NCBI RefSeq assembly: GCF_030127145.1 | Contig: NZ_CP126158.1 | Span: 930,001-994,000, forward strand | DNA: 64,000 bases | DNA from: Halobaculum halobium | GTDB taxonomy: Archaea > Halobacteriota > Halobacteria > Halobacteriales > Haloferacaceae | Direction: 5' to 3' | Part shown: piece by piece, positions 1-64,000 of the stretch | How positions within the stretch are numbered: position 1 is the stretch's first letter | Layout: the number at the start of each line of letters is the position of its first letter | The notes under the pieces: model-generated | The model's database searches: none | What the model was told of the DNA's origin: nothing | What the model saw: only the letters and a program-made list of their open reading frames with translations | Translations under genes and position numbers: made by a program

Positions 1-2
1 GT

Positions 3-1184
3 GAGGGCGCGCCGGACTACTTCGACACGGTTCGCCTGCTCGGTATCGACACCCCGGAGACGACCGCCGACCCGGAACTCCCGGCAGAGTGGGAGGGGAT
101 CGACTCGCTGGAGTACCTCCTCTCGAAGGGCGGGGCGTCGGCGGCGTGGGCGCGCGAGGAGCTCTCGGGCGCGACGGTCGACCTCTCGTTCGACCCCGCC
201 GAGGGCGCCCGCGGCGACTTCGGCCGCCTGCTGTGTTACCTCCGCTACGACGCCGACGGCGACGGCGGGCGCGAGGACTTCTACAACCGGCGTGCCGTCG
301 CCGGCGGCTACGCCCGCGTGTACGACTCCGGGTCGACGAACCACGACGCGTTCATCGAAGTCGAGCGGAAGGCCCGCAAGCGCGGGCTCGGCGTGTGGGA
401 GGAGAGCGATCCCGGCGCGTCCGCCCCGACACGCCCCGCCCGGGTCGAGCGCGTCCTGTTCCCGCGGGCGGCACCGGTCAAGGCCGGCGAGGGGGCCGAG
501 GTCGTCGCTCGCGCGGGCGAGTCCGCCTCACTGCCCGGGACGCCGCTGGCGGCCGTCGACAAGGATGCGAGCGTCGCGGTCATCGGGGCCCAGACGATCA
601 GCGAGGACTACGACGGCCCAGACGCGCCGGTCGACGATCCCGACACGTACGACGCCTACCAGTTCACCGCCGGCGTCGTGGACGAACTCACCGCGCGCGC
701 CGGCGAGGTGCTGATCGACGGCGGGCACGGCCAGTTCGCCGCCGGTGAGTCGGTGAGCGCCGAGGACGCCGCCTACTTTCAGCGGTATCTGGAGGGGCTC
801 GATACCGGCTTCACGCAGTACAACGACGTGGCGTCGATGCGGAAGCTGACCCGCGGCCGCGCGATCGTCGTCTCCGCGCCGACCGAGGACTACGCCGAGG
901 CGGAACTGGCAGCGCTGCGCCGGTACGCCCGCGGCGGCGGCGCCGTCGTCGTCCTCGCCGGCCGCGCGGCCGACCGTGGCCGGGTGAACGGGCTGCTCGA
1001 CGCACTCGACGCCGATCTCGCGATCGGCGCCGGCGCCGTCACCGACGCGAGCGCCAACGCGGGGCGACCAGATCTTCTCGTTACGGCCGACGTGGACGTC
1101 GAGCCGCCGGTCCTCGGTAGCGAGCGCGGTCGGGGCGGCGAGGACGACGGGGAGAACTCGCTGGCGGGCGTGCTGTTCGACTGA
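3..1184 (+). CDS. thermonuclease (SNase-like) family protein with C-terminal DUF4350-like domain, 5' truncated
   Basis: The reading frame is open from base 3 and the start lies before the window; 393 residues are visible. The first ~120 residues show the staphylococcal-nuclease pattern: DTVRLLGIDTPET at the start, GRLLCYL in the middle, and a tail in which an Arg/Tyr-rich stretch leads to RGLGVWE. These proteins are secreted or surface Ca-dependent endonucleases. The C-terminal ~200 residues contain DGGHGQF and a later GGGAVVVLAG segment, as in DUF4350-type domains fused to haloarchaeal nucleases. The fold assignment is by pattern only. It is followed by a 99-bp gap before the next gene on the same strand. 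Confidence 0.75.
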   Translation, partial: EGAPDYFDTVRLLGIDTPETTADPELPAEWEGIDSLEYLLSKGGASAAWAREELSGATVDLSFDPAEGARGDFGRLLCYLRYDADGDGGREDFYNRRAVAGGYARVYDSGSTNHDAFIEVERKARKRGLGVWEESDPGASAPTRPARVERVLFPRAAPVKAGEGAEVVARAGESASLPGTPLAAVDKDASVAVIGAQTISEDYDGPDAPVDDPDTYDAYQFTAGVVDELTARAGEVLIDGGHGQFAAGESVSAEDAAYFQRYLEGLDTGFTQYNDVASMRKLTRGRAIVVSAPTEDYAEAELAALRRYARGGGAVVVLAGRAADRGRVNGLLDALDADLAIGAGAVTDASANAGRPDLLVTADVDVEPPVLGSERGRGGEDDGENSLAGVLFD

Positions 1185-1283
1185 GTCGCCGGTGACACGC
1201 CGACCACGACGGAGCGCGCGGGGTCGGTCGACGCCACCGCACCGATAGAAAGAGGGTAGTGGGATGACGTTCATCCCGAGGGT

Positions 1284-3149
1284 ATGCGCGACTGGCTGTC
1301 CCACCGGGTCGCCGCCACGCCGGATGCGGAGGCGCTCGTGCTGGCGAGTTCGGGGGAGAGGCTGACGTACGCAGACCTCGACGCCCGCGTCGAGGCGCTC
1401 GCGTCCCGGCTGGCCGGACTGGGCATCGCTCCCGGCGACCACCTCGCGGTCGTCCTCGACAACCGCCCGGGGTACGTCGCGCTCGTCCACGCGGCGATGC
1501 GCCTCGGCGTCCGGTTGGTCCCCTGTTCGGACCGACTCACCGCCGCGGAACTCGCGCCCAAGCTCGCCGCCGCCGACGCGACGGCGCTGGTGTGCGGCGC
1601 CGACACGGAGACCCTGGCTGTTCAGGCCGCCCTCGGCGACGCCGCAGACGCGCGGGAGACTGTCGGGGAAACCGACGGCGCAGTCGAGGGAGCACCCGCC
1701 GAGGGAGCGGCCGAGGACGACGCACCAGCGGGGTGGCAGTCCGTCGACGAGTTCGAGCCCGCCCGGATCGACGGGGAGAACGCGGGCGACGCGGATGGGG
1801 CGAGCGGTTCCCCGGTCCCGGTCGTGTCGCTCGACGACCCCGACGACGACCGCGTGGTCGGCATCGACGCCGCGCCCGACGGGGACGTTCCGGCCGTCCA
1901 CTGGGGCCGCGGCGACACGCTCGTCATGCTGTTCACGTCGGGCTCGACCGGGACCCCGAAGCTCGTACAGCTGTCGATGGGAAACGTGCTGGCGTCGGCG
2001 ACCGCCTCGGCGTTCCGGCTGGGAGTCCTCCCGGACGACCGGTCTCTCGCGACGCTGTCGCTGCACCACACCGGCGGGATCATGCCGTTGTACCGGGCGG
2101 CGCTGTACGGAACGAGCGTCGTTCTCCGGGAGTCGTTCGATGCGGGCGGCGCCGTCGACGACATCAGACGCTACGACGTGACGGGCGTGTCGCTCGTCCC
2201 GACGATGCTCTCGCGGATGCTCGACGCCCGTGGGACGCTTCCGGACTCGCTGCGGACGGTGCTGCTGGGCGGCGCGCCCGCGCCCGACTCGCTGATCGAG
2301 CGCTGTCGGAACTTCTCCGTGCCGGTCCACCCCACGTGGGGAATGACGGAGGCCGCCTCCCAGATCGCGACCGCGCGACCGAGGGAGGCGTTCGACCGAC
2401 TCGGGACCGTTGGACGCCCGCTGCTGTGGACCGACGTGACCGTCCGCGACGGGGACGGGTCGGTACTTCCTGCGGGCGAGACGGGAGAGCTCGTGGTCGC
2501 CGGGCCGTCAGTCACCGCCGGGTACTACGGCGACGACGGCGCGACCGAATCCGCGTTGACCGACGACGGCGCGCTCCGGACGGGCGACGTAGGCTACCGC
2601 GACGAGGACGGCTACGTGTACGTGCTCAATCGCCTCGACGACCGGATCATCTCCGGGGGCGAGAACGTCGACCCCGGCGAGGTCGCGGCGGCGATCCGTG
2701 AGCACCCCGCCGTCGGCGACGCGACGGTCGCCGGCATCCCGGACCGGGAGTGGGGCGAACGCGTCACCGCGCTCGTCGTCCCCGCCGACTCGCCGTCGAC
2801 GGACGCGGAGCCGCTCACGGCCGCGGCGATCGAGTCCCACTGCCGCGACCGGCTCGCGGGGTTCAAGATCCCGCGCACGATCGCCTTCACCGACGAGCTC
2901 CCCCGAACCGTCACGGGGACCGTCGAGCGGCCGGCGGTGCGCGAGCGACTCGAACGCGCTCGCGATGAAGAGACAGCGGCTGAGACCGACGATACCCGCT
3001 CGGAGGACGACGCCGCGGGCGACACCACTGGCGACGCCAGCGCCGAGGGCGACGACGGGATCGATGACGACGAGCACGAGGGTGACACCGACGCCGACGG
3101 CGGCGACGAGGACCCGCGCGACGCCTCACACCCGAGCGCGGAGGAGTAG
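1284..3149 (+). CDS. menE: class I acyl-CoA synthetase, probable o-succinylbenzoate--CoA ligase (MenE)
   Basis: 621-residue adenylate-forming enzyme that would activate o-succinylbenzoate with ATP and CoA in menaquinone synthesis. It shows the P-loop FTSGSTGTPK, the A5 motif WGMTEAAS, the A7/A8 region RTGDVGYRDEDGY and IISGGENVDPGEV. A ~90-residue acidic insert follows residue ~115, and the last ~65 residues are an acidic, disordered-looking tail. The usual A10 catalytic lysine is not seen: the motif reads LPRTVTGTVER, with Thr546 where Lys is expected. No other men genes are adjacent (an enoyl-CoA hydratase/MenB-fold gene lies 11 kb away), so the MenE assignment rests on family resemblance. 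Another acyl-CoA synthetase specificity is possible. Confidence 0.7.
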   Translation: MRDWLSHRVAATPDAEALVLASSGERLTYADLDARVEALASRLAGLGIAPGDHLAVVLDNRPGYVALVHAAMRLGVRLVPCSDRLTAAELAPKLAAADATALVCGADTETLAVQAALGDAADARETVGETDGAVEGAPAEGAAEDDAPAGWQSVDEFEPARIDGENAGDADGASGSPVPVVSLDDPDDDRVVGIDAAPDGDVPAVHWGRGDTLVMLFTSGSTGTPKLVQLSMGNVLASATASAFRLGVLPDDRSLATLSLHHTGGIMPLYRAALYGTSVVLRESFDAGGAVDDIRRYDVTGVSLVPTMLSRMLDARGTLPDSLRTVLLGGAPAPDSLIERCRNFSVPVHPTWGMTEAASQIATARPREAFDRLGTVGRPLLWTDVTVRDGDGSVLPAGETGELVVAGPSVTAGYYGDDGATESALTDDGALRTGDVGYRDEDGYVYVLNRLDDRIISGGENVDPGEVAAAIREHPAVGDATVAGIPDREWGERVTALVVPADSPSTDAEPLTAAAIESHCRDRLAGFKIPRTIAFTDELPRTVTGTVERPAVRERLERARDEETAAETDDTRSEDDAAGDTTGDASAEGDDGIDDDEHEGDTDADGGDEDPRDASHPSAEE

Positions 3150-3255
3150 CAGCCGACGCCGCTGCGGCTGTCGCCGGCCCGAGCGCGCGGTAAACGCGAA
3201 ACCCCGGGTCCGCGGTTCCACGGAGGTTATGTTCGGGGGTACCGGAGTGGGAGTC

Positions 3256-4416
3256 ATGAACACGGACCTCGGTCTGCTCGACGAATCGCTCGTTCCGGAG
3301 CACGCGCGCGACGTGAAGCGGGAAGCTCGCGAGTTCGCCCAAGAGCACATCGCCCCGGTCGCCCAGGAGCACTTCGAGGCCGACGACTACCCCTGGGAGG
3401 TGCTGGAGGCGGGCCAGGAGGCCGGACTCGTCGGCCAGGACATCCCCGAGGAGTACGGCGGCCGCGGACTCGACATCTACCAGCTGCTCGCGATCGCCGA
3501 GGAGTTCTACCGCGCGGACGCCGGCATCGGCCTGACGCTGATGCTGGCCTCCTTCGGTAACGAGCTCGTCTACGACTACGGCAGCGACGAGCAGTGCGAG
3601 GAGTACGTCCGCCCGGTCGCCGAGGGCGAGCAGATCTCCGGGCTCGCCGTCTCCGAGCCCCAGACCGGCTCGGACCTCGCGGGCATGACGACGAAAGCCG
3701 AGAAGGTCGACGGCGGCTACGAGATCACCGGCGAGAAGTACTGGGTCGGCAACGCCGTCGAGGGCGACTGGCTCACCGTCTACGCGAAGACCGGCGACTC
3801 GGACGACCGCTACGGCAACTACTCGCTGTTCATCGTCGAGACCGACTCGGAGGGATACGAGGCCGAGCACATCCCCGAGAAGATGGGCATGCGCGGCTCC
3901 AAGCAGGGCCACATCGTCATGGAGGACTGCTTCGTCCCCGAGGAGAACCTCGTCGGCGCCGAGGGCGGCGGCTTCTACATGCTCGCGGACTTCTTCAACC
4001 ACGGTCGGGTCGTCGTCGGCGGCCACGGCATCGGCCTGGCTGCGGCGGCCATCGAGGAGGCCTGGGAGTTCGTTCACGACCGAGAGGCGTTCGACCGCAA
4101 CATCTCGGAGTTCCAGTCCGTCCAGCACGACCTCGCGGACATGCGCACCGAATTCGAGGCCGCGCGGTCGCTCAACTGGCGCGCCGCCGAGAAGCTGGCG
4201 AACCACGAGAACGCCGGGCTGTGGGCCGCGATGGCGAAGCTCAAGTCGACGGAAACAGCGGTCGACTGCGCCGAGACCGGGATGCAACTCCACGGCGGGC
4301 GTTCGATCCTGACGGAGCGCCGCATCGCGCGGGTGTACCGCGACGTGCGCATCCCGGTGATCTACGAGGGCGCCAGCGAGGTGCAGCGCAACCTCATCTA
4401 CCGACAGTCGCAGTAA
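3256..4416 (+). CDS. acyl-CoA dehydrogenase
   Basis: 386 residues, the usual length for the family. It carries out FAD-dependent alpha,beta-dehydrogenation of acyl-CoA. Family signatures include LAVSEPQTGSD (FAD/substrate region), the FAD-binding QSVQHDLADM region, QLHGG near the C-terminus, and VIYEGASEVQR, whose Glu sits at the position of the catalytic base of medium-chain enzymes. I chose ATG 3256 because the N-terminal helix begins there as in homologues. An upstream in-frame ATG at 3229, close behind a GGAGG sequence, would add nine residues and cannot be excluded. It lies 106 bp downstream of the CoA-ligase gene, so the two may serve one acyl-CoA pathway. Substrate chain length is unknown. 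Confidence 0.88.
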   Translation: MNTDLGLLDESLVPEHARDVKREAREFAQEHIAPVAQEHFEADDYPWEVLEAGQEAGLVGQDIPEEYGGRGLDIYQLLAIAEEFYRADAGIGLTLMLASFGNELVYDYGSDEQCEEYVRPVAEGEQISGLAVSEPQTGSDLAGMTTKAEKVDGGYEITGEKYWVGNAVEGDWLTVYAKTGDSDDRYGNYSLFIVETDSEGYEAEHIPEKMGMRGSKQGHIVMEDCFVPEENLVGAEGGGFYMLADFFNHGRVVVGGHGIGLAAAAIEEAWEFVHDREAFDRNISEFQSVQHDLADMRTEFEAARSLNWRAAEKLANHENAGLWAAMAKLKSTETAVDCAETGMQLHGGRSILTERRIARVYRDVRIPVIYEGASEVQRNLIYRQSQ

Positions 4417-4486
4417 GCGAACCGACGACGACCGTGCGGCGCCGTTCACGGGGCCGCCGCCGTCGCGCGCTCGGGTGACCCCCGGC

Positions 4487-4495
4487 GCTTTACCC
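4487..4495 (+). promoter_or_regulatory. TATA-like element for nnr-moaC
   Basis: GCTTTACCC is centred ~29 bp before ATG 4520, the usual spacing for a leaderless haloarchaeal promoter. Confidence 0.45.
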
Positions 4496-4519
4496 CTCCC
4501 GGTCGTACCCGAGGACGAC

Positions 4520-5997
4520 ATGATCTCCTCCGAGCGGATGGCGATGGTCGACCGGAACGCCGCGGCGCTCGGCGTCTCGACGAAGCAGCTGATGGAGTCG
4601 TCGGGCGACGCCGTCGCCCGCGCGGTCCGGGGGCGGGCAGCCCCCGGCGACCGAGTCCTCCTCGTGTGCGGGCGCGGCAACAACGGCGGCGACGCGATGG
4701 TAGCCGCGCGCTTTCTCGGTGAGTTCGACGTGGAGACGGTACTGTTGGGACGGCCGGAGACGATCAGGACCGACATCGCCCGAGAGAACTGGGAGGCGCT
4801 CGTCGAGAGCGACCTCCCGACCCGAACCGTCACCGACTCCCGCGAGTTCGACCTCGACGACCACGAGCCGGATCTCGTCGTCGACGCGATGCTCGGCACG
4901 GGCGTCTCCGGCGCGCTTCGAGAGCCGGAGGCGACCGTCGCCCGCGCGGTGAACGATGCGCCCGCGGACGTGTCCGTCGTCGCCGTCGACGTCCCCTCCG
5001 GCGTCGACGCCGACACGGGCGAGGTCGCGGGCGACGCGGACGGCGTTGGCGACGAGGGCGCCGCCGTCGACGCCGACGCCGTCGTCACCTTCCACGACGA
5101 GAAGCCGGGGCTCGCGAGCCTCGGCTGCGACGTCACCGTCGCTGACATCGGCATTCCGGCGGCCGCCGAGACGTTCGTCGGCCCGGGCGACCTGCAGGCG
5201 CTGACCGGGAGGCCGACTCACACAAGGGCGACAACGGCGAGGTGCTCGTCGTCGGGGGCGGCCCCTACACCGGCGCGCCAGCGCTGGCCGCCCGCGCCGC
5301 GCTCCGCGCCGGCGCCGACCTCGTCCGGGTCGCCTGCCCGGAACCGGTCGCCCGCGAGATCCAGGGGTACGGTCCGGACCTCATCGTCCGCTCGTTCGCC
5401 GGCGACCACCTCGCGCCGAAACACGTCGACGACCTGCTCGAACGGGCCGCCGACCAGGACGCGGTCGTCTTCGGGCCCGGGCTCGGGAGCGACGAGGCGA
5501 CGTTGGACGCCGTCGCGGAGTTCCTCGCCGGCTACGACGGTCGGGCGGTCGTCGACGCCGACGCGCTCCAAGTCGTCCCCGAGGTCGACACCGACGCCGA
5601 CCTGATCTGTACCCCGCATCAGGGCGAACTGCTGAAGATGGGCGGCGAGACCGCCGACGACTGGCGCGAGCGCGCACGTCTCGTGGAGGCATTCGCCGGC
5701 GAGGTGGGACACACGCTCCTCGTGAAGGGTCGCTACGACGTGATCAGCGACGGCGGCGAGACGCGGGTCGGCCGGACCGGCAATCCGGGGATGACCGTCG
5801 GCGGCACCGGCGACGTGCTCGCGGGCGTGACCGGCGCGCTCGCCGGCCAGATCGACTCACCCCTGCAGGCGGCCGCGCTCGCGGCGTGGGCGAACGGTCG
5901 CGCCGGCGACGCCGCCGCCGACGAGTTCGGCGACGGGCTCGCTGCCTCCGACCTCCCGGACCGAATCCCACAAGCCCTCCGCGACGAAGGAGAGTGA
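4520..5997 (+). pseudogene. nnr: bifunctional NAD(P)H-hydrate epimerase/dehydratase Nnr, frameshifted as sequenced
   Basis: Nnr repairs hydrated NAD(P)H: the YjeF-N domain epimerises R/S-NAD(P)HX and the C-terminal domain dehydrates it. The N-terminal half (ATG 4520, frame 2) shows CGRGNNGGDAMVAAR and VDVPSGVDADTG. The C-terminal half continues in frame 1 from [18 protein letters not shown] (5221 on) through the catalytic NPGMTVGGTGDVLAG to the stop at 5995-5997. The frames join at GACCGGGAGGCC (5204-5215). One extra G in the GGG run at 5207-5209 would restore a continuous ~493-residue protein reading LTGEADSHKGDNG. As written, the upstream frame runs on to a stop at 5605. Both halves are otherwise well conserved, so a sequencing indel is as likely as a real inactivation. 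The next gene, moaC, starts two bases after the stop. Confidence 0.8.
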
Positions 5998-5998
5998 C

Positions 5999-6517
5999 AT
6001 GAGCGACGACGAGGCCCATCGCGACCGCGACACCGACCCGGACGACGACCTGACCCACACCGACGACGCGGGCGACGTGCAGATGGTGAACGTCGGCGAG
6101 AAGCCCGACTCCTCGCGACGTGCGGTCGCCCGGGGCACCATCTCCCTCACCGAGTCGACGATCGAGGCCGTCCGCGGCAACGAGGTGAAGAAGGGCGACG
6201 TGCTCGCGACCGCCCGGATCGGCGCGGTGCAGGCGGTGAAACACACCTGGGAGACGATCCCGATGTGCCACCAGATCCCGATCACGAACGTCGACACCGA
6301 CTTCGAGGTGGGCGAGGCCCGCATCGACCTCGAAGTCGCCGTCGAGACGACCGGGAAGACCGGCTGTGAGATGGAGGCGCTTGAGGGGGTCACGACCGGT
6401 CTGAACGTCGTCTGGGACATGGTGAAGGCCGCAGAGAAGGACGTGACCGGCGGCTATCCGGACACGCGGATCACGGACGTGGAGGTCGTGACGAAAGAGA
6501 AGACGGTGTTGGAGTAA
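5999..6517 (+). CDS. moaC: cyclic pyranopterin monophosphate synthase MoaC
   Basis: 172 residues. It converts (8S)-3',8-cyclo-7,8-dihydroguanosine triphosphate to cyclic pyranopterin monophosphate in molybdenum-cofactor synthesis. Conserved MoaC motifs are present: KKGDVLATARIGAVQAVK, the active-site PMCHQIPI, and ETTGKTGCEMEAL followed by a WDMVKA segment. The first ~25 residues are a haloarchaeal acidic extension. It starts two bases after the nnr stop behind AAGGAGAG, so it is co-transcribed with nnr. Clear family match. Confidence 0.95.
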   Translation: MSDDEAHRDRDTDPDDDLTHTDDAGDVQMVNVGEKPDSSRRAVARGTISLTESTIEAVRGNEVKKGDVLATARIGAVQAVKHTWETIPMCHQIPITNVDTDFEVGEARIDLEVAVETTGKTGCEMEALEGVTTGLNVVWDMVKAAEKDVTGGYPDTRITDVEVVTKEKTVLE

Positions 6518-6560
6518 CCGCACGGGCTGACCGGCGACCCCCGATTGCGTCCGCCGGATA

Positions 6561-6570
6561 CCTTTTAGTC
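6561..6570 (+). promoter_or_regulatory. TATA-like element for the SBDS gene
   Basis: CCTTTTAGTC sits ~27 bp before ATG 6592, consistent with a leaderless transcript. Confidence 0.5.
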
Positions 6571-6591
6571 ACGGCGGCGGAATCCACACGC

Positions 6592-7317
6592 ATGATCTCA
6601 CTCGACGAGGCCGTCACCGCCCGATTGGAGTCACACGGCACGCGCTTCGAGGTCCTGATCGACCCGGACGCGGCGCTGGCGATCAAGCGCGGCGAGTTCG
6701 ACGGCGAGTTGGAGGACGTGATCGCCGCAGAGGACGTCTTCGAGAACGCCTCCCGCGGCGACCGACCGCCCGAGGAGGACGTCGAGGAGGTGTTCGGCAC
6801 GACCGACGCGATGGAGATCATTCCGGAGGTCGTCAAGCGCGGGGAGATCCAGATCACCGCCGAGCAGCGCAAGGAGATGCTCGAACAGAAGCACAAGCAA
6901 CTGGTCAACCGGATCACGCGCAACGCGGTGAACCCGCAGATGGACGACGCGCCGCACCCGCCCGAGCGGATCGAGCGCGCGCTGGAGGAGGCGGGGTTCA
7001 CCGTCGAGCCGATGGAGCCCGTCGAGAACCAGATCGACGACGCGCTGGAGGCGCTCCGACCGGTCATCCCGATCCGCTTCGACGAGGTGACGATCGCGGT
7101 GCAGTTGCCAGCCGACTACGCCGGTTCCGGACAGGCGAAGGTTCGCGAGTTCGGCGACCTCGAACGCGAGGAGTGGCAAAGCGACGGCTCGTGGGTGGGC
7201 GTCGTCACCTTCCCAGCGGGGCTGCAGAACGACTTCTACGACCTCGTGAACGAGGTGTCCAGCGGCGAGGCCGACACGCGCGTCGTGAAGGAAGAAGACG
7301 AGATCAGTCGCCGGTAA
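6592..7317 (+). CDS. ribosome maturation protein SBDS/Sdo1
   Basis: 241 residues, the archaeal SBDS length. In eukaryotes the family releases eIF6 from the large ribosomal subunit with EFL1; the archaeal role is inferred to be similar. The N-terminal FYSH domain contains the region around RFEVLIDPDAALAIKRGE. The middle helical domain carries the hallmark ITAEQRKEMLEQKHKQLVN and the conserved NPQ. The C-terminal domain is ferredoxin-like and begins near RPVIPIRF. Start and length agree with the family, and a well-placed TATA-like box precedes it. Confidence 0.95.
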   Translation: MISLDEAVTARLESHGTRFEVLIDPDAALAIKRGEFDGELEDVIAAEDVFENASRGDRPPEEDVEEVFGTTDAMEIIPEVVKRGEIQITAEQRKEMLEQKHKQLVNRITRNAVNPQMDDAPHPPERIERALEEAGFTVEPMEPVENQIDDALEALRPVIPIRFDEVTIAVQLPADYAGSGQAKVREFGDLEREEWQSDGSWVGVVTFPAGLQNDFYDLVNEVSSGEADTRVVKEEDEISRR

Positions 7318-7357
7318 CTGTCAGTCGCGGCCCGGACGCGGAACGACCGAACGGCGA

Positions 7358-7699
7358 TTATCCCCGCTTGAATCCGACGAAGAAGCCGCCGGTGAACCCG
7401 GCCGACACCGAGAGGGTCGAGAGAATCGTCTCGACCCACGACGGTGGCGTCTCGGCGGTCGCGGCCGTTCCGAGCGATTCGAACGACCCGCCGAGCTTCT
7501 CCCAGTTCACGGTTAAGACGCCCCGCGATTCGAGGAATTTGAACAGCGCGAGCTCCAGCCCGACGATCACCGCGATCAGCTTCGCGACCTTCTTCGCCGC
7601 GAATCCGATGATCCCGCCGATGACAGCTCCCGTCCCGAGTTCAAATCCCAACTGCCGGGGGTCGATGTCTATCTGTGCGAGCAGTTCCGGTCCTGGCAT
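7358..7699 (-). CDS. FUN14 domain membrane protein
   Basis: 113 residues from ATG 7699; a longer upstream frame exists but does not look coding. FUN14 proteins are small membrane proteins with Gly-rich helices. Here GAVIGGIIGFAAKK leads into a hydrophobic helix (IAVIVGLELALFKFL), and a second Gly-rich segment near the C-terminus (LSVSAGFTGGFFVGFK) completes the pattern. Mitochondrial FUNDC1 is a relative, but the archaeal function is unknown. It converges with the SBDS gene (40 bp between stops) and is divergent from hflX. Confidence 0.75.
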   Translation of the reverse strand: MPGPELLAQIDIDPRQLGFELGTGAVIGGIIGFAAKKVAKLIAVIVGLELALFKFLESRGVLTVNWEKLGGSFESLGTAATAETPPSWVETILSTLSVSAGFTGGFFVGFKRG

Positions 7700-7916
7700 A
7701 CCGCTGAGTGGGCCGTCCCCGGTTAAGTCGTTTGTGGGACGAACGGCTGCACGATACTGATCGAGCCGCGTTCGGGTCGCTTCGTTCAGCGCTATACGCT
7801 CCTCCGAGGCCACGAGACCCGCCACGCGAGGCGGCTGGCGGTCGGGGGCCCGGCTCGTCCGTCGGATCGCCGCCGACGGCGCGGAATTGAAGTCCTCCGA
7901 CCGCGTACTCGCGCGC

Positions 7917-9303
7917 ATGCACACTGAGCCGACCGACGCGAACCGCGAGGTGGGGGACAGCCATCCCTGACCGTCACACCGAGGAGAAGCCGACGGCGGT
8001 CGTCGCGAAGCGCGTCGACCGCGGTCGCGCCGACCTGACGGAGATCTCGGAGCTCGCGACCGCCGCGGGATACGAGGTTGTCGCGTCGCTCACGCAGACG
8101 CGAGACCAGGACCCGGCGTACCACTTCGGCGAGGGCAAGGCCGGCGAGCTCGCGCGACTCGTCGCCCGCGAGGACGCCGACGCCGTGATTATCGACAACG
8201 AGGTCGGCCCGTACCAGACGTTCAACATCGGGGCGAAGCTCCCCGAGGGCGTCGAGGTCGTCGATCGGTTCACGCTCATCCTCGACATCTTCGGGCAGCG
8301 GGCGCAGACGCGCAAGGCCCAACTGCAGGTGGAACTTGCGGAGCTGCGCTACGAACTCCCCCGAGCAGAGGTGAAGGCGAGTCTCGCGAAGCGCGACGAG
8401 CGACCCGGGTTCATGGGGCTCGGCGAGTACGACGAGTCGCGCGAGCGCGACATCAAAGCGCAGATCAGCCGCATCAAAGACGAACTCGACGCGATCGCAG
8501 AGACCGAGGAGAAGCGGCGCGAGCGGCGGCGCGAGTCCGGCTTCGACCTTGTCGCGCTGGCGGGGTACACGAACGCCGGCAAGTCGACGCTGCTGCGACG
8601 GCTGGCGGACGATCTCGACGTCGAGGAGAACGCACAGAAGCACCCCGACATCGACGCGACCGCCGAGTCCGAAAACCGGCTATTCACGACGCTCGGCACG
8701 ACCACCCGCCGCGCCAACACGGGCAAGCGCGACGTGCTGCTCACGGACACTGTCGGGTTCATCTCCGACCTGCCGCACTGGCTGGTGGAGTCGTTCAAGT
8801 CGACCCTGGAGTCGGTGTATCACGCGGACCTCGTACTTCTCGTTGTCGACGCCAGCGAGTCCGTCGAGGAGATGCGCGAGAAGCTCGTCACCTCCCACGA
8901 CACGCTCTATGAGCGCAACGAGGCGCCCATCGTCACCGTGTTCAACAAGGTCGACCGGCTCGGCGACGACGAACTCCGGCGCAAGCGCGAAGCGCTGTCC
9001 GCACTCGCGCCCAACCCGGTGTGCGTCTCCGGACTGACCGGCGATCGAATCGACGTGCTCCGCGAGCGCGTCGAGGCCGACCTCCCCGACTGGAAGCGCG
9101 AACGGTTGCTGTTGCCGCTGTCGGACGACGCGATGAGTCTGGTCTCGTGGATTCACGACAACGGACACGTCGAGCGCGAGGAGTACGACGCCACGCAGGT
9201 CGACATGGAGTTCGAGGCGCCGCCGTCGATCGTCGAACAGGCGCGCTCCCGGGCGGCCGACCTCGATCGTGAGGCGCCCGCCGAATCGGTCGAGTCGCCG
9301 TAG
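7917..9303 (+). CDS. hflX: GTPase HflX, with a probable frameshift near the 5' end
   Basis: HflX is a ribosome-associated GTPase that splits or rescues stalled ribosomes. The protein shows the N-terminal HflX domain (HFGEGKAGEL, IIDNEVGPYQ, DIFGQRAQTRKAQLQVELA), the glycine-rich linker GFMGLGEYDESRERD, and G motifs: G1 GYTNAGKST, G3 DTVGF, G4 NKVD. The coding frame is open from 7891, but I find no ATG or GTG in it before 8173, well inside the domain. ATG 7917 opens in the neighbouring frame (MHTEPTDANREVG...) and hits a stop at 7968. Removing one G from the five-G run at 7952-7956 joins it to the HflX frame. So either the run is miscounted or a rare start codon is used. The end at 9303 is secure. 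Confidence 0.85.
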
Positions 9304-9404
9304 CCGGCGCCCCCGGCCACGCGATCAAAGCGCCCGTGTTCGACTCGCTCGCCGGGGTTAGCTTGCGGATACTTACCCTCTCTCCGTTCGACGCCGCGAT
9401 CGAG

Positions 9405-9545
9405 ATGCGTGATCACAGGTACCACGTCGTCTGCCGCGACTGCCCCACCGAGTTGCTGAGCGACTCCGAACGCACCGCAAACCGGGTTGCCGCCGGCCAC
9501 GAGAACGCGGCCGGCCACGACGTCGCGATCGGTCGGGTGGAGTGA
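9405..9545 (+). CDS. small CxxC protein of unknown function
   Basis: 46 residues from ATG 9405, beginning MRDHRYHVVCRDCPTE. The CxxC with surrounding His residues could bind a metal ion. Codon use is typical of the neighbouring genes, and such short HxVxCRDC proteins are familiar in haloarchaea, though I cannot name the family. An in-frame upstream start at 9336 gives an unlikely hydrophobic extension. A TTACCC element ~30 bp upstream could be its promoter. Confidence 0.6.
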   Translation: MRDHRYHVVCRDCPTELLSDSERTANRVAAGHENAAGHDVAIGRVE

Positions 9546-9614
9546 TCGCAGGGCCGGCGCTGCCGAGGCCCTCGGGATCGACCGAGGCTTGTACCGGGCG
9601 CCCGACAGACGGGT

Positions 9615-10430
9615 ATGACCGACCAGCCGTCAGCGGCAGTGGGAATCGACGACAGGCTCGAAACCGCCGTCGCCGCGGCCGAGCGCGGCGGGAGCGTCGC
9701 GCTCGACGCGTTCCGATCGGCGCACGACGTGGAAACGAAAGCCGACGGTCCGATGGACGCCGTCACCGCCGTCGACCGCACCGTCCAGAGGCGGGTCATC
9801 GAGTACATCACCGAGCGGCACCCTGAGGACGCGGTCGTCGGCGAGGAAGACGACGCGCTGAAATCGGTTCCGGAGACGGGGGTCGCGTGGGTCGTCGACC
9901 CGATCGACGGCACCGTCAACTACGCGAAGGGCAACCGCGTCTGGATGACGAGCGTCGCCGTCTGTCGGGACGGCGAGCCCGTCGCCGCGGCGAACGACGC
10001 GCCCGCGACGGGCGATCAGTACGTCGCGGGGGCGACTACCGCGCGCCGGAACGACGAACCGATCTCGGTGAGCGACACCGCCGACCCGGCCGCGCTGCTG
10101 GTGAACCCCGTGTTCGGAGTCTCACCGCGGCACCGCCGCGGGCTGGCCGCCGTCGTCGAGACGGCCCTCGACGCGTTCGGCGACGTGCGGCGCTTCGGCT
10201 GCGCGCAGGCGGCGCTGTCCGGCGTCGCGACCGGCGAACTCGACGCGGTCGTCTCGACGGTCGAACTCAACGCCTGGGACACCGCCGCCGGCGTTCACCT
10301 GATACGGAGAGCGGGCGGGCGCGCGACCGACGTGTACGGCGACCGCTGGCGTCCCGGATCGATCGGACTGATCGCGTCCAACGGCGAGGCGCACGACGCG
10401 CTCGTCGACGCATTCGACCCTGTCGGGTGA
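9615..10430 (+). CDS. inositol monophosphatase family protein
   Basis: 271 residues of the Mg-dependent IMPase/FBPase superfamily. Motifs are the metal-binding GEED (76-79), DPIDGTVNYAKG (95-106) and WDTAAG near residue 222. In archaea such proteins dephosphorylate inositol-1-phosphate, fructose-1,6-bisphosphate or NADP; which applies here cannot be told from sequence. It is a single-gene unit on the plus strand. Confidence 0.88.
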   Translation: MTDQPSAAVGIDDRLETAVAAAERGGSVALDAFRSAHDVETKADGPMDAVTAVDRTVQRRVIEYITERHPEDAVVGEEDDALKSVPETGVAWVVDPIDGTVNYAKGNRVWMTSVAVCRDGEPVAAANDAPATGDQYVAGATTARRNDEPISVSDTADPAALLVNPVFGVSPRHRRGLAAVVETALDAFGDVRRFGCAQAALSGVATGELDAVVSTVELNAWDTAAGVHLIRRAGGRATDVYGDRWRPGSIGLIASNGEAHDALVDAFDPVG

Positions 10431-10491
10431 TGCGCCTCAGCGATCGGTAGCGTCGCGAGAACCGCTCCGTGGGTGCTGCCCGCGAACCGAG

Positions 10492-10827
10492 TTACTGCAG
10501 GCGCTCGATGACCTGGAGGAGCGATTCCTTCTCTTGGACGCCGACGAGCCGCTCGGCTTCCTCCCCGTCTGCGTAGAACTGCAGCGCCGGGATGCCGCGA
10601 ACCCCGGCGTCGGCGGCGAGCCCCTGGAACTCGTCGACGTCGACCTTGAGAACCGTCAGCCCGTCGACTTCCGCCGCGAGTTCCTCGACCGTCGGCTCCA
10701 GCATCTTACACGGCCCGCACCAATCGGCGTGGTAGTCGACGAGGACGAGTCCCTCGCTCGTCAACTCCGCGAACTGCTCCTCGCTTTCCACGTGGACGGG
10801 GTCTCCGGCGGCTGTTTCGGTACTCAT
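10492..10827 (-). CDS. trxA: thioredoxin
   Basis: 111 residues from ATG 10827. It has the classical active site WCGPCK, the preceding LVLVDYHAD strand, VDVDEF, and the cis-proline loop RGIPALQF. It is a cytoplasmic disulfide reductant. The ~20-residue N-terminal stretch is acidic. It converges with the IMPase-family gene and stands alone on the minus strand. Alternative upstream starts add non-conserved arginine-rich sequence and were rejected. Confidence 0.93.
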   Translation of the reverse strand: MSTETAAGDPVHVESEEQFAELTSEGLVLVDYHADWCGPCKMLEPTVEELAAEVDGLTVLKVDVDEFQGLAADAGVRGIPALQFYADGEEAERLVGVQEKESLLQVIERLQ

Positions 10828-11052
10828 GCCCACCACTTGGCGCGTTCGGGTGTTAACCGTTCCACTGGAATGCCGGCGTCGCGCACGACCGCGACGGTGA
10901 GGACTGTAAGACGGTGCTGTATCGCGATCGGCATCGCTGTCGAGTGAATCGAACAGGCGACTCGCGGCGGCGTCCGTCGGTGAGTCGCACACCCGCAGCA
11001 CGACGGACGGTCGTTCTCAGCGCACGCGACGGGGTGGTCCCGCCCTCGTATT

Positions 11053-11718
11053 TCAAGGCTCGTACGAGAGCAGCACGCCGTCGTCGACGCGGGTCACGTC
11101 GGTCAGCGCCAGCCGCGGGAAGTCGTCGACGAAGCCCTCTCCGTCAGCCAGCGTCGGCGCCTCGCGGCCGCCGATCACCAGCGAGCCGACGTAGAGGGTG
11201 AGTTCGTCGACGAGGCGCTCGTCGAACAGCGAAAATAACAGCTCGCCGCCACCCTCGACCATGACGCGCTCGATTCCCTCGGCTTCGAGCGCGCCAAAGG
11301 CGGCCGTGAGGTCGACGCGGCCGTCGGCGTCTCCCGCGACCAGAATCTCCGCGCCTGCGTCGCGGAGGGCGTCGAGCCGTTCGTCGTCCGCCTCATCGCT
11401 CACGAGGAGGTACGTCGTCGCCTCGTCGTCGAGGATCCGCGCGTCTGGCGGGGTTCGCGCGCGCGAGTCCGCGACGACGCGGGCGGGGTTCTCGGAGCGA
11501 GCGTTGCGGAGGCGTTGGACGCGGCGGTCCGCTTCGTCGATCGTGAGGTGCGGATCGTCCGCGAGGACGGTGCCGACGCCGACGAGAACGGCATCGGCGG
11601 CCGCGCGGATCCGGTCGACGCGGTCGAAGTCGTCGGCGCCGCTGATGCGGACCTGCTCGCGGCGTCGCGACGAGAGCTTCCCGTCGACGGAGACGGCGGC
11701 GTTGACGTGGACGTACAC
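11053..11718 (-). CDS. arfC: 2,5-diamino-6-(ribosylamino)-4(3H)-pyrimidinone 5'-phosphate reductase (RibD C-terminal family)
   Basis: 221 residues from GTG 11718. It reduces the ribose of the GTP-derived diaminopyrimidine to ribityl in archaeal riboflavin and F420 synthesis. The N-terminal strand reads YVHVNAAVSVDGKLSS. Later motifs are VLVGVGTVLADDPHLT, RVVADSRARTP and the terminal VMVEGGGELLFSLF, all typical of the archaeal RibD_C reductase. The deaminase domain of bacterial RibD is absent, as expected in archaea. It is 26 bp downstream of the S10-like gene on the same strand, suggesting one transcript. Confidence 0.88.
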   Translation of the reverse strand: MYVHVNAAVSVDGKLSSRRREQVRISGADDFDRVDRIRAAADAVLVGVGTVLADDPHLTIDEADRRVQRLRNARSENPARVVADSRARTPPDARILDDEATTYLLVSDEADDERLDALRDAGAEILVAGDADGRVDLTAAFGALEAEGIERVMVEGGGELLFSLFDERLVDELTLYVGSLVIGGREAPTLADGEGFVDDFPRLALTDVTRVDDGVLLSYEP

Positions 11719-11744
11719 GTGAGCGGAGGTTCCGGCCCGACGGC

Positions 11745-12077
11745 TCAGTTCTGTCGGTGGCCGAGCGGTTTCTTCTGTTCGAGTTCGATCTCGACGTGGA
11801 CGGAGTCGGGGAAGTCCATGTGACCGACCTCGCGGGCGATGTGGTCGTTGCCGTGGATCTCCAGTCGGCGGGCGAACACCTCGAACGACCACTCGCCGAG
11901 CTCGTCGCCCGAGGAAAGCCCCTCGTACAGCGGCACGCGGACACGTTCTGCGGGCTCCGTGTGCGGGCCCTTGCACTCGGCACCCTTTCGTTCGAGCATC
12001 TCGCGGAGGCTGTTCACGGTGTCGTCGAGCGCGGCGCGATCCCCGCTTTGGAATCTGAGTTTGGTTACGAAGGTCAT
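11745..12077 (-). CDS. uS10/mL48-like ribosomal protein family member
   Basis: 110 residues from ATG 12077, starting MTFVTKLRFQSGDRAALD. It has an S10-like ferredoxin fold pattern (beta strand, DTVNSLREMLERKGAECKGPH, then RLEIHGNDH), but it is longer than and distinct from canonical archaeal S10 (~102 residues, which usually starts MQQARVRLAG). Haloarchaea carry this as a second S10-type protein of undefined function. It lies directly upstream of the RibD-like reductase. Confidence 0.7.
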   Translation of the reverse strand: MTFVTKLRFQSGDRAALDDTVNSLREMLERKGAECKGPHTEPAERVRVPLYEGLSSGDELGEWSFEVFARRLEIHGNDHIAREVGHMDFPDSVHVEIELEQKKPLGHRQN

Positions 12078-12405
12078 GAGCTGAGGGTCTACCCTCCATG
12101 TTTCTCCGGAGCGGCAAAAGCGCATCTACCCGCGCGGCGGCACGTGGTGGGCTGGCACAGCTGTCGTCGACGACACCCGTTGGCCACCGTCCGCGTGGGA
12201 TCTCCCGATACCGAGCGGCTTCGGTCCGGCGATCGGTCGCCGTGGCGTCGAGTCGCTTCTGTCCGGACAGGGAGCCGTCTTCGAGGGGAATCAGAGAAAC
12301 CCCTGGGGGTTCGCCGACGCTGGGCGGCCTTCAGGCGCCGTCCGGCCCGATAGAGCGGTCTCGGCTCCGACATACTCTTGAACCGGGGTAGCTTACCTGT
12401 CGCTA
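12078..12405. other. intergenic region without a recognisable gene
   Basis: 328 bp between divergent genes. Open frames here are arginine-rich shadows. A GGTAGCTTACC stretch near 12386-12396 lies close to the Nudix start codon and may be part of its promoter. Nothing else is seen. Confidence 0.5.
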
Positions 12406-12867
12406 ATGTCGGTCGAAGCGACTAGCGCTGGAGCCATCCTCTTCCGCGACACCCGCGGCCACAGGGAGTACTTACTCCTGAAGAGCCGACCCGGGGACTG
12501 GGAGTTCCCCAAGGGCGGGGTCGAAGGAGAAGAGGAACTCCAGCAGACGGCGATCAGAGAAGTGACCGAGGAGGCGGGAGTCGAAGACTTCCGGCTCATC
12601 GACGGCTTCCGGAAAGAGTACGACTACGTGTTCGAGGCGGGCGGGAACACCATCCACAAGACGGTGCATCTGTTCATCGCCCACTCGTTCGAAGCGAGCG
12701 CGGAGTTGTCGACCGAGCACCGCGACCTGCAGTGGCGCGACTACGATCAGGCGCTCAACACGATCACGCAGGATGGCCCCCGTGACATTCTGGAGGACGC
12801 CCACGACTACCTCGACGAACTCCAGGCGACGGAGGCAGACGGCTACCTCCTCGAATCACAGGGGTAG
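12406..12867 (+). CDS. Nudix hydrolase, probable bis(5'-nucleosyl)-tetraphosphatase
   Basis: 153 residues. The Nudix box starts GGVEGEEELQQTAIREVTEE and ends AGV, matching G-x5-E-x7-REUxEExGU. The upstream SRPGDWEFPKGGV and the Tyr in FRKEYDYVFEAGG resemble asymmetric Ap4A hydrolases, which remove dinucleoside polyphosphates. Substrate is inferred from family resemblance only. It is a single gene with its own upstream region. Confidence 0.85.
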   Translation: MSVEATSAGAILFRDTRGHREYLLLKSRPGDWEFPKGGVEGEEELQQTAIREVTEEAGVEDFRLIDGFRKEYDYVFEAGGNTIHKTVHLFIAHSFEASAELSTEHRDLQWRDYDQALNTITQDGPRDILEDAHDYLDELQATEADGYLLESQG

Positions 12868-12971
12868 GAAGGCGACCCCCGACTCGCGCGGCTCGCAACT
12901 CCCGGCGTTCGGCCCGGTGTCCGGTCTCGAACACCGAAACCGGTTAGTCCGCGTCCGCGCCACCTCCGGGT

Positions 12972-13958
12972 GTGTTTCGGGGCGCCGGCGACAGCGAGTT
13001 CGCCTTCGAACTGCTCGTCAGCCGCTGGGCCGAACTCGCGTGGCACCCGAGCGACGGCGACCGCCCGGTCGTCGTCGCGCGCCAACTCGGTACCCGTGAC
13101 CGGCGGTGGGACACCGTCGTGCTGGAGGTGGATTCCGACGCGCTCGCGGTTCGACGGGCGTTCGGCGAGCGGACGCTGGATTCGGATCTCCTGCGGGTCG
13201 TTCGCGGCGCCCCGCGGGAGTACGCGTGGTACCGCGACGCACTCGACGACCCGGGGTTCCCGTGGCGATACGTCCGCGAGGCGATCCACCGGGCGGCGGC
13301 GCTGGACCTCGTCGAGAAGCGACGGGGCGCGAACGGGCGGATCGAGTTCCGTCGCCGCCGCGGGTATCCCGACTGGGTCGAGCGGGTGATCGCGATCGAG
13401 AACAAGCCGGACCTCGACGCGAGCGCCGCCGCGGCGCTGGCCGACCAACTTCGCCACGACGTGGAAGCGGGCCTCGCCGACGAGGTGTGGGTCGCGACCT
13501 CCGCGACCGGCGACCGGGTGTCACCGGCGCTGTTGGAGGACATCCCCGTCGAGGTCGGCGTGCTCGAGTTCGACTTCACAGACGGCGTTCGCGCCGACGC
13601 CGGCGAGGTGGTGTGGCACCCGACCGCGCTGGCGGCCGACGGCGACCCGCGGACCCGACTCCTGTTGGCCGAGCGCGCCTACGGGCGGGGCTGGCGGTCC
13701 TACCGGGAGACGATGCGCCCCGACTGCCGGCACTTCGAACTCCGCCGCGAGGGCCGCGCGCTGGTGCCGTACTGCGCGGCGAAGGAGCGCGTCCCGACGG
13801 CCGCAGAGTGCAAAGGCGGCTGCCCGGAGTTCACGCCGGAACCGCCGCAGTGGCGGACCAACGGCTGGCCGATCGAGGGCGGGCCGGGCAAGGGGATCCG
13901 GGCGTTGTTGGAGCAGCGTCGCGACCGCGAGCGGGAGCGGACTGGCGACGGGTGCTGA
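12972..13958 (+). CDS. DUF5787 family protein with a PD-(D/E)xK-like motif and four C-terminal cysteines
   Basis: 328 residues from GTG 12972. I recognise it as a haloarchaeal conserved family (DUF5787) with no assigned function. The middle of the protein contains PD at 133-134 and IENK at 142-145, followed by a Gln/Arg helix (DQLRHDV) and an EVWVATS strand. That order matches PD-(D/E)xK nucleases. Downstream are four cysteines, C252, C268, C280 and C284, in the pattern CRHFEL, YCAAKE, ECKGGCPEF. Cas4- and AddB-type nucleases carry a comparable Fe-S cysteine cluster. Nuclease activity is an inference. The gene stands alone. Confidence 0.75.
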   Translation: MFRGAGDSEFAFELLVSRWAELAWHPSDGDRPVVVARQLGTRDRRWDTVVLEVDSDALAVRRAFGERTLDSDLLRVVRGAPREYAWYRDALDDPGFPWRYVREAIHRAAALDLVEKRRGANGRIEFRRRRGYPDWVERVIAIENKPDLDASAAAALADQLRHDVEAGLADEVWVATSATGDRVSPALLEDIPVEVGVLEFDFTDGVRADAGEVVWHPTALAADGDPRTRLLLAERAYGRGWRSYRETMRPDCRHFELRREGRALVPYCAAKERVPTAAECKGGCPEFTPEPPQWRTNGWPIEGGPGKGIRALLEQRRDRERERTGDGC

Positions 13959-14046
13959 GTCAGATTCGGACTGTGACGCGAGCACCACCTCCGAACACGC
14001 GCGGCGCCGCCTGGTTCGGTCTGCGATCGCTCGCGCGACCAGTCTC

Positions 14047-14562
14047 CTACTGGTCGCCGTTCACGGCAACTTCGACCTCCTCGCGCGGCACCGCCAGCCT
14101 GAACGTCGGCACCGTGCGATAGATGACCTCGACGACGTTCTTCCGCCGGAGACTCTGGAGCGCGCGGCGCACGTCGCCGGCCTCGGGATCGACGCCGAAC
14201 TCGTCGCGGAGCTTGTTCAGCACCGAGACCACGGACTCCGAGCGCTCGTCGTGATCGGCGACGACGCGGAACACCTGCTCGTGGAGCTCCGGCACCGTGA
14301 TCCGCTCGGGGACCGCGTTCGGGTCGTCCTCGTCGTCGACGACGCCGGGCTCGGCGCCCGTGAGTTCGGCCGCCTCAGCGGTCGCCCGGATGAGGCTGTT
14401 GTCGTCGCGGTAGTAGTAGTCCTTCAGGGGGCCCTCGAGGTAGCTGTGAACGTCGCTGCCGCTGTCCATTCCCCACCGCTCGCCGAGTTCGCTGTTCTTC
14501 GTCGGCTGGAGTCGCACCACGTCGGCGAGGCGCTCCAGTTCCTCGTCGGTGAGGTCGCTCAT
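14047..14562 (-). CDS. DUF5797-type conserved haloarchaeal protein
   Basis: 171 residues from ATG 14562, starting MSDLTDEELERLADVVRL. It contains two winged-helix-like segments: residues ~1-60 (RLQPTKNSELGERWG) and ~95-160 (VLNKLRDEFGVDPEAGDVRRAL, then LRRKNVVEVIYRTVPTF). It may be a nucleic-acid-binding regulator, but no function is established. It converges with the DUF5787 gene and diverges from the enoyl-CoA hydratase gene. Confidence 0.7.
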   Translation of the reverse strand: MSDLTDEELERLADVVRLQPTKNSELGERWGMDSGSDVHSYLEGPLKDYYYRDDNSLIRATAEAAELTGAEPGVVDDEDDPNAVPERITVPELHEQVFRVVADHDERSESVVSVLNKLRDEFGVDPEAGDVRRALQSLRRKNVVEVIYRTVPTFRLAVPREEVEVAVNGDQ

Positions 14563-14709
14563 CGCCGAGGGCTTCCCCGCGGGAGTATTTGGGCCTCCCG
14601 GTTGCGGCGGGCGCGCGCCGGCGGGACGGGAGACGAGTGAACTCCCCGACAACCGGCGTCGACTGTCGCATGGGGAAGGGTTACGGTGTGTGACGGAGAC
14701 GCGTTGCGC

Positions 14710-15486
14710 ATGCCCGAATCAGACACCGTCAGCCTCGAGATCGCCGACGAGGTGGCCACGGTCACCGTCGACCGACCGGAGAAGCTGAACTCGCTGAACG
14801 TCGAGACGCTGGAGGCGCTGCAGGCGGCCATCGCGGAGGCGGAGGACGCCGGCCCGCGCGCGCTCGTGCTCACCGGCGCGGGCGAGGAGGCGTTCATCGC
14901 CGGCGCGGACATCTCCTACATGAAAGACCTCGACACGCCGGAGGCGCAGGCGTACGCCGAGTTGGGCCACGACATCGCCCGCTCGCTCGAGACGTTCTCC
15001 GCCCCCTCTATCGCGGCGGTGAACGGCTACGCCTTCGGCGGCGGCTGCGAACTGGCGCTGGCGTGTGACCTGCGTGTCGCCGCCGAGAACGCCGTCTTCG
15101 GACAGACGGAGATCGACCTGGGAATCGTGCCCGGGTGGGGCGGCACACAGCGACTGCCCCGACTCGTCGACGACGAGGTCGCACGGCGACTGATCCTCTT
15201 CGGCGAGCGCATCGACGCGACCGACGCCCACGAGTACGGCCTCGTCGGCGAGGTGGTCGCCCACGACCAGCTGGAGTCGCGGATCGACGACCTGACCGCG
15301 GACCTTGCGGCCCAACCGCAGTTCGCGCTCGCGGCGGCGAAGGAGGCGATCAACGCCTCATACGGCATGAGCCTGGAGGACGGCCTGACGTACGAGAAGC
15401 GCGTGTTCTCGGGGCTGTTCGGAACGCCCGACCAGCGGGAAGGGATGGACGCGTTCGCGAACAAGCGGGAGCCCGACTTCGAATAG
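14710..15486 (+). CDS. enoyl-CoA hydratase/isomerase family protein
   Basis: 258 residues of the crotonase fold. Oxyanion-hole motifs are FIAGADISYMK and NGYAFGGGCELALACDLR. The catalytic-Glu region FGQTEIDLGIVPGWGGTQRL retains the Glu residues of true hydratases. I chose ATG 14710; the upstream start at 14686 adds a non-conserved octapeptide. It would act in fatty-acid oxidation or butanoate metabolism. The acyl-CoA dehydrogenases elsewhere in the window may share the pathway, but it is not in an operon with them. A MenB role is not supported by a specific motif I can see. Confidence 0.9.
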   Translation: MPESDTVSLEIADEVATVTVDRPEKLNSLNVETLEALQAAIAEAEDAGPRALVLTGAGEEAFIAGADISYMKDLDTPEAQAYAELGHDIARSLETFSAPSIAAVNGYAFGGGCELALACDLRVAAENAVFGQTEIDLGIVPGWGGTQRLPRLVDDEVARRLILFGERIDATDAHEYGLVGEVVAHDQLESRIDDLTADLAAQPQFALAAAKEAINASYGMSLEDGLTYEKRVFSGLFGTPDQREGMDAFANKREPDFE

Positions 15487-15681
15487 CGCCTCGCCGAGGG
15501 CCCGACGGACGGCAAGACGCAGGCGAGCGCGTGGGCGAGCCGCTCGGCAAAGACGAGACGCGACCGGCGCGAGACCGGTCGACGCGACGAGCCGTTGTCA
15601 GTCGGGCCCCAGTCGATCACCGTGTGAGTCGGTTTTGACGATACGGTGATACGTCTCGGCCGCGTAGCGACGGTAGCGCGC

Positions 15682-15936
15682 ATGACAACAATCAAACTGT
15701 CCCGTGTGCGGTCGCTGTTCGAGGCGTTGGAGTACCCGGTGAGCCGCGGGGAGGCGGCCGGGGAGTTCGCCGACACGACCGTCACGTTCGCCGACGGCGA
15801 GGGCAATCTCGGAGAGTACGTCGCAGCCTGCCCCAGCGAGCGGTTCGCCGATCCCGAGGATCTGTACGCCGACCTCCAGACCGCGCTCCCGATCGAGACG
15901 GTCGGCGAGCCCGGGCAGTCAGAGGGCGACGGCTGA
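15682..15936 (+). CDS. DUF5789-like small conserved protein
   Basis: 84 residues, starting MTTIKLSRVRSLFEALEYPVSR and ending in an acidic GEPGQSEGDG tail. The central TFADGEGNLGEYV segment and the terminal LPIETVGEPGQSEG are typical of a haloarchaeal family I know as DUF5789, with no known function. The start at ATG 15682 places the conserved LSRV near the N-terminus. It is flanked by short spacers and looks monocistronic. Confidence 0.68.
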   Translation: MTTIKLSRVRSLFEALEYPVSRGEAAGEFADTTVTFADGEGNLGEYVAACPSERFADPEDLYADLQTALPIETVGEPGQSEGDG

Positions 15937-16014
15937 GGCCGGCGCTGCCGGGGATCGTCGGCGAGCGCTGTCGAGCGCGACGGCGACCCGCGCCCGCGAT
16001 CTCGAAGATCCCGG

Positions 16015-16023
16015 CGCTTAAGT
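16015..16023 (+). promoter_or_regulatory. TATA-like element for the TFS gene
   Basis: CGCTTAAGT is centred ~28 bp before ATG 16048. Confidence 0.5.
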
Positions 16024-16047
16024 GCGGCGACGGCGGACACCGGAGGT

Positions 16048-16374
16048 ATGAACTTCTGCGACGAGTGCGGTTCGATGATGAAGCCGGACGACGACACGTG
16101 GGTGTGCGGGTCGTGCGGCCACGAGGAGCTCCGAGACGAGGCGACCGAGGGGGCAATGACGACGACGCAGGGGCAGGAGGGGAGCACCGTGGTCGACGTC
16201 TCGGAGATGGACCAGTCGGAGATCGGCCCGACGGTCGAACAGAAGTGCCCCGAGTGCGACGAGGTGCAGACGGTGCGCTACGAGATGAAGCAGATCCGCT
16301 CGGCCGACGAGTCCGAGACGCGCTTCTTCACCTGCACCGAGTGCGGGCAGAAGTGGCGCGAGGACGATCACTGA
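16048..16374 (+). CDS. tfs: transcription factor S (archaeal TFIIS-like cleavage factor)
   Basis: 108 residues with two zinc ribbons. The N-terminal one has CDECG and CGSCG. The C-terminal one has CPECD and CTECG and carries the catalytic acidic tip in RSADESETRFF. TFS inserts into the RNA polymerase funnel and stimulates transcript cleavage of backtracked complexes. Length and both ribbons match the intact factor rather than an inactivated paralogue such as TFS4. Confidence 0.95.
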   Translation: MNFCDECGSMMKPDDDTWVCGSCGHEELRDEATEGAMTTTQGQEGSTVVDVSEMDQSEIGPTVEQKCPECDEVQTVRYEMKQIRSADESETRFFTCTECGQKWREDDH

Positions 16375-16500
16375 GGCGACGTCGACGCGACCGCGGTGCC
16401 GCCGCGGCGAGTCTGTGACCTCTCTGCGAGTCAGTGTTCCGCCGCTGCGAGTCGGCGGTCGGACCGGTCCGAACCGATCTCGGCCGGCCTCCGCGAACCG

Positions 16501-17061
16501 CTACTCCTCGTCTCGGTCGTACGCGTCAGCGGGGTCGACCACCCTCTTGCCGGTCTCTTGCGGCATTACCACGCGATCGGCGTCCGCCCATTCACGCTCC
16601 AGTTCTTCGCCGTCGAACAAGCGATCGAGGAAAACGGCGAGGCCGGCAACCTCCGAATGGGGCTGGTTCGTCACGCCGACGTTGTAGTCGGCCGCCTCGT
16701 AGAAGTCGAACGGCACCTTCTCGCCGCCGACGATGACCAGCAGCGGGGTGTCGTCGTCGACGGAATTGGCGCGGATATCGGCGTCCACGTCCTGGACGCG
16801 CTCGCCGTACATGGTGAGATGAGCGACCGTTCCCTCCCAGTCCCGGGTGTATGCCCGTTGGTCGTCGCGCAACTCGACGGCGAAGGGGCCGCCGAAGCGG
16901 TCCGTGATGTCGCGGATCGTCTCGGCTGACTGCCCGGCGTTGTCGGGGAGAACCACCCGGTCGGCGCCGAGCGCCCGTGCAGTCAGTCCCACGTGGGTCG
17001 TCATCCGGTCGTCCCGCCCGGGGCGGTGGCCGTACCGGAGAACGACGACGTCGTCGGTCAT
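16501..17061 (-). CDS. trm56: tRNA (cytidine(56)-2'-O)-methyltransferase aTrm56
   Basis: 186 residues from ATG 17061. This SPOUT-fold enzyme methylates C56 in the T-loop of archaeal tRNA. Diagnostic sequence is VVLRYGHRPGRDDRMTTHV followed by LTARALGADR. The SPOUT knot region contains LLVIVGGEKVPFDFYEAAD and YNVGVTNQPHSEVA. It is divergent from the SDR gene (193 bp). Confidence 0.93.
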   Translation of the reverse strand: MTDDVVVLRYGHRPGRDDRMTTHVGLTARALGADRVVLPDNAGQSAETIRDITDRFGGPFAVELRDDQRAYTRDWEGTVAHLTMYGERVQDVDADIRANSVDDDTPLLVIVGGEKVPFDFYEAADYNVGVTNQPHSEVAGLAVFLDRLFDGEELEREWADADRVVMPQETGKRVVDPADAYDRDEE

Positions 17062-17254
17062 ACGCGGACATCGGCGCGGCCGGGTAAGGGCAGTTCGCTT
17101 CACACGCGAGACGCGAGTGAAACGGGGGCCTCGATCCACCGCGTCCGACGATCGGCGTCGATTGTCGGGGTCACGAGACCGCGGGTCTCCTGGACGGCGA
17201 GCGTGTGAGCGAGCCGCCAGAGGTGCTTTCCCGCCTGGACCCCATCGATCGCCC

Positions 17255-18190
17255 ATGCGAAATTACCCCGAGGACATCGCCGGCGTCGGCGACGAACGGC
17301 TGGTCGGCGAGACCGCGCTTGTGACCGGGTCGACCAGCGGGATCGGACGAGAGACGGCCCGCGCACTGGGGCGCCTCGGCGCGCACGTGATCGTCCACGG
17401 TCGCGACGAGGACGACGGGGCCGAGGTGGTCGACGAGATCGACGCCGGTGTCAACGAGGGAACCGCGGAGTTCGTCGCCGCCGACTTCGCGGACCCAGAG
17501 GGAGTGAGCGCGCTGGCCGATGCAACCCGGCGCACTACCGGCGACGAGGGACTCGACCTGCTTTTCAACAACGCGGGCGGGTACTTCCGCGAGGCGCGGC
17601 TCACCGACCTCGGCGTCGAGTACACCTTCCAGGTGAACCACCTCGCGCCGTACCAGCTCACCGCCGAACTACTCGGCGACCTGGCGGACGACGCCCGCGT
17701 GATCACGACCTCCTCGGAGGCCCACCGGGGCGACCAGATCGACCTCGACGCAGTCCGATCGGTGGACGAGTTCTCCTCGTGGCGCGCGTACCAGCGCTCG
17801 AAGCTGGCGAACGCGCAGTTCGCCGCCGAGTTGGGCAGTCGGCTTCGCGAGCGCGACGACCGCGGGGTCACGTCGAACAGCTTCCACCCCGGTGCGATCC
17901 CCGGATCGGGCTTCTTCCGGCATCTCCCCGCGCCGCTGTCTGGTGCGGCGAGCGCGCTCGGTCGGCTCCCGTTCGCGACGACGCCCGCGGAGGGCGCGGC
18001 CACGGCGGTGTACCTCGCCGTCGCCGACGAGGTCGCGGACGCGACCGGGCGGTACTTCGCCGACTGTCGCGAGAAGAAGCCCTCGACGGAAGCACAGGAC
18101 CCGCGCGCACAGCACCGACTGTGGGAGGCGAGCGCGGAACTGCTCGGGATCGACGAGCCGCTGGCCCCCTCCGCGGGCGACGAGCCCTGA
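17255..18190 (+). CDS. short-chain dehydrogenase/reductase
   Basis: 311 residues. NAD(P)-binding TGSTSGIG, the NNAG strand end, and the catalytic Ser...YxxxK (TTSSEAH, then AYQRSKLAN) define a classical SDR. The arrangement resembles retinol-dehydrogenase/WW-oxidoreductase-like SDRs, but the substrate is unknown. I chose ATG 17255; the long open frame upstream is antisense to trm56 and not coding. It lies 78 bp before a second SDR-superfamily gene with its own promoter-like box. Confidence 0.88.
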   Translation: MRNYPEDIAGVGDERLVGETALVTGSTSGIGRETARALGRLGAHVIVHGRDEDDGAEVVDEIDAGVNEGTAEFVAADFADPEGVSALADATRRTTGDEGLDLLFNNAGGYFREARLTDLGVEYTFQVNHLAPYQLTAELLGDLADDARVITTSSEAHRGDQIDLDAVRSVDEFSSWRAYQRSKLANAQFAAELGSRLRERDDRGVTSNSFHPGAIPGSGFFRHLPAPLSGAASALGRLPFATTPAEGAATAVYLAVADEVADATGRYFADCREKKPSTEAQDPRAQHRLWEASAELLGIDEPLAPSAGDEP

Positions 18191-18238
18191 CCGGGCGGCC
18201 GACCGCGGATCCGCGACCGGCATGCGACGACCGCAAGA

Positions 18239-18247
18239 CCTTTTCTG
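18239..18247 (+). promoter_or_regulatory. TATA-like element for the epimerase gene
   Basis: CCTTTTCTG is centred ~26 bp upstream of ATG 18269. Confidence 0.4.
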
Positions 18248-18268
18248 CGCGCTCGCCCCCGGAACGTC

Positions 18269-19204
18269 ATGGACTTGACCGGAACCGCCGCGCTCGTCAC
18301 CGGCGGCGGCGGCCTGATCGGCTCGCACCTCGCGGGACACCTCCAGTCCGAGTACGGCGTCGACGCGCGCGTCGCCGACGATTTCTCGAAGGGCGAGCGC
18401 GACCGGATCCCCGACGGCGTCGACGTGATCGAGGCGGATCTCACCGACGAGGCCCAGTCGCGCGATGCGGTGACGGCCGACCTCGACGTGGTGTTCCACC
18501 TCGCGGCGTACACCGACACGAACTTCGACGACGACCGACGGCTGTTCGAGGAGAACACCGAGATGACGTACAACGTCCTCCAGGCGATGGAAGACGCCGG
18601 GGTCTCCAACCTCGCGTTCACCTCCTCATCGACCGTCTACGGCGAGGCGCCGCGGCCGACGCCGGAGGACTACGCCCCCCTCGAGCCGATCAGTATCTAC
18701 GGCTCCTCGAAGCTCGCCGACGAGGCGCTCATCTCGACGTACGCGAAGAGCTACGGCTTCACCGCGTGGGTGTACCGCTTCGCCAACATCGTCGGGCCGT
18801 ACCAGCGCGGCAACGTCGTCCCCGACTTCATCCAGAAGCTCCAGGCCGACCCCGACGAGTTGGAGATCCTCGGCGACGGCCGCCAGGAGAAGTCGTACCT
18901 CCACGTCACCGACTGCGTCGACGCGATGTGCCACGTCGTCGAACACGGCGAGCGCGACCTCAACACGTACAACCTCGGGTCGCGGACGACGACCTCCGTC
19001 AACCGCATCGCCGACATCGTCGCCGAGGAGATGGGGCTGGATCCCGAGTACACCTACACCGGCGGCGACCGCGGCTGGACCGGCGACGTGCCCAAGATGC
19101 GCCTGTCTGTGGAGAAACTCGCCGCCCTCGGCTGGGAACCTCCCGCCTCCAGCGACGACGCCGTCCGCGCGGCGACGCGGGACCTGCTCGCGGAGCTTCG
19201 CTGA
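18269..19204 (+). CDS. NAD-dependent epimerase/dehydratase (extended SDR, GalE-like)
   Basis: 311 residues. Rossmann motif TGGGGLIGSHLAGHL, VFHLAAYTD, the catalytic TSSSTVYGE with YGSSKLADE (YxxxK), and RFANIVGPYQR are typical of nucleotide-sugar 4-epimerases and dehydratases. It would modify UDP- or TDP-sugars for glycan synthesis. No other glycan genes are nearby, so the substrate is open. Confidence 0.9.
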   Translation: MDLTGTAALVTGGGGLIGSHLAGHLQSEYGVDARVADDFSKGERDRIPDGVDVIEADLTDEAQSRDAVTADLDVVFHLAAYTDTNFDDDRRLFEENTEMTYNVLQAMEDAGVSNLAFTSSSTVYGEAPRPTPEDYAPLEPISIYGSSKLADEALISTYAKSYGFTAWVYRFANIVGPYQRGNVVPDFIQKLQADPDELEILGDGRQEKSYLHVTDCVDAMCHVVEHGERDLNTYNLGSRTTTSVNRIADIVAEEMGLDPEYTYTGGDRGWTGDVPKMRLSVEKLAALGWEPPASSDDAVRAATRDLLAELR

Positions 19205-19236
19205 GCGGGTCGACCCGCCCGCGCTTCGCTCTGCAG

Positions 19237-19268
19237 AACTATTTACTCGGTCGCGGAAAACTATTTAC
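19237..19268 (+). promoter_or_regulatory. duplicated TATA-like element before a 33-codon gene
   Basis: The 10-mer AACTATTTAC occurs twice, at 19237-19246 and 19259-19268, exactly 22 bp apart (about two helical turns). The second copy is ~28 bp before ATG 19292, the normal distance for a leaderless promoter. Confidence 0.5.
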
Positions 19269-19291
19269 GGCAGTGGTGCGTCTCACCTGGT

Positions 19292-19393
19292 ATGAACGAG
19301 TACCGCAACACGAGCTACGCCGAGTTCGCCACCGGAATCCGTACCATCGCCCGCCGCGACGTCTCGCTGGGTCGACCCGCCGGCGACGACTGA
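19292..19393 (+). CDS. 33-residue small protein, unknown function
   Basis: ATG 19292 to TGA 19393. It begins MNEYRNTSYAEFATGIR and ends GRPAGDD, a short amphipathic peptide with a basic middle and acidic ends. Third positions are G/C rich like genuine neighbours. A strong TATA-like box at the leaderless distance supports expression. No family is recognised. Confidence 0.5.
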   Translation: MNEYRNTSYAEFATGIRTIARRDVSLGRPAGDD

Positions 19394-19411
19394 CCGGACC
19401 GACGGTCCCCG

Positions 19412-19654
19412 CTATTCCTCCGCCGACGCGGCCGCCGTTATCGTCGCTGACGCGTCGGTATCGCTCCCCGCCAGCGACCCGGTGCCCTCGTACTCGCCGA
19501 CGGCGGCGACGCCCACTCGGCCTCGTAGTCGACCGACTCTCAGGGCGCGAGCGTCTCGCTCCCGAGCGCCATCGCGAACGCGCCCCTCGCTCCAGCGCCA
19601 GATCGCCGCGTCGTCGCCGGCGTCTCGGGCGACGAACTTGGCGGCCGTCGACAA
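19412..19654 (-). pseudogene. possible decayed small gene with several frame lesions
   Basis: An 80-codon minus-strand frame runs from 19654 (TTG) to 19412, with good coding-like sequence at both ends: STAAKFVARDAGDDAAIWRW at the N side and VGEYEGTGSLAGS at the C side. Between them this frame turns arginine-rich, while the neighbouring frame gives SEGAFAMALGSETLAP, a stop, and ESVDYEAE. Adding a G to the four-base run at 19584-19587, changing one stop and correcting one more base would give a smooth ~80-residue protein. I read this as a decayed or mis-sequenced small gene. No family is recognised. Confidence 0.35.
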
Positions 19655-19729
19655 ACGAGCGGTCGGCCGGTCGACGCGAAGCCGGCCGGATGGAACACCG
19701 CTTTACCCCGGCAGTGACTACCTGCGGCC

Positions 19730-20539
19730 GTGCAGATCGTGGGGTACGAGACGCCGGCGGGCGCGCTGTTCGTGAGCGACGGCGCCCCGGATCCGAACGC
19801 CCCACCCGGAACCGCGACCGGCGATGTCGACCGGGTGGCGCTAGACTCCGGGACGGAACTGTCCTGGCGGCTCGGCGAGCGCCGCTGCGCGGGGACCGTC
19901 CACGACGGCGGCCACGTCGCCTGCGGAAACGAGTCGGCGCCGTACTGCGAGGACCACCGCTCGACGTGGGTGTGTGCGCGCTGTACCGGGACGTGCCTCA
20001 AGGACGAGATGGACTGTTTCGACGACCACGCGATCTACGTCGCCGCGTTCGCCCCGGACACGTTCAAGGTGGGCGTCACGAGGGAGTGGCGCCTCGACAC
20101 TCGGCTCCGCGAGCAGGGCGCCGACCGCGCGGTCCACCTGCGAACCGTCGAGAACGGCCGAATCGCCCGCGATATCGAAGCGGGGATCGCCGCCGATGGG
20201 CTCGAGGGTGGTTCCGGCGACGGCGTCCCCGACCGCGTCCGCGTGCCGGCGAAGGTCGACGGCCTCGCCCGCGCCGTCGACGACGACGCGTGGACGGCGC
20301 TGCTCGACGGCGTCGACTACGAGGAGCGGTTCGAGTTCGAGTACGGCCTCGACCTGGGCGGGCGTCCCGTCGCCGAGACGCTCGCTTCGGGAACCGTCGT
20401 CGGCACGAAAGGGCGGATCCTCGTGCTGGAGAACGCCGGGACGACGTACGCGGTCGACATGCGCGACCTCGTCGGCCACGACGTCGATCCCGGAGACAGC
20501 GATCGCGACCTCCAGTCGAGTCTGGGCGCGTTCGGGTAG
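19730..20539 (+). CDS. DUF2797 domain protein
   Basis: 269 residues from GTG 19730. The N-terminal part carries cysteines (RRCAGTV, VACGNE, YCEDHR, VCARCTGTC) suggesting a zinc site. The following IYVAAFAPDTFKVGVT and the RLREQGAD segment resemble the GIY-YIG core order (Y...V, then K-x-G-x-T, then R), as noted for DUF2797. Its biochemical role is unknown. It precedes the phototransducer gene by 96 bp but has its own start region. Confidence 0.78.
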   Translation: MQIVGYETPAGALFVSDGAPDPNAPPGTATGDVDRVALDSGTELSWRLGERRCAGTVHDGGHVACGNESAPYCEDHRSTWVCARCTGTCLKDEMDCFDDHAIYVAAFAPDTFKVGVTREWRLDTRLREQGADRAVHLRTVENGRIARDIEAGIAADGLEGGSGDGVPDRVRVPAKVDGLARAVDDDAWTALLDGVDYEERFEFEYGLDLGGRPVAETLASGTVVGTKGRILVLENAGTTYAVDMRDLVGHDVDPGDSDRDLQSSLGAFG

Positions 20540-20635
20540 CCACGCCGTCCGCGTTCGAACGCCGGCGCCGAGAGATTCAAATTCGATAGTTTGCGGACTG
20601 CCTTGATATGTCGCCACGCCGAGTGACCGCATAGA

Positions 20636-22252
20636 ATGGTACGACTGCTTCGACGGAGTTTCGCGGCCAAGCTCTTGGTCGGCTTCGCACTCACGACGGG
20701 TGCGGTAGTCGGCTACGGGCTCGTGACGCGCAACGTCGTCGGGACGATACTGATGGCGACGGCCGGACAGGTAGTGCTCGGGGCGTATCTGGGGACGAAC
20801 ACCGTCGTGTCCATGCGGACGCTCGAAGAGCAGACCGAAGCGATCGCCGACGGCGACTTCGACGTCGAGGTTCGAACCTCGCGCGTCGACGAACTCGGCC
20901 GGGTGTACAGCTCGGTCGACCGAATGCGCCGGTCGCTCGCGGCGCGGATCGACGAGGCCGACGCCGCGCGATCGGAGGCCGAGGCGGCGGAGGCGCGCGC
21001 CCAGTCGCTGGCTGACGACTACCAGCGGACGGCCGAGGACTACGCCGACACGATGCGTGCGGTCGCCGACGGCGACCTCCGGCGGCGGATCGACGTCGAC
21101 CGCGAGCACGACGCGATGGAGACGGTCGGAACCGCGTTCAACGACGCCGTCGACGAACTGGAAACCGCGCTCGCGAGGGTCGACACCTTCGCCGGCGACG
21201 TGGCCGACGGCGCCGCCGACGTGCGCACGGCCGCAGAGCGCATCGACGAGCGGACCGACGACGTGCTCGCGGCGACCGACGACATCGACGCCGCGACCGA
21301 CGAGCAGCGCGAGACCGCCCGGACGGGAGCAGAGGAGACGGCCGACCTCTCTGCGACCGCCGAGGAGGTCGCCGCGACGACCGAGTCGCTCGTCGAGCGG
21401 ACCGACGAGGCGGCGGACGCCTCTGCGGAGGCCCGTTCGGCCGCGGGCGACGCGATCGAGACGATGGGCGACGTCGACGAGACGATGGGCGAGGCGGTCG
21501 ACCGGATCGAGACGCTCGACGAGGCGACCGCCGAGATCACCGAGGCGGCCGAGCTCATCAGGGACATCGCCGAGCAGACGAACATGCTCGCGCTCAACGC
21601 GAGCATCGAGGCCGCGCGCGCCGGCAGCGACGCCGGAAACGCCGGCGACGGCTTCGCGGTCGTCGCCGAGGAGGTGAAGGGCCTCGCCGAGGACACCGGC
21701 GACCGCGCAGACGCGATCGCCGAGATGATCGACGAGGTGCGCACCGAGACCGAGCGCGCGGTCGAGGCGATCCGCGCGACCAGCGAACAGGTGAGCGACG
21801 GGTCGACGACCGTCGCCGAGGCCGTCGACCGCCTCGACGACATCGCCGAGGCGGTGGACGACCTCGACCAGGGCGTCCGCGAGATCAGCGACGCGACCGC
21901 CGAGCAGGCCTCGGCCGCGGCGGGCGTCTCCGAGACGATCGACGACCTCGCGGAGAACAGCGACCGGACGGCCGACCGCGCCGCCGAGGCGGACGAGGCC
22001 GCAAGCGAGCAATCGAACGCCGTCGACGCGGTCGTCGAGGAGTCGGAGACGTTCCGTGCGCGCTCGGACGACCTGCTCGACGTGCTCGCGGCGTTCGACG
22101 TGCGCGAATCGCGGGCGGGCGGGGCCGGAACCTCCGCGGAGAGCGACGCCGTGCCCTCGTCCGGGAGACCCGGATCGGCGACGACGGCGATGAGTGACGG
22201 CGGCGACCCGGGAAGTCCCGCCGAGCGGGCCGACGGGGGTGACCGCCGATGA
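20636..22252 (+). CDS. htrI: HtrI-like phototaxis transducer (two-TM methyl-accepting protein)
   Basis: 538 residues. Two membrane helices (about 10-30 and 34-57) are joined by a loop of only a few residues (VTRN), so there is no extracellular sensor domain. They lead into a HAMP domain (about 58-110), a second HAMP-like region (about 140-175) and a long coiled coil. The signalling tip reads IAEQTNMLALNASIEAARAG, followed by DGFAVVAEEVKGLA. This is the architecture of a sensory-rhodopsin transducer that controls CheA. It overlaps the rhodopsin start by four bases (ATGA), as halobacterial htr-sop pairs do. Length is close to that of H. salinarum HtrI. HtrI versus HtrII is judged from the rhodopsin partner. 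Confidence 0.88.
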   Translation: MVRLLRRSFAAKLLVGFALTTGAVVGYGLVTRNVVGTILMATAGQVVLGAYLGTNTVVSMRTLEEQTEAIADGDFDVEVRTSRVDELGRVYSSVDRMRRSLAARIDEADAARSEAEAAEARAQSLADDYQRTAEDYADTMRAVADGDLRRRIDVDREHDAMETVGTAFNDAVDELETALARVDTFAGDVADGAADVRTAAERIDERTDDVLAATDDIDAATDEQRETARTGAEETADLSATAEEVAATTESLVERTDEAADASAEARSAAGDAIETMGDVDETMGEAVDRIETLDEATAEITEAAELIRDIAEQTNMLALNASIEAARAGSDAGNAGDGFAVVAEEVKGLAEDTGDRADAIAEMIDEVRTETERAVEAIRATSEQVSDGSTTVAEAVDRLDDIAEAVDDLDQGVREISDATAEQASAAAGVSETIDDLAENSDRTADRAAEADEAASEQSNAVDAVVEESETFRARSDDLLDVLAAFDVRESRAGGAGTSAESDAVPSSGRPGSATTAMSDGGDPGSPAERADGGDRR

Positions 22253-23031
22253 TTGGCGGCCTCGACGCGGCGACGATCGAGACGCTCGTGTTCGCGAGCG
22301 GGACCGTCAGCATGCTCGTCGGCGTCGTGGTCGTCGGGTGGTTGTTGGGTGACGACGCGCTCGACGACGACGCCGGGAAGTTCCGGTACCTGCTGATCGT
22401 TCCCGCGTTCGCCGTGGTGGCGTACGCGGCGATGACGCTCGGATTCGGACGGCTCACCGTCGGCGGCGTCGAGGCGGAGGTCGCGCGATACCTCGACTGG
22501 TTCGTCACGACCGCAGTGATGGTGTGGTACGTCGGTTACGTGGTCGACGTGGAACGACGGTGGATGCTGACGGCCGCGGTCTTCGACGGCCTGTTCATCG
22601 CGGGCGGGTGGGTCGCAACGACGACACAGGGGACCGTGAAGTGGGCGGCCTTCGCGGGCGCCTGCCTCGCGTTCGCGGCCACCATGTACGTGCTGTTCCG
22701 GGTGTACCCGCGAAGCGCCGGCGAGATGACTCCGGAGCGCGAGCGGCTGTTCCTCCGGCTGCGCAACCAAAGCAGCGTCATCTGGCTCGTCTATCCGGTC
22801 GTCTGGCTCGCCAGCGGCGCCGGCTTCGGACTGGTGTCGACGCTCGGGACCGTGATGCTGTTCACGTTCCTCGATGTGGCGTCGAAGGTGCCGTACACGT
22901 GGGTCGTCTACGAACACCGGGGCGTATTCGGCGAGACGCAGTTGGCCGAGTACGCCGGCGGCGACGGCGATGCCGCCGCCGGTTCGGGTGACGCGACGAC
23001 GACCGACCGCCCCGTCGCATCGGCCGACTGA
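22249..23031 (+). CDS. sopI: sensory rhodopsin, SRI-like
   Basis: 260-residue seven-helix microbial rhodopsin. Retinal Schiff-base lysine is K213 in FLDVASKVPYTW, with D209 four residues earlier. Helix C reads RYLDWFVTTAVMVWY: R80, D83 (counterion), T87, and Y94 at the bacteriorhodopsin Asp96 site, so it lacks a pump's proton donor. Helix F is VIWLVYPVVWL. From memory of H. salinarum SRI, the KVPY after the lysine, the GTxKWA loop and helix C match SRI better than SRII. The SRI His166 (KNH) aligns with Q174 (RNQ), and the helix-C proline is A89. Partnered with the upstream transducer. The last ~30 residues are an acidic tail. Confidence 0.92.
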   Translation: MIGGLDAATIETLVFASGTVSMLVGVVVVGWLLGDDALDDDAGKFRYLLIVPAFAVVAYAAMTLGFGRLTVGGVEAEVARYLDWFVTTAVMVWYVGYVVDVERRWMLTAAVFDGLFIAGGWVATTTQGTVKWAAFAGACLAFAATMYVLFRVYPRSAGEMTPERERLFLRLRNQSSVIWLVYPVVWLASGAGFGLVSTLGTVMLFTFLDVASKVPYTWVVYEHRGVFGETQLAEYAGGDGDAAAGSGDATTTDRPVASAD

Positions 23032-23070
23032 CGCGGCGGGCCCGCTCGACGGCGCCGGATCGCCGCGGAG

Positions 23071-24825
23071 TTATTTCTCCCCCGGCGCCCACTCCGCGTC
23101 CGAGAGCGTCCGCTGGACGGCTTCCTCGCCGACGGCAGACGCGAGTTCCTCGAACCCCTGCCGGACTGCGCGGTCGGACGCGTTGGCGACGAGCCGCGAG
23201 ACGATGAACTCCGGCGTGGACTTGCCGACGACGCCGAAGCGGGGCTGGTAGTCGACGAGCAGATCCAGATCGTTGGTGAGCCCCTCCGCGAAGATACCGT
23301 CGACGCGAGCCGCCTCCGGGAGCGGCGAGAGGTCGTCCGCGAGGTGGGTGACGAACACGCCGAGTGCGCCGCGGTCGACCGTGAGTTCTACGAGTCCGTT
23401 GAGCAAGTCGGCCGCGCGGCCGGGCTCGGTGATCGCCTCAAACTCGTCGACGAGCATCAGCGTCCGGCCCTCGCCCACCAGCGGGGGAACGACCGACTTC
23501 AGCGTCGACTCGAGCACGCCCGCGTTAAACGACGCGTGCCGGCGGTGGAACACGACGGTGTCGAAGCGACCGACCTCGGCGGCATCGGCGGGGACGGGAA
23601 GCCCCATCGACGCGAGGATCACCACCTGGCAGACGGTCTCCAACAGGGTCGTCTTCCCGCCGGAGTTGGCGCCGGTGAGCACGGCGACTCGGTCACCGGA
23701 CGGGAGCCTGTCGGCCGATGCGTCGACCGGGAGGTCGTGACCGCCGACGGCGTAGGTGACGGGCTGCACGTCGCCCGAGAGAAACAGGTTCCGCGCGTTC
23801 GACACCGCGAGACCCTCGCCGTCGAGAGCCGGCCGCGTGAGGTCGTGCGCGACGGCGAAGCGAGCCAGCGAGAGGAGGAAGGCGATGTCGGAGACCGCGT
23901 CGACGACGGCGTCCACGTCGGCGCCGCCGTCCGCGACGTCGGCTTCCAACGCCGCGCGGACCTCGGCGGCGCGCTCGTCCGCCTCGGCCTCCAGTTCGTC
24001 GGCCAGTGTCCGGAGCGTGGAGCCCACGAAGTCCGCCGAGTCGACTGCGCCGTCGGGGCTGGCGGACTCCACCCGGCCGCGAGTGAGGCCGGTCTCGCCG
24101 GCGACGTACTCCACGACGGCCGAGCGAAACGCGTCGGCGTCGTGCGCGCCGCGCTCGCGGACGGTCTCGACCACGTCGAACGCCGAGTCCGCGAGGTCGC
24201 GCGCGGCGGCGGCGCGCTCGCGCAGGCGGTCGAGTCGGTCGTCGGCGCCCTCGCGGACCCCGTCGTCGGTGAGCGCAGCAAGCGCGTCCGCAGCCTCACG
24301 CAGGCCCTCGTCGTCGACGCCGTCGAGGGCGGCGAAGGTGCCGCCACGGAGACCGGCCGTCCGCAGCGCCAACGCGCACTCGACGGCCGCGCGGTCGGTG
24401 CCGCCCGCCTCGTCGTACTCGGCGAACGCGGCCAGCACCGCCTCCCGGTCGGCCGAACGCAGGTCGGCCCACGCGTCGCGGGCCTCAAGCACGTCGTCGA
24501 GGCGCTCGCGGCGCCGCTCGTCGCTCGTGAGCGGCGTGAGCACGCGCACGCGGTCGGCGGCGTGGTCGGTGACGGCGTAGCTCGCGGCGATATCGAGCAG
24601 TTGGTCGTACACCTCGCGGGCGTCGCGGGTCCCGAACAGGTCCATGCCCGCCTCCCCGTTGGCCCGGCGGAGCACGCGGGTCGCTCGCCCCCGGGAGACC
24701 CCGGCGTCGACGAGCGCCCGCACGTCGGCCGACTCGATGGCGTCGATCGCGGCCGTCTCGCCGAGCGACTCGCGAAGCGTCTCGGCGGTCTTCGGTCCGA
24801 CGCCCCAGAACTGTTCCAGTCGCAT
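23071..24825 (-). CDS. HhH-MutS family ATPase (MutS-related protein)
   Basis: 584 residues. The N-terminal ~50 residues form a helix-hairpin-helix (VGPKTAETLRESLG; GVSRGRATRVLRR). A long coiled central region follows, then a MutS-type ABC ATPase: Walker A TGANSGGKTTLL, Walker B LMLVDEFEAITEPGRAAD, and the H-loop region VFVTHLADDL. It lacks the mismatch-binding domain I of MutS1 and the Smr nuclease of MutS2. Archaeal relatives are annotated as mismatch-repair-like proteins without proven function. It is 40 bp from the rhodopsin stop (convergent). Confidence 0.85.
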   Translation of the reverse strand: MRLEQFWGVGPKTAETLRESLGETAAIDAIESADVRALVDAGVSRGRATRVLRRANGEAGMDLFGTRDAREVYDQLLDIAASYAVTDHAADRVRVLTPLTSDERRRERLDDVLEARDAWADLRSADREAVLAAFAEYDEAGGTDRAAVECALALRTAGLRGGTFAALDGVDDEGLREAADALAALTDDGVREGADDRLDRLRERAAAARDLADSAFDVVETVRERGAHDADAFRSAVVEYVAGETGLTRGRVESASPDGAVDSADFVGSTLRTLADELEAEADERAAEVRAALEADVADGGADVDAVVDAVSDIAFLLSLARFAVAHDLTRPALDGEGLAVSNARNLFLSGDVQPVTYAVGGHDLPVDASADRLPSGDRVAVLTGANSGGKTTLLETVCQVVILASMGLPVPADAAEVGRFDTVVFHRRHASFNAGVLESTLKSVVPPLVGEGRTLMLVDEFEAITEPGRAADLLNGLVELTVDRGALGVFVTHLADDLSPLPEAARVDGIFAEGLTNDLDLLVDYQPRFGVVGKSTPEFIVSRLVANASDRAVRQGFEELASAVGEEAVQRTLSDAEWAPGEK

Positions 24826-24881
24826 ATGGGGCCGTGTGGTCGGAGGGGTGTAGACGGTACCGGTCGCCGGCGACGAGAACC

Positions 24882-25286
24882 TCAGGCGCTGGAGGAAGAA
24901 CCGCTCTCGGCGCGGTCGCGGTAGACGCGAAGCAGTTCCTCGAGGACCATCCCCGAGCGGTCGGTCGTCTCGTAGTTCTCGTCGATGAACTGCTCGGCCT
25001 CCGCGAAGTCGTTGCGCAGGCCCAGCTGGCGGACCGTGATCACGGCGTTGAGGAAGTCGCGACCCCCGTCGGCACCCAGTAACACCGGCTCCTCTTGGAG
25101 GTCGAGCTCGTCTCGGATCTCGCCGTAATTGAACGTCTCGGGCTCCCAGTCGTCGCTGACGAGCGCGAGCACGTACTCCGCGGAGAATCGATAGAACTCG
25201 GACTTGCTCTCGAAGACCCCGTCCTCGACGAGCGCGTCGATCTCGTCGACGACCTTATCGGGATACCGTACGGTGTCTTTGGCCAT
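24882..25286 (-). CDS. ribbon-helix-helix transcriptional regulator
   Basis: 134 residues from ATG 25286. The first ~45 residues form an RHH (MetJ/CopG) DNA-binding unit: beta strand KDTVRYPDKVV, then helices ALVEDGVFESKSEFYRF. The rest is a conserved helical domain of a haloarchaeal family, ending in a serine-rich tail. A Shine-Dalgarno sequence and a palindromic promoter site precede it, suggesting autoregulation. It is 56 bp upstream of the HhH-MutS gene on the same strand. Targets are unknown. Confidence 0.8.
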   Translation of the reverse strand: MAKDTVRYPDKVVDEIDALVEDGVFESKSEFYRFSAEYVLALVSDDWEPETFNYGEIRDELDLQEEPVLLGADGGRDFLNAVITVRQLGLRNDFAEAEQFIDENYETTDRSGMVLEELLRVYRDRAESGSSSSA

Positions 25287-25290
25287 TCCG

Positions 25291-25300
25291 AGTTCCTCCT
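25291..25300 (-). promoter_or_regulatory. strong Shine-Dalgarno sequence
   Basis: Read on the minus strand the sequence is AGGAGGAACT, 4 nt from ATG 25286. Most genes here look leaderless, so this gene probably has a leadered mRNA. Confidence 0.55.
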
Positions 25301-25312
25301 TCGTGGGATGCT

Positions 25313-25328
25313 TATACTGTATTGTATA
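25313..25328 (-). promoter_or_regulatory. palindromic promoter/operator site of the RHH gene
   Basis: TATAC and GTATA arms are separated by 6 bp, in an A/T-rich island ~35 bp before the start codon. It could be both TATA box and an RHH binding site. Confidence 0.45.
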
Positions 25329-25479
25329 GAGTCTTTTGGTTACTTGACAGACCCGATCCGGAAAACGGCGCGCAGAGCCCCCGAGAAGCCATAATATCGG
25401 AATCAATACGCAGAGGCGACATCCATACTCGCCGTGTGGAACCGCACGGTTCACTTGTCGGCTGGTCGAACGGCGGGGC

Positions 25480-26868
25480 GTGCAGCGTCCCTCCCTCGAC
25501 GCCGTCCGCGGGTTCGACCGCGCCGTCTACGTCATCGCGCTGGGACAGCTGATCAACGTCTTCGGCGGCGGCCTCGTCTACCCGTTCGCGACGGTCCACT
25601 TCCACCTCGAAGTCGGTATCGCGCTGTCGGTCGTCGGCCTCGGGCTGGGCGCCAAGAGCGTGACGACCGCCGCAGGGACGGCCGCCGGCGGGCTCCTCGC
25701 GGACGTGGTGGGACGCAAGCCCGTGATGGTCGCGTCGATGGCGCTATCAGCGCTCGCGCTCGCGGCGTTCGCGTTCGTTCCTGAGGTCGCAGCCGCCGTT
25801 CCGGCCGCAGTCCCGGCCGCGACCGGAATCTCCCCGTTCGGCGTCGCGTTCGTCGCCGTTTGCGTCGCCTCCGGGTTCGTTCGGGGGCTGTACACGCCGG
25901 CGAGCCACGCGATGACCGCGGATCTGACCGCCGCCGCCGAGCGCGACCGCGGGTACGCCCTGCTGAAGGTCGCGAACAACGTCGGCTTCGGCGCCGGCTT
26001 CGTGGTCGGTGGCGCCCTCTACTCGGTTGCCTCGGTCGCCGTCTTCGTCGCCGACGGCGCCACATCCGCCGTCGTCGCGCTCGTCATTCTCCTGTTCGTC
26101 CCCCGCGTCGCCGGCGACGCGAGCGGCGGCAGCGACGCGGACGACGCAACCCACGCGGCGTCGTCGAAGCCGAGCGCGCTCGCGGCGTGGTGGCGGGCGG
26201 CGACCAGGCCGCGAGTGCTCGCGCTGGCGGGGATCAACGTCGGCTTCGCGGTGATGTACGCGCAGATGCAGACGACGGTCCCGATCGTCGCCAAGGAGGG
26301 ACTGGGCCTCACGGCCGCCCAGCTCGGCACGCTGTACGTCGTGAACCCGCTCACGATCGTTCTCCTGCAGCTTCCGCTGGTCGACGCTGTCGGCGGCTGG
26401 CGACGAACGCGGGGGCTCGTCGTCTCGGCGTGTTGCTGGGCCGTCGCGATGCTCGCGGCGTGGGGCGCCGACCTCCTCAGCGTCCCCATCGGCGGCGGCC
26501 TCACCGCACCGGCGGTCCTGCTGGGTGTCGCGCTCGTCGCCGCTCACCTCTTCGTTCGGACGGTCGGGGAGGTCTTGCACTCCCCGCTCGCGTCGGCGCT
26601 GATGTCGGATCTCGGGACGACCGCCGAGCGCGGGACCCAGCTCTCGATGCTCGAAGTCGCCAAGCGCCTCGGGATCGGCCTCGGTTCGTTCGCCGGCGGC
26701 CTGTTCTTCGATTACGGGGTGTCCGGCCTGTTGTGGCCGGCGCTCGTCGTCGTGTGCGGGCTCGTCGTCGCGACACTGCTGTGGCTGGAGCGCTCGCTCT
26801 CCCCCGGGGAGAACGGCGCACGAGGCGACGCGACGGACCCGGCGGGCGAGTCAGCGACCGGCGACTGA
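25480..26868 (+). CDS. MFS transporter
   Basis: 462 residues from GTG 25480 with about 12 hydrophobic segments. The loop 2-3 signature GGLLADVVGRKPVMV is the classical major-facilitator motif, and GDASGG... marks a hydrophilic central loop. The second half contains TQLSMLEVAKRLGIGLGSF. It is a proton-coupled or facilitative inner-membrane transporter with unknown substrate. It is divergent from the RHH regulator (193 bp), which might control it; that is only inferred from position. Confidence 0.85.
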   Translation: MQRPSLDAVRGFDRAVYVIALGQLINVFGGGLVYPFATVHFHLEVGIALSVVGLGLGAKSVTTAAGTAAGGLLADVVGRKPVMVASMALSALALAAFAFVPEVAAAVPAAVPAATGISPFGVAFVAVCVASGFVRGLYTPASHAMTADLTAAAERDRGYALLKVANNVGFGAGFVVGGALYSVASVAVFVADGATSAVVALVILLFVPRVAGDASGGSDADDATHAASSKPSALAAWWRAATRPRVLALAGINVGFAVMYAQMQTTVPIVAKEGLGLTAAQLGTLYVVNPLTIVLLQLPLVDAVGGWRRTRGLVVSACCWAVAMLAAWGADLLSVPIGGGLTAPAVLLGVALVAAHLFVRTVGEVLHSPLASALMSDLGTTAERGTQLSMLEVAKRLGIGLGSFAGGLFFDYGVSGLLWPALVVVCGLVVATLLWLERSLSPGENGARGDATDPAGESATGD

Positions 26869-26979
26869 TCCGGGAATCGAGGCGGCGACCGGCGTCGCCC
26901 CCGACCGGTCTCGGACTGCGGGGGAGTACCCGAAACCGCTATCCGCCGGCGTCGCCGACGGTTGGGTACTCGGCCCCCG

Positions 26980-27270
26980 ATGAACGACACACGGATCGCC
27001 GAAGAGCGGATCGAGCGACTCGCCGAGTTCGCCGAGCGGTCGGCCCGCGCCGGCGACGACGAGCGGGCGCGCGAGTCCGTCAGGCTCGCCAGGCGGATCG
27101 CCGAGCGCCACCGCTGTGGGCTGCCTCGCCGGTTCGACCGGTTCACCTGCGACGCGTGCGACGCGTTCCTCATTCCGGGCCGCAACGCTCGCGTCAGACT
27201 GCAGGAGGGAAGCCACGTCGTGATCCGGTGCGACTGCGGCGCGACCGAGCGCTACCCGTATCGAGACTGA
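26980..27270 (+). CDS. rnp4: ribonuclease P protein component 4 (Rpp21/Rpr2)
   Basis: 96 residues. It has an N-terminal helical part (RIERLAEFAERSARAGDDER, then SVRLARRIAERHR) and a zinc ribbon with CDACDAFLIPGRNARVR and IRCDCGATERYPYR. The protein is a subunit of archaeal RNase P, which processes tRNA 5' ends. I used ATG 26980; the upstream in-frame start at 26962 adds MGTRPP. It is followed after 84 bp by the YhbY-like gene. Confidence 0.92.
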   Translation: MNDTRIAEERIERLAEFAERSARAGDDERARESVRLARRIAERHRCGLPRRFDRFTCDACDAFLIPGRNARVRLQEGSHVVIRCDCGATERYPYRD

Positions 27271-27354
27271 TCCGCGGCGGGGGTGACACCCGAAGGCAGG
27301 CACGCTACATCGCGAACGGGAACCTTCAAACCGCTTCCACGGGTAGCGAGGCGT

Positions 27355-27603
27355 ATGACTGACCAGGATCTGCGCAAGCAGGCCCACGACCTCGACGTAA
27401 CCGTCTGGGTCGGCAAGAAGGGCGTCTCGGCGGTCGTCGACGAGCTCGACGACCAACTGAAGGAGCGCGACCTCGTGAAGGTGAAGTTCCACCGCTCGGC
27501 CCAGGCGGGAACCGACGTCGACGAGCTCGCCGCCGACCTGGCCGAGCGGGTGTCTGCCGACCTCGTCGAGACGCGCGGCCACACGGCGGTGCTCCACAAA
27601 TGA
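27355..27603 (+). CDS. YhbY/CRM-domain RNA-binding protein
   Basis: 82 residues. The CRM-type RNA-binding domain is shown by TVWVGKKGVSAVVDELDDQL, by KVKFHRSA, and by the terminal RGHTAVLHK. Bacterial YhbY associates with pre-50S ribosomes; archaeal members are assumed to bind RNA similarly. The stop overlaps the mscS start (ATGA at 27600), so translation is coupled. The position after rnp4 fits an RNA-processing operon. Confidence 0.88.
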   Translation: MTDQDLRKQAHDLDVTVWVGKKGVSAVVDELDDQLKERDLVKVKFHRSAQAGTDVDELAADLAERVSADLVETRGHTAVLHK

Positions 27604-28556
27604 GCGTCTCGGGGGCCGGAGCGGTCCTCCAGACGGGCACGCCGGCGCCCGACGCGTCGGCTTCGTCGGACGCGTCGGCGCTCGTCGCCGACCTCCTCGC
27701 GAGCGTCGGCGTCCCGGCGACGCTCGCGGACCCGCTCGGCGCGGCGATCACGTTCCTCGTCGTGCTGGGGGTGTTCTACGTCGCCGGGCGGGCGTTCGTC
27801 GTTCCGGTGCTCGATCGGGTGCTCGACGCCCGCGGACTCGACACGCACGCCAAGCGACCGCTGCGGAAGATCGCGAACCTCGTCGTCGTCTTCGCCGGCG
27901 TCGCCGTCGGGTTCGGGCTGGCCGGCTACGGTGACTTTCTCCAGTCGCTCGCGACGATCGCCGCCGCGGCGACGCTCGCGATCGGCTTCGCGATGCAGGA
28001 CGTGATCAAGAACTTCGTCGCCGGGATCTTCATCTTCACCGACAAGCCGTTCCGCATCGGCGACTGGATCGAGTGGGACGGCAACTCCGGCATCGTCGAG
28101 GACATCTCCTTCCGGGTGTCGCGGGTTCGAACCTTCGACAACGAGCTGCTGACGGTGCCGAACTCCCAGCTCACCGACGGCGTGATCAAAAACCCCGTCG
28201 CGAAGGAGACGCTCCGCCTGCAGTTCCTCTTCGGCATCGGCTACGGCGACGACATCGACCACGCGACCGAGATCATCGTCGAGGAGGCCGAGCGGCACCC
28301 GGAGATCCTCGCGGACCCGGCGCCGTCGGTCCGCCTCACCGAACTGGCCGACAGCTACGTCGGGCTCAAGAGCCGCATCTGGATCGACAACCCCTCGCGC
28401 GCCGACTTCGTCAAGATCCGCGCGGAGTACGTGAAGCGCGTGAAGGAGCGCTTCGACGAGGAGGGGATCGAGATCCCGTTCCCGCAGCGGGACCTCACGG
28501 GCAACGTGGAACTCAACACGCCCGCAGAGGGCGGCGCGGCCCTCGGCGGCGACTGA
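27600..28556 (+). CDS. MscS-family mechanosensitive ion channel
   Basis: 318 residues. Three N-terminal membrane helices are followed by the pore helix with GFAMQDVIKNFVAGIFIFTD and the beta domain PFRIGDWIEWDGNSGIVEDI and TVPNSQLTDGVI. Channels of this family open on hypo-osmotic shock to release solutes, relevant to a halophile. The start overlaps the yhbY-like stop by four bases. Confidence 0.93.
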   Translation: MSVSGAGAVLQTGTPAPDASASSDASALVADLLASVGVPATLADPLGAAITFLVVLGVFYVAGRAFVVPVLDRVLDARGLDTHAKRPLRKIANLVVVFAGVAVGFGLAGYGDFLQSLATIAAAATLAIGFAMQDVIKNFVAGIFIFTDKPFRIGDWIEWDGNSGIVEDISFRVSRVRTFDNELLTVPNSQLTDGVIKNPVAKETLRLQFLFGIGYGDDIDHATEIIVEEAERHPEILADPAPSVRLTELADSYVGLKSRIWIDNPSRADFVKIRAEYVKRVKERFDEEGIEIPFPQRDLTGNVELNTPAEGGAALGGD

Positions 28557-28694
28557 CGGCGACGGACGCGCTCGGTCACGCGCGGCTCGTTTCGTCCTCC
28601 GGAGCGCGACAGCCGACAGATTCAGGGCGCGCGTTCCCGTGCTGACGTGTGACATGTGCACGATAATTACTGCCCCTGCTCCCGCCGACAGCCG

Positions 28695-30218
28695 ATGACA
28701 GCGGCGACACCGGACTCGTTCGATCTCCTCGAAGCGACGGTCGCCGACGTACACGCCGCGATGGAGGCGGGCGAGGTGACCGCCGAGGCGCTCGTCGAGC
28801 GCTATCTCGACCGGATCGACCGCTACGACGACGACCTGAACGCGGTTCTGACGCTGAATTCCAGTGCCCGCGAGCGCGCTCGCGACCTCGACCGCCGGTA
28901 CGAGGCGGACGGACCCGTCGGCCCGCTCCACGGCGTGCCGACGCTCGTGAAGGACAACCACGACACCGCCGACATGGCGACGACAGCCGGCTGTGCCGCG
29001 CTCGCCGACTCCCGCCCCCCGCGCGATGCGTTCGTCGTCGAGCGACTCCGGGACGCCGGGGCGGTGATCCTCGGCAAGACGAACCTCCAAGAGCTGTCGT
29101 TCGGCGTCGACACGATCAGTTCGCTCGGCGGCGAGACGCGCAACGCCTACAGCCGCTCGCACAGGCCGTCCGGCTCCAGCGGCGGCACGGCGGTCGCGGT
29201 CGCCGCGAACCTGGCGACACTCGGCACCGGATCGGATACCTGCTCGTCGGTTCGGTCGCCGCCGGCGTTCAACGCCTGCGTCGGCGTCCGTCCGACGCGG
29301 GGGCTGGTCAGCCGGACCGGGATCGTCCCGCTGAGCCTGACGCAGGACACCGCCGGTCCGATCACCCGAACCGTCGGCGACGCCGCACGGATGCTGGACG
29401 CGATGGCGGGCTACGACCCGGCCGACCCGGTCACGGCTCGCGGCGCCGACGCCGTTCCCGACGGCGGCTACGTCGCCCACCTGGACCCAGACGGACTCGC
29501 GGGAGCGCGGGTCGGCGTCGTGCGGCAGTTCTTCGGGACCCGCGGGGAACCGGACGACGGGCGGGAGAGCCGGACGGCCGACGCGGCGGCCGTGACCGCG
29601 ATCGTCGACGACGCGATCGCGGCGTTCGAGTCGGCGGGCGCGATGGTCGTCGATCCCGTCGAGGTCGTCGACCTCGGGAAGCTGGAGAGCGCGCGAGTCC
29701 TGACGTACGAATGGGCGCGCGACTTCGCCCGCTACCTCGAGGAGATCGGCGACGCGACCCCGTACGACTCGCTCGCGGAGGTGGTCGAGACGGGGGCGGT
29801 CGCCGAATCGATCGCCGCGCGGATCGAGGAGTCGGGCGCGCTCGACGTCGATCCCGCCGCGGTCGACGGCGACCCGGACTACCTCCGTCGGCTTCGCCGA
29901 CGCGAGGAGTTGCGCGATGAGACGCTCGCGACGATGGTCGAGCACGACCTCGACGCGCTGTTGTACCCCCCGTCGCGCGTCCCGCCGGTCGAGATTCCGG
30001 CTCACCAGCCGTTCGAGGAACTGAACTGCGAGCTGTCGGCGCACACCGGCCTGCCGTCGATCGCCGTGCCCGCCGGGACCACCGACGGGGGGCTGCCGGT
30101 CGGCGTCGAACTGCTCGGTCGGGCGTTCGCCGAACCTCGGTTGTTCGAACTCGCGTCCGGGTTCGAGCGAGTCGCGGACCCCCGCAGTCCGCCCGCGGAT
30201 ACCAGACCGCTCGAGTGA
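28695..30218 (+). CDS. amidase signature family hydrolase
   Basis: 507 residues. The Ser-cisSer-Lys triad is visible: Lys in PTLVKDNHDT, the glycine/serine loop PSGSSGGTAVAVA, and the nucleophile region GTGSDTCSSVRSPPAF. The usual GGS of the signature reads CSS here, as in an amidase subgroup distinct from GatA. It hydrolyses an amide of unknown identity. A genuine GatA is unlikely because no gatB or gatC is adjacent. ATG 28695 is preferred to the upstream ATG 28656, which adds a cysteine-rich stretch not typical of the family. Confidence 0.85.
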   Translation: MTAATPDSFDLLEATVADVHAAMEAGEVTAEALVERYLDRIDRYDDDLNAVLTLNSSARERARDLDRRYEADGPVGPLHGVPTLVKDNHDTADMATTAGCAALADSRPPRDAFVVERLRDAGAVILGKTNLQELSFGVDTISSLGGETRNAYSRSHRPSGSSGGTAVAVAANLATLGTGSDTCSSVRSPPAFNACVGVRPTRGLVSRTGIVPLSLTQDTAGPITRTVGDAARMLDAMAGYDPADPVTARGADAVPDGGYVAHLDPDGLAGARVGVVRQFFGTRGEPDDGRESRTADAAAVTAIVDDAIAAFESAGAMVVDPVEVVDLGKLESARVLTYEWARDFARYLEEIGDATPYDSLAEVVETGAVAESIAARIEESGALDVDPAAVDGDPDYLRRLRRREELRDETLATMVEHDLDALLYPPSRVPPVEIPAHQPFEELNCELSAHTGLPSIAVPAGTTDGGLPVGVELLGRAFAEPRLFELASGFERVADPRSPPADTRPLE

Positions 30219-30221
30219 GCG

Positions 30222-31367
30222 TTACTCGTCGAGCACCTGCTGTGCGATCGTGTTGCGGAGAACCTCGCTGGTCCCCTCGTAGATCTCGTTGAGCTTCGCG
30301 TCGCGGTAGAACCGCTCGACGGGGAAGTCCTTCGTGTAGCCGTAGCCGCCGTGGATCTGGATCGCCTCGTTGGCCACCTCGCGGCTGATCTCGCTGGCGT
30401 ACAGCTTCGCCTGCGCGGCCTCCTTGATGAACGGCTCGCCCTTGATCTTCAGGTCCGCCGCCTTGTGCATCAGCAGCTCCGCGGCTTGCAGCTTGGTGTC
30501 CATGTCCGCGATCTTGTGCTGGATCGCCTGGAACTGCGAAATGGGGCCGCCGAACTGGTCACGCTCGGTTGCGTACTGGGCCGCCTCGTCGAGCGCCGCC
30601 CGCGCGATGCCGACGCCGCGGGCGGCGATGGTGATCCGGCCGCCGTTGAGGGTCTTGAGCGCCTGCACGAACCCGTCGCCTTCCTCACCCAGCAGGCGGT
30701 CCTCGGGGAGGTACATATCGTCGAAGCGGAGCTCGGCGGTCGGACAGCCCTTGTCGCCGAGCTTGTGCTCCGTCCCCTCGACGATGAAGCCGTCGTCCTC
30801 CTCGGGACGAACGACGAACGAGGAGATTCCCTTGTTACCGGCGTCGGGGTCGGTTTTCGCGAACAGCGTCACCGTGTCGGCGACCGAGCCGTTCGAGATC
30901 CACAGCTTCCCGCCGTTGACGACGTAGCCGTCGCCGTCCGTTTCCGCGGTGGTCTCCATCGCGGGCACGTCCGAGCCAGCGCCGGCCTCCGAGAGCGCGA
31001 ACGCCCCGATGTCCTCACCCTCGGCGAGTGGGGTGAGGTACTCCTGTTTCTGCTCCTCGTCGCCGAAGGCGTACAGCATGTTGCCCGCGAGCGAGATGTG
31101 CGCGGCGACGACGGTGCCGAGGCCGCCCGAGCCGCGCGCGATCTCGGAGAGCCCGAGCGCGTAGCTGTGGTAATCGAGGTCGGCGCCGCCGTACTCCTCG
31201 GGGAACGGCATGCCCATCAGGCCGAGCTCGGCCATCTGATCGACGATGTCGCGGGGGAACTCGTCCTCCTCGTCGATCTCGGCGGCTCGCGGCACGATCT
31301 CCTTGTCGACGAACTCCGCGACCATGTCGCGGATCTGCTGTTGCTCGGTGGTCAGCCCGAAGTCCAT
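30222..31367 (-). CDS. acyl-CoA dehydrogenase
   Basis: 381 residues, full length. MDFGLTTEQQQIRDMVAEFV at the start, ALSEAGAGSDVPAM, WISNGSVAD, the FAD-binding QFGGPISQFQAIQHKIADMD, IQIHGGYGYTKDFPVERFYRD and the catalytic-base EIYEGTSE are all canonical for short- and medium-chain enzymes. Closer to butyryl-CoA dehydrogenase-type enzymes than the other copy at 3256. Single gene with its own upstream region. Confidence 0.94.
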   Translation of the reverse strand: MDFGLTTEQQQIRDMVAEFVDKEIVPRAAEIDEEDEFPRDIVDQMAELGLMGMPFPEEYGGADLDYHSYALGLSEIARGSGGLGTVVAAHISLAGNMLYAFGDEEQKQEYLTPLAEGEDIGAFALSEAGAGSDVPAMETTAETDGDGYVVNGGKLWISNGSVADTVTLFAKTDPDAGNKGISSFVVRPEEDDGFIVEGTEHKLGDKGCPTAELRFDDMYLPEDRLLGEEGDGFVQALKTLNGGRITIAARGVGIARAALDEAAQYATERDQFGGPISQFQAIQHKIADMDTKLQAAELLMHKAADLKIKGEPFIKEAAQAKLYASEISREVANEAIQIHGGYGYTKDFPVERFYRDAKLNEIYEGTSEVLRNTIAQQVLDE

Positions 31368-31483
31368 GGTCGTTCCTGTGAGTTATGCGGCTTCAATCTT
31401 TGCAGTGTCGCCGGCGGCGACGGGATCGACGGAGGAATCGCCGGGCCGATCGTGTGACAGAACCGCGACACGCACCACACAGT

Positions 31484-31493
31484 ACTTTTTAAC
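31484..31493 (+). promoter_or_regulatory. TATA-like element for the squalene/phytoene synthase gene
   Basis: ACTTTTTAAC is centred ~32 bp before ATG 31521. Confidence 0.45.
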
Positions 31494-31520
31494 CCTCCTA
31501 CCATAGGCCACTCCAACTGA

Positions 31521-32600
31521 ATGCCCGACGCCGACCGCCCCGCCGCGACCCACCCCGACGCCGACCTCGCGTGGTGCCACGAGGCCGTCCAGGGTGTCTC
31601 GCGCACCTTCGCGCTGACTGTCGATACCCTCGACGAACCGATGTCGTCGTACATCTGCCTCGGCTATCTCGTCTGCCGGGTCGCCGACACCGTCGAGGAC
31701 GCCGACCACATCGCCCCCGACGAACAGGCCGCCCTCCTCAGGGAGTTCGACGCCGCACTGGATCCCGACGACGACACCGACGCCGGCGACTTCCGCGCCT
31801 CGGTCGACCCGCACCTCCCGCCAGAGCCCGAGCGCTCGGCTGACTGGGAGGTCGTCGCCGAAGTGGAGCGCGTGTTCGCCACCTTCGAGGGCCTCCCGCC
31901 GGAGGTACGGCGCGCGGTCGTGCCGCCGGCCCGCGAGATGGCCACCGGGATGGCCGACTTCGTCGAGCGCTACGCCGACGAGGGCGGCCTCCGCATCGAG
32001 ACCCGCAACGAACTCGAGGAGTACTGCTACTACGTCGCCGGCACCGTGGGCACCCTGATCACGAATCTCGTCACGACGCTGGGCAGCATCGACGACGAGC
32101 GCACCGAGCGGCTGTACGAGGTCGCCGAGGAGTTCGGGCTGCTCCTCCAGCTCGTGAACGTCGCGAAGGACGTCCACGACGACTACACCGAAGAGAACAA
32201 CGTCTACCTCCCGGCCGAGTGGCTCGACGCGGAGGGCGTCCCGCAAGACGAGGTCGTCGCCCCCGAGCACCGCGACGGCACCGCCAGCGTCGTCTCCCGC
32301 ACCGCGGGCTACGCGCGGGGCTTCCTCGACGGCGCCCAGACGTACCTCGAACACGTTCCGCTGGTCGAGGGCAACACGCTCGCGGCGTGGACGATCCCGT
32401 ACCTGCTCGCGGTTGGTACGCTGCGCGAGCTGTCGGAGCATCCCGAGCGCGCGGTGACTGGGGAGGGCGTGAAGGTGAGCCGCGAGGAGGTGTTCGCGGT
32501 CGTCACCGCGGCACACGAACACGGCCGCGACGCGCTGCCGCGCCTGCGGGAGTCGATTGCGACGCAGCCGTTCCACACGGCGCCGTCGGCGGCGGACTGA
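31521..32600 (+). CDS. squalene/phytoene synthase family protein, probably squalene synthase
   Basis: 359 residues. Head-to-head prenyl synthase with the substrate motif SRTFALTVDTLDEP, first Asp-rich motif CRVADTVEDAD, YCYYVAGTVGTLIT, and second Asp-rich motif VNVAKDVHDDYTEENNVYLP. The DTVED and the wording around it resemble farnesyl-diphosphate farnesyltransferase (squalene synthase) more than phytoene synthase. In haloarchaea squalene is a major membrane neutral lipid. No other carotenoid genes are adjacent. Confidence 0.85.
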   Translation: MPDADRPAATHPDADLAWCHEAVQGVSRTFALTVDTLDEPMSSYICLGYLVCRVADTVEDADHIAPDEQAALLREFDAALDPDDDTDAGDFRASVDPHLPPEPERSADWEVVAEVERVFATFEGLPPEVRRAVVPPAREMATGMADFVERYADEGGLRIETRNELEEYCYYVAGTVGTLITNLVTTLGSIDDERTERLYEVAEEFGLLLQLVNVAKDVHDDYTEENNVYLPAEWLDAEGVPQDEVVAPEHRDGTASVVSRTAGYARGFLDGAQTYLEHVPLVEGNTLAAWTIPYLLAVGTLRELSEHPERAVTGEGVKVSREEVFAVVTAAHEHGRDALPRLRESIATQPFHTAPSAAD

Positions 32601-32695
32601 CGGGATTCCCGTTCCCCGACGGTGTGAGCACCTTGTTCCCATCGGTCGAGTGCTCATAACTATCTCCTCACGTATCGACTGGGTAGCGTGATGAC

Positions 32696-32842
32696 ATGAC
32701 CTCAGAACGCGAACTCGTCTGTGAACGCTGTGCCGACTCAGGCGGACGACCGATCGTGACGACCACCACCGACGACCCGCTGGAGGTGTCCGAGTGCGAT
32801 CGCTGTGGTGCGATCCTCGACATCAGCGACCACGACTGGTAG
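32696..32842 (+). CDS. 48-residue zinc-ribbon protein
   Basis: ATG 32696 to TAG 32842. Two CxxC pairs, LVCERCAD and ECDRCGAI, ~30 residues apart, suggest a single zinc ribbon; the tail is ISDHDW. Short proteins with two CxxC knuckles are common in haloarchaea, and some affect growth or biofilm. It lies between the synthase and thioredoxin-family genes on the same strand. Function unknown. Confidence 0.65.
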   Translation: MTSERELVCERCADSGGRPIVTTTTDDPLEVSECDRCGAILDISDHDW

Positions 32843-32890
32843 ATCGGTAGCCCAACCACTTTCTCCGACCCGGCCCAACCACCGACCACA

Positions 32891-33454
32891 ATGGTCCAGA
32901 CCGACTCCGACTCCGAACTCGCCCGCGGCGACGCCGCGCCCGACTTCGAACTCCCCGGCGTCGACGGCGACACCCTCGCGCTCGCGGACTTCGCCGGGTA
33001 CGGCGCCGTGTTGGTCGTGTTCACCTGCAACCACTGCCCGTACGCGCAGGCGAAGTTCGACCTGCTGAACCGCGTCGCCGCCGAGTACGACGACTGCGCG
33101 GTCGTGGGGATCAATCCCAACGACGCCGAAGACTACCCGGAAGACTCGTTCGAGCGGATGGTCGAGTACGTCGAGTCGGGCGAGGTCGCCTACGACGCGT
33201 ACCTCCGCGACGAGACCGCCGAAGCGGCCCGCGCCTACGGCGCCGTCTGCACGCCCGACCCGTTCCTCCTACGCAACGCCGACGGGGCCGGCGCGTTCAC
33301 CCTCGCGTACCACGGCCGTCTCGACGACGCGCTCAACCCCGACGACGAGGCGACCGAAGTGTACGTCACTGACGCCATCGACGCGGTGCTCGCGGGCGAC
33401 GACGTGCCCCTCGACCCGGGGCCGAGCCGCGGCTGTTCGATCAAATGGCCGTGA
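32891..33454 (+). CDS. thioredoxin-family (AhpC/TSA-like) protein
   Basis: 187 residues. GDAAPDFELPGVDG, an extended LVVFTCNHCPYAQAKFD with a CxxC redox site, and VVGINPNDAEDYPEDS match the peroxiredoxin-like thioredoxin fold proteins with a CNHCP motif. It probably acts as a cytoplasmic thiol oxidoreductase. Another Cys near the end (RGCSIKW) is typical of the group. Only 48 bp separates it from the small zinc-ribbon gene. Confidence 0.88.
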   Translation: MVQTDSDSELARGDAAPDFELPGVDGDTLALADFAGYGAVLVVFTCNHCPYAQAKFDLLNRVAAEYDDCAVVGINPNDAEDYPEDSFERMVEYVESGEVAYDAYLRDETAEAARAYGAVCTPDPFLLRNADGAGAFTLAYHGRLDDALNPDDEATEVYVTDAIDAVLAGDDVPLDPGPSRGCSIKWP

Positions 33455-33496
33455 ACTGACGTGGCGAACCGTAAGCGGTCGATCCGGCGGCGTGCC

Positions 33497-33958
33497 TCAG
33501 GCCGCCTCGCCGCCGGAATCCGCGGCATCGTCTGCTAACTCTTCGAACGTCTTGCGTGCGTTCTTCACCGCCTTCTCGTGTTTGGCGGGGTACGCCTCCA
33601 CCTTCGCGCGGAAGGTGATCCCCGGACCGAGTTCGGCGCTGCCTTTGAATGCGGCCTGCTTGTCGAGGCGGAGGAACAGCGAGTTGTTGTCGTCGACGCG
33701 CTCGTCGAGTTCGGCGAGGACGCGGGTCCACTCGGGCAGGTCCGCGAGCGTCGCGAGGACGTGGCGCACGTCGTCGGCGCGCTCGACGCGCGCCGAGAGG
33801 ACGACGATTCGGTCGCCGTGGTGGCCCGCGTTGACGACGCGGTCGATCTCGAACTCCTCGGGGAGGAACGTCCGCAGCGCGTCCTCGACGCGCTTCTCGT
33901 CTTCCGTGGCGTAACAGAAGGCCCGCAGATCGACGTAGTGGAAGGGAACGGAGCTCAC
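33497..33958 (-). CDS. RNA-binding protein of the archaeal exosome-associated COG1325 type
   Basis: 153 residues from GTG 33958 (SSVPFHYVDLRAFCYATEDE). The RAFCYATEDEKRVEDALRTF motif, then NAGHHGDRIVVLSARVE and the LFLRLDKQAAFKG segment, are typical of the COG1325 family, a ribosomal-protein-L5-like fold often encoded near exosome or RNase P genes. Its role is inferred to be RNA binding. The longer frame back to 34021 is less likely to be translated. Converges with the thioredoxin-family gene. Confidence 0.78.
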   Translation of the reverse strand: MSSVPFHYVDLRAFCYATEDEKRVEDALRTFLPEEFEIDRVVNAGHHGDRIVVLSARVERADDVRHVLATLADLPEWTRVLAELDERVDDNNSLFLRLDKQAAFKGSAELGPGITFRAKVEAYPAKHEKAVKNARKTFEELADDAADSGGEAA

Positions 33959-34054
33959 GATACTCGCCTCTAGACGGGTCGGGGATGAAAAGGGGTCGGC
34001 TCGCGCGGCGACGGACCGCAACTCGTCGCGCCGGCTGGCCCCAGAAGGGTCGCG

Positions 34055-34261
34055 TTACTCCTCGCCGTCGTCCGCGTCGCCCTCGGCGGCCTCCAGCGCG
34101 TCGGCGGGGACGCCCTGCTCTTGGCCCTCCTCGAAACTGATCGTGTAGGTCGCGTCGCCGAACATCGTCTCCATGACCTGCGTCACGGTGCCGGTCTCGC
34201 CGTCGAACTCGCTGTGCTCGTCGTGCAGCACGACGCTGTCGTCCTTCTCGAACTCGGTCAT
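34055..34261 (-). CDS. small KOW/SH3-like haloarchaeal protein
   Basis: 68 residues from ATG 34261, starting MTEFEKDDSVVLHDEHSEFDGETGTV. The alternation of strands, with GTVTQVMETMFGDATYTISF, suggests an SH3/KOW-type barrel, and the tail is acidic. It belongs to a widespread haloarchaeal small-protein family without assigned function. Same strand as the COG1325 gene, 96 bp upstream of it. Confidence 0.7.
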   Translation of the reverse strand: MTEFEKDDSVVLHDEHSEFDGETGTVTQVMETMFGDATYTISFEEGQEQGVPADALEAAEGDADDGEE

Positions 34262-34303
34262 GGACCGACGTTCGACACGACCGTACAAAAGGTCGCTGAA
34301 AGG

Positions 34304-34750
34304 CTACGAGGCGGCGGCCCGGACGACCGCCAGCGCGGTGCCGTAGCCCGCGACCGCGAGCGCGACCGACCCGCTCACGCCCGACACGACCGCGCCCACG
34401 TCGGCGACGCCGGCGAGCGGCGCTACCAAATCAAGTCCACGGAACACGGCGCGATCGGCCGCGGTAACGGCGGCGGCGGTCGCGTCCGCTCCGATGGCGA
34501 GCGTCCCAGCGACGAGCGCGACCGCGATCGCAACGAGGACGACCGACGGGAGCCGCCGATGGAACCACGGGAACGCCGCTTCGGCTCGAGTCCCGTCGCG
34601 ACGCGTACCCCCGGAGCGATCGGAACGTCCGACCCCCACGGTGCCGCCTCGCGCCGTGCTCGCGCGCGTTCGCGTCTCGGTACCGTTGGCCCCGCCACCG
34701 CGTCTCCCGACTCCGTGCGCCCTGCCCGCGGGTTGGTCAGATCCGGACAT
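34304..34750 (-). CDS. hypothetical membrane protein
   Basis: 148 residues from ATG 34750. The first ~65 residues are hydrophilic and rich in Gly, Arg and Thr. A clear membrane helix lies at about 68-87 (VVLVAIAVALVAGTLAIGA). A second hydrophobic region, possibly two helices, covers about 105-145. No family is recognised. It sits between a small KOW-like gene and an EamA-type gene on the same strand. Confidence 0.5.
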   Translation of the reverse strand: MSGSDQPAGRAHGVGRRGGGANGTETRTRASTARGGTVGVGRSDRSGGTRRDGTRAEAAFPWFHRRLPSVVLVAIAVALVAGTLAIGADATAAAVTAADRAVFRGLDLVAPLAGVADVGAVVSGVSGSVALAVAGYGTALAVVRAAAS

Positions 34751-34826
34751 TCGGGGCGTCTGGTCCCCCTTCGGGCGATAAACCTTCGCGACCGCCGGCG
34801 CCGATTCCGTCCCAAGACCACCGGCG

Positions 34827-35252
34827 CTACTCGCCGGCGACGAGGACGACCGCGACGACCGCGAACGCGACGCCCAGCAGCTTCCGGCCGGTGACCGGTT
34901 CGTCGAGGAGCGCGACGCCGACGGCGGAGGAGGCGACGAAGAACATCGCGAAGATGGGCGCGACGATCGACACCCGGCCCACCGACAGCGCCCGGTAGTA
35001 CGCGAGGATGCCGACCGCGAGACACGCGCCCGCGGCGAGCACGTAGCGCATCCGCGGGTCCGCGAGGTGTTCGACGACGCCGTCGCCGGTGAACCCGATG
35101 ACGGCGAGCGTCGCGACGACCAGCACCGAGTTGGCGACGAACGCGGCGACGGTGCTCGGGATGGCGCCCTCGCCGGCCGTCGCCAGTCGCATGAGCGGCG
35201 CAACGAACGAGTACGCCGCCAGCGCCAGCACCGACCAGGCGATGTAGTTCAT
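34827..35252 (-). CDS. EamA/DMT-family half-size transporter
   Basis: 141 residues with five hydrophobic segments, starting MNYIAWSVLALAAYSFVAPL. It contains a single EamA repeat, ending in DEPVTGRKLLGVAFAVVAVVLV, the conserved last helix of the domain. Drug/metabolite transporters usually have two repeats; single-repeat proteins act as dimers, as EmrE does. Substrate unknown. It is divergent from the Lrp regulator (138 bp). Confidence 0.82.
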   Translation of the reverse strand: MNYIAWSVLALAAYSFVAPLMRLATAGEGAIPSTVAAFVANSVLVVATLAVIGFTGDGVVEHLADPRMRYVLAAGACLAVGILAYYRALSVGRVSIVAPIFAMFFVASSAVGVALLDEPVTGRKLLGVAFAVVAVVLVAGE

Positions 35253-35360
35253 ACACTCCCCTGGGTGACTGTCGGGTTTGAGCGATCCGACTCGGGATCG
35301 GGCGTGATTCGGTTCGCGGCGACCGTGCCCCGTGTTCGCTGATATCGCACCGGGCGAAAC

Positions 35361-35370
35361 CGCTTTTGCC
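35361..35370 (+). promoter_or_regulatory. TATA-like element for the Lrp-aminotransferase operon
   Basis: CGCTTTTGCC is centred ~26 bp before ATG 35391. Confidence 0.45.
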
Positions 35371-35390
35371 GGGCGAACGAGTCGGGACGT

Positions 35391-35882
35391 ATGGACGAGG
35401 CTACCCGATCCCTGCTAGACGCGCTCGTCGCCGACGCCCGCGAGTCCACCGCCGACCTTGCCCGCCAGACCGGCCTGGACGAGGCGGCCGTCGAGGAGAC
35501 GCTCGCCGAGTTGGAGGAGTCGGGGGCCCTGCGCGGCTACACCGCGATCGTCGACTGGGACGCCACCGACGAGGAGCGCGTCAGCGCCGTCGTCGAGGTG
35601 AACGTCGAACTGGACCGCGAGACCGACTACGACGACGTGGCCCGCCGCATCGCGGAGTCGCCGGCGGTCGATTCCCTGCGGCTGATGTCGGGCGACTACG
35701 ACTTCGCGGTCAACGTCTCCGGCTCGTCGATGGCCGACGTGTCGCGGTTCGTCTCCGAGGAGGTGGCGCCGCTGCCGGCGGTGACGAAGACGGTTACCCA
35801 TTACGTGATGGAGACGTTCAAGGAGCGCGGAATCTCGTTCACCGACCACGACGACGACGATCGGCTCTCCGTGACGCCATGA
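35391..35882 (+). CDS. Lrp/AsnC family transcriptional regulator
   Basis: 163 residues. The N-terminal winged HTH (STADLARQTGLDEAAVEETLAEL) is followed by the linker YTAIVDWDAT and an RAM/AsnC ligand-binding domain with SGDYDFAVNVSG. It ends with a short acidic tail. The stop overlaps the aminotransferase start (ATGA at 35879), so the regulator and enzyme are translationally coupled and probably share an amino-acid effector. Confidence 0.92.
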   Translation: MDEATRSLLDALVADARESTADLARQTGLDEAAVEETLAELEESGALRGYTAIVDWDATDEERVSAVVEVNVELDRETDYDDVARRIAESPAVDSLRLMSGDYDFAVNVSGSSMADVSRFVSEEVAPLPAVTKTVTHYVMETFKERGISFTDHDDDDRLSVTP

Positions 35883-37144
35883 GCGGGAACGAAGACCGAT
35901 CCGAGCGCGACGACCGATCCGAGCGCGACGGCCGAGTCGAATCTGACGGCGGCGCGACCGGGGAACCCTCGCGGACAGCAGGCGAACAGTCTCGGTTCGC
36001 GGCCGCCGACCGCGTCACCTCGGTGCCGCCCTCCGGGATCCGCGAGTTCTTCGAGGTCGCGGAGAACCGCGACGACGTGATCTCGCTGGGCGTCGGCGAA
36101 CCCGACTTCACGGCGCCGTGGCCGGCGCGCTCGGCGGCGATCGAGTCGCTGGAGCGCGGCCGAACCAGCTACACCGCCAACCGCGGCATGCCCGATCTCC
36201 GTCGGGCGATCGCCGAGCGCGTCACCCGCTACGACCAGTCGTACGACCCCGACTCGGAGATCCTCGTCACGACAGGCGCCTCAGAGGCGGTCGATTTGGC
36301 GTTTCGCGCGTTCGTGAACCCGGGCGACACCGTCGCGCTCCCGACGCCGACGTACGTCTCCTACGAACCCGGCGTCCGCTTCGCGGGCGGGGAGCCGCTC
36401 GCGGTGCACACTCGCCACGAGGACGACTGGGCGCTCACGCCCGAGGCGCTGCGCGAGGCCGGCGCCGACGAGGCGGACGTGCTCGTGCTGTGTTACCCGA
36501 ACAACCCCACGGGGGCGACGATGGACGCCGACGAGATGGACGCCGTCGCCGACTTCTGTCGCCGACACGACCTGCTCGTCGTCGCCGACGAGATCTACGC
36601 CGCGCTCACGTACGAGGGGGACCACCAGTCGGTCGCGACTCGGCCGGGGATGCGCGAGCGAACGGTCGTCATCAACGGCTTCTCGAAGGCCTACGCGATG
36701 ACGGGGCTGCGCCTTGGCTACGCGATGGGGCCGGAGCCGGCGATCGACGCGATGACCAAGGTCCACCAGTACGCGATGCTGTCGGCGCCGACGACCGCGC
36801 AACACGCCGCGCTGGCGGCGATCCGGCGGTGTGACGACGAGGTCGAGCGCATGCGCCGCGAGTACGATCGCCGGCGCCGGTACGTCGTCTCGCGCCTGCG
36901 CGAGCTCGGGCTGGAGGTCGCAGAGCCCGGTGGCGCGTTCTACGCGTTCCCCCGGGTCGCCGACGTGGCGCCCGAGGGCGACGCCCGCGCGTTCGCGACC
37001 GACCTCTTGGAGGCGGAGGGTGTCGCGGCCGTCCCGGGCACCGCGTTCGGAGCCGGCGGTGAGGGCCACCTCCGGATGTCGTACGCGACCGGGCTGGACG
37101 ACCTCAAGGAGGCGATGGCGCGGCTCGAGCGGTTCCTCTCGTGA
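35879..37144 (+). CDS. PLP-dependent class I/II aminotransferase
   Basis: 421 residues. An acidic N-terminal extension of ~45 residues precedes the conserved core. Landmarks are SLGVGEPDF, TSYTANRGMPDLR, VTTGASEAVD, CYPNNPTGATM, ADEIYAALTYEG, and the PLP lysine in GFSKAYAMTGLRLGY. An Arg for substrate carboxylate is in LRMSYATG. The substrate is likely aspartate or an aromatic/branched amino acid, but sequence alone does not decide. It is coupled to the upstream Lrp regulator. Confidence 0.93.
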   Translation: MSGNEDRSERDDRSERDGRVESDGGATGEPSRTAGEQSRFAAADRVTSVPPSGIREFFEVAENRDDVISLGVGEPDFTAPWPARSAAIESLERGRTSYTANRGMPDLRRAIAERVTRYDQSYDPDSEILVTTGASEAVDLAFRAFVNPGDTVALPTPTYVSYEPGVRFAGGEPLAVHTRHEDDWALTPEALREAGADEADVLVLCYPNNPTGATMDADEMDAVADFCRRHDLLVVADEIYAALTYEGDHQSVATRPGMRERTVVINGFSKAYAMTGLRLGYAMGPEPAIDAMTKVHQYAMLSAPTTAQHAALAAIRRCDDEVERMRREYDRRRRYVVSRLRELGLEVAEPGGAFYAFPRVADVAPEGDARAFATDLLEAEGVAAVPGTAFGAGGEGHLRMSYATGLDDLKEAMARLERFLS

Positions 37145-37188
37145 CGCCGCCGGCGCGCCACGACGCCACCGTGGCGACCGACCTCGCC

Positions 37189-37839
37189 TCAGAAGTCCTC
37201 AAAATCGGCGTCGTCGAACAGGTCGTCGTCCGCGTCGCCGTCGGCGTCGAGGTCGCGGAAGGCGCGCTCGAAGTCGCCGTCGGCGAAGTCGGCGACGTCT
37301 TCGTCGAGCTCCGTGCGAAGTTCGTGCGCGCGCTGTTCGAGCGATTCGTACTCGGCGGACTCATCGAGGGCGGCGCGTCCCTTCTCGGCCTCGAGGACCG
37401 CCATTTTCGACGAGACGGCGAATAACTCCTGCACGCGCGAATCGTACGTCGAGCGGGTGTACAACCCTTCGACGGTCTCCAGCAGCGACTCCCGGGTGAC
37501 CGGCTTGACGAGGTAGTCGTCGAACCCCATCTCGATGATGTCGAAATCCGGCTCGACGGCGGTGACCATCGCGACGCGAGCGTCGATGCCGCGCGCGCGC
37601 ACCTCGTCGAGCACCTCGTCCCCCGACAGGCCGGGCATCCGCCTGTCGAGGAGGATCACGTCGACGTCGTCGTCGAGTTCGTCGAGCGCTTTCTGCCCGC
37701 CGTACGCGGTCCGGACGTCGTAGTCTCCCCCGAGCCACGCAGCGTACAGATCTGCGAGATCGGGTTCGTCCTCGACCACGAGGACGGCCGGCTCCCCGGC
37801 CGCGTCCTCCGACTCACCGGCGTCCGTTTCCTCACTCAT
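37189..37839 (-). CDS. response regulator with C-terminal HalX domain
   Basis: 216 residues from ATG 37839. Receiver domain ~18-135: acidic pair VVEDEPDL, phospho-acceptor in VILLDRRMPGLSG, T/S switch AMVTAVEP and lysine in DYLVKPVT. The C-terminal part contains the HalX segment LFAVSSKMAVLEAEKGRAALD, found only in haloarchaea, and then a very acidic tail. HalX regulators are thought to work with histidine kinases, but no kinase gene is adjacent. No DNA-binding domain is visible. Confidence 0.9.
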   Translation of the reverse strand: MSEETDAGESEDAAGEPAVLVVEDEPDLADLYAAWLGGDYDVRTAYGGQKALDELDDDVDVILLDRRMPGLSGDEVLDEVRARGIDARVAMVTAVEPDFDIIEMGFDDYLVKPVTRESLLETVEGLYTRSTYDSRVQELFAVSSKMAVLEAEKGRAALDESAEYESLEQRAHELRTELDEDVADFADGDFERAFRDLDADGDADDDLFDDADFEDF

Positions 37840-38257
37840 GAGAGATTCGTCCCCGTACTCGGCAGTCAGTGACCGACGAACTGATACCACGCGTTCGCGT
37901 GTCGCGTGCCGGTCCGGCCACTCTCCGTCGAGCGAGCGTTCGCGCGTACCGTCGCCGTCCGGCCATCGATTGGTGTTGTCACCGCCGGGTACTTAACCGT
38001 ATGCGATGCGAGAGCCCTCCGCCGAAAACGGGTGTGGGTCGGGTGACGGTTTCGCGTCACGCCTGCCGTGGTGCCCCACTCTCCGCGGTGGCCACCAACC
38101 ACCGATATCACGTACGTCGACCGGCATCGAAAGGCTACCGGCCGAGGAAGCCGGTAGCGGGCGGTTCACGTCGGTGAGACATCACGTCGTGGCGTGAAGA
38201 ACGGGAGACGGTCGGAGTGGACGGGGCACTCGGAGCGGGCCCGGCGACCGGAGAGCG
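37840..38257. other. intergenic region between the response regulator and guaB
   Basis: 418 bp. It holds a hairpin (38134-38158), listed separately. A GTACTTAACC element near 37989-37998 lies ~150 bp before the regulator gene, too far for a leaderless promoter. No coding frame is convincing. Confidence 0.5.
38134..38158 (-). terminator. hairpin downstream of guaB
   Basis: Perfect 9-bp stem GCTACCGGC/GCCGGTAGC with a 7-nt loop. On the minus strand it lies ~100 nt after the guaB stop and is followed by CTTTCG, a weak T stretch. Termination is a guess. Confidence 0.35.
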
Positions 38258-39751
38258 CTACTCGGGGCTGTAGTTCGGCGCCTCGTCGGTGATCGTCACG
38301 TCGTGCGGGTGGCCTTCGGTTTGGCCGGCCTGCGAGACGCGGACGAACTCGGCGCGCTGCTTGAACCCGGGGAGCGTCTCCGCGCCGACGTAGCCCATGC
38401 CCGAGCGCATGCCGCCGACGAGTTGGTGCAGCTCCGAGGAGAGCGGTCCCTTGTACGGCGTCGCGGCCTCGACGCCCTCGGGAACGAAGTCCTCGTCCTC
38501 CTCGGCGTCCTTGAGGTAGCGGTCGCCGCCGCCCTCCGACATCGCACCGACCGAACCCATGCCGCGGTACTGCTTGTAGCGTTTGCCGTTCATCGTGATG
38601 ACGCGGCCGGGCGCTTCGTCGGTGCCCGCGAAGTACGAGCCGAGCATGACCGCGTCGGCGCCGGCGGCGACCGCCTTGATCGCGTCGCCCGAGTAGCGGA
38701 TCCCGCCGTCGGCGATGACGGGCACGTCCTCGCGGGCGGCCACGTCGGCCACCTGCGCGACGGCGCTGATCTGGGGCATCCCGGCGCCGGAGACGACGCG
38801 GGTCGTACAGATGGAGCCCGGACCGATGCCCACCTTGAGGCCGTCGGCGAAGTCGACGACCGCCTCGGCGGCCTCGCGGGTGCCGATGTTGCCGACGACC
38901 ACGTCGGCCTCGACCTCCGACTTGATGGCCTCCGCGGAGTCGAGGACGTTCAGGTTGTGCGCGTGCGCGCAGTCGATGAACAGCACGTCGGCGCCGGCCT
39001 CGTCGGCGGCGACGGCGCGCTCCTCTTCGAACGGACCGACCGCGACACCGACGAGCAGCGATCCCGACTCGTCGCGCGCGGCGTCGGTGTGCTCACGCCG
39101 AGCGAGCACGCCCTGCATCGTCACGAGGCCGACGAGACGGTCGCCCTCGTCCACGACGGGGACGCGTTCGATCTTGTGGTCGTACATCAGTTCCAGGGCC
39201 TCGCGGGCGTCCACCTCCTCGGGGGCGGTGATGACCTCGTCGGTCATCGCCTCGCTGACGGCGTCGGACTCGCCGACCTCCAGGTACGGACGGATGTCCG
39301 TGCCCGAGATGATACCGAGGACCCGATCCTCGTCGTCGACGACGGGGGCGCCCGAGACGCCCTCGTACTCCATCATCGCGTCGGCCTCGCGGACCGTCTG
39401 GTCGGGCGCGACAGTGACGACGTTCTCGCGGCGGATCACGAGTTCGTCGGCGCGCTTGACGCGTTCGACCTCCGCGGCCGTCTCCTCGACGCTCATGTTG
39501 CGGTGGAGCACGCCGAGGCCGCCCTCGCGAGCCATCGCGATCGCGAGCTCGGACTCGGTGACCGTGTCCATCGCCGCCGAGAGCACGGGGATCGTCAACT
39601 CGACGTTGGTGGACACGCGCGTCGACACGTCCGCCTCGTCGGGTTCGACCCGGCTCTCCTTGGGTCGCAACAAGACGTCGTCGAACGTCAGCGCTTCCGG
39701 TACCTCCAGCTTCTGTGAGAACGGACTTCCGTCGGACCCGTCGTTCGCCAT
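38258..39751 (-). CDS. guaB: IMP dehydrogenase
   Basis: 497 residues from ATG 39751. It oxidises IMP to XMP, the first committed step of GMP synthesis. N-terminal ALTFDDVLLRP, two CBS domains (about 95-215), the catalytic loop GIGPGSICTTR with its Cys, GGIRYSGD, and the mobile flap region YRGMGSVGAMSEG are all canonical. The frame stays open ~140 codons upstream, but that stretch is not protein-like, so the family start at 39751 is preferred. Confidence 0.96.
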   Translation of the reverse strand: MANDGSDGSPFSQKLEVPEALTFDDVLLRPKESRVEPDEADVSTRVSTNVELTIPVLSAAMDTVTESELAIAMAREGGLGVLHRNMSVEETAAEVERVKRADELVIRRENVVTVAPDQTVREADAMMEYEGVSGAPVVDDEDRVLGIISGTDIRPYLEVGESDAVSEAMTDEVITAPEEVDAREALELMYDHKIERVPVVDEGDRLVGLVTMQGVLARREHTDAARDESGSLLVGVAVGPFEEERAVAADEAGADVLFIDCAHAHNLNVLDSAEAIKSEVEADVVVGNIGTREAAEAVVDFADGLKVGIGPGSICTTRVVSGAGMPQISAVAQVADVAAREDVPVIADGGIRYSGDAIKAVAAGADAVMLGSYFAGTDEAPGRVITMNGKRYKQYRGMGSVGAMSEGGGDRYLKDAEEDEDFVPEGVEAATPYKGPLSSELHQLVGGMRSGMGYVGAETLPGFKQRAEFVRVSQAGQTEGHPHDVTITDEAPNYSPE

Positions 39752-40032
39752 ATCAACGGTGTTCGCGGACACCGCAAAAACGTTCCGAGAACCGAGGGCC
39801 TTGGACAGTGTGTACCACACAGACGTGCACAGAATCGGGGGCATTTGCGTCGGTTCACCGACTACTCTTGCAGCGGGGTGCACACCGTGCGGAGCGGACG
39901 CGGACGCGAACCAGACCGACCGGTGTCGGGAGCCGAGTTCGCCACGAACAGCGCGAATCCAAGCCGCACGGGCGACGGTGAGGCCATCGGTCGGCGGGGG
40001 AAACTCCGAGCAAATCCACCAACGTCCGCAAT

Positions 40033-40139
40033 ACTTGCTCGAACGGACCCGCGATCCCGTGAGAGTGTCGGGAATCTCGTTCGAGGGCCGTGAGACCGTA
40101 GCATTGATATTTAAATGGTGGTGAGAACTTGCTCGAACT
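40033..40139. repeat. pair of 12-bp direct repeats
   Basis: ACTTGCTCGAAC occurs at 40033-40044 and 40128-40139, 95 bp apart, inside the long guaB upstream region. It could be a regulator site. Confidence 0.4.
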
Positions 40140-40160
40140 GTGTGGGCACGTCCCACGCAA

Positions 40161-40170
40161 TCATTAAGTC
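40161..40170 (+). promoter_or_regulatory. TATA-like element
   Basis: TCATTAAGTC is centred ~27 bp upstream of ATG 40193, the spacing expected for a leaderless start. Confidence 0.4.
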
Positions 40171-40192
40171 TCACCTACGTCACAGTGACAGT

Positions 40193-40396
40193 ATGGACTT
40201 CGAGTCCCGAATTGAAACGGGTATCGTCGGCCGAGTGAGCGACAACGCTGCACTCCCGACATTTATCCCGTTCAAACGCGGGCTCGACTGGTGCACAGGA
40301 GAACGCGCCCGGCGTTGCTCCGCCCGAGTGTCCGTCGACTCAGGGTCGTCACCAGCCTCCCATCCGGTCGTGGGTTATGCCGGATCGCATCGCTGA
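40193..40396 (+). CDS. possible 67-residue small protein
   Basis: Open frame from ATG 40193 (MDFESRIETGIVGRVSDNAA) to TGA 40396, ending 3 bp before the next gene's GTG. The promoter spacing supports transcription from just upstream. Third-position G/C is lower than in true neighbours and no family is recognised, so it may instead be a transcribed leader of the membrane-protein gene. Confidence 0.3.
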   Translation: MDFESRIETGIVGRVSDNAALPTFIPFKRGLDWCTGERARRCSARVSVDSGSSPASHPVVGYAGSHR

Positions 40397-40399
40397 GCC

Positions 40400-41443
40400 G
40401 TGAGTACCTCAGCACACCCGATCGCGGTGCGCCTCGAACGGCGCGTCGGCGGCGCCACCAAGCTTCTCGCGACCGTCATGGCGCTGCCGCTGGTGGACGG
40501 TATCTTCCCCGCGCTCGTCATCGCTGGCGCGCTCACGGTTCCGTTCGGTATCATCGAGACCGGGTTGCTCATCTTCGGCGGCTCCGCCACGATGGCGGTC
40601 GTGCTCGCCGAGATGGAGGGCACCCCCCGCGAGAAGGCGGTCTCCGTCCTCCTGCTCGGTGTCGTCCTCATCCCGGTGGCGATGGCCGAGGCTGCGCTGG
40701 CGGAGACGATCCAGAGCCTGCTGAACCCGGACGTGTTCCACCGCTTCGCGGGCTTGGTGATCCTCGCGGTCGCCGCCAAGACCGCCAGCGCGGAGATCGG
40801 CGAGTACCTCCCCAGCCCCGGCGCGATCATCGGACTCGGCCTGTTGGCCTCGTTCCAGCCGACGGGCGCAGAGCTCGTCGTGTCGCTCAACCCCGATCTG
40901 CTCGCTCGGGCCGGCGCCGCCGCGGGCGTCGGCGTCGCCTTTGCGCTGTCGGTCGCACTGGCGGGCGACCACCTGCGCGGTCGCGTCGACATCGACCGGT
41001 TCCGCTTCGGCTCGTCAGTCGCGCTGGGCATCCTCTCGCTGTCGGTGCTGGGGCTGCTCCCGACCGAGCAGCCGGTCGCGCTCGGCGTCCTCGTCGTCAC
41101 CGGGTTGTTCGCCTACGACCCGAACTCCGACGACGCGGCCGACGCGGGGGCGGACGACGCCGGCGTCGGTTCATCCGACCGCGACGTCGCCGATTCGCCG
41201 GCCAGCGCGGTGTCGACCGACGGTGGCGACGAGTTCAACGGCGAGGCGGCATCCGAGGCGGAGAGCGTGGACGCGGCCGCCAACGGACACCGCGAGGCCG
41301 ACCCGAACGTCGCCTTCGGCAGTTCGCCGACGGCGCCGGCGGCGGGGATCGATCCCGTCGACTCCGCCGGCACTGCGGAGGCGGCGGACGACTCGAACGA
41401 CGACGACTCCGACGGGGATCCCTCCCGCGAGCCCTGGCTGTAG
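40400..41443 (+). CDS. DUF5794 family membrane protein
   Basis: 347 residues from GTG 40400. About 200 residues carry six or so hydrophobic segments, starting with LLATVMALPLVDGIFPALVI. A ~110-residue acidic, low-complexity tail ends in EPWL, a hallmark of this haloarchaeal family as I know it. Function unknown. The next gene on the strand encodes a DUF5795 zinc-ribbon protein. Confidence 0.75.
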   Translation: MSTSAHPIAVRLERRVGGATKLLATVMALPLVDGIFPALVIAGALTVPFGIIETGLLIFGGSATMAVVLAEMEGTPREKAVSVLLLGVVLIPVAMAEAALAETIQSLLNPDVFHRFAGLVILAVAAKTASAEIGEYLPSPGAIIGLGLLASFQPTGAELVVSLNPDLLARAGAAAGVGVAFALSVALAGDHLRGRVDIDRFRFGSSVALGILSLSVLGLLPTEQPVALGVLVVTGLFAYDPNSDDAADAGADDAGVGSSDRDVADSPASAVSTDGGDEFNGEAASEAESVDAAANGHREADPNVAFGSSPTAPAAGIDPVDSAGTAEAADDSNDDDSDGDPSREPWL

Positions 41444-41490
41444 TCCCGAGGAGCCGCCGGCGGCGACCGAGAATCCCCGTTCGGACCGCG

Positions 41491-41500
41491 AGCTTTTACC
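41491..41500 (+). promoter_or_regulatory. TATA-like element for the DUF5795 gene
   Basis: AGCTTTTACC is centred ~27 bp before ATG 41523. Confidence 0.45.
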
Positions 41501-41522
41501 GATCCGCGGCCGACGACAGGCC

Positions 41523-41747
41523 ATGAGTAACCGCGTCGTCGAGGGACGGATGGTGACGCCCGAGCGCCTCGCCGAGATCGTCGAGGGAGACTCCGTGATG
41601 GACGCCGAGCCGATCGAGGACGCCGACCGCGAGTGCCCGGACTGCGGCGGCGACGTGATCTCGGTGGGCTACATGCCGAGCGTCATGGAGTTCGTTACCG
41701 CCTACAAGTGTCAGGAGTGCTCGTGGAACGAGACCGACCGCGAGTAG
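41523..41747 (+). CDS. DUF5795 family zinc-ribbon protein
   Basis: 74 residues. A single zinc ribbon is formed by ECPDCGGDV and KCQECSWN; the N-terminal 40 residues are conserved but of unknown role (RMVTPERLAEIVEG). Its own promoter box and position directly before tRNA-Trp suggest a monocistronic unit. Confidence 0.8.
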   Translation: MSNRVVEGRMVTPERLAEIVEGDSVMDAEPIEDADRECPDCGGDVISVGYMPSVMEFVTAYKCQECSWNETDRE

Positions 41748-41799
41748 CCGGATCCGATCGAAATCCCTTTACGGCGCTCCGGGGTATGTGCGACCGCAC

Positions 41800-41977
41800 G
41801 GGGTCGTGGCCAAGCCCGGTATGGCGACTGACTCCAGAGGCAACGCGCCCGGTGACGAACTCCAGACTGATATACCGAGCGTCCGACTGATCATCGGACG
41901 CGACGACGACCCTCTGGAGTACCGAGGTGCCGACCGGAGATATCAGTCGATCGGGGGTTCAAATCCCTCCGACCCCA
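41800..41977 (+). tRNA. tRNA-Trp (CCA anticodon) with a 104-nt intron
   Basis: Acceptor arms GGGGTCG (41800-41806) and CGACCCC (41970-41976) pair perfectly; discriminator A is 41977. D-stem GCCA/TGGC, anticodon stem ACTGA (41827-41831)/TCAGT (41943-41947), anticodon CCA at 41834-41836, T-loop TTCAAAT. The intron (41838-41941) interrupts after position 37. CTCC at 41832-41835 pairs with GGAG at 41936-41939 to form the central helix of a bulge-helix-bulge, with bulges AG|A and AT|A where the splicing endonuclease cuts. No CCA tail is encoded. Confidence 0.95.
41838..41941 (+). ncRNA. intron-encoded box C/D guide RNA of tRNA-Trp
   Basis: The intron contains a C-like box GTGACGA (41852-41858), D'-like CCGA (41875-41878), a 6-bp hairpin (41881-41899) and D-like CCGA (41922-41925). 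CCTCTGGAGT (41911-41920) is the exact complement of the anticodon region 41831-41840; the base 5 nt before box D pairs with C34. GACTGATA (41865-41872) is complementary to 41941-41948; the base 5 nt before D' pairs with U39. Haloferax pre-tRNA-Trp is known to guide 2'-O-methylation at C34 and U39, and this intron keeps both. Confidence 0.88.
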
Positions 41978-42311
41978 TTCTCTCGTGCGTTCACATCGCG
42001 TAGCCTTCGGTTTCTGCGCAGTTCGGATCACGGATACCGAGTGGCGCACACGTGCGGGACGCCGAGCGCCGCGCGAGGGGTGACACCGGAGCCTCCCTGA
42101 CAGACGGTGAATCGCGCTGAGTTGTCGAGTGCAAAGATTGCCCGCAGTACGCGAGAAGGTCTCTACCCACCGCGTAACGACGAGCCACGTGCGTCCGGTG
42201 TACCGTCCGGCGTGGCATCGGTAGTGTCTGTATCGAGAAGCCAGTCTCTCGATTGGTCAGGGCAGGTACCGTAGTGCCTGCCCCCAGGGTGGCTATTCGG
42301 GTGCGCCGTCG
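41978..42311. other. intergenic region after tRNA-Trp
   Basis: 334 bp. Two adjacent hairpins (42233-42252 and 42260-42283) lie just downstream of the fasciclin gene on the minus strand. The 75-codon minus-strand frame here (41991-42218) has poor coding character and no recognised family. Confidence 0.5.
42233..42283 (-). terminator. tandem hairpins downstream of the fasciclin gene
   Basis: On the minus strand the first hairpin (42260-42283) has a 10-bp stem with one G-T pair and a 4-nt loop, 28 nt after the stop. The second (42233-42252) has TCGAGA/TCTCGA arms. Neither has a T run. Confidence 0.3.
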
Positions 42312-42887
42312 CTATCCCTCCAGCACCTGATCGACCGTCGGGGTCGTCAGCACCGCGTCGATAGCGTGCACGACGCCGTTCGAGGCCTCGACGTCGGTCG
42401 AAACGATCGATGCGCGGCCGTCGAGCGTCGTGCCGTCGACAGAAACCGGTTCGCCGAGCAGGGTCTCGACGGCGGGCGCGTTGACGACCGACGAGGCGTA
42501 GCGACGGCCCCCGGTCACGTGGAACAGTAGCGTGTCCGTGAGCAGGTTGTTGGGGTCTTCCAACAGGTCTGCAGCCGTGAGACCGGTCGCCGTTTCGACC
42601 GTCTCGAAGAAGTCCTCGAACGCCTCGTTCGTGGGTGCGAACACGGTGTACTGATCGTCGTTCGTCAGCGTGTCAGCGACGACCGGGTCGGCGTTCGTGA
42701 CGGCGGTGAGCAACGTTGAGAACCCGAGTTCGTCGGCGGCTTCAACGACGCTGTTCTCGGCACTCGCGCCGTCGCGCTTGCCACGACCGCCACCGCGGGC
42801 GGTGACAGCGCCGGTTCCGCCTGCGATCATCGCCGTTCCTGTTCCAAACCACTTCAACATCGACCGTCGGGTTGTATTCCGTCTCAT
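42312..42887 (-). CDS. secreted fasciclin (FAS1) domain protein
   Basis: 191 residues from ATG 42887. A twin-arginine signal is visible at the start (MRRNTTRRSMLKWFGTGTA). The remaining ~140 residues are one FAS1 domain: TLLTAVTNADPVVADTL, the H1 box YTVFAPTNEAF, LLFHVTGGRRYASSV, and the H2-like HAIDAVLTTP. FAS1 proteins are adhesive or matrix-associated; this one would be exported folded by Tat. An upstream TTG at 42899 is less likely as start. Confidence 0.9.
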   Translation of the reverse strand: MRRNTTRRSMLKWFGTGTAMIAGGTGAVTARGGGRGKRDGASAENSVVEAADELGFSTLLTAVTNADPVVADTLTNDDQYTVFAPTNEAFEDFFETVETATGLTAADLLEDPNNLLTDTLLFHVTGGRRYASSVVNAPAVETLLGEPVSVDGTTLDGRASIVSTDVEASNGVVHAIDAVLTTPTVDQVLEG

Positions 42888-42915
42888 CCCCACCCCCAAT
42901 ATTCCTGTCTACAGA

Positions 42916-42929
42916 TGTATATTTGATAC
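42916..42929 (-). promoter_or_regulatory. TATA-like element for the fasciclin gene
   Basis: On the minus strand the sequence is GTATCAAATATACA, ~35 bp before ATG 42887, in a short A/T-rich patch. Confidence 0.45.
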
Positions 42930-43349
42930 CCGACTAGTAGGGTAGTAGCCGCTCTCTGCCCTGAGAAATCATGGGTTCGCAGCATTTCGGTCGCCCGTGT
43001 GCAACGCATAAAGGTGCGGTTGCGGTCCGTATTCCGCGCGGCTTCCTCTCGTTGGCGGAGTGTTCAACGACTTCATCCACGACGGACGGAGATTCACGTG
43101 GGTACCCCTTGAGCCGCCCTACCTGCCGTGGACTCATCCCTGCACTCGACGCCGAAGCCGGCGGACAGCCATGCTGAACGTTCACACGCGCGAAAGGCGA
43201 AGCTCGCCCGGACGTCCGCCGGCTACCCGCCGGCGAGCGAGGCGATCCTGCTACCGCGGCACCTTGCCGACGCCGACGGGAGACTCGTTAACTTCCGCGG
43301 ACCAACCGACGGCGACGAGATCGCCTCAACTACGCCCGATCGACCACCG
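42930..43349. other. intergenic region between the fasciclin gene and the CDC48-type gene
   Basis: About 420 bp. Several overlapping short frames on both strands exist (for example 43128-43361 plus) but none has a recognised family or consistent codon bias. Could contain a remnant; nothing can be claimed. Confidence 0.4.
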
Positions 43350-45656
43350 TCAGTCGTGTGATTCGGGCGGCGCGACCCGCTCCATCGCGGCCTCGAAGTC
43401 GGCCATCGTCACCGACAGCGCGTCGGCGTGGTCGTTCGCCTCGTCGCCGAACTCGTCGGCGACCCGCTCGACCGCCCGCATCGTCGCCTCGCGGACGACC
43501 GCCGTGAGTTCCGCGCCGGAGTACCCCTCGGTGTGGTCGGCCACGCGCTCCAGGTCCACGTCCTCGGAAAGCGGCGTGCGCTCGGTGTGAACCGCGAGGA
43601 TCTTCCGGCGCCCCGCCACGTCCGGCAGCGGCACCTCGACGTGGCTCTCCAGCCGCCCGGGCCGGACGAGCGCGTCGTCGAGCGCCTCTCTGCGGTTCGT
43701 CGCCGCGATGACCGCGAGGTTCGGGTTGCCGCTGGCGCGATCCAGCTCGGTGAGCAGCTGGGAGACGACGCGCTGACCGACGCCCGAGGAGTCGCCCATG
43801 CCGTCGCGGTCGACGGCGATGGCGTCGATCTCGTCGAAGAAGACGATCGACGGGGCGGCCTGGCGGGCGCGCTCGAACACCTCGCGGACGGCCTTCTCGG
43901 ACTCGCCGACGTAGCGGTCGAGCAACTCGGGCCCGGCGACCTCGATGAAGTTCACCTCGGACTCGCCCGCGATGGCGCGCGCGAGCAGCGTCTTTCCGGT
44001 CCCCGGCGGCCCGTAGAGGAGCACGCCGGTCGGCGGGTCCGCGCCGGCGGCGTCGAACAGCGGGGCGTAGGTGAGCGGCCAGGTGACCGCCCGTTCGAGG
44101 GTCTTCTTGGCCTCGTCGAGCCCGCCAACCTCGTCGAAGGTCGTGTCGGGCTGTTCGGCGACGTACTCGCGCATCGCGGACGGCTCAACCGCCGCAAGGG
44201 CCGACTCGAAGTCGGCTCGGGTCACCTCCACCGTGGCGAGGTCGACCGCGCTGTCCTCGTGGCGGGCGCGCCGCAGCGCAGTCAGCGCCGCCTCCGTCGT
44301 CAGCGAGTCGACGTCGGCGCCGACGAAGCCGTACGTCCGCGCGGCGAGGCGGTCGATGTCCACGTCCTCGGCCAGCGGCATCCGGCGGGTGTGCACCTCC
44401 AGGATCTCCCGACGCCCGGCCTCGCCCGGCACGCCGATCTCGATCTCGCGGTCGAACCGGCCGCCCCGCCGGAGGGCGGGGTCGATCGAGTCGACGCGGT
44501 TGGTCGCGCCGATGACGATCACGTCCTCGCGGGCGTCGAGGCCGTCCATCAGCGAGAGCAGTTGGCCGACGATCCGGTTTTCCATGTCGCCGCCGTCCTC
44601 GCGCTGGCCGGCGATGGAGTCGATCTCGTCGAAGAAGACGATGCTGGGCGCCGACTCGTTCGCCTCCGCGAAGATCTCCCGAAGCTTCTCCTCGCTTTCG
44701 CCCTTGTACTTCGAGGTGATCTCCGGACCGGACACCGAGATGAACGTGGCGTCGACCTCGTTTGCGACGGCCTTCGCGATCAGCGTCTTCCCCGTCCCCG
44801 GCGGGCCGTGGAGGAGCACCCCCTTCGGCGGATCGATGCCGAGGCGGGCGAACACCTCCGGCTCGGACAGCGGCAGTTCGATCGTCTCGCGCACGAGGTC
44901 GAGTTCGTCGTCGAGGCCGCCGATGTCCTCGTAGGTGACGCCGCCGGCGGGCGGCGTCGGTGCCGTAGCGCCACCGGGAGTTCTCTGGTCGTCGTCCCCG
45001 CCGTCTCTGCCGCTCCCGCTGTCGTCCCGACTCGCCCCTCCGGCCCGCCGATCGCGCGTCGGGAGGTCGACCGACGCGCCCGTCCCGGAGGTCGACGCGT
45101 TCACACCCGGCCGGTCGTCGCCACCGGCTTCGGCGCCTGGACCGCCCGAGTCCTGCCGTTCGACGGCGACGCGCGTTCCGTCGTGGATCTTCACCGGTCC
45201 CTCGGGACGCGTCTCCCGGACGACGAACACGTTCCCTCCGAGGTGCGGAATGCGCACCTGCTCGCCGGCGCTGACGGGGCGACCGTCGAGGTCGCGCTTC
45301 GCCGCGCGCGAGAGCGCGTCGCCGTCGATATCAACGCCGTCGAGCGCTGCGGGCGCGGTGAGTGTCACCGCGTCGGCCTCGCCGACGCGCTCTTTGTGGA
45401 CGCGGACGCGCTCGCCGATCTTCGCGCCGGCGTTGGCCCGCGTCTCGCCGTCGATGAGGATCTCGGCGTCCTCGGCGCCGGTCCCCGCGGGCCACACCTT
45501 CGCGGCGGTCTCGCGTTCGCCGGCGATAACGACCGTTTCCCCCGACAGCACTCCGAGCTCTCCCATCGCCGTGTCAGACAGGCGCGCGATGCCGCGGCCG
45601 GCGTCGCGCTTGGCCGCGCCGCGGACCGTCAGCGCGAGCCCCTCGTCGTCGCTCAT
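43350..45656 (-). CDS. CDC48/VAT-family AAA+ ATPase
   Basis: 768 residues from ATG 45656. An N-terminal double-psi barrel-like domain ([20 protein letters not shown]) is followed by a disordered Gly/Asp/Arg linker (~175-235). Two AAA modules follow: D1 with [18 protein letters not shown] and the [13 protein letters not shown] region; D2 with the second [18 protein letters not shown] and [16 protein letters not shown]48-type unfoldases extract or unfold proteins for degradation by the proteasome. This one differs from the canonical haloarchaeal Cdc48 (~740 residues) by its linker, and may be a paralogue. Confidence 0.92.
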
Positions 45657-45765
45657 GGAACCGACTTCGGAGGGCTGCGGCTTACGGCTTTCCACGTTCG
45701 GCGAGAGGGCAGCGGAGTCGGCGTCGGCCCGTTCTGCGGGCGAACGGGCGGCGGAGTCGGACCGT

Positions 45766-46185
45766 TCAGCGCACGACGGTCACGGGAACCGGCGCGTTGT
45801 GAACGACGCTCTTCGCGACGTTGCCGACGAACAACCGCTCTGCCACGCCACCCGTGTGGGCGCCGATCAGGACCGCGTCGAACTCCTCGGCCCGCCTGAC
45901 GATCTCCTTGGCGGGGCTTCCCCATCCGACCTCCGTCTCGACCGTCGCGTCGTACTCCTCGGCGACGTCGCGGGCCCGCGAGAACAGGTCTTCGGAGGCG
46001 TCCTCCCCCGCCTGCTCGGCGTCCCCCTCGAGCGCCAGGCTCGCCGCCGCGCCCATCATCCCGGACGGCTCGCCCACGACGTGCAAGACGGTGACCGCGG
46101 CGGCCGGATGTGCTTCGAGCGCGTATCTGAGCGCCCGCTCGGACAGGTCGGAATCGTCCATCGGGACGAGAACGCGTTCGATCAC
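45766..46185 (-). CDS. universal stress protein (UspA family)
   Basis: 139 residues from GTG 46185 (IERVLVPMDDSDLSERAL). The C-terminal ATP-binding motif reads GAHTGGVAERLFVGNVAKSV followed by VPVTVVR, close to G-2x-G-9x-G(S/T). Stress-responsive nucleotide-binding protein. It is upstream of the CDC48-type gene on the same strand but 109 bp away. Confidence 0.9.
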   Translation of the reverse strand: MIERVLVPMDDSDLSERALRYALEAHPAAAVTVLHVVGEPSGMMGAAASLALEGDAEQAGEDASEDLFSRARDVAEEYDATVETEVGWGSPAKEIVRRAEEFDAVLIGAHTGGVAERLFVGNVAKSVVHNAPVPVTVVR

Positions 46186-46326
46186 ATGTCTCCTTCGTCG
46201 GCACGTCGAATAAACATCGGGGACAAAATAGGCGGATTCAGGCTCCGAGCGTGCGGATCGACGGACGGCGTACCGTCCGTCCCCGCTCATCGACCTCGTC
46301 GAGGACGCAGGCCCGGAGCGGGGCTC

Positions 46327-47001
46327 CTAGTCGAGGTCGAGACCGAGGTCCGAGTCCGCGAGCAACGCGGCGACCGTCTCCTCAGCCGGTTCGTCGGGAT
46401 TGACGCGGCGGGCGTACCACCGCAGCGCCGTCGCCAGTGTGTCGGTCGGGTCCCCAGAGGCGACGCGCAGGGTGTCCGTCTCGCCGCCCGCGGCGACCGC
46501 GAGCGCGAAGCCGTGCGACGAGGAGAGCGCGCCGAGCTCCGCGGCGACCGCGGCCAGCGGGTCGTCGCCTCGCTCTCGGGCGTCGCCCCGGGGTTCTCCC
46601 TCTCCGGCGAGGCCGCCGGCGGCTGATCCGCCGCCTGAGAGATCCGTGGACGCCGTCGTCCCGTCTGTGTCGACGCTGGACCCCACGTCCGAGTCGTCGC
46701 CTCCGGGCGCGGGGTCCGCAACGGCCCGTCGTCCGGTCGTCGGCGCCGTCCCCTGTTTCGGCTCCTCCGAATCGTCGCGTCCGGCGACGGTCGATATCAC
46801 GTACCGGCCGTCGTCGGTCTCGTCGACGCCGTCGCGGCCGCGGATCTCGAGGTCGTCCGGGTCCATCACGCCCTCGCGGTCCAGCGGCGATCCGTCGTCG
46901 TGCTCCTCGCCATCGTCGGTCGGCTCCGCTCCGTCGACGCGAACGACGTCCCGAACAGCCCCCTCATCGTCGGGTTCCTCCGGATCGTCTGCGTCGGTCA
47001 T
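46327..47001 (-). CDS. acidic conserved haloarchaeal protein of unknown function
   Basis: 224 residues from ATG 47001. The N-terminal half is very acidic and low in complexity, with DPDDLEIRGRDGVDETDDGRYVIST inside. The C-terminal ~80 residues form a conserved-looking unit: LAAVAAELGALSSSHGFALAVAA, then TLATALRWYARRV. I do not recognise a function. It is divergent from ileS. Confidence 0.6.
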   Translation of the reverse strand: MTDADDPEEPDDEGAVRDVVRVDGAEPTDDGEEHDDGSPLDREGVMDPDDLEIRGRDGVDETDDGRYVISTVAGRDDSEEPKQGTAPTTGRRAVADPAPGGDDSDVGSSVDTDGTTASTDLSGGGSAAGGLAGEGEPRGDARERGDDPLAAVAAELGALSSSHGFALAVAAGGETDTLRVASGDPTDTLATALRWYARRVNPDEPAEETVAALLADSDLGLDLD

Positions 47002-47203
47002 CGGCGAGTAGTTTTCCCGGCCGCTGTATGAACGCTCCGCCGCGGTTCTCAGCGGTGAGAGCGGTGCGGTGGGCGCGGCGGAAGCGACTCGGGAGGGACG
47101 AGTCGGTGAGAGCGACGCGACGATCAGAGCGCGTCTGCGCTCCCGTGTGCACTCGCGACAGTGGACCACCGACTTGATGTACTCCCGCCGGTTCACACCG
47201 AGC

Positions 47204-50200
47204 ATGGACGACAGCGACATCTCGGACCAGTACACGCCGGAGGCGGTGGAGGCCGCCGTCTCCGAGCGCTGGGACGAGACGGACGCCTACGAGGTGACGA
47301 AGCAGGCGCACGCCGACGATCCGTCCTTCTTCTTCGTCGACGGCCCGCCGTACACGACCGGGCAGATGCACCTGGGGACGGCCTGGAACAAGACGCTGAA
47401 GGACACCGTCATCCGCCACAAGCGGATGACCGGCCACGACGTGACCGACCGCCCCGGCTACGACATGCACGGGCTCCCCATCGAGACGAAAGTCGAGCAG
47501 GAGCTCGGCTTCGAGACCAAACGCGACATCGAGGAGTTCGGCATGGAGAACTTCATCGAGGAGTGCCGGGAGTTCGCCGTCCGCAACCGCGAGAACATGG
47601 ACGAGGACTTCCAGTCCATCGGCGCCTGGATGGACTGGGACGACCCGTACCAGACCATCGAACCGGAGTACATGGAGTCGGCGTGGTGGGCCCTGTCCCA
47701 GGTCCACGACCGCGGCCTCGTCGAGCAGGGCAAGCGCTCCATCTCCCAGTGCCCCCGCTGTGAGACCGCCATCGCCAACAACGAGGTCGAGTACGAGGAC
47801 ATCGAATCGCCCTCCATCTACGTGAAGTTCCCCCTCAGCGACCGCGAGGGGAGCCTCGTCATCTGGACCACGACGCCGTGGACGATCCCCGCGAACACGT
47901 TCATCGCCGTCGGTAGCGACCTCACCTACCAGGAGGTCGAGGCGACCAGAGACGGGGAGACCGAGACGCTGTTCCTCGCGGAATCCACGGTCGAGGACGC
48001 GCTCCGCCGCGGCCGTTACGACGACTTCGAGGTCGTCGGGGAGTTCTCGGGCGAGGAACTGGTCGGCTGGACGTACGACCACCCGCTCGCAGAGGAGGTA
48101 CCCGAGCACCCGAGCTTCGAGGGCGCCGGCGAGGTGTACACCGCCGACTACGTCGAGGCCGACCGCACGGGGCTCGTCCACTCCGCGCCCGGCCACGGGC
48201 AGGAGGACTTCGAACGCGGCGAGGAGCTGGGGCTGGAGCCATTCTGTCCCGTCGGCGGCGACGGCGTTTATACCGATGCCGGCGGCACGTACGCCGACCA
48301 GTTCGTCCGCGACGCCAACGACGACATCATCGCCGACCTCGACGGGAAGGACCTTCTGCTGGCCAGCGAGACCCACGAACACAGCTACGGCCACTGCTGG
48401 CGGTGTGACACCCCCATCGTCTTCCTCGCGACCGACCAGTGGTTCATCCGGATCACCGAGATCAAAGACGAGCTGCTGGCGAACATCGACGACGCCGAGT
48501 GGCACCCCCACTCCGCCCGCGAGGGCCGCTTCCGCAACTTCGTCGAGGAGGCGCCCGACTGGAACGTCTCTCGACAGCGCTACTGGGGCATTCCCCTCCC
48601 GATCTGGGTGCCCGAGGACGCCGAGACGTACGACGCAGAGGACCTGATCGTCGTCGCCACGAGGGAGGAACTCGCCGAGCGCGTCGACCAAGCGGTCGAC
48701 CCCGACACCATCGACCTCCACCGTCCGTCGGTCGATGACCTGACGATCACCGAGGACGGGATCACCTACGAGCGCGTGCCGGACGTGTTCGACGTGTGGT
48801 TCGACTCCTCGGTCGCCAGCCTCGGGACCATCGGCTACCCGAGCAGCGAGGACGACTTCGAGGAGCTGTGGCCCGCCGACCTCATCATCGAGGCGCACGA
48901 CCAGACCCGCGGCTGGTTCTGGTCGCAACTGGGCATGGGCACCGCCGCGCTGGGGGAGTCGCCGTACCGCGAGGTGCTGATGCACGGCTTCACGACGATG
49001 GGCGACGGCTCGAAGATGTCCAAGTCGAAGGGGAACATCGTCGAGCCCGAGGAGGCCATCGACGCCGCCGGGCGCGACCCGCTGCGGTGTTACCTCCTCA
49101 GCCACGAGCAGCAGGAGAAGAACCTCGCGTTCGAGTGGGACGGCCTCCACGAGATGCAGTCCACGCTCAACATCCTCTGGAACGTGTTCCGGTTCCCGCT
49201 GCCGTATATGAAGCTGGACGGCTACGACCCGGCCGAACCGGACATCCACGGCGCCGACCTCGACGTGGTGGACGAGTGGGTCCTCTCTCGCCTGCAGACC
49301 GTGAAAGCCGAGATGGACGACGCGTGGGACGACTACGAGATCGACGACGCGCTGAACGCCCTGCTCGAGTTCGTCACGCACGACGTGTCGCGCTTCTACG
49401 TGAAGGCGATCCGCGAGCGCATGTGGGAAGACGAGGACAGCGCCTCCAAGCGTGCCGCCTACGACACGATGGCGACCGTGCTCGGGGAGGTCACGCGCCT
49501 GCTCGCGCCGTACGCGCCGTACCTCACCGAGCGGATGTACCAGCACCTCGACGGCGAGGCGACGACGGTCCACCAGCTCGCCCGACCCGAGGTGGACAAG
49601 GAGTTCCGCGACCGGCAGTTGGAGACGGACATGTCGGTCCTCCGCGACGTGGAGGAGACGGCCGCGAACGCCCGCCAGCGCGCCGAGCGGAAGCTCCGAT
49701 GGCCGGTCACGCGCGTCGTCGTGGAGAGCGACGACGAGGCGGCTCGCGAGTCGGTCGCGACCCTCCGGGATCTGCTGGCCGACCGCGTGAACAGCCGGGA
49801 GGTCGAGGTCGTCGACTCCTACGGCGAGCTCGTCGAGGTTGCCGAGCCCGAGATGTCGACGCTGGGGCCGGCCTTCGGCGGCGAGGCCCAGGAGGTCATG
49901 GCCGCCATCGAGGGATCGACCCGCGCCGACCTGGAGGCGAGCGGCCGCCTCGCTGTCGAGGTCGGCGGCGAGGTGTACGAACTCGACGAGGAGATGGTGA
50001 AGTTCCACTCACAGGCGCCCGAGGGCGTCGTGAGCGCCGAGTTCGACGCAGGCACGGTCTACGTCGACACAGAGCTCACCGAGGACGTGGAGTCCGAGGG
50101 GTACGCCCGCGACGTGGTCCGCCGCATCCAGGAGATGCGCAAGGAGCTCGACCTCGAGGTGGACGAGCGCATCCGCGTCTCGTTGGACGTCGACGATGAC

Positions 50201-50377
50201 CGGGTCGCCGGCTTCGTCGACGATCACCGCGAGTACGTCGCCGAGGAGACCCGAGCGGACGCGTTCGTCGACGACGAGGAAGCGGAGTTCGACCTCGTCG
50301 AGCAGTGGACCGTCGAGGGCGTCGCGGTGACCATCGGCGTGGCGCGCGTCGCCGTGGAGACGCCCGTCGACGAGTAA
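47204..50377 (+). CDS. ileS: isoleucyl-tRNA synthetase
   Basis: 1057 residues. Class I signature in PPYTTGQMHLGTAWNKTLKD (HIGH box) and KMSKSKGN (class I lysine motif). The editing domain includes WTTTPWTIPANTF and LVHSAPGHGQEDF. The anticodon-binding region and a C-terminal tail follow. Length fits archaeal IleRS without the bacterial zinc tail. ATG 47204 matches the family N-terminus (SDQYTPEAVEAAV); 47177 is an alternative. Large antisense frames over the gene are shadows. Confidence 0.96.
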   Translation: MDDSDISDQYTPEAVEAAVSERWDETDAYEVTKQAHADDPSFFFVDGPPYTTGQMHLGTAWNKTLKDTVIRHKRMTGHDVTDRPGYDMHGLPIETKVEQELGFETKRDIEEFGMENFIEECREFAVRNRENMDEDFQSIGAWMDWDDPYQTIEPEYMESAWWALSQVHDRGLVEQGKRSISQCPRCETAIANNEVEYEDIESPSIYVKFPLSDREGSLVIWTTTPWTIPANTFIAVGSDLTYQEVEATRDGETETLFLAESTVEDALRRGRYDDFEVVGEFSGEELVGWTYDHPLAEEVPEHPSFEGAGEVYTADYVEADRTGLVHSAPGHGQEDFERGEELGLEPFCPVGGDGVYTDAGGTYADQFVRDANDDIIADLDGKDLLLASETHEHSYGHCWRCDTPIVFLATDQWFIRITEIKDELLANIDDAEWHPHSAREGRFRNFVEEAPDWNVSRQRYWGIPLPIWVPEDAETYDAEDLIVVATREELAERVDQAVDPDTIDLHRPSVDDLTITEDGITYERVPDVFDVWFDSSVASLGTIGYPSSEDDFEELWPADLIIEAHDQTRGWFWSQLGMGTAALGESPYREVLMHGFTTMGDGSKMSKSKGNIVEPEEAIDAAGRDPLRCYLLSHEQQEKNLAFEWDGLHEMQSTLNILWNVFRFPLPYMKLDGYDPAEPDIHGADLDVVDEWVLSRLQTVKAEMDDAWDDYEIDDALNALLEFVTHDVSRFYVKAIRERMWEDEDSASKRAAYDTMATVLGEVTRLLAPYAPYLTERMYQHLDGEATTVHQLARPEVDKEFRDRQLETDMSVLRDVEETAANARQRAERKLRWPVTRVVVESDDEAARESVATLRDLLADRVNSREVEVVDSYGELVEVAEPEMSTLGPAFGGEAQEVMAAIEGSTRADLEASGRLAVEVGGEVYELDEEMVKFHSQAPEGVVSAEFDAGTVYVDTELTEDVESEGYARDVVRRIQEMRKELDLEVDERIRVSLDVDDDRVAGFVDDHREYVAEETRADAFVDDEEAEFDLVEQWTVEGVAVTIGVARVAVETPVDE

Positions 50378-50793
50378 CGCGAGGTCGAACGAACGAAGCG
50401 CCCGACCTCTCGAAGGAACGGCGGTCGCGCATCGCGTCACCTCGCGTCGCTCGGCGAGGCAGGCGGCTCGGAAGTCACGTGCGACTCCTCGCCGTCAACA
50501 CGACAGCGAGCCACCCACGCATCCGAGTCCGCGGCGTCGCCTGACACGACGGTGTCGCAAGCGCCGTTCGAAGCGGCTCTCGTCGGTCGCCGGACCCACG
50601 CGTCGGCGACCGACGGCCGCACGTCGAGACCGAACTGGAATCGAACTCGTCTCGTCTGCCGACCGGACGGCGCCACCCGCCGCGACGGCGTCCCGTCGTT
50701 CGTCGTGAATCCTCCTCAACGTCGCCGACACTTCCCGGCCCTCTGGAACTCTCGGGAGCGCTCCCGAGCCCTCCGGACCGCTCGGCTCGCCAC
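50378..50793. other. intergenic region between ileS and the arsenic cluster
   Basis: 416 bp. It includes one minus-strand frame with good third-position bias, listed separately. Otherwise nothing is recognised. Confidence 0.4.
50437..50676 (-). CDS. possible 79-residue hypothetical protein
   Basis: ATG 50676 to TGA 50437. High G/C in third positions and a protein-like C-terminal half (CDTVVSGDAADSDAWVARC) suggest coding, but the N-terminal half is arginine-rich and no family is recognised. It would converge with ileS. Confidence 0.35.
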   Translation of the reverse strand: MAPSGRQTRRVRFQFGLDVRPSVADAWVRRPTRAASNGACDTVVSGDAADSDAWVARCRVDGEESHVTSEPPASPSDAR

Positions 50794-50805
50794 GTTCATA
50801 TGAAC
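50794..50805 (+). promoter_or_regulatory. ArsR operator over the arsR1 promoter
   Basis: Perfect 12-bp palindrome GTTCATATGAAC. Its centre is ~25 bp before ATG 50824, in the place of the TATA box. ArsR/SmtB repressors bind palindromes with TGAAC-like arms, so autorepression is inferred. Confidence 0.6.
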
Positions 50806-50823
50806 GCTTCTGCATTCGTTCGT

Positions 50824-51228
50824 ATGGCGATGACCGAACGGCTCGAACGCCTCATCGCAGACGAGGTGGGCGAGGGCTGCGCGGACGACGTGGACGACCG
50901 ACTGGACGACCTGTCCGCGCTGGACGAGCGCGCCCGCGTCGAGGACGGCGGGGCCGCCGCCGACGTCGACGCGCTGTCGGCGCTGGGCAGCGAAACGCGC
51001 TACCGACTGGCTCGACTGCTCGCGACCGCCGAGGGCGACCTGTGCGTCTGCGAGCTCGAACCGCTGCTGGACGTGAGCGCCTCGGCGGTCAGTCACGCGC
51101 TGTCGACGCTGACCGACGCTCGCCTGGTCTCACGTCGAAAGGAGGGGAAGTGGCGCTACTACGACACCACCGACCGCGCCGACGCGCTGTTGGACGCGCT
51201 CGATGCGACCCGCGGGGTGGAGGCGTGA
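50824..51228 (+). CDS. arsR: ArsR-family metalloregulator 1
   Basis: 134 residues from ATG 50824 (MAMTERLERLIADEV). The winged HTH includes LGSETRYRLARLLATAEGDL, the metal-binding-like ELxVCEL box as GDLCVCELE, the recognition helix SASAVSHALSTL, and the wing RRKEGKWRYYD. Cys-x-Cys in the box is the classical As(III)/Sb(III) sensing pattern. The stop overlaps the arsC GTG start (GTGA at 51225). An in-frame ATG at 50800 lies inside the operator and is unlikely. Confidence 0.92.
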   Translation: MAMTERLERLIADEVGEGCADDVDDRLDDLSALDERARVEDGGAAADVDALSALGSETRYRLARLLATAEGDLCVCELEPLLDVSASAVSHALSTLTDARLVSRRKEGKWRYYDTTDRADALLDALDATRGVEA

Positions 51229-51803
51229 GCGACGAGCGCGAGGGCGAGCGGGGCGAGCCCTCGATTCGAACGGGGAGAGAAACGACCCGCGAGACCGTCG
51301 ACAGCGCGGACGGACGCGGTGCCGCCAGCTCCGCGGACCCTACCGGCGAGGAGCTCGTCTGCCTCGCGTTCGTCTGCGTCCAGAACGCTGGGCGCTCGCA
51401 GATGTCGTACGCATTCGCCCAGCGCGAGGTCGAACGTCGCGGGCTGGAGGGCCGCGTTGAGCTCCTCACCGGCGGCACTCACCCCGCGGACCACGTCCAC
51501 GACGAAGTCGTCGACGCGATGGCCGAACTCGGGACCGACATGTCCGACCGGACCCCCCAGGCCGTAAGTGACGAGGAACTGAACGATTGCGACTACGTCG
51601 CGACGATGGGCTGTTCGACGCTGTCGCTCGCGGACGCGGTGGAGGCGCGCGACTGGGCGCTCGCCGATCCCGACGGGAAGTCGCCCGAGGAGGTGGCCGC
51701 GATCCGCGACGAGATCGGATCGCGGGTCGTCACGCTGTTCGACGAGGTGTTCGGAGAATACGAGGGCGACCCGTCGGCGAACGCGACCGGTGCGGACGGA
51801 TAA
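51225..51803 (+). CDS. arsC: arsenate reductase-like protein (LMW-PTP fold)
   Basis: 192 residues from GTG 51225. A ~42-residue hydrophilic N-terminal extension precedes the domain. The P-loop is FVCVQNAGRSQMSYAFA, with C51 and R57 (Cx5RS). Further Cys at 122 and 130 (NDCDYVATMGC) could serve the disulfide relay, and DWALADPDGKS holds the general acid. It would reduce As(V) to As(III) for export by ACR3. Translationally coupled to arsR1. Confidence 0.9.
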   Translation: MSDEREGERGEPSIRTGRETTRETVDSADGRGAASSADPTGEELVCLAFVCVQNAGRSQMSYAFAQREVERRGLEGRVELLTGGTHPADHVHDEVVDAMAELGTDMSDRTPQAVSDEELNDCDYVATMGCSTLSLADAVEARDWALADPDGKSPEEVAAIRDEIGSRVVTLFDEVFGEYEGDPSANATGADG

Positions 51804-51863
51804 GCCAATTTTGCTATCACTCAATCAAAAGACGACTATCTCTGGCCGGCATCCTCTGTCAAA

Positions 51864-51876
51864 ATACATTATGTAT
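51864..51876. repeat. 13-bp palindrome in the arsC-orf spacer
   Basis: ATACAT and ATGTAT arms around one T, in an A/T-rich spacer. It does not share the operator consensus of 51927 or 52396. Confidence 0.35.
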
Positions 51877-51926
51877 GGATGTAGGCGGCCAAAACGGGAT
51901 CTGTCCGATCCGGGTTCAGAACTCAT

Positions 51927-51950
51927 AATTGATTGTGTTTTCAATCAATT
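51927..51950 (+). promoter_or_regulatory. operator-like inverted repeat before the unknown ars-cluster gene
   Basis: Perfect 9-bp arms AATTGATTG and CAATCAATT separated by 6 bp, covering the presumed TATA/start region of the gene at 51961. It shares the core TGT-N-TTTTCAATC with the arsR2 operator at 52396. Confidence 0.6.
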
Positions 51951-51960
51951 GGTAGAGAAC

Positions 51961-52236
51961 ATGACCGGACTCACCGAGTACCTCGGGAAGCCGTTCGACG
52001 CGCTGTTCGCGATCACGTCGAACGAGACGGTTGCGGACGACGAAACGGTTGAGGAGGGACTCTACGCCGACGCGCGGTCGAAGGGTGGCGTCTACTCGAT
52101 CACGAGTACGCAGTCCGGTGAGAGTACCTACGCCGCGTACGACGCGGACGGCTCCCGAGCGGATGCGCTGCAGGAAGCGGAGGTCTCCGACCGTTCTCGG
52201 ACTCCCGGACCCGTTCCACCCGTCGACCGGTCGTGA
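51961..52236 (+). CDS. unknown 91-residue protein of the arsenic cluster
   Basis: ATG 51961 follows the operator closely. The protein begins MTGLTEYLGKPFDALFAIT and its C-terminus is acidic and proline-rich (RSRTPGPVPPVDRS). No family, membrane helix, signal or cysteine is seen, so direct arsenic binding by thiols is not supported. Codon use is haloarchaeal. Its location between arsC and arsR2 and the shared operator imply arsenic-dependent expression. Confidence 0.65.
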   Translation: MTGLTEYLGKPFDALFAITSNETVADDETVEEGLYADARSKGGVYSITSTQSGESTYAAYDADGSRADALQEAEVSDRSRTPGPVPPVDRS

Positions 52237-52395
52237 CGGACGACTGACTCGGTCACAGTCCGATTCGATGCGTTGGCAATCAAACGAAAGTGTGTTCCGC
52301 CCAGCCGTCCGGAACAGCCATCGAATTTTCACCCGACTGTAGCCGCTTATTGGGCCGGCATCCGTCCCGGTTCCCGATCCGTAGCGAAACAACTA

Positions 52396-52413
52396 ATTGA
52401 ATGTATTTTCAAT
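52396..52413 (+). promoter_or_regulatory. ArsR2 operator over its own promoter
   Basis: Arms ATTGAA and TTCAAT separated by 6 bp, with ACTAATTGA ~27 bp before ATG 52423 as the likely TATA box. Similar to the site at 51927. Confidence 0.6.
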
Positions 52414-52422
52414 CGTTGTTCG

Positions 52423-52821
52423 ATGGCACAAGCCACCGAACGACTTCGCCGATATCTCGACGACGAACTCGGGGAGTGTCGCAGCGAGGACGTCGAGCGT
52501 CGGCTCGACGAACTCGGGACCCTCGAGGCCGCACTCGAGAACTCGCAAGTCGAGACCGAACTGGACGTCCTCTCGGCGCTGGCGAACGAGACGCGCTACA
52601 GCCTCGTGCGCGTCCTCGTTGCCGCGCACGAGGAGCTGTGCGTCTGTGAACTGAACGCGGTCGTCGACGTGAGCGAGAGCGGCCTCAGTCACGCCCTCTC
52701 GGCGCTCGTCGACGCCGGGCTCGTCGAGGGGCGCAAGGACGGCCGGTGGAAGAAGTACCGCGCGACCAACCGCGCGGTGGCGCTGGTGACGGTTCTTGGC
52801 GGGAGCGTGCGCGATGAGTAA
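52423..52821 (+). CDS. arsR: ArsR-family metalloregulator 2
   Basis: 132 residues from ATG 52423 (MAQATERLRRYLDDELGECR). Same architecture as ArsR1: LANETRYSLVRVLVAAHEELCVCELN with Cys-x-Cys, recognition helix SESGLSHALSAL, wing EGRKDGRWKKYR. It overlaps the ACR3 gene by 8 bp, so regulator and pump are translationally coupled. The operator type differs from ArsR1, implying separate DNA specificity. Confidence 0.92.
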   Translation: MAQATERLRRYLDDELGECRSEDVERRLDELGTLEAALENSQVETELDVLSALANETRYSLVRVLVAAHEELCVCELNAVVDVSESGLSHALSALVDAGLVEGRKDGRWKKYRATNRAVALVTVLGGSVRDE

Positions 52822-53980
52822 CGCCGACGGCAACGCCCACGAACACGGGCCGAGCTGCGGCTGCGAGGCCTGCGGCGACCCGCGGTCGATGGACTTCCTC
52901 GACAAGTACCTCACCGTCTGGATCTTCGGGGCGATGGCGATCGGCGTCGGCCTCGGGTTCGTCGCGCCGTCGGTGACGGGGCCGATTCAGGACCTCCACC
53001 TCGTCGAGATCGGACTGATCGCGATGATGTATCCGCCGCTGGCGAAGGCCGACTACTCGCGGCTGCGGACCGTCTTCAGCAACTGGCGCGTGCTCAGCCT
53101 GAGCCTCGTCCAGAACTGGCTCATCGGCCCGACGCTGATGTTCGGGCTTGCGGTCGTCTTCTTCGGTGGGGTCGTCCCCGGCCTCCCGGCGCGTCCCGAG
53201 TACTTCCTTGGACTCGTGTTCATCGGGATGGCCCGGTGTATCGCGATGGTGCTCGTGTGGAACGAACTCGCGGAGGGCTCAACCGAGTACGTCACCGGGC
53301 TGGTCGCGTTCAACAGCCTGTTCCAGATCCTCACCTACGGGGTGTACGTCTGGTTCTTCGCACTGGTGCTTCCCTCGATGCTCGGGATGGAGTCGCTCGT
53401 CGACGGGATCACGACGTTCGACGTCACTCCGGTACAGGTGATCGAGGCGATCGTCGTCTTCCTGGGGGTGCCCTTCGCCGCGGGGTTCCTGAGCCGCTAC
53501 GTCGGCACTCGCGTCAAAAGCGAAGCGTGGTACGAGGAGGAGTTCGTTTCACGCGTCGACCCGGTGACGCTCGTCGCACTGCTGTTCACGGTGATCGTGA
53601 TGTTCGCCACGCAGGGCGGCAACATCGTCGCAGCCCCCGGCGACGTGCTCCTGATCGCGGTGCCGCTGACGATTTACTTCGTCGTCATGTTCCTCGTCAG
53701 CTTCGGGATGGGTCGCGGCATCGGCGCAGACTACTCGACGACGACCGCGATCGGGTTCACCGCCGCCTCGAACAACTTCGAGCTGGCCATCGCCGTCGCA
53801 GTCGCCGTCTTCGGCGTCGGCTCGGGTGTCGCGTTCGCGACGGTCGTCGGCCCGCTCATCGAGGTGCCGGTGCTGCTCGCGCTGGTCAACGTCGCGCTAT
53901 ACTTCCAGCGCAAGTTCGACTGGGACGGTCGCGACGACGGTCGCGGCACCACCGCGGGCGCCACCGCGTCCGACGACTGA
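52814..53980 (+). CDS. arsB: ACR3-family arsenite efflux pump
   Basis: 388 residues with ten hydrophobic segments. Family motifs are MYPPLAKADY, NWLIGP, GMARCIAMVLVWNELA (with the conserved essential Cys), NSLFQ, and TIYF. It exports As(III) using the proton or ion gradient. The hydrophilic N-terminus contains HEHGPSCGCEACGD, three Cys (15, 17, 20) and two His, possibly an arsenite or metal site. The gene starts within the arsR2 stop region. Confidence 0.94.
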   Translation: MSNADGNAHEHGPSCGCEACGDPRSMDFLDKYLTVWIFGAMAIGVGLGFVAPSVTGPIQDLHLVEIGLIAMMYPPLAKADYSRLRTVFSNWRVLSLSLVQNWLIGPTLMFGLAVVFFGGVVPGLPARPEYFLGLVFIGMARCIAMVLVWNELAEGSTEYVTGLVAFNSLFQILTYGVYVWFFALVLPSMLGMESLVDGITTFDVTPVQVIEAIVVFLGVPFAAGFLSRYVGTRVKSEAWYEEEFVSRVDPVTLVALLFTVIVMFATQGGNIVAAPGDVLLIAVPLTIYFVVMFLVSFGMGRGIGADYSTTTAIGFTAASNNFELAIAVAVAVFGVGSGVAFATVVGPLIEVPVLLALVNVALYFQRKFDWDGRDDGRGTTAGATASDD

Positions 53981-54020
53981 CCGCGACGGCGACGCGCCCG
54001 CTCTCCGTTCCCCGGGTCCG

Positions 54021-55460
54021 TCAGATCTCCACGTCCGTGTCGACCAGCGCCGCCTCCAGCACCTGCAGCGGGTGGTCGATCTCGTAGCCCGTGCCGTGTT
54101 CCATCTGCATCGAGCAGGTGGGGCACTCGGTCATGCCCGTCTCGCCCTCGGCGTGTTCCATGTGCTCGAACATCTCCTCGCCGATCTCCATCGAGTAGTC
54201 GTACTTCTCTTCTTTCCACCCGTAGGTGCCCGAGATGCCCGAGCAGGAGTCGCCGACGTCCTCCACGTTCACGCCGTCGAGGTGGCGGAACAGCTCCACC
54301 GCCTGCCGGTCGAGCCCCTGGTTCCGGGAGTGGCACGGCGCGTGGTACGCGAAGTCCGGGAGGTCGAGTTGGTCGCCGTCGACCGCGCGGATCGGGTCGA
54401 TCACGTTCTCGTTGATGAGGAGGTACTCAAGCGCGTCGTAGGTGTTGGCCGCGACCCTCTCGGTCCCCTCGAAGTCGAACAGTTCGGGGTACTCCTGTCG
54501 GAGCGCCATCGAGCAGGAGGTGCAGGAGGCGACCACGTCGTACCCCTGCTCGACGGCGTCGCCGAGGTTCTCGACGTTGACCGCGGCCGACCGGCGCGCG
54601 TCGTCGAGCATCCCGTTGGCGAACATCGGCGTGCCCGAACAGCGCTGGTCGGGGACGAGGATCTCGTAGCCGAACGCCTCGTACACGCGGACGAGCGCCT
54701 TCGCCACCTCGACGGTATTGTAGTTGGCGTAGTCGCCGTGGAAGTACGCGATCCGCTTGTCCTCGCTTTCCACCTTCGGGCCGCCGCGCTGCTTCCACCA
54801 ACTCCGGAACGTCTGGTCGGCGAACTCCGGGAAGTCGCGCTCGGCGGTGATCCCGAGGAGCTTCTCGTTGACTTTCTGGACCAGCGAGTTGCCCATGATC
54901 GCGTTCGTGAGGCGCGGCACCTTCGACCCGATGCCGGCGAGGGTGCCGTAGTTCGCGAGGATGCGGTTGCGGAGGTACTCCCGCGAGAGTTTGTCCATCT
55001 GGTTGTCGACGTACTCGCCGCGGGCGGTGTTGTGCATCTGTGACAGCGGCACGTCCGAGGGGCACGCGCTGTCACAGCGCATGCAGTTCGAACAGCCCGT
55101 GATCGAGTCGTCGACCTCCGTGTCCTCCTTGCGCTTGAGTCGCCACTGCTCGGGGCCCTGGAACTTCGGCCCGGGGAACGAGTCATCGACCTCCGCGACC
55201 GGGCAGGAGGTGTCACAGGACGTGCATTTGTAGCAGGAGTCGGCGCCCGGCCGGAGGTCCATCTCCGAGCCCTCGAACACGTCGACGGGCTCGAAGTCGC
55301 CGCCCGTCTCCGTGGCCGTTCCGCCGTCCGTGGCGGCGTCGCTGTCGGGAGCAGCAGCGGTCCCGCCGTCGGCGACGGCGCCCTCTCCGGTCGCCGCGGA
55401 TGGTTCCGCCTCGTCGCCGTCACAGCCGCAGTCACCGTGTGTGTCGTGAGTGTCGTGCAT
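54021..55460 (-). CDS. glpC: glycerol-3-phosphate dehydrogenase subunit C (GlpC)
   Basis: 479 residues from ATG 55460. Two 4Fe-4S motifs lie in CYKCTSCDTSCPVAEVDD and CSNCMRCDSACPSDVPL. The CCG-type cysteine regions include SCTSCSMALRQEYP and DSCSGISGTYGWK. GlpC anchors the dehydrogenase and passes electrons from the catalytic subunits to the quinone pool. The N-terminal ~60 residues are an acidic extension. Its start follows the glpB stop by 6 bp. Confidence 0.93.
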   Translation of the reverse strand: MHDTHDTHGDCGCDGDEAEPSAATGEGAVADGGTAAAPDSDAATDGGTATETGGDFEPVDVFEGSEMDLRPGADSCYKCTSCDTSCPVAEVDDSFPGPKFQGPEQWRLKRKEDTEVDDSITGCSNCMRCDSACPSDVPLSQMHNTARGEYVDNQMDKLSREYLRNRILANYGTLAGIGSKVPRLTNAIMGNSLVQKVNEKLLGITAERDFPEFADQTFRSWWKQRGGPKVESEDKRIAYFHGDYANYNTVEVAKALVRVYEAFGYEILVPDQRCSGTPMFANGMLDDARRSAAVNVENLGDAVEQGYDVVASCTSCSMALRQEYPELFDFEGTERVAANTYDALEYLLINENVIDPIRAVDGDQLDLPDFAYHAPCHSRNQGLDRQAVELFRHLDGVNVEDVGDSCSGISGTYGWKEEKYDYSMEIGEEMFEHMEHAEGETGMTECPTCSMQMEHGTGYEIDHPLQVLEAALVDTDVEI

Positions 55461-55466
55461 TATCGG

Positions 55467-56774
55467 TCACCCCTCCTCCGCCGCGGACCGTCCCGCAACC
55501 AGCCCCGTGGCCAGCGAGACGCCGCTGGCCGATTTCTCGCGCGCTACGTCCGCGCCGCCGACGACGCCGCCGGCGGCGAACAGGTTCCCGAACTCCGGCG
55601 ACCCGTCGCTCCCCACCGGCCGCAGTCGGTCGTCGGGCTCGACCCCGAAGCGCGCGAACGCGTGGTCGGCGAACGCGCCCTCCTCGGACCACGCCATCCG
55701 GTCGTCGGGTGCGGGGACGTGACAGCCGAACACCGCCTCGACCGGCCCATCGCGGTCCGAGTCCACGCCCTTGCCGACCAGCCCGCCCGTCGCGAGCACG
55801 TAGGCGTCGGCGCGGTACGGGATCTCCGCCCCGTTGCGGTCGATGTAGACGCGGACGATGTCGCCGTCGCCGTCCGTCTCGTGGTCCACGACCGGGGTCC
55901 CGGTCGTCATCGAGACGCCCGCCTCGTCGAGCGCGTCGAACAGCCGGTCCGCCAGCCTGATCCCCGGGAGGCTCGGCGGTCCGGTGGGGATCTCGAACAC
56001 CTCGGCGCCGAGGCGCTCGGAGAGGTCCGCCCGCACCGCCTCGACCTGCGAGTCGCCAAGCATCGCCGGGAACCCGACGCGCTCGGCGTCGCCGAGGTGG
56101 GGGCGCACGCGGTCGGCGAGCCGTTGGCGACTCGTCCGTCCCTCGCCCGCGTCTTCATCGCGTTCCAGGGCGTGCGCCAGCCGCGTCACCGCGGCGTCAG
56201 CGCGGTACTCCCCGGGGAACTCGACGGTGACCCCGTCCACGTCGAAGGGGACGCCGACCGCCGCGAGGCGGTCGGCCGCAAGCGGCGCGTCGAAGTCCGT
56301 CGCCGCCTCGAAGCCGACCAGCAGGGTCGCGCGGTCGTCGCTGACGAGACCGGGGGCCATGCTCCGGGGGTAGCGGGCGGTCGGCTTCGCCCGCCCCGAG
56401 GTCGTCGCCACGAGCGCGTTTCGGTCGGTGTGGCCGCCGCGGTACAGGTCGCCGACGGCGTCGTCGAACAGCGCCAGCCCCGCGCGGAGCGCGTCCGCCC
56501 CGACGATCCGGTACGGGTGGTCGGCAGGGAGGTCGTCGATCCCCGCGAACGGATCCGCGAGCGGTCCGGGCGCCGCGTCGGTCCCGGCGTCGTCAGCGTC
56601 GTCGCCGTCCGGGTTCGGGTAACCGAGCGCGTCGATCAGCCCGCTCGCCTGCCGGAGCGTGCTCTCGTTGGCGGAGATCAGGTGGACGTGCGCGCCGTCG
56701 CGGGCGGCCGACAGCGCCGCCGTCGCGCCGGCGAGCCCGCCACCCACGACGACCACGTCCGCCTCAATCGCCAC
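55467..56774 (-). CDS. glpB: glycerol-3-phosphate dehydrogenase subunit B (GlpB)
   Basis: 435 residues from GTG 56774, overlapping the glpA stop by 11 bp. FAD-binding motif [21 protein letters not shown], and the C-terminal [20 protein letters not shown]. GlpB is a flavoprotein subunit of the GlpABC complex. Its translation is coupled to glpA. Confidence 0.92.
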
Positions 56775-58533
56775 CGCGGTCACCCCCGGGGGCGTCGTCG
56801 CCGGCGGGCGCACCGCCGTCCGCGGCCGCCGGTCCGGTCGGTCCGCCGGAGTCGTCCGCCGCCGCGTTCGGACCGCCCGCGTCGAACGCCGAGAACTCCT
56901 CGGGAGCGGCGCCGTCGCGGTTCATGGTCGTGGCGTGCAGCAGGTGGTTGAGCATCGCCTGCGAGAGCTGTTCGCCCCACAGGGCGTGGCGCTGGCCCTT
57001 CCATCGCTCCTGCCACAACTCGTCGAGCGCGGCGTCGACGGTGTCGCGGTCGAACGCCTCCGCTGCGTCGTGGAGTTCGTTCGCCATCCGGTGGGCGCAA
57101 AAGCCGCCCTGGCAGTTCCCCATCGACGCGCGGGTCCGCAGACGTACCGCGTTCAGGTCCGTTCCCGATTGGGAGATTGCGTCCTGTAGCTCCGCGCGGG
57201 TGACCGCCTCGCACTGGCAGACGACGGGGTTCGGCCGGTCGGTGTCCAACACCTCGTCGGCCCGGCTTCCGAGTCGCTGGACGCTCCGGCGACCGACCGG
57301 CGATCGCAGGCCGAACTCGTCCATGTAATCGCGCAGCACCGAGAAGTCCTCGCTCCCGGGGAGCGGCTCCTCGGCGGTCGTGCACTCGGCGTCGACGCCG
57401 AGCACGTCGCAGACGTGATCGGAGATCTGCTCGGCCATCAGCCGGTAGGTGGTGAACTTCCCGCCGACGATGGAGGTCATCCCCGGCAGGCCGTCGCGCT
57501 CGTCGTGATCCAGCAGGAAGAAGTCGCGCGTTATGTCGGTAGGGTCCTCGGTGCCGGTGCCCGGCGGCTCGTACAGCGGGCGGACGCCCCAGTACGAGCG
57601 GATCGTCCGGGCGTCCGTCAGCATCGGGACGAGCTCCGACAGCTCCTCGATCATCAGGTCGACTTCCCACGCCTCCTCCGGGTAGTCCTCGGGGTCCTCA
57701 ACCTCCTCGTCGGTCGTCCCGAGGATGCAGGTCGTCTCGTGGGGCACGACGATGTCGGCGTCGCCCTTCGGCTTGCAGCGGTTGATCACCGTGTCGACCT
57801 CGCGGACGTTCATCACCGTCATCACGCCCTTGCTCGGCCGGACCTCGACGGTCACGCCGGCCATGTCGCCGACTCTGCCCGCCCACGCGCCCGTCGCGTT
57901 GACCACGTGGTCGGCGTAGATCTCCTCGGTGCCGCCCTCGCGACCGTGGACGCGCTTGCCCGCGCCAGACTCGTGGGTCACCTCGACGCCCGCCACCTCG
58001 CCGTCCTCCACGAGCACGTCGGTGACCGGCGAGAAGGTCTCGATGCGCGCGCCGTGTGCATGCGCGTCGGCCGCGTTGGCGACGCACAGGCGGAACGGGT
58101 CGACCGCGCCGTCCGGCACCCGGATCGCCTTGTCGATGTCGCCCGCGAGGAACGGCTCGACCTCCCGCGCATCCTCGGCGGTGAGGACCTCCGCGGGGAT
58201 ACCGCACTCGCGACAGCCCTCCAGCTTTTCTTGGAAGTACTCCTCGGTGTCCTCCGGACGCTTCACGAACAATCCGCCCGTCAGCTCGACGCAGTGGCTC
58301 GCGATGTCGCGCAACACCCGGTTCTCCTCGATACACTCACGGGCGCTGGCCTGGTCCGAAACGGCGTAGCGGCCGCCGCTGTGGAGCAGCCCGTGCATCC
58401 GCCCCGTCGTTCCGTGTGTGAGGTTGCCCTGCTCGACGAGCGTCACGTCGACCCCGCGAGTGGCTAGATCGCGCGCCACGCCGCAGCCGGTCGACCCGCC
58501 CCCGACGACGAGCACCTCGGTCCGTTCGCTCAT
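56764..58533 (-). CDS. glpA: glycerol-3-phosphate dehydrogenase subunit A (GlpA)
   Basis: 589 residues from ATG 58533. It oxidises sn-glycerol-3-phosphate to dihydroxyacetone phosphate. The FAD site is [21 protein letters not shown], with [12 protein letters not shown] and [15 protein letters not shown]. The C-terminal BFD-like 2Fe-2S motif includes [13 protein letters not shown] and [11 protein letters not shown] low-complexity tail ends the protein. Start of the glpABC operon. Confidence 0.95.
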
Positions 58534-58577
58534 ATCTCTCCCCGTTATCACGTCTCACGGTCGGGCAGACCATTATG

Positions 58578-59801
58578 TTATCGGTTACTCGGTAGTGATC
58601 GTAGAGATATACCCGACGGCGCGCTCACGCGGACGCCCGCTCGGTTCGGCGCCGGACCAGCCGCCCGAACGCGAGCGTGGGGAACCGCGGATCGACCCGG
58701 CTCGGGGGCGACCCGGACCCCGGCGTCATCGACCCGGACGCGCTCGACGACGCCGGTCTCGGCGAGTTCGTAGAGGAACCGTTCGACGGTTGCGGCCGTC
58801 AGGTCGAGGCGGTCGGCGATCCGTACGGCGCACTCGCCGACCGGCGCGCGCTCGTCGGGCGGGAGGTCGACGAGGCACGCCAGCGTCCGAACCCGGTTAT
58901 CCGGGAGTGCGAACACCCGCCCCAGCGGGACGCACGGCCACGGGACGGCGGCCATCCCCGCCTCCACGTCCGCGTCGTCGACAGCGGGGTCGCCGTCCTC
59001 GGACGCGGACTCGACGGCGCCTAACAGCGCCGAGAGCGCGACCCCGGCGTCGCCCTCCGCCCACTCCGCGAGCCGGCGGATCGCTGAGTGCGCGAGCGCG
59101 CCCTGCCCGAGTCCGGCGTCGGCCCGCGCCGCGAGGACGTCAGTGAGTGCCGCGCGGGAGTACGGGTCCACGTCGATCACGTCGGCGTCGGCCGGAACGC
59201 CGACTTCCTCGGGCTCGGCCCGCCCGATGGCGAGCCACGCGAACGCGCCGTCGACGCCGTCGAGGCGGTCGGCGACCGTCGCCACGTCCACCGTCTCGGG
59301 CTCGCCGACGTGGTCGGCCACGACCACGACCGGGCCGGCGCCGCGGACGCACCGCTCCAGTCGCTCGTGGAGCTCGTCGGTGCCGACGCCGCGGCGCGGA
59401 ACCGACTCGGCGACGAGCGCGTCCAACACCGCGTGGGCGAACTCGAACGCCGAGTCGTCGGCCCGCAGGTCGACGCGGACGAACGAGACGTCGGGTGCGC
59501 TCCCGCCGCGCGTCGTGGTGAAGACAGCGTCGCGCGGCGGGGAGAGCGACGCCGACAGCCGCTGTGCGAGGGCGACCGTCACGGCGGACTTCCCCGTGCC
59601 GCCGGGCCCGTGGAGGTATCCGTTCGGCGGGGCCCGTCCGTCGAAGACGGGGTCGAAGTGGTCGAGCAACCGCTCGATGAGCGGTCCTCGGCCGATCGGT
59701 TCCTCCGGGTGCCAGATCGGGCTCAACTGTTGCTCGTCGAGCACGAACCTGTTGCGGTCGCCGGTGCGTTGACGGCGGGCGATTCGGTCCTCGATGTTCA
59801 T
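58578..59801 (-). CDS. Orc1/Cdc6-like AAA ATPase with degenerate Walker B
   Basis: 407 residues from ATG 59801. The N-terminal part matches Orc/Cdc6 (PIGRGPLIERLLDHF before Walker A GPGGTGKS at 65-72). At the Walker B position the sequence reads VVVVADHVGE, D163-H164 instead of Asp-Glu, so hydrolysis may be lost. A C-terminal winged helix includes VGECAVRIADRLDLTAATVERFLYEL. It lies 44 bp upstream of glpA and divergent from glpK. A regulatory rather than replication role is suggested by position. I see no convincing origin repeats. Confidence 0.8.
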   Translation of the reverse strand: MNIEDRIARRQRTGDRNRFVLDEQQLSPIWHPEEPIGRGPLIERLLDHFDPVFDGRAPPNGYLHGPGGTGKSAVTVALAQRLSASLSPPRDAVFTTTRGGSAPDVSFVRVDLRADDSAFEFAHAVLDALVAESVPRRGVGTDELHERLERCVRGAGPVVVVADHVGEPETVDVATVADRLDGVDGAFAWLAIGRAEPEEVGVPADADVIDVDPYSRAALTDVLAARADAGLGQGALAHSAIRRLAEWAEGDAGVALSALLGAVESASEDGDPAVDDADVEAGMAAVPWPCVPLGRVFALPDNRVRTLACLVDLPPDERAPVGECAVRIADRLDLTAATVERFLYELAETGVVERVRVDDAGVRVAPEPGRSAVPHARVRAAGPAPNRAGVRVSAPSGISLRSLPSNR

Positions 59802-59914
59802 ATCTCGTGGGTTCTGGGTGGTGGTGTGCGCCCGGAGGCGCTCGTTGCCGACCGTTAGTCGGGTGGGGTTCTAATCGGCCCGGTTCTCGGTCAGCCGGGC
59901 CGACACACTATGTT

Positions 59915-59939
59915 TACTGGTGCTTGGTTAGTACCAGTA
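59915..59939. promoter_or_regulatory. palindromic operator candidate before glpK
   Basis: TACTGGT and ACCAGTA arms (7 bp, perfect) separated by 11 bp, immediately upstream of the glpK TATA box. A regulator of the glp genes (GlpR-type or the nearby Orc-like protein) may bind. Confidence 0.5.
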
Positions 59940-59942
59940 ACG

Positions 59943-59950
59943 TTTATAAT
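59943..59950 (+). promoter_or_regulatory. TATA box of glpK
   Basis: TTTATAAT. Start of transcription is expected near 59975, giving a ~44-nt leader, unlike most genes here. Confidence 0.55.
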
Positions 59951-59978
59951 CGTTCACTATATATCACTTGGTATCGGC

Positions 59979-59996
59979 GTCCCGCCGGAGCGGGAC
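59979..59996 (+). promoter_or_regulatory. hairpin in the glpK mRNA leader
   Basis: GTCCCGC and GCGGGAC form a perfect 7-bp stem with a CGGA loop, 22 nt before ATG 60019. A GGAGG follows at 60004-60008, so the hairpin sits just before the ribosome binding site. Confidence 0.45.
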
Positions 59997-60018
59997 TCCG
60001 CACGGAGGATACCCATAC

Positions 60019-61551
60019 ATGCCAGACACGTACGTCGGCGCGATCGATCAGGGAACGACAGGGACGCGATTCATGGTGTTCGATCACGCCGGACAGGTGG
60101 TCGCCAACGCCTACGAGAAACACGAGCAGATCTATCCGGAGCCGGGGTGGGTCGAGCACGACCCGACGGAGATCTGGGAGAACACGAAGGCGGTCGTCAC
60201 GGCGGGGCTCGCCGACGCGGGGCTGGAGGCGAGCCAGCTGGAGGCGCTCGGGATCACCAACCAGCGCGAGACGACCGTCGTATGGGACGCCGACAGTGGC
60301 CGACCCGTCCACAACGCGCTCGTCTGGCAGGATCGCCGCACCACCGACCGCGTCGAAGAGCTGCAGGCCGAGGACAAGGTCGAGTGGATCCGCGGCAAGA
60401 CGGGCCTCGAAGCGGACGCGTACTTCTCGGCGACCAAGACAGAGTGGATCCTCGACAACGCCGAGCCGCTGAAGCTGCAGTCGTCTCGCGGGGGCGGCCT
60501 CCGCAAGCGCGCCGAGGCGGGAGAGCTGCTGATGGGCACGATCGACAGCTGGCTCATCTACAACCTGACGGGCAACCACATCACCGACGTCTCGAACGCC
60601 TCGCGGACGATGCTGTACAACATCCGCGATCTGGCGTGGGACGACGAACTGCTCGCGGAGTTCGACGTGCCCGAGTCGATGGTGCCGGAGGTCCGACCGT
60701 CGTCCGACGAGTCCTACTACGGACACACGGACGCCGACGGCTTCCTCGGCGCCGAGGTCCCCGTCGCGGGCGCACTGGGCGACCAGCAGGCCGCGATGTT
60801 CGGCCAGACGTGCTTCGACGAGGGCGACGCGAAGAACACCTACGGCACCGGGTCGTTCTACCTGATGAACACCGGCACCGAGGCGGTCGAGTCCGACCAC
60901 GGGCTCCTCACGACGATCGGCTTCCAGCTGTCGGGCGAACCCGTCCAGTACGCGCTGGAGGGGTCGATCTTCGTCACCGGCGCCGCCATCGAGTGGCTCG
61001 AGGACGTCGACCTCATCAACAACGCCGCCCAGACAGCGGAGCTCGCGCGGTCGGTGGACTCGACCGACGGCGTCTACATGGTCCCGGCGTTCACGGGGCT
61101 GGGCGCCCCGCACTGGGACGGTCGCGCCCGCGGCACCATCGTCGGGATGACCCGCGGGACCCGCAAGGGCCACATCGTCCGGGCGACGCTGGAGGCGATC
61201 GCCTACCAGACGCGTGACGTTGCCGAGGCGATGGAGGCCGACTCCGGCGTCGAGACCACCTCGCTTCGGGTGGACGGCGGCGCGGTCAAGAACGACTTCC
61301 TGTGCCAACTCCAGTCGGACATCATTCAGACCGAGATCGCGCGCCCCGAGGTCGACGAGACCACGGCGCTCGGCTCGGCGTACGCCGCCGGCCTCGCCGT
61401 CGGGTACTGGGACTCCGTCGACGACCTGCGGCAGAACTGGCAGGTCGATCGGGAGTTCACCCCCGAGATGGAGGGGGCGGACGCCGACGCGATGTACGAC
61501 CGGTGGGGAGACGCCGTCGAACGCTCGCTGAACTGGGCCACGGAGGACTGA
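60019..61551 (+). CDS. glpK: glycerol kinase
   Basis: 510 residues. FGGY kinase with GAIDQGTTGTRFMVF, ITNQRETTVVWD, VWQDRRTTD, TFGLGAPHWD-type FTGLGAPHWDGRARG, and the ATP-site ALEAIAYQTRDV. Phosphorylates glycerol to sn-glycerol-3-phosphate, the only known entry of glycerol in Haloferax. The C-terminal VDGGAVKNDFLCQLQSDI is the canonical signature. A 7-bp gap joins it to the membrane-protein gene downstream. Confidence 0.97.
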   Translation: MPDTYVGAIDQGTTGTRFMVFDHAGQVVANAYEKHEQIYPEPGWVEHDPTEIWENTKAVVTAGLADAGLEASQLEALGITNQRETTVVWDADSGRPVHNALVWQDRRTTDRVEELQAEDKVEWIRGKTGLEADAYFSATKTEWILDNAEPLKLQSSRGGGLRKRAEAGELLMGTIDSWLIYNLTGNHITDVSNASRTMLYNIRDLAWDDELLAEFDVPESMVPEVRPSSDESYYGHTDADGFLGAEVPVAGALGDQQAAMFGQTCFDEGDAKNTYGTGSFYLMNTGTEAVESDHGLLTTIGFQLSGEPVQYALEGSIFVTGAAIEWLEDVDLINNAAQTAELARSVDSTDGVYMVPAFTGLGAPHWDGRARGTIVGMTRGTRKGHIVRATLEAIAYQTRDVAEAMEADSGVETTSLRVDGGAVKNDFLCQLQSDIIQTEIARPEVDETTALGSAYAAGLAVGYWDSVDDLRQNWQVDREFTPEMEGADADAMYDRWGDAVERSLNWATED

Positions 61552-61557
61552 TCGTGC

Positions 61558-62634
61558 ATGCACGACCTGCTACTCCAGGTTCCCCTCCTCGGAATGGAGT
61601 GGGAACCGTTCGTGTTGCTGCTCATCACGGCGCTCGCGGGCGGTGCGTTCGGCGCCGCCATCGGCGCGCTGCCAGCGTTCATCTTCACGGGCTTCGTCGT
61701 CTTCCTGGGTGAGGGGCTCGCGATCCTCCAGCGGGAGATCGGCACACTCCCCGGTGTCAACGGGGGCGAGCTCGCGGCCGGAGTGACCGGGGTGATCGGC
61801 TTCGGCGCCGTCACTGGACCGCACATCGCCTTCGCCGGCGGCGTCGCCGCCTCCGCGTACGCGGGCAAGAAGTACCCCGAGATGGAGCCCGAGGGGTGGG
61901 ACTACCACTTCGGGAAGAACATCCTGTACGCGTTCGGCACCAAACCTGACATCCTCGCGGTCGGCGCCGTCTTCGGCGTACTCGGGATGTTCATCAACCA
62001 GATCGGCGCCGCGATTGGGACTCCCACGGACACGATCGCGCTGTCGGTCGTACTCACGGCGCTGATCGCCCGCGTCGCGTTCGGCTACCCGCTGGTCGGC
62101 AAGGCCGCTGGCGGGGGCCTGCTCGACATGTCGCCGTTCGAGCGGGAGGAGCCACGCGCCGCCGCCGACGGCGGCGAGATCCCCGAAGAGCACGCGGGGC
62201 GGCTCGCCACCGAACCGTGGCTACCCCACCAGTACAAGTGGGCGGGCGTCGCGACGATCGGCCTCGTGGGCGGCATCCTCGGCGGGTACATCTGGATTCA
62301 GACGGGGAGCATCTTCCTCGGCTACGGCATCTCGGCGATCAGTCTGCTGTTCCTCCAGTTGGGCGTCGAGAAGATCCCGGTCACCCACCACATCACGCTC
62401 ATCGGCGCCGTCGGCGCGGTCGTCGTCGACCCCATCGCCGGGAGCGTCGTCGCGCTGCTGGCCGCGGGGGCCTTCGGCATCATCAGCGGACTGCTGGGAG
62501 AAGTGACCCAGCGGCTGCTGTACGCCCACTCCGGTACCCACGTGGACCCGCCCGCGATGGCGATCGCCATCGCGATGCTCGTCATCGCGGTGCTGTCGCT
62601 GCTGGGCGTCATCCCCAACGCGGGCTACCTCTGA
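61558..62634 (+). CDS. polytopic membrane protein co-encoded with glpK, possible glycerol transporter
   Basis: 358 residues with about nine hydrophobic segments, several Gly/Ala-rich (GGAFGAAIGALPAFIF, VGAVFGVLGMFINQIGAAIG). A hydrophilic loop lies at ~185-215. It is not an aquaporin (no NPA motif seen). The gene begins 6 bp after the glpK stop, so it is in the glpK operon. In Haloferax a membrane protein gene sits at the same place and has been proposed to move glycerol; direct evidence is lacking. Confidence 0.7.
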   Translation: MHDLLLQVPLLGMEWEPFVLLLITALAGGAFGAAIGALPAFIFTGFVVFLGEGLAILQREIGTLPGVNGGELAAGVTGVIGFGAVTGPHIAFAGGVAASAYAGKKYPEMEPEGWDYHFGKNILYAFGTKPDILAVGAVFGVLGMFINQIGAAIGTPTDTIALSVVLTALIARVAFGYPLVGKAAGGGLLDMSPFEREEPRAAADGGEIPEEHAGRLATEPWLPHQYKWAGVATIGLVGGILGGYIWIQTGSIFLGYGISAISLLFLQLGVEKIPVTHHITLIGAVGAVVVDPIAGSVVALLAAGAFGIISGLLGEVTQRLLYAHSGTHVDPPAMAIAIAMLVIAVLSLLGVIPNAGYL

Positions 62635-62757
62635 GTCGCCAGCCGATCGAACGGCGTCGCCGGCGAACGCCGCGACGCCCCTCGCGCCCCGGTTCCTCCC
62701 TCCCTCGCGGGACGTTCGCCGCCGAACTTATCCCCGCGAGCGACCTCTCCACGCCCG

Positions 62758-63468
62758 ATGAAGGTCGCACTCGTCACCGTCGGCGACGAACTCCTCGCGG
62801 GCGACACCGCGAACACGAACGCCTCGTGGCTCAGCGAACGGCTCACCGCCAGCGGCGTCGCCGTCGAGCGCGTGACGACCGTCCCCGACCGCGTCGACGA
62901 CATCGCGGGCGTCGTCGGGGAGTACCGCGACGCCTACGACGCGGTGCTGGTCACCGGCGGCGTCGGTCCGACGCACGACGACGTGACGATGGACGGCGTC
63001 GCCGCCGCCGTCGGCGCCGACCTCGCGGCCAACGACGAGGCCCTCGCGTACCTCACCGAGCACGGCGGCTACGCGGCCGAGGACCTCACTGAAGGGACCA
63101 CGCACCTCCCGGCGGGCGCACGCGTCATCCACAACGAGGAGGGCGTCGCGCCGGGCTGTGTGATCGATTCGGTGTACGTGTTCCCCGGCGTTCCCGTCGA
63201 GATGAAACCGATGTTCGAGTCGGTGGCCGCGGAGTTCACCGGCGACGAACCGCACACGGCCGTCGTCGAGACCGATGAACCCGAATCGCGTCTGCTCGAC
63301 CGGCTCGCGACGGTGCGCGAGCGGTACGACGTCGCGGTCGGCTCCTACCCCGGCGACACAGTCCGGGTGAAGTTCACGGGCACCGACGAGGCGCTCGTCA
63401 CCGACGCCGCCGACTGGTTCCGCGAGCGCGTCGAGACGGCGGAGTCGCCGCCGGCGGCCGAGGACTGA
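62758..63468 (+). CDS. MoaB/CinA-like molybdopterin-binding domain protein
   Basis: 236 residues. The MoCF-binding fold shows VALVTVGDELLAGDTANTNA at the start, VLVTGGVGPTHDDVT, and the late VFPGVPVEMKPMFE. It corresponds to the N-terminal domain of CinA (nicotinamide-nucleotide/ADP-ribose pyrophosphatase) without the C-terminal amidase. Role uncertain: cofactor repair is possible given nnr elsewhere in the window. Single gene. Confidence 0.88.
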   Translation: MKVALVTVGDELLAGDTANTNASWLSERLTASGVAVERVTTVPDRVDDIAGVVGEYRDAYDAVLVTGGVGPTHDDVTMDGVAAAVGADLAANDEALAYLTEHGGYAAEDLTEGTTHLPAGARVIHNEEGVAPGCVIDSVYVFPGVPVEMKPMFESVAAEFTGDEPHTAVVETDEPESRLLDRLATVRERYDVAVGSYPGDTVRVKFTGTDEALVTDAADWFRERVETAESPPAAED

Positions 63469-63566
63469 GTGAGAGGCGAGAGTCTCCGGATCGCGGAGTT
63501 GCCGATGCCGTCACGGTCGCGACGCGACGCGTCGGGGCGGCGCTACTGGGTCGGATTCGGCTCAGC

Positions 63567-63695
63567 TTAGCGGTAGAGGTACGCGAGCCAAACGGCGACG
63601 ACCACGATACTCACGACCAGCACGACCGACGCGGTCAGCGTCGTCGGGAGCGCGACCTCGGACCCGGATTCGGCGGCAAGCGGAAGCGGATTCAT
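63567..63695 (-). CDS. 42-residue single-helix membrane peptide
   Basis: ATG 63695 to TAA 63567. After an acidic N-terminal stretch (NPLPLAAESGSEVALP) it has one membrane helix (ASVVLVVSIVVVAVWLAYLY) ending in Arg. Such short membrane proteins are common small haloarchaeal genes. Function unknown. Confidence 0.55.
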   Translation of the reverse strand: MNPLPLAAESGSEVALPTTLTASVVLVVSIVVVAVWLAYLYR

Positions 63696-63831
63696 GCGCG
63701 GGAGTGGGACCGAACGCCGTATAAACGTGTATATCCCGGGCAGCGACGCCGCCGGCTGGGGACGAATCGAGACGGGTGGAGATGCGATGTGACGAGGTGA
63801 GCCGAGATGCGAGGAGAGGAGACGGCGCGGC

Positions 63832-64000
63832 TCAGTCGTCGGTCGCGGCGGGGGCCGACGCCGGGTCGTAGCGGTCCGCGATGGCGTCGAGCGCCTCGTG
63901 GTGGCGGGTCGTGTGCGGCGCCGTCAGCGGCGACACGGAGATGCGGCCCTCGACGACGGCGCGCCGGTCGGTGCCGACCGGGTCGGGGATGTCGCCCGAC
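63832..64000 (-). CDS. surE: 5'/3'-nucleotidase SurE, C-terminal end (5' cut by window)
   Basis: Fifty-five codons end at TGA 63832. The sequence DIPDPVGTDRRAVVEGRISV, then SPLTAPHTTRHHEALDAI, is the SurE C-terminus (DxxAVxxGxISVTPL type). SurE dephosphorylates nucleoside monophosphates. The remainder lies beyond the window. Confidence 0.82.
   Translation of the reverse strand, partial: SGDIPDPVGTDRRAVVEGRISVSPLTAPHTTRHHEALDAIADRYDPASAPAATDD

Follow-up and report, generated by a model that had tools for sequence, protein, structure and literature searches.

The window, i.e. the whole stretch of 64,000 nucleotides analyzed here, encodes a sensory rhodopsin of the SRI group that carries glutamine at the position of the cytoplasmic His166. 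This glutamine is the rule of a whole branch of receptors and not a peculiarity of the window protein. We consider it fairly probable that the protein represents a phototaxis receptor of the SRI group that lacks the cytoplasmic histidine, and that it would pass its Schiff-base proton to D83 and act with an HtrI-type partner.

Features of the locus are summarized in Table 1. The stop codon of the transducer gene and the start codon of the rhodopsin gene overlap in an ATGA sequence, which points to translational coupling, and the coupled arrangement is found in all eight members of the Gln branch. The receptor matched the Pfam family Bac_rhodopsin with 118.5 bits (cut-off 24.6); by motif, the only other rhodopsins of the window genome are one BR-like and one HR-like protein. 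An AlphaFold2 model of the receptor (pLDDT 80 on average and above 85 in most helical blocks) was aligned (Foldseek, VIA-align) with SRII at Z 30 and an rmsd of 1.7-2.0 Å, and with BR at Z 29. The model confirms the seven-helix fold; with Z scores of 29-30 throughout, the structural alignments do not separate SRII from BR, and the subfamily is not decided by the model. The structural matches listed did not include 9wxr, the SRI-HtrI entry; this is no argument against an SRI-type relation.

Table 1. Coordinates of the receptor-transducer locus within the window
Feature	Position	Strand	Remarks
HtrI-type transducer, cognate	20636..22252	+	538 aa; upstream of rhodopsin gene
Gln-type SRI-group sensory rhodopsin	22249..23031	+	260 aa; ATG at 22249, TGA ends 23031
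Codon 89 GCA (Ala)	22513..22515	+	replaces helix-C proline codon
Codon 174 CAA (Gln)	22768..22770	+	replaces His166 codon

Residues were numbered on a reference protein (L051 of genome G227), which we take to be the SRI of H. salinarum and in which D76, Y87, N165, H166, D201, K205 and R215 fall exactly at those numbers. In this alignment D76, Y87, N165, D201 and K205 correspond to D83, Y94, N173, D209 and K213 of the window receptor, respectively, while H166, P82 and R215 are replaced by Q174, A89 and H223. The sequence-only reading had named K213 as the retinal lysine, D83 as the counterion and Y94 as a retained residue, and had reported RNQ (Q174) in place of His166 and A89 in place of the proline that follows the TT pair in nearly all relatives; the alignment agrees with it at each of these positions. 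Retinal binding is predicted, with K213 and D83 at the positions of the SRI lysine and counterion. The position of the BR proton donor Asp96 is occupied by Y94, and this proton-donor feature of BR is absent.

An alignment slip hiding an adjacent histidine was ruled out: helix F of the window receptor aligns without gaps with SRI, SRII and BR, and no neighbouring conserved histidine could serve as a substitute. Since glutamine occurs in eight separate genomes, Q174 is not a sequencing error either. The observations that would have told against the sequence-only reading were not made: no other conserved histidine occupies the position, and glutamine is found there in none of the 40 His-type SRIs.

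A search for orthologs covered the family (170 genomes) and the order (392 genomes). It revealed eight, with scores of at least 288 bits, the next score being only 183 bits. They are encoded by seven of the 11 sampled species of Halobaculum and by "Candidatus Halobonum tyrrellensis". All eight carry glutamine (RNQ) at the His166 position, whereas each of the 40 other SRI-group proteins has histidine (KNH, QNH, RNH or TNH); SRII, BR and HR have Leu, Ile, Val, Phe or Met. When the 392 genomes of the order were searched with a degenerate DNA motif for Gln-type receptors, 7 gave a match, all of the window's genus or Halobonum; this search found no Gln form outside these two genera. Plasmid records yielded distant rhodopsins only. 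Residues fixed in all eight orthologs and absent from the 40 His-type SRIs include V99, A109, T125, F142, F150 and R170, as well as A211, T217, W218, V219 and E222. F142 lies at the position of the helix-E histidine (H135 of HsSRI), where the His-type SRIs have His (35 of 40) or Tyr (5 of 40). This is probably the site of His131 of the Salinibacter SRI (SrSRI), a residue with a role in chloride binding (PMC3274258). For Halobaculum, the open-access literature searched yielded no article on a sensory rhodopsin, and the only mention was a single line on Halobonum.

In a maximum-likelihood (ML) tree of 89 rhodopsins, the Gln branch and the 40 His-type SRIs (including L052, presumably the characterized SRI of Haloarcula vallismortis) form one SRI group (100/99), within which the Gln branch is a clade of its own (100/96). 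The eight transducers likewise form a single clade (SH-aLRT 99) inside the HtrI side, apart from HtrII. As the same eight members group together, receptor and transducer have stayed together. The idea of a distinct subfamily, voiced in the sequence-only reading, is upheld by both trees. Because the histidine is present in none of the eight Gln-branch proteins versus 40/40 of the others, we file them as a sister branch in the SRI group and not as canonical SRIs. Membership in SRII, suggested by RLRN and Ser212, was rejected by the receptor and transducer trees.

In the best ML tree, the 40 His-type SRIs form a group with 99/95 support, and the Gln branch is its sister; a reduced tree with long rows left out agrees (93/82 for the His-type group). 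In a joined tree, the Gln branch was grouped with five early QNH/RNH SRIs; the cost is only 3.3 log units, and the AU test does not reject this topology (p-AU 0.115). The earlier description of the receptor as having lost the histidine therefore holds for its absence, while a loss is unproven, given the sister placement, the outgroups without histidine and the failure to reject the joined tree. His166 may be a later gain, since the outgroups lack it and the His-type SRIs as a whole form the sister group of the Gln branch in the best tree. It is a serious possibility, somewhat short of an even chance, that His166 was absent from the ancestor of SRI and that the attractant photochemistry evolved only afterwards, among the His-type SRIs. 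The absence of the histidine from all outgroups and the sister position in both best trees favour this history, the joined tree weakens it, and it is compatible with either model of signalling discussed below. Two long-branched rhodopsins with Leu at the 166 position (L108 and L123) are placed next to the SRI group as its closest outgroup; they come from a genome (G159) that encodes eight rhodopsins.

Three known systems come closest to the window pair. With SRI (H. salinarum, Haloarcula vallismortis; fusion PDB 9wxr) it shares, besides the tree group, the overlapping htrI-sop gene order, the counterion, the lysine, N165, the helix-C Tyr and an HtrI-type transducer. It differs from SRI in Gln for His166, Phe for the helix-E His, His for R215, TWV for VYF in helix G and L53/N56 in the transducer, and the identity is about 34-43%. 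SRII (Natronomonas pharaonis and haloarchaeal relatives) likewise has no histidine at the 166 position and provides the closest solved folds, and Ser212 of the window receptor places a hydroxyl residue at the site of NpSRII Thr204. However, the receptor lies outside the SRII clade, its transducer is HtrI-type and not HtrII-type, and none of the SRIIs compared has Gln at the 166 position. SRM/SRIII of Haloarcula likewise departs from the standard pair of sensory rhodopsins, SRI and SRII. The Haloarcula RNF sequences, taken as SRM-like, share Trp at the BR L95 position with the window receptor, but have Phe at the 166 position. HtrM of Haloarcula lacks the signalling tip (PMC6450946), in contrast to the window transducer.

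The transducer is composed of two TM helices with a short external loop, a HAMP domain and an MCP signalling domain whose EQTNMLALNASIEAARAG tip is intact. Its TM-HAMP part scored 70 bits against the HtrI half of PDB 9wxr versus 53 bits against HtrII. Sites at which mutations invert the signal are HtrI Glu56 and SRI Asn165/His166, and suppressor sites include HtrI Asn53 and SRI Arg215 (PMC3274258). In all eight Gln-branch transducers N53 is replaced by Leu and E56 by Asn; together with the receptor changes, these pairs are altered at two inverting and two suppressor sites (the latter HtrI N53 to Leu and SRI R215 to His). Partners of Halobacterium-type SRIs have kept N53/E56. In the partners of QNH SRIs position 53 is mostly Thr and position 56 is Asn, Ala or Thr. 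As E56 is unconserved even among the partners of many His-type SRIs, the mutant rule of H. salinarum may not transfer.

In the attractant SRI of H. salinarum, His166 is presumably the acceptor of the Schiff-base proton. Because this cytoplasmic residue is Gln in the whole branch, the proton is expected at D83. Starting from a resting state connected to the extracellular side, the Schiff base would be deprotonated in light and its proton would move outwards to D83, the extracellular route of SRII and BR; in SRII the counterion Asp75 accepts the proton (PMC3274258). Alternatively, Gln could relay the proton via water. The receptor would work with its HtrI-type transducer, with output into the CheA/CheW/archaellum pathway. 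The simplest outcome would be a one-colour sensor instead of the colour-discriminating switch of SRI, a receptor type marked by orange absorption, a slow photocycle and attractant responses alongside repellent ones to near-UV light.

Altered signalling, which the sequence-only reading had proposed, is plausible by analogy with SRI-HtrI mutants (PMC3274258). The sign of the signal is unreadable from the sequence, since changes have occurred at inverting as well as at suppressor positions. A repellent response comes close to an even chance and is slightly likelier than an attractant one, for which the chance is nearer one in three; the remainder falls to a mixed response or none. Polarity may have been re-balanced through the changed HtrI N53 (Leu) and SRI R215 (His).

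It is somewhat unlikely that the protein is an ordinary SRI attractant receptor, in which His166 has become dispensable through compensating changes (HtrI L53 and N56, receptor H223 and T217/W218/V219 of helix G) and the cytoplasmic-connected conformer and the attractant sign are maintained. The replacement of the suppressor positions HtrI N53 and SRI R215 (PMC3274258) in 8/8 pairs is what such compensation would predict. The Gln-type receptor is also the only sensory rhodopsin in five of the eight genomes, and the window genome encodes BR and HR as well, a setting in which attraction is useful. However, all 40 His-type relatives have retained the histidine, and we know of no SRI that gives an attractant signal without it. 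A more specific form of the preferred reading, with D83 as the proton acceptor, is that the pair is held in an extracellular-connected, SRII-like (repellent) state and represents the form of SRI that predates the attractant His. We regard this as improbable, at roughly one chance in five; if true, the attractant response would be a later invention within SRI.

The two-conformer model of the SRI signal sign was derived from laboratory mutants of residues that include His166 and HtrI E56/N53. The Gln branch offers a conserved variant from nature in which these positions differ in receptor and transducer alike, and thus a natural test of how attraction to light versus its avoidance is decided. 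Its proton path and phototaxis sign bear on the generality of the H. salinarum model, and the branch could help to date the rise of the attractant mechanism.

The helix-C proline was the other residue reported as missing. A89 is real, but the change does not extend to the whole branch: Ala is found in three of the eight Gln-type proteins (the window protein, the ortholog from G014 and that of Halobonum), and the other five have kept Pro. The proline change is separate from, and younger than, the Gln state. The same three proteins share V51, M91, W93, F116, G119, T145, M146, S175 and S176; these residues are absent from the corresponding sites of the 45 other SRI-group proteins. In BR numbering, positions 49, 91, 93 and 118 are changed in this sub-branch (Val for the Ile of SRI at 49, P91 to A, L93 to M and M118 to F) and are otherwise invariant across the SRI group. 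Ser212 (NpSRII Thr204, BR Ala215) is found in the window protein alone, the other seven having Ala. Since several of the changed sites line the retinal pocket, a colour shift is likely: the pocket of the sub-branch is further remodelled, and its absorption maximum would be displaced. Ala at the proline site is structurally tolerated, as the P91A mutant of BR has been crystallized and its structure solved (1q5j). Four SRII-type receptors of Halobaculum (L063, L064, L068 and L069 of G012, G011, G010 and G016, respectively) have TTL instead of TTP in helix C; this is an independent loss of the proline. Their genes adjoin those of long HtrII-like transducers (upstream frames of ~760-784 aa).

A comparison of the window gene with its nearest ortholog gave dN 0.106 and dS 0.46 (ratio ~0.2), which indicates purifying selection. 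All eight Gln-branch genomes encode CheW and archaellin domains. That the receptor is a mere remnant, decaying or non-phototactic, is very improbable, since the reading frames and transducers are intact, all chromophore residues are present in 8/8 proteins and the genes of all eight are under purifying selection. Three observations could be read in favour of decay: two Halobaculum genomes (G013 and G015) have no rhodopsin at all, one species has a BR without the retinal lysine (L060), and the genome paper on Halobonum reported no flagellar genes (PMC3861417). However, Halobonum does have archaellin-domain and CheA/CheW-domain matches, and the lone relative without CheW and archaellin matches (G018) also lacks a sensory rhodopsin.

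The Halobonum matches, located on contig C8 of G021 (10910-11425 and 59422-63324), are above the curated cut-offs and are at odds with the "no flagellar genes" of that report (PMC3861417). L060 (G014:C1:224373-225032, minus strand) is a long-branched opsin of the BR clade with an open frame, in which Thr replaces the retinal lysine (AATVGFG) and Gly replaces the Asp85 counterion; no other BR was found in the same Halobaculum species (G014). Two further opsin-like proteins without the retinal lysine, L103 and L107 of G368, apparently belong to the haloarchaeal opsin-related proteins (PMC4915679).

Follow-up and report, generated by a model that had tools for sequence, protein, structure and literature searches.

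The window, i.e., the whole stretch of 64,000 nucleotides of Halobaculum halobium DNA that was analysed, belongs to a 3.46 Mb genome and carries a plus-strand ars cluster. The cluster comprises arsR1, an arsC-like low-molecular-weight phosphatase (LMWP) gene, an orphan gene that we designate X, arsR2, and acr3. Its genes and predicted operators are the following.

50800..50815, plus strand: predicted ArsR1-type operator core ATGAACGCTTCTGCAT (TGA-N9-CA), apparently overlapping the promoter; pattern found in 28/30 arsR1 promoters; 39.5 bits on the ArsR1 matrix
50824..51228, plus strand: arsR1, ArsR/SmtB repressor of the As(III)-sensing type; HTH_5 36.7 bits, NF033788 77.2 bits (above cut-off); CVC motif
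51225..51803, plus strand: arsC-like arsenate reductase of the low-molecular-weight phosphatase fold; PF01451 87.8 bits; TIGR02689 54 bits, below the equivalog cut-off
51929..51944, plus strand: predicted ArsR2-type operator core TTGA-N8-TCAA before X; 32.7 bits on the ArsR2 matrix, 13.5 on the ArsR1 matrix
51961..52236, plus strand: gene X, orphan protein of 91 aa (homologue searches and alignments)
52397..52412, plus strand: predicted ArsR2-type operator core TTGA-N8-TCAA before arsR2; found in 88/98 orthologue promoters among the matches listed, mostly at -26
52423..52821, plus strand: arsR2, second ArsR/SmtB-family repressor; NF033788 74.8 bits (above cut-off); CVC motif
52814..53980, plus strand: acr3, arsenite efflux pump, overlapping the end of arsR2; TIGR00832 372.9 bits against an equivalog cut-off of 282.8

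The start of arsR1 was chosen from its orthologues; an alternative ATG at 50800 lies within the predicted operator. The start of the arsC-like gene overlaps the end of arsR1 by 4 nt. A TATA-like TAATT is found in the X promoter (51926-51930), and the arsR2 promoter has both a BRE-like CGAAAC (52385-52390) and a TATA-like TAATT (52394-52398). Halobaculum saliterrae is the nearest named relative found; it has an identical gene order, and its ArsR2 is 97% identical.

Predicted operator elements in the window and in other genomes

An earlier note on this DNA had pointed to two sites with common letters before X and arsR2, and these are indeed present. The 18-mers ATTGATTGTGTTTTCAAT (51928-51945) and ATTGAATGTATTTTCAAT (52396-52413) have 2 mismatches in 18 positions. 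This identity of 16/18, the best ungapped one between 18-mers of the two intergenic stretches, was matched by 0 of 1000 shuffles. The arms of the X site are perfect over 9 nt (AATTGATTG/CAATCAATT, 51927-51935 and 51942-51950), and those of the arsR2 site span 5 nt (ATTGA/TCAAT).

The note had suggested a genome-wide search for both motifs. On either strand of the own genome, TWATTGA-N8-TCAA occurs with zero mismatches only at the X and arsR2 sites. GTTCATATGAAC, the sequence that the note had seen at the arsR1 promoter, occurs once, and the ArsR1 core pattern has its only zero-mismatch match at the arsR1 site. With 1 mismatch TWATTGA-N8-TCAA gives 12 matches vs 9 for a reversed control pattern; when as many as 3 mismatches are allowed, the 18-mer has a single extra match, at 3 mismatches. 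A search with the 18-mer pattern across 293 genomes was dropped as unspecific, with matches in 114 of them.

The conservation of the ArsR2-type element was assessed on 98 arsR2 loci, i.e., the window and 97 orthologues among the matches listed in a search of 293 genomes, taken mostly by rank (64-93% identity across the aligned part). Forty further ArsR loci were inspected by eye and are outside all counts. TTGA-N8-TCAA is located within 45 nt upstream of the start in 88 of these 98 promoters, nearly always at -26, and the exact dyad is missing from the other 10. Spacing is strict: among the same 98 promoters, spacers N4-7 and N9-11 give 0 matches, N8 gives 88, and N12 gives 5. The conserved element is TAATTGA-N8-TCAA, with the consensus GAAAC-nn-TTAATTGA-N8-TCAA, in which the spacer carries little information.

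The latter bears on the operator proposed in the earlier note, TGT-N-TTTTCAATC. These letters are present at both sites (51934-51946 and 52402-52414). However, TGT-N-TTTTC is ruled out as a shared operator part: it is mostly spacer, because the spacer of the ArsR2 consensus is poor in information, and its letters vary among genomes. In H. saliterrae it is retained at the arsR2 site and absent at the X site.

In two loci (L124 and L144), arsR2 is preceded by another ArsR2-like site, at a distance of about 122-131 nt.

For ArsR1, 30 loci including the window were compared, and TGA-N9-CA was found in 28 of the 30 promoters. GTTCATATGAAC (50794-50805) combines an ArsR1 half-site with the TATA side. 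It was rejected as the operator proper: it is exact in 2/30 arsR1 promoters, TTCAT-N-TGAA is found in 6/30, and H. saliterrae has lost it, the palindrome there being ACTCATTTGAAT. Among six genus members compared, most retain the TTCAT side. TGAAC, the right arm, forms the conserved ArsR1 half-site; the second half-site lies downstream and reads CAATCGTT in other genus members and CATTCGTT in the window.

The distance from TGA to CA is equal in ArsR1 and ArsR2 sites, and the half-site letters differ. The equal spacing makes the two elements sequence variants of a single ArsR/SmtB-type operator geometry. The operator types as the note drew them find no support; both elements fall in one operator class.

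This class, the 12-2-12 site, is well known (PMC8790569). Its trait of conserved inner half-sites at a fixed spacing is present here (N8 in 88/98 promoters among the matches listed). As in the cyanobacterial smt, zia, and nmtA operators of SmtB/ArsR proteins, the inner TGA and TCA are 8 nt apart, and a table in the same source includes AATACCTGAACA-GA-TGTTCAAGTATT and AATACTTGAGTA-AT-TTATCAAGTTCT, which have ArsR1-like and ArsR2-like letters, respectively, at the same spacing. Unlike in the cyanobacterial operators, the inner half-sites alone are conserved here, and they appear to be placed on an archaeal BRE/TATA promoter, judging by the offset, which is nearly always -26, and by the TATA/BRE-like letters. 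The full 12-nt arms pair at chance level: the three sites pair 6, 7, and 5 of 12 positions, which shuffles match in 94%, 49%, and 100% of cases.

Candidate targets of the two repressors

ArsR1 and ArsR2 are 49% identical, and the ArsR-type winged helix is confirmed in both by PF01022 and NF033788 scores above the cut-offs. The cysteines of the CVC pair in the HTH region are both present in 100% of the 30 ArsR1 and 97 ArsR2 proteins, and an extra N-terminal Cys is found in the two sets alike. The sets are unlike in the recognition helix and wing (SxSAVSHALS/RRKEGKWRYY in ArsR1 vs SESGLSHALS/GRKDGRWKKY in ArsR2). These differences appear to fit the different half-site letters.

In leave-one-out comparisons a site's own matrix scored higher for 95 of 96 distinct ArsR2 sites among the matches listed and for 30 of 30 ArsR1 sites; own-matrix scores are flattering, because site anchors were chosen by the best match. 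In the window, the arsR1 site scores 39.5 bits on the ArsR1 matrix and -8.9 on the ArsR2 matrix, and the X site 13.5 and 32.7, respectively.

The locus between ileS and the gene at 54021-55460 was then compared within the genus. Two members (G269 and G263; loci L174 and L177) have arsR1-arsC-acr3, in which acr3 and arsC overlap by 4 nt and arsR2 is absent. No ArsR2-type site was found at this locus in them (best 18.1 and 8.0 bits), nor in two members that have arsR1-arsC only (G210 and G234; best 11.1 and 4.2 bits). Another one (G158) combines arsR1-arsC with arsR2-acr3; it carries an ArsR2-type site (29.9 bits), and X is absent from it. The window and H. saliterrae have arsR1-arsC, arsR2-acr3, and X together. 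From this comparison we infer that ArsR2-type sites come and go with arsR2, and that the pump may be wired to either repressor. The lack of ArsR2-type sites in relatives that lack arsR2, two of which have acr3 overlapping the arsR1-arsC operon, supports the assignment of targets proposed below.

We consider it probable that ArsR1 controls arsR1-arsC and that ArsR2 controls arsR2-acr3 and X, the paralogues binding dyads of the same spacing with different half-site letters. ArsR1 would read approximately ATNTGAAC followed by (T/G)NCAA upstream of arsR1-arsC. ArsR2 would read TAATTGA-N8-TCAA upstream of arsR2-acr3 and, separately, of X. When As(III) is absent, a dimer of either repressor would block TBP/TFB or the polymerase; As(III) bound to the CVC cysteines would release it, by analogy with known members of the ArsR family. 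Haloarchaeal promoters are described as having a TTWT TATA motif and a CGAAA BRE, and 72% of Haloferax protein-coding transcripts as leaderless (PMC4983044). The TAATT near -29 and the GAAAC upstream of it agree with these motifs, so a dimer bound to TTGA-N8-TCAA would occupy the TATA side as well as the DNA leading to the start.

The claim of separate targets made in the earlier note is supported in so far as ArsR2-type sites accompany arsR2 and X, ArsR1-type sites accompany arsR1, and ArsR2-type sites are missing at the locus from the four genus members that lack arsR2. A clean separation does not follow. The arsR2 site of the window scores 38.9 on the ArsR2 matrix and 33.8 on the ArsR1 matrix. 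The latter score is near the average of real ArsR1 sites (34.4), and ArsR1 may therefore bind at the pump promoter as well; the X site reaches only 13.5 on that matrix. The arsR2 site is also one of seven 3-mismatch matches to the ArsR1 pattern in its own genome, and the site before X in G280 scores 31.8 on the ArsR1 matrix vs 20.1 on the ArsR2 matrix; both observations speak against the proposed assignment. Strict separation is thus not assured by the sequences.

A cross-regulated pair is a plausible arrangement, although on balance we do not expect it: both repressors would act at the arsR2-acr3 promoter, ArsR2 alone at X, and ArsR1 alone at arsR1-arsC. The arsR2 site of the window retains the tail CAATCGTT, as is usual for the genus's ArsR1 sites, and ranks first on the ArsR1 matrix of the 98 ArsR2 sites among the matches listed. 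Two of the genus members without arsR2 have acr3 overlapping arsC in one run behind an ArsR1 site. ArsR1 and ArsR2 of Pseudomonas putida repress each other's promoters in vitro (PMC7994332). On the other hand, the 16-nt core alone ranks only 6 of 98 on the ArsR1 matrix, and ArsR2 sites are mostly poor on it (mean 13.0; both for the matches listed).

The 9-nt arms of the X site, with their spacer of 6, might instead form a separate N12-spaced dyad for another binder in this genome. When the 157-nt stretch was shuffled 2000 times, perfect 9-nt arms with a spacer of up to 10 nt arose in only 10 cases, but H. saliterrae and other X promoters conserve the N8 spacing and lack the 9-nt arms, which makes this reading very improbable. 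That the conserved letters are a core promoter only (BRE, TATA, and -10 element) with no operators is hardly credible: TAATT and GAAAC resemble the haloarchaeal TTWT and CGAAA (PMC4983044), but core promoters have no TCAA at a fixed 8-nt spacing, other spacers nearby drop from 88 matches to 0 (N4-7 and N9-11, among the matches listed), and TWATTGA-N8-TCAA without mismatch occurs only twice in the genome.

The assignment of ArsR1 to arsR1-arsC and of ArsR2 to arsR2-acr3 and X has parallels in known systems. P. putida KT2440 already provides a case of two ArsR paralogues: its ArsR1 and ArsR2, connected as a bifan, have non-identical core-promoter sites in one cell and show cross-talk. That strain has two full ars clusters and demonstrated cross-repression, whereas here one locus has split targets and an extra gene, as deduced from its sequence (PMC7994332). 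The four ArsR proteins of Agrobacterium tumefaciens 5A form a network in which each has its own, partially overlapping regulatory profile, but the motifs there are bacterial and outside the 12-2-12 model (PMC7965956). Halobacterium NRC-1 is a haloarchaeon that also has neighbouring ArsR genes (arsADRC and arsR2M), and its arsADRC is arsenite-inducible (PMC3600143). It differs in gene content (ArsA, ArsD, HcsS/HcsL, and ArsM). Its ArsR is 56% identical to ArsR2. TTGA-N8-TCAA was not found in the arsR promoter of pNRC100 (L249 4154-4494; best 16 bits), and therefore this ArsR probably reads another site. Neither the haloarchaeal elements nor X were found in the literature covered by our search, which excluded bioRxiv preprints and most subscription-journal papers.

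The proposed assignment provides a testable candidate operator for the arsR2-acr3 module, which is widespread in haloarchaea and often located on megaplasmids, and it would tie an undescribed gene to the arsenic response. At one locus in one genus, the same pump seems to belong to the ArsR1 operon in some members and to follow its own ArsR2 in others; therefore, the separation of paralogous repressors is directly testable in a small archaeal system.

Gene X

X matches no Pfam family and comes near the cut-off of no NCBIfam model. A search with the single protein gave matches in 11 of 293 genomes at E ≤ 0.01, of which the weak ones in G038, G136, G257, and G016 were dropped as unconvincing. A profile search gave 8 of 293 genomes; one weak match (G207, 22 bits) was dropped, and the remaining seven were those used to build the profile. 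The set was completed with five named X loci (L244-L248), L247 and G172:C1 being counted once. No X was found in the plasmid collection searched.

The exact dyad is present at -31 to -34 in 6 of 11 X promoters, and 10 of 11 have it with at most 1 mismatch, a level that 1.45% of shuffled promoters reach. The sole exception is G051, where ars neighbours are absent. X precedes arsR2-acr3 in 8 of 11 cases (the window, L244, L245, L246, L247, L248, G280, and G182). In G217 it follows an ArsR2-like gene, and acr3 is close by on the opposite strand. In G103 (L166 5049-5324) X has an exact ArsR2-type site and lacks an intact arsR2-acr3 beside it; the pair seems to have been deleted there. X is present at 4 of the 98 arsR2 loci among the matches listed. 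Across 525 kb of ars loci, 11 of 15 plus-strand matches of at least 22 bits outside arsR2 precede X (overlapping loci repeat genes).

Six X relatives (L245, L246, L247, L248, G103, and G217) end in C-x5-C-P-x-C. In X of H. saliterrae (L244 4222-4285), CGT (Arg) codons occupy the three Cys places in a hand alignment of the frames. The tail of the window X (52190-52236) has a 2-nt insertion relative to H. saliterrae, which shifts the reading frame and shortens the protein. X was also considered as an arsenic metallochaperone of the ArsD type; no match to that family was found, and Cys is missing from the window X. The AlphaFold model of X had a pLDDT of 46 and showed no confident fold.

X might be a new small haloarchaeal family of arsenic accessory proteins within the ArsR2 regulon, although we regard the following scenario as doubtful. 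An ancestral C-x5-C-P-x-C tail could coordinate As(III) through three thiolates, and X would then serve ACR3 as a chaperone or buffer. The thiols would have been lost in the Halobaculum line, by Arg replacement in H. saliterrae and by the frame change in the window, and control of the pump would have been rewired within the genus between the ArsR1 operon and ArsR2.

Two minor observations concern the surroundings of X. In Halomicrobium katesii and two MAGs (L246 3865, L247 3864, and L248 3850-3865), a second ArsR2-like palindrome is found some 135 nt upstream of X, and no gene begins at a fitting distance from it. In Halosimplex and Halomicrobium (L245, L247, and L166), a molybdopterin/4Fe-4S/NrfD oxidoreductase cluster that includes a delta-type chaperone lies a few genes upstream of X, as seen in a Pfam run that covers L166 and one gene of L245.
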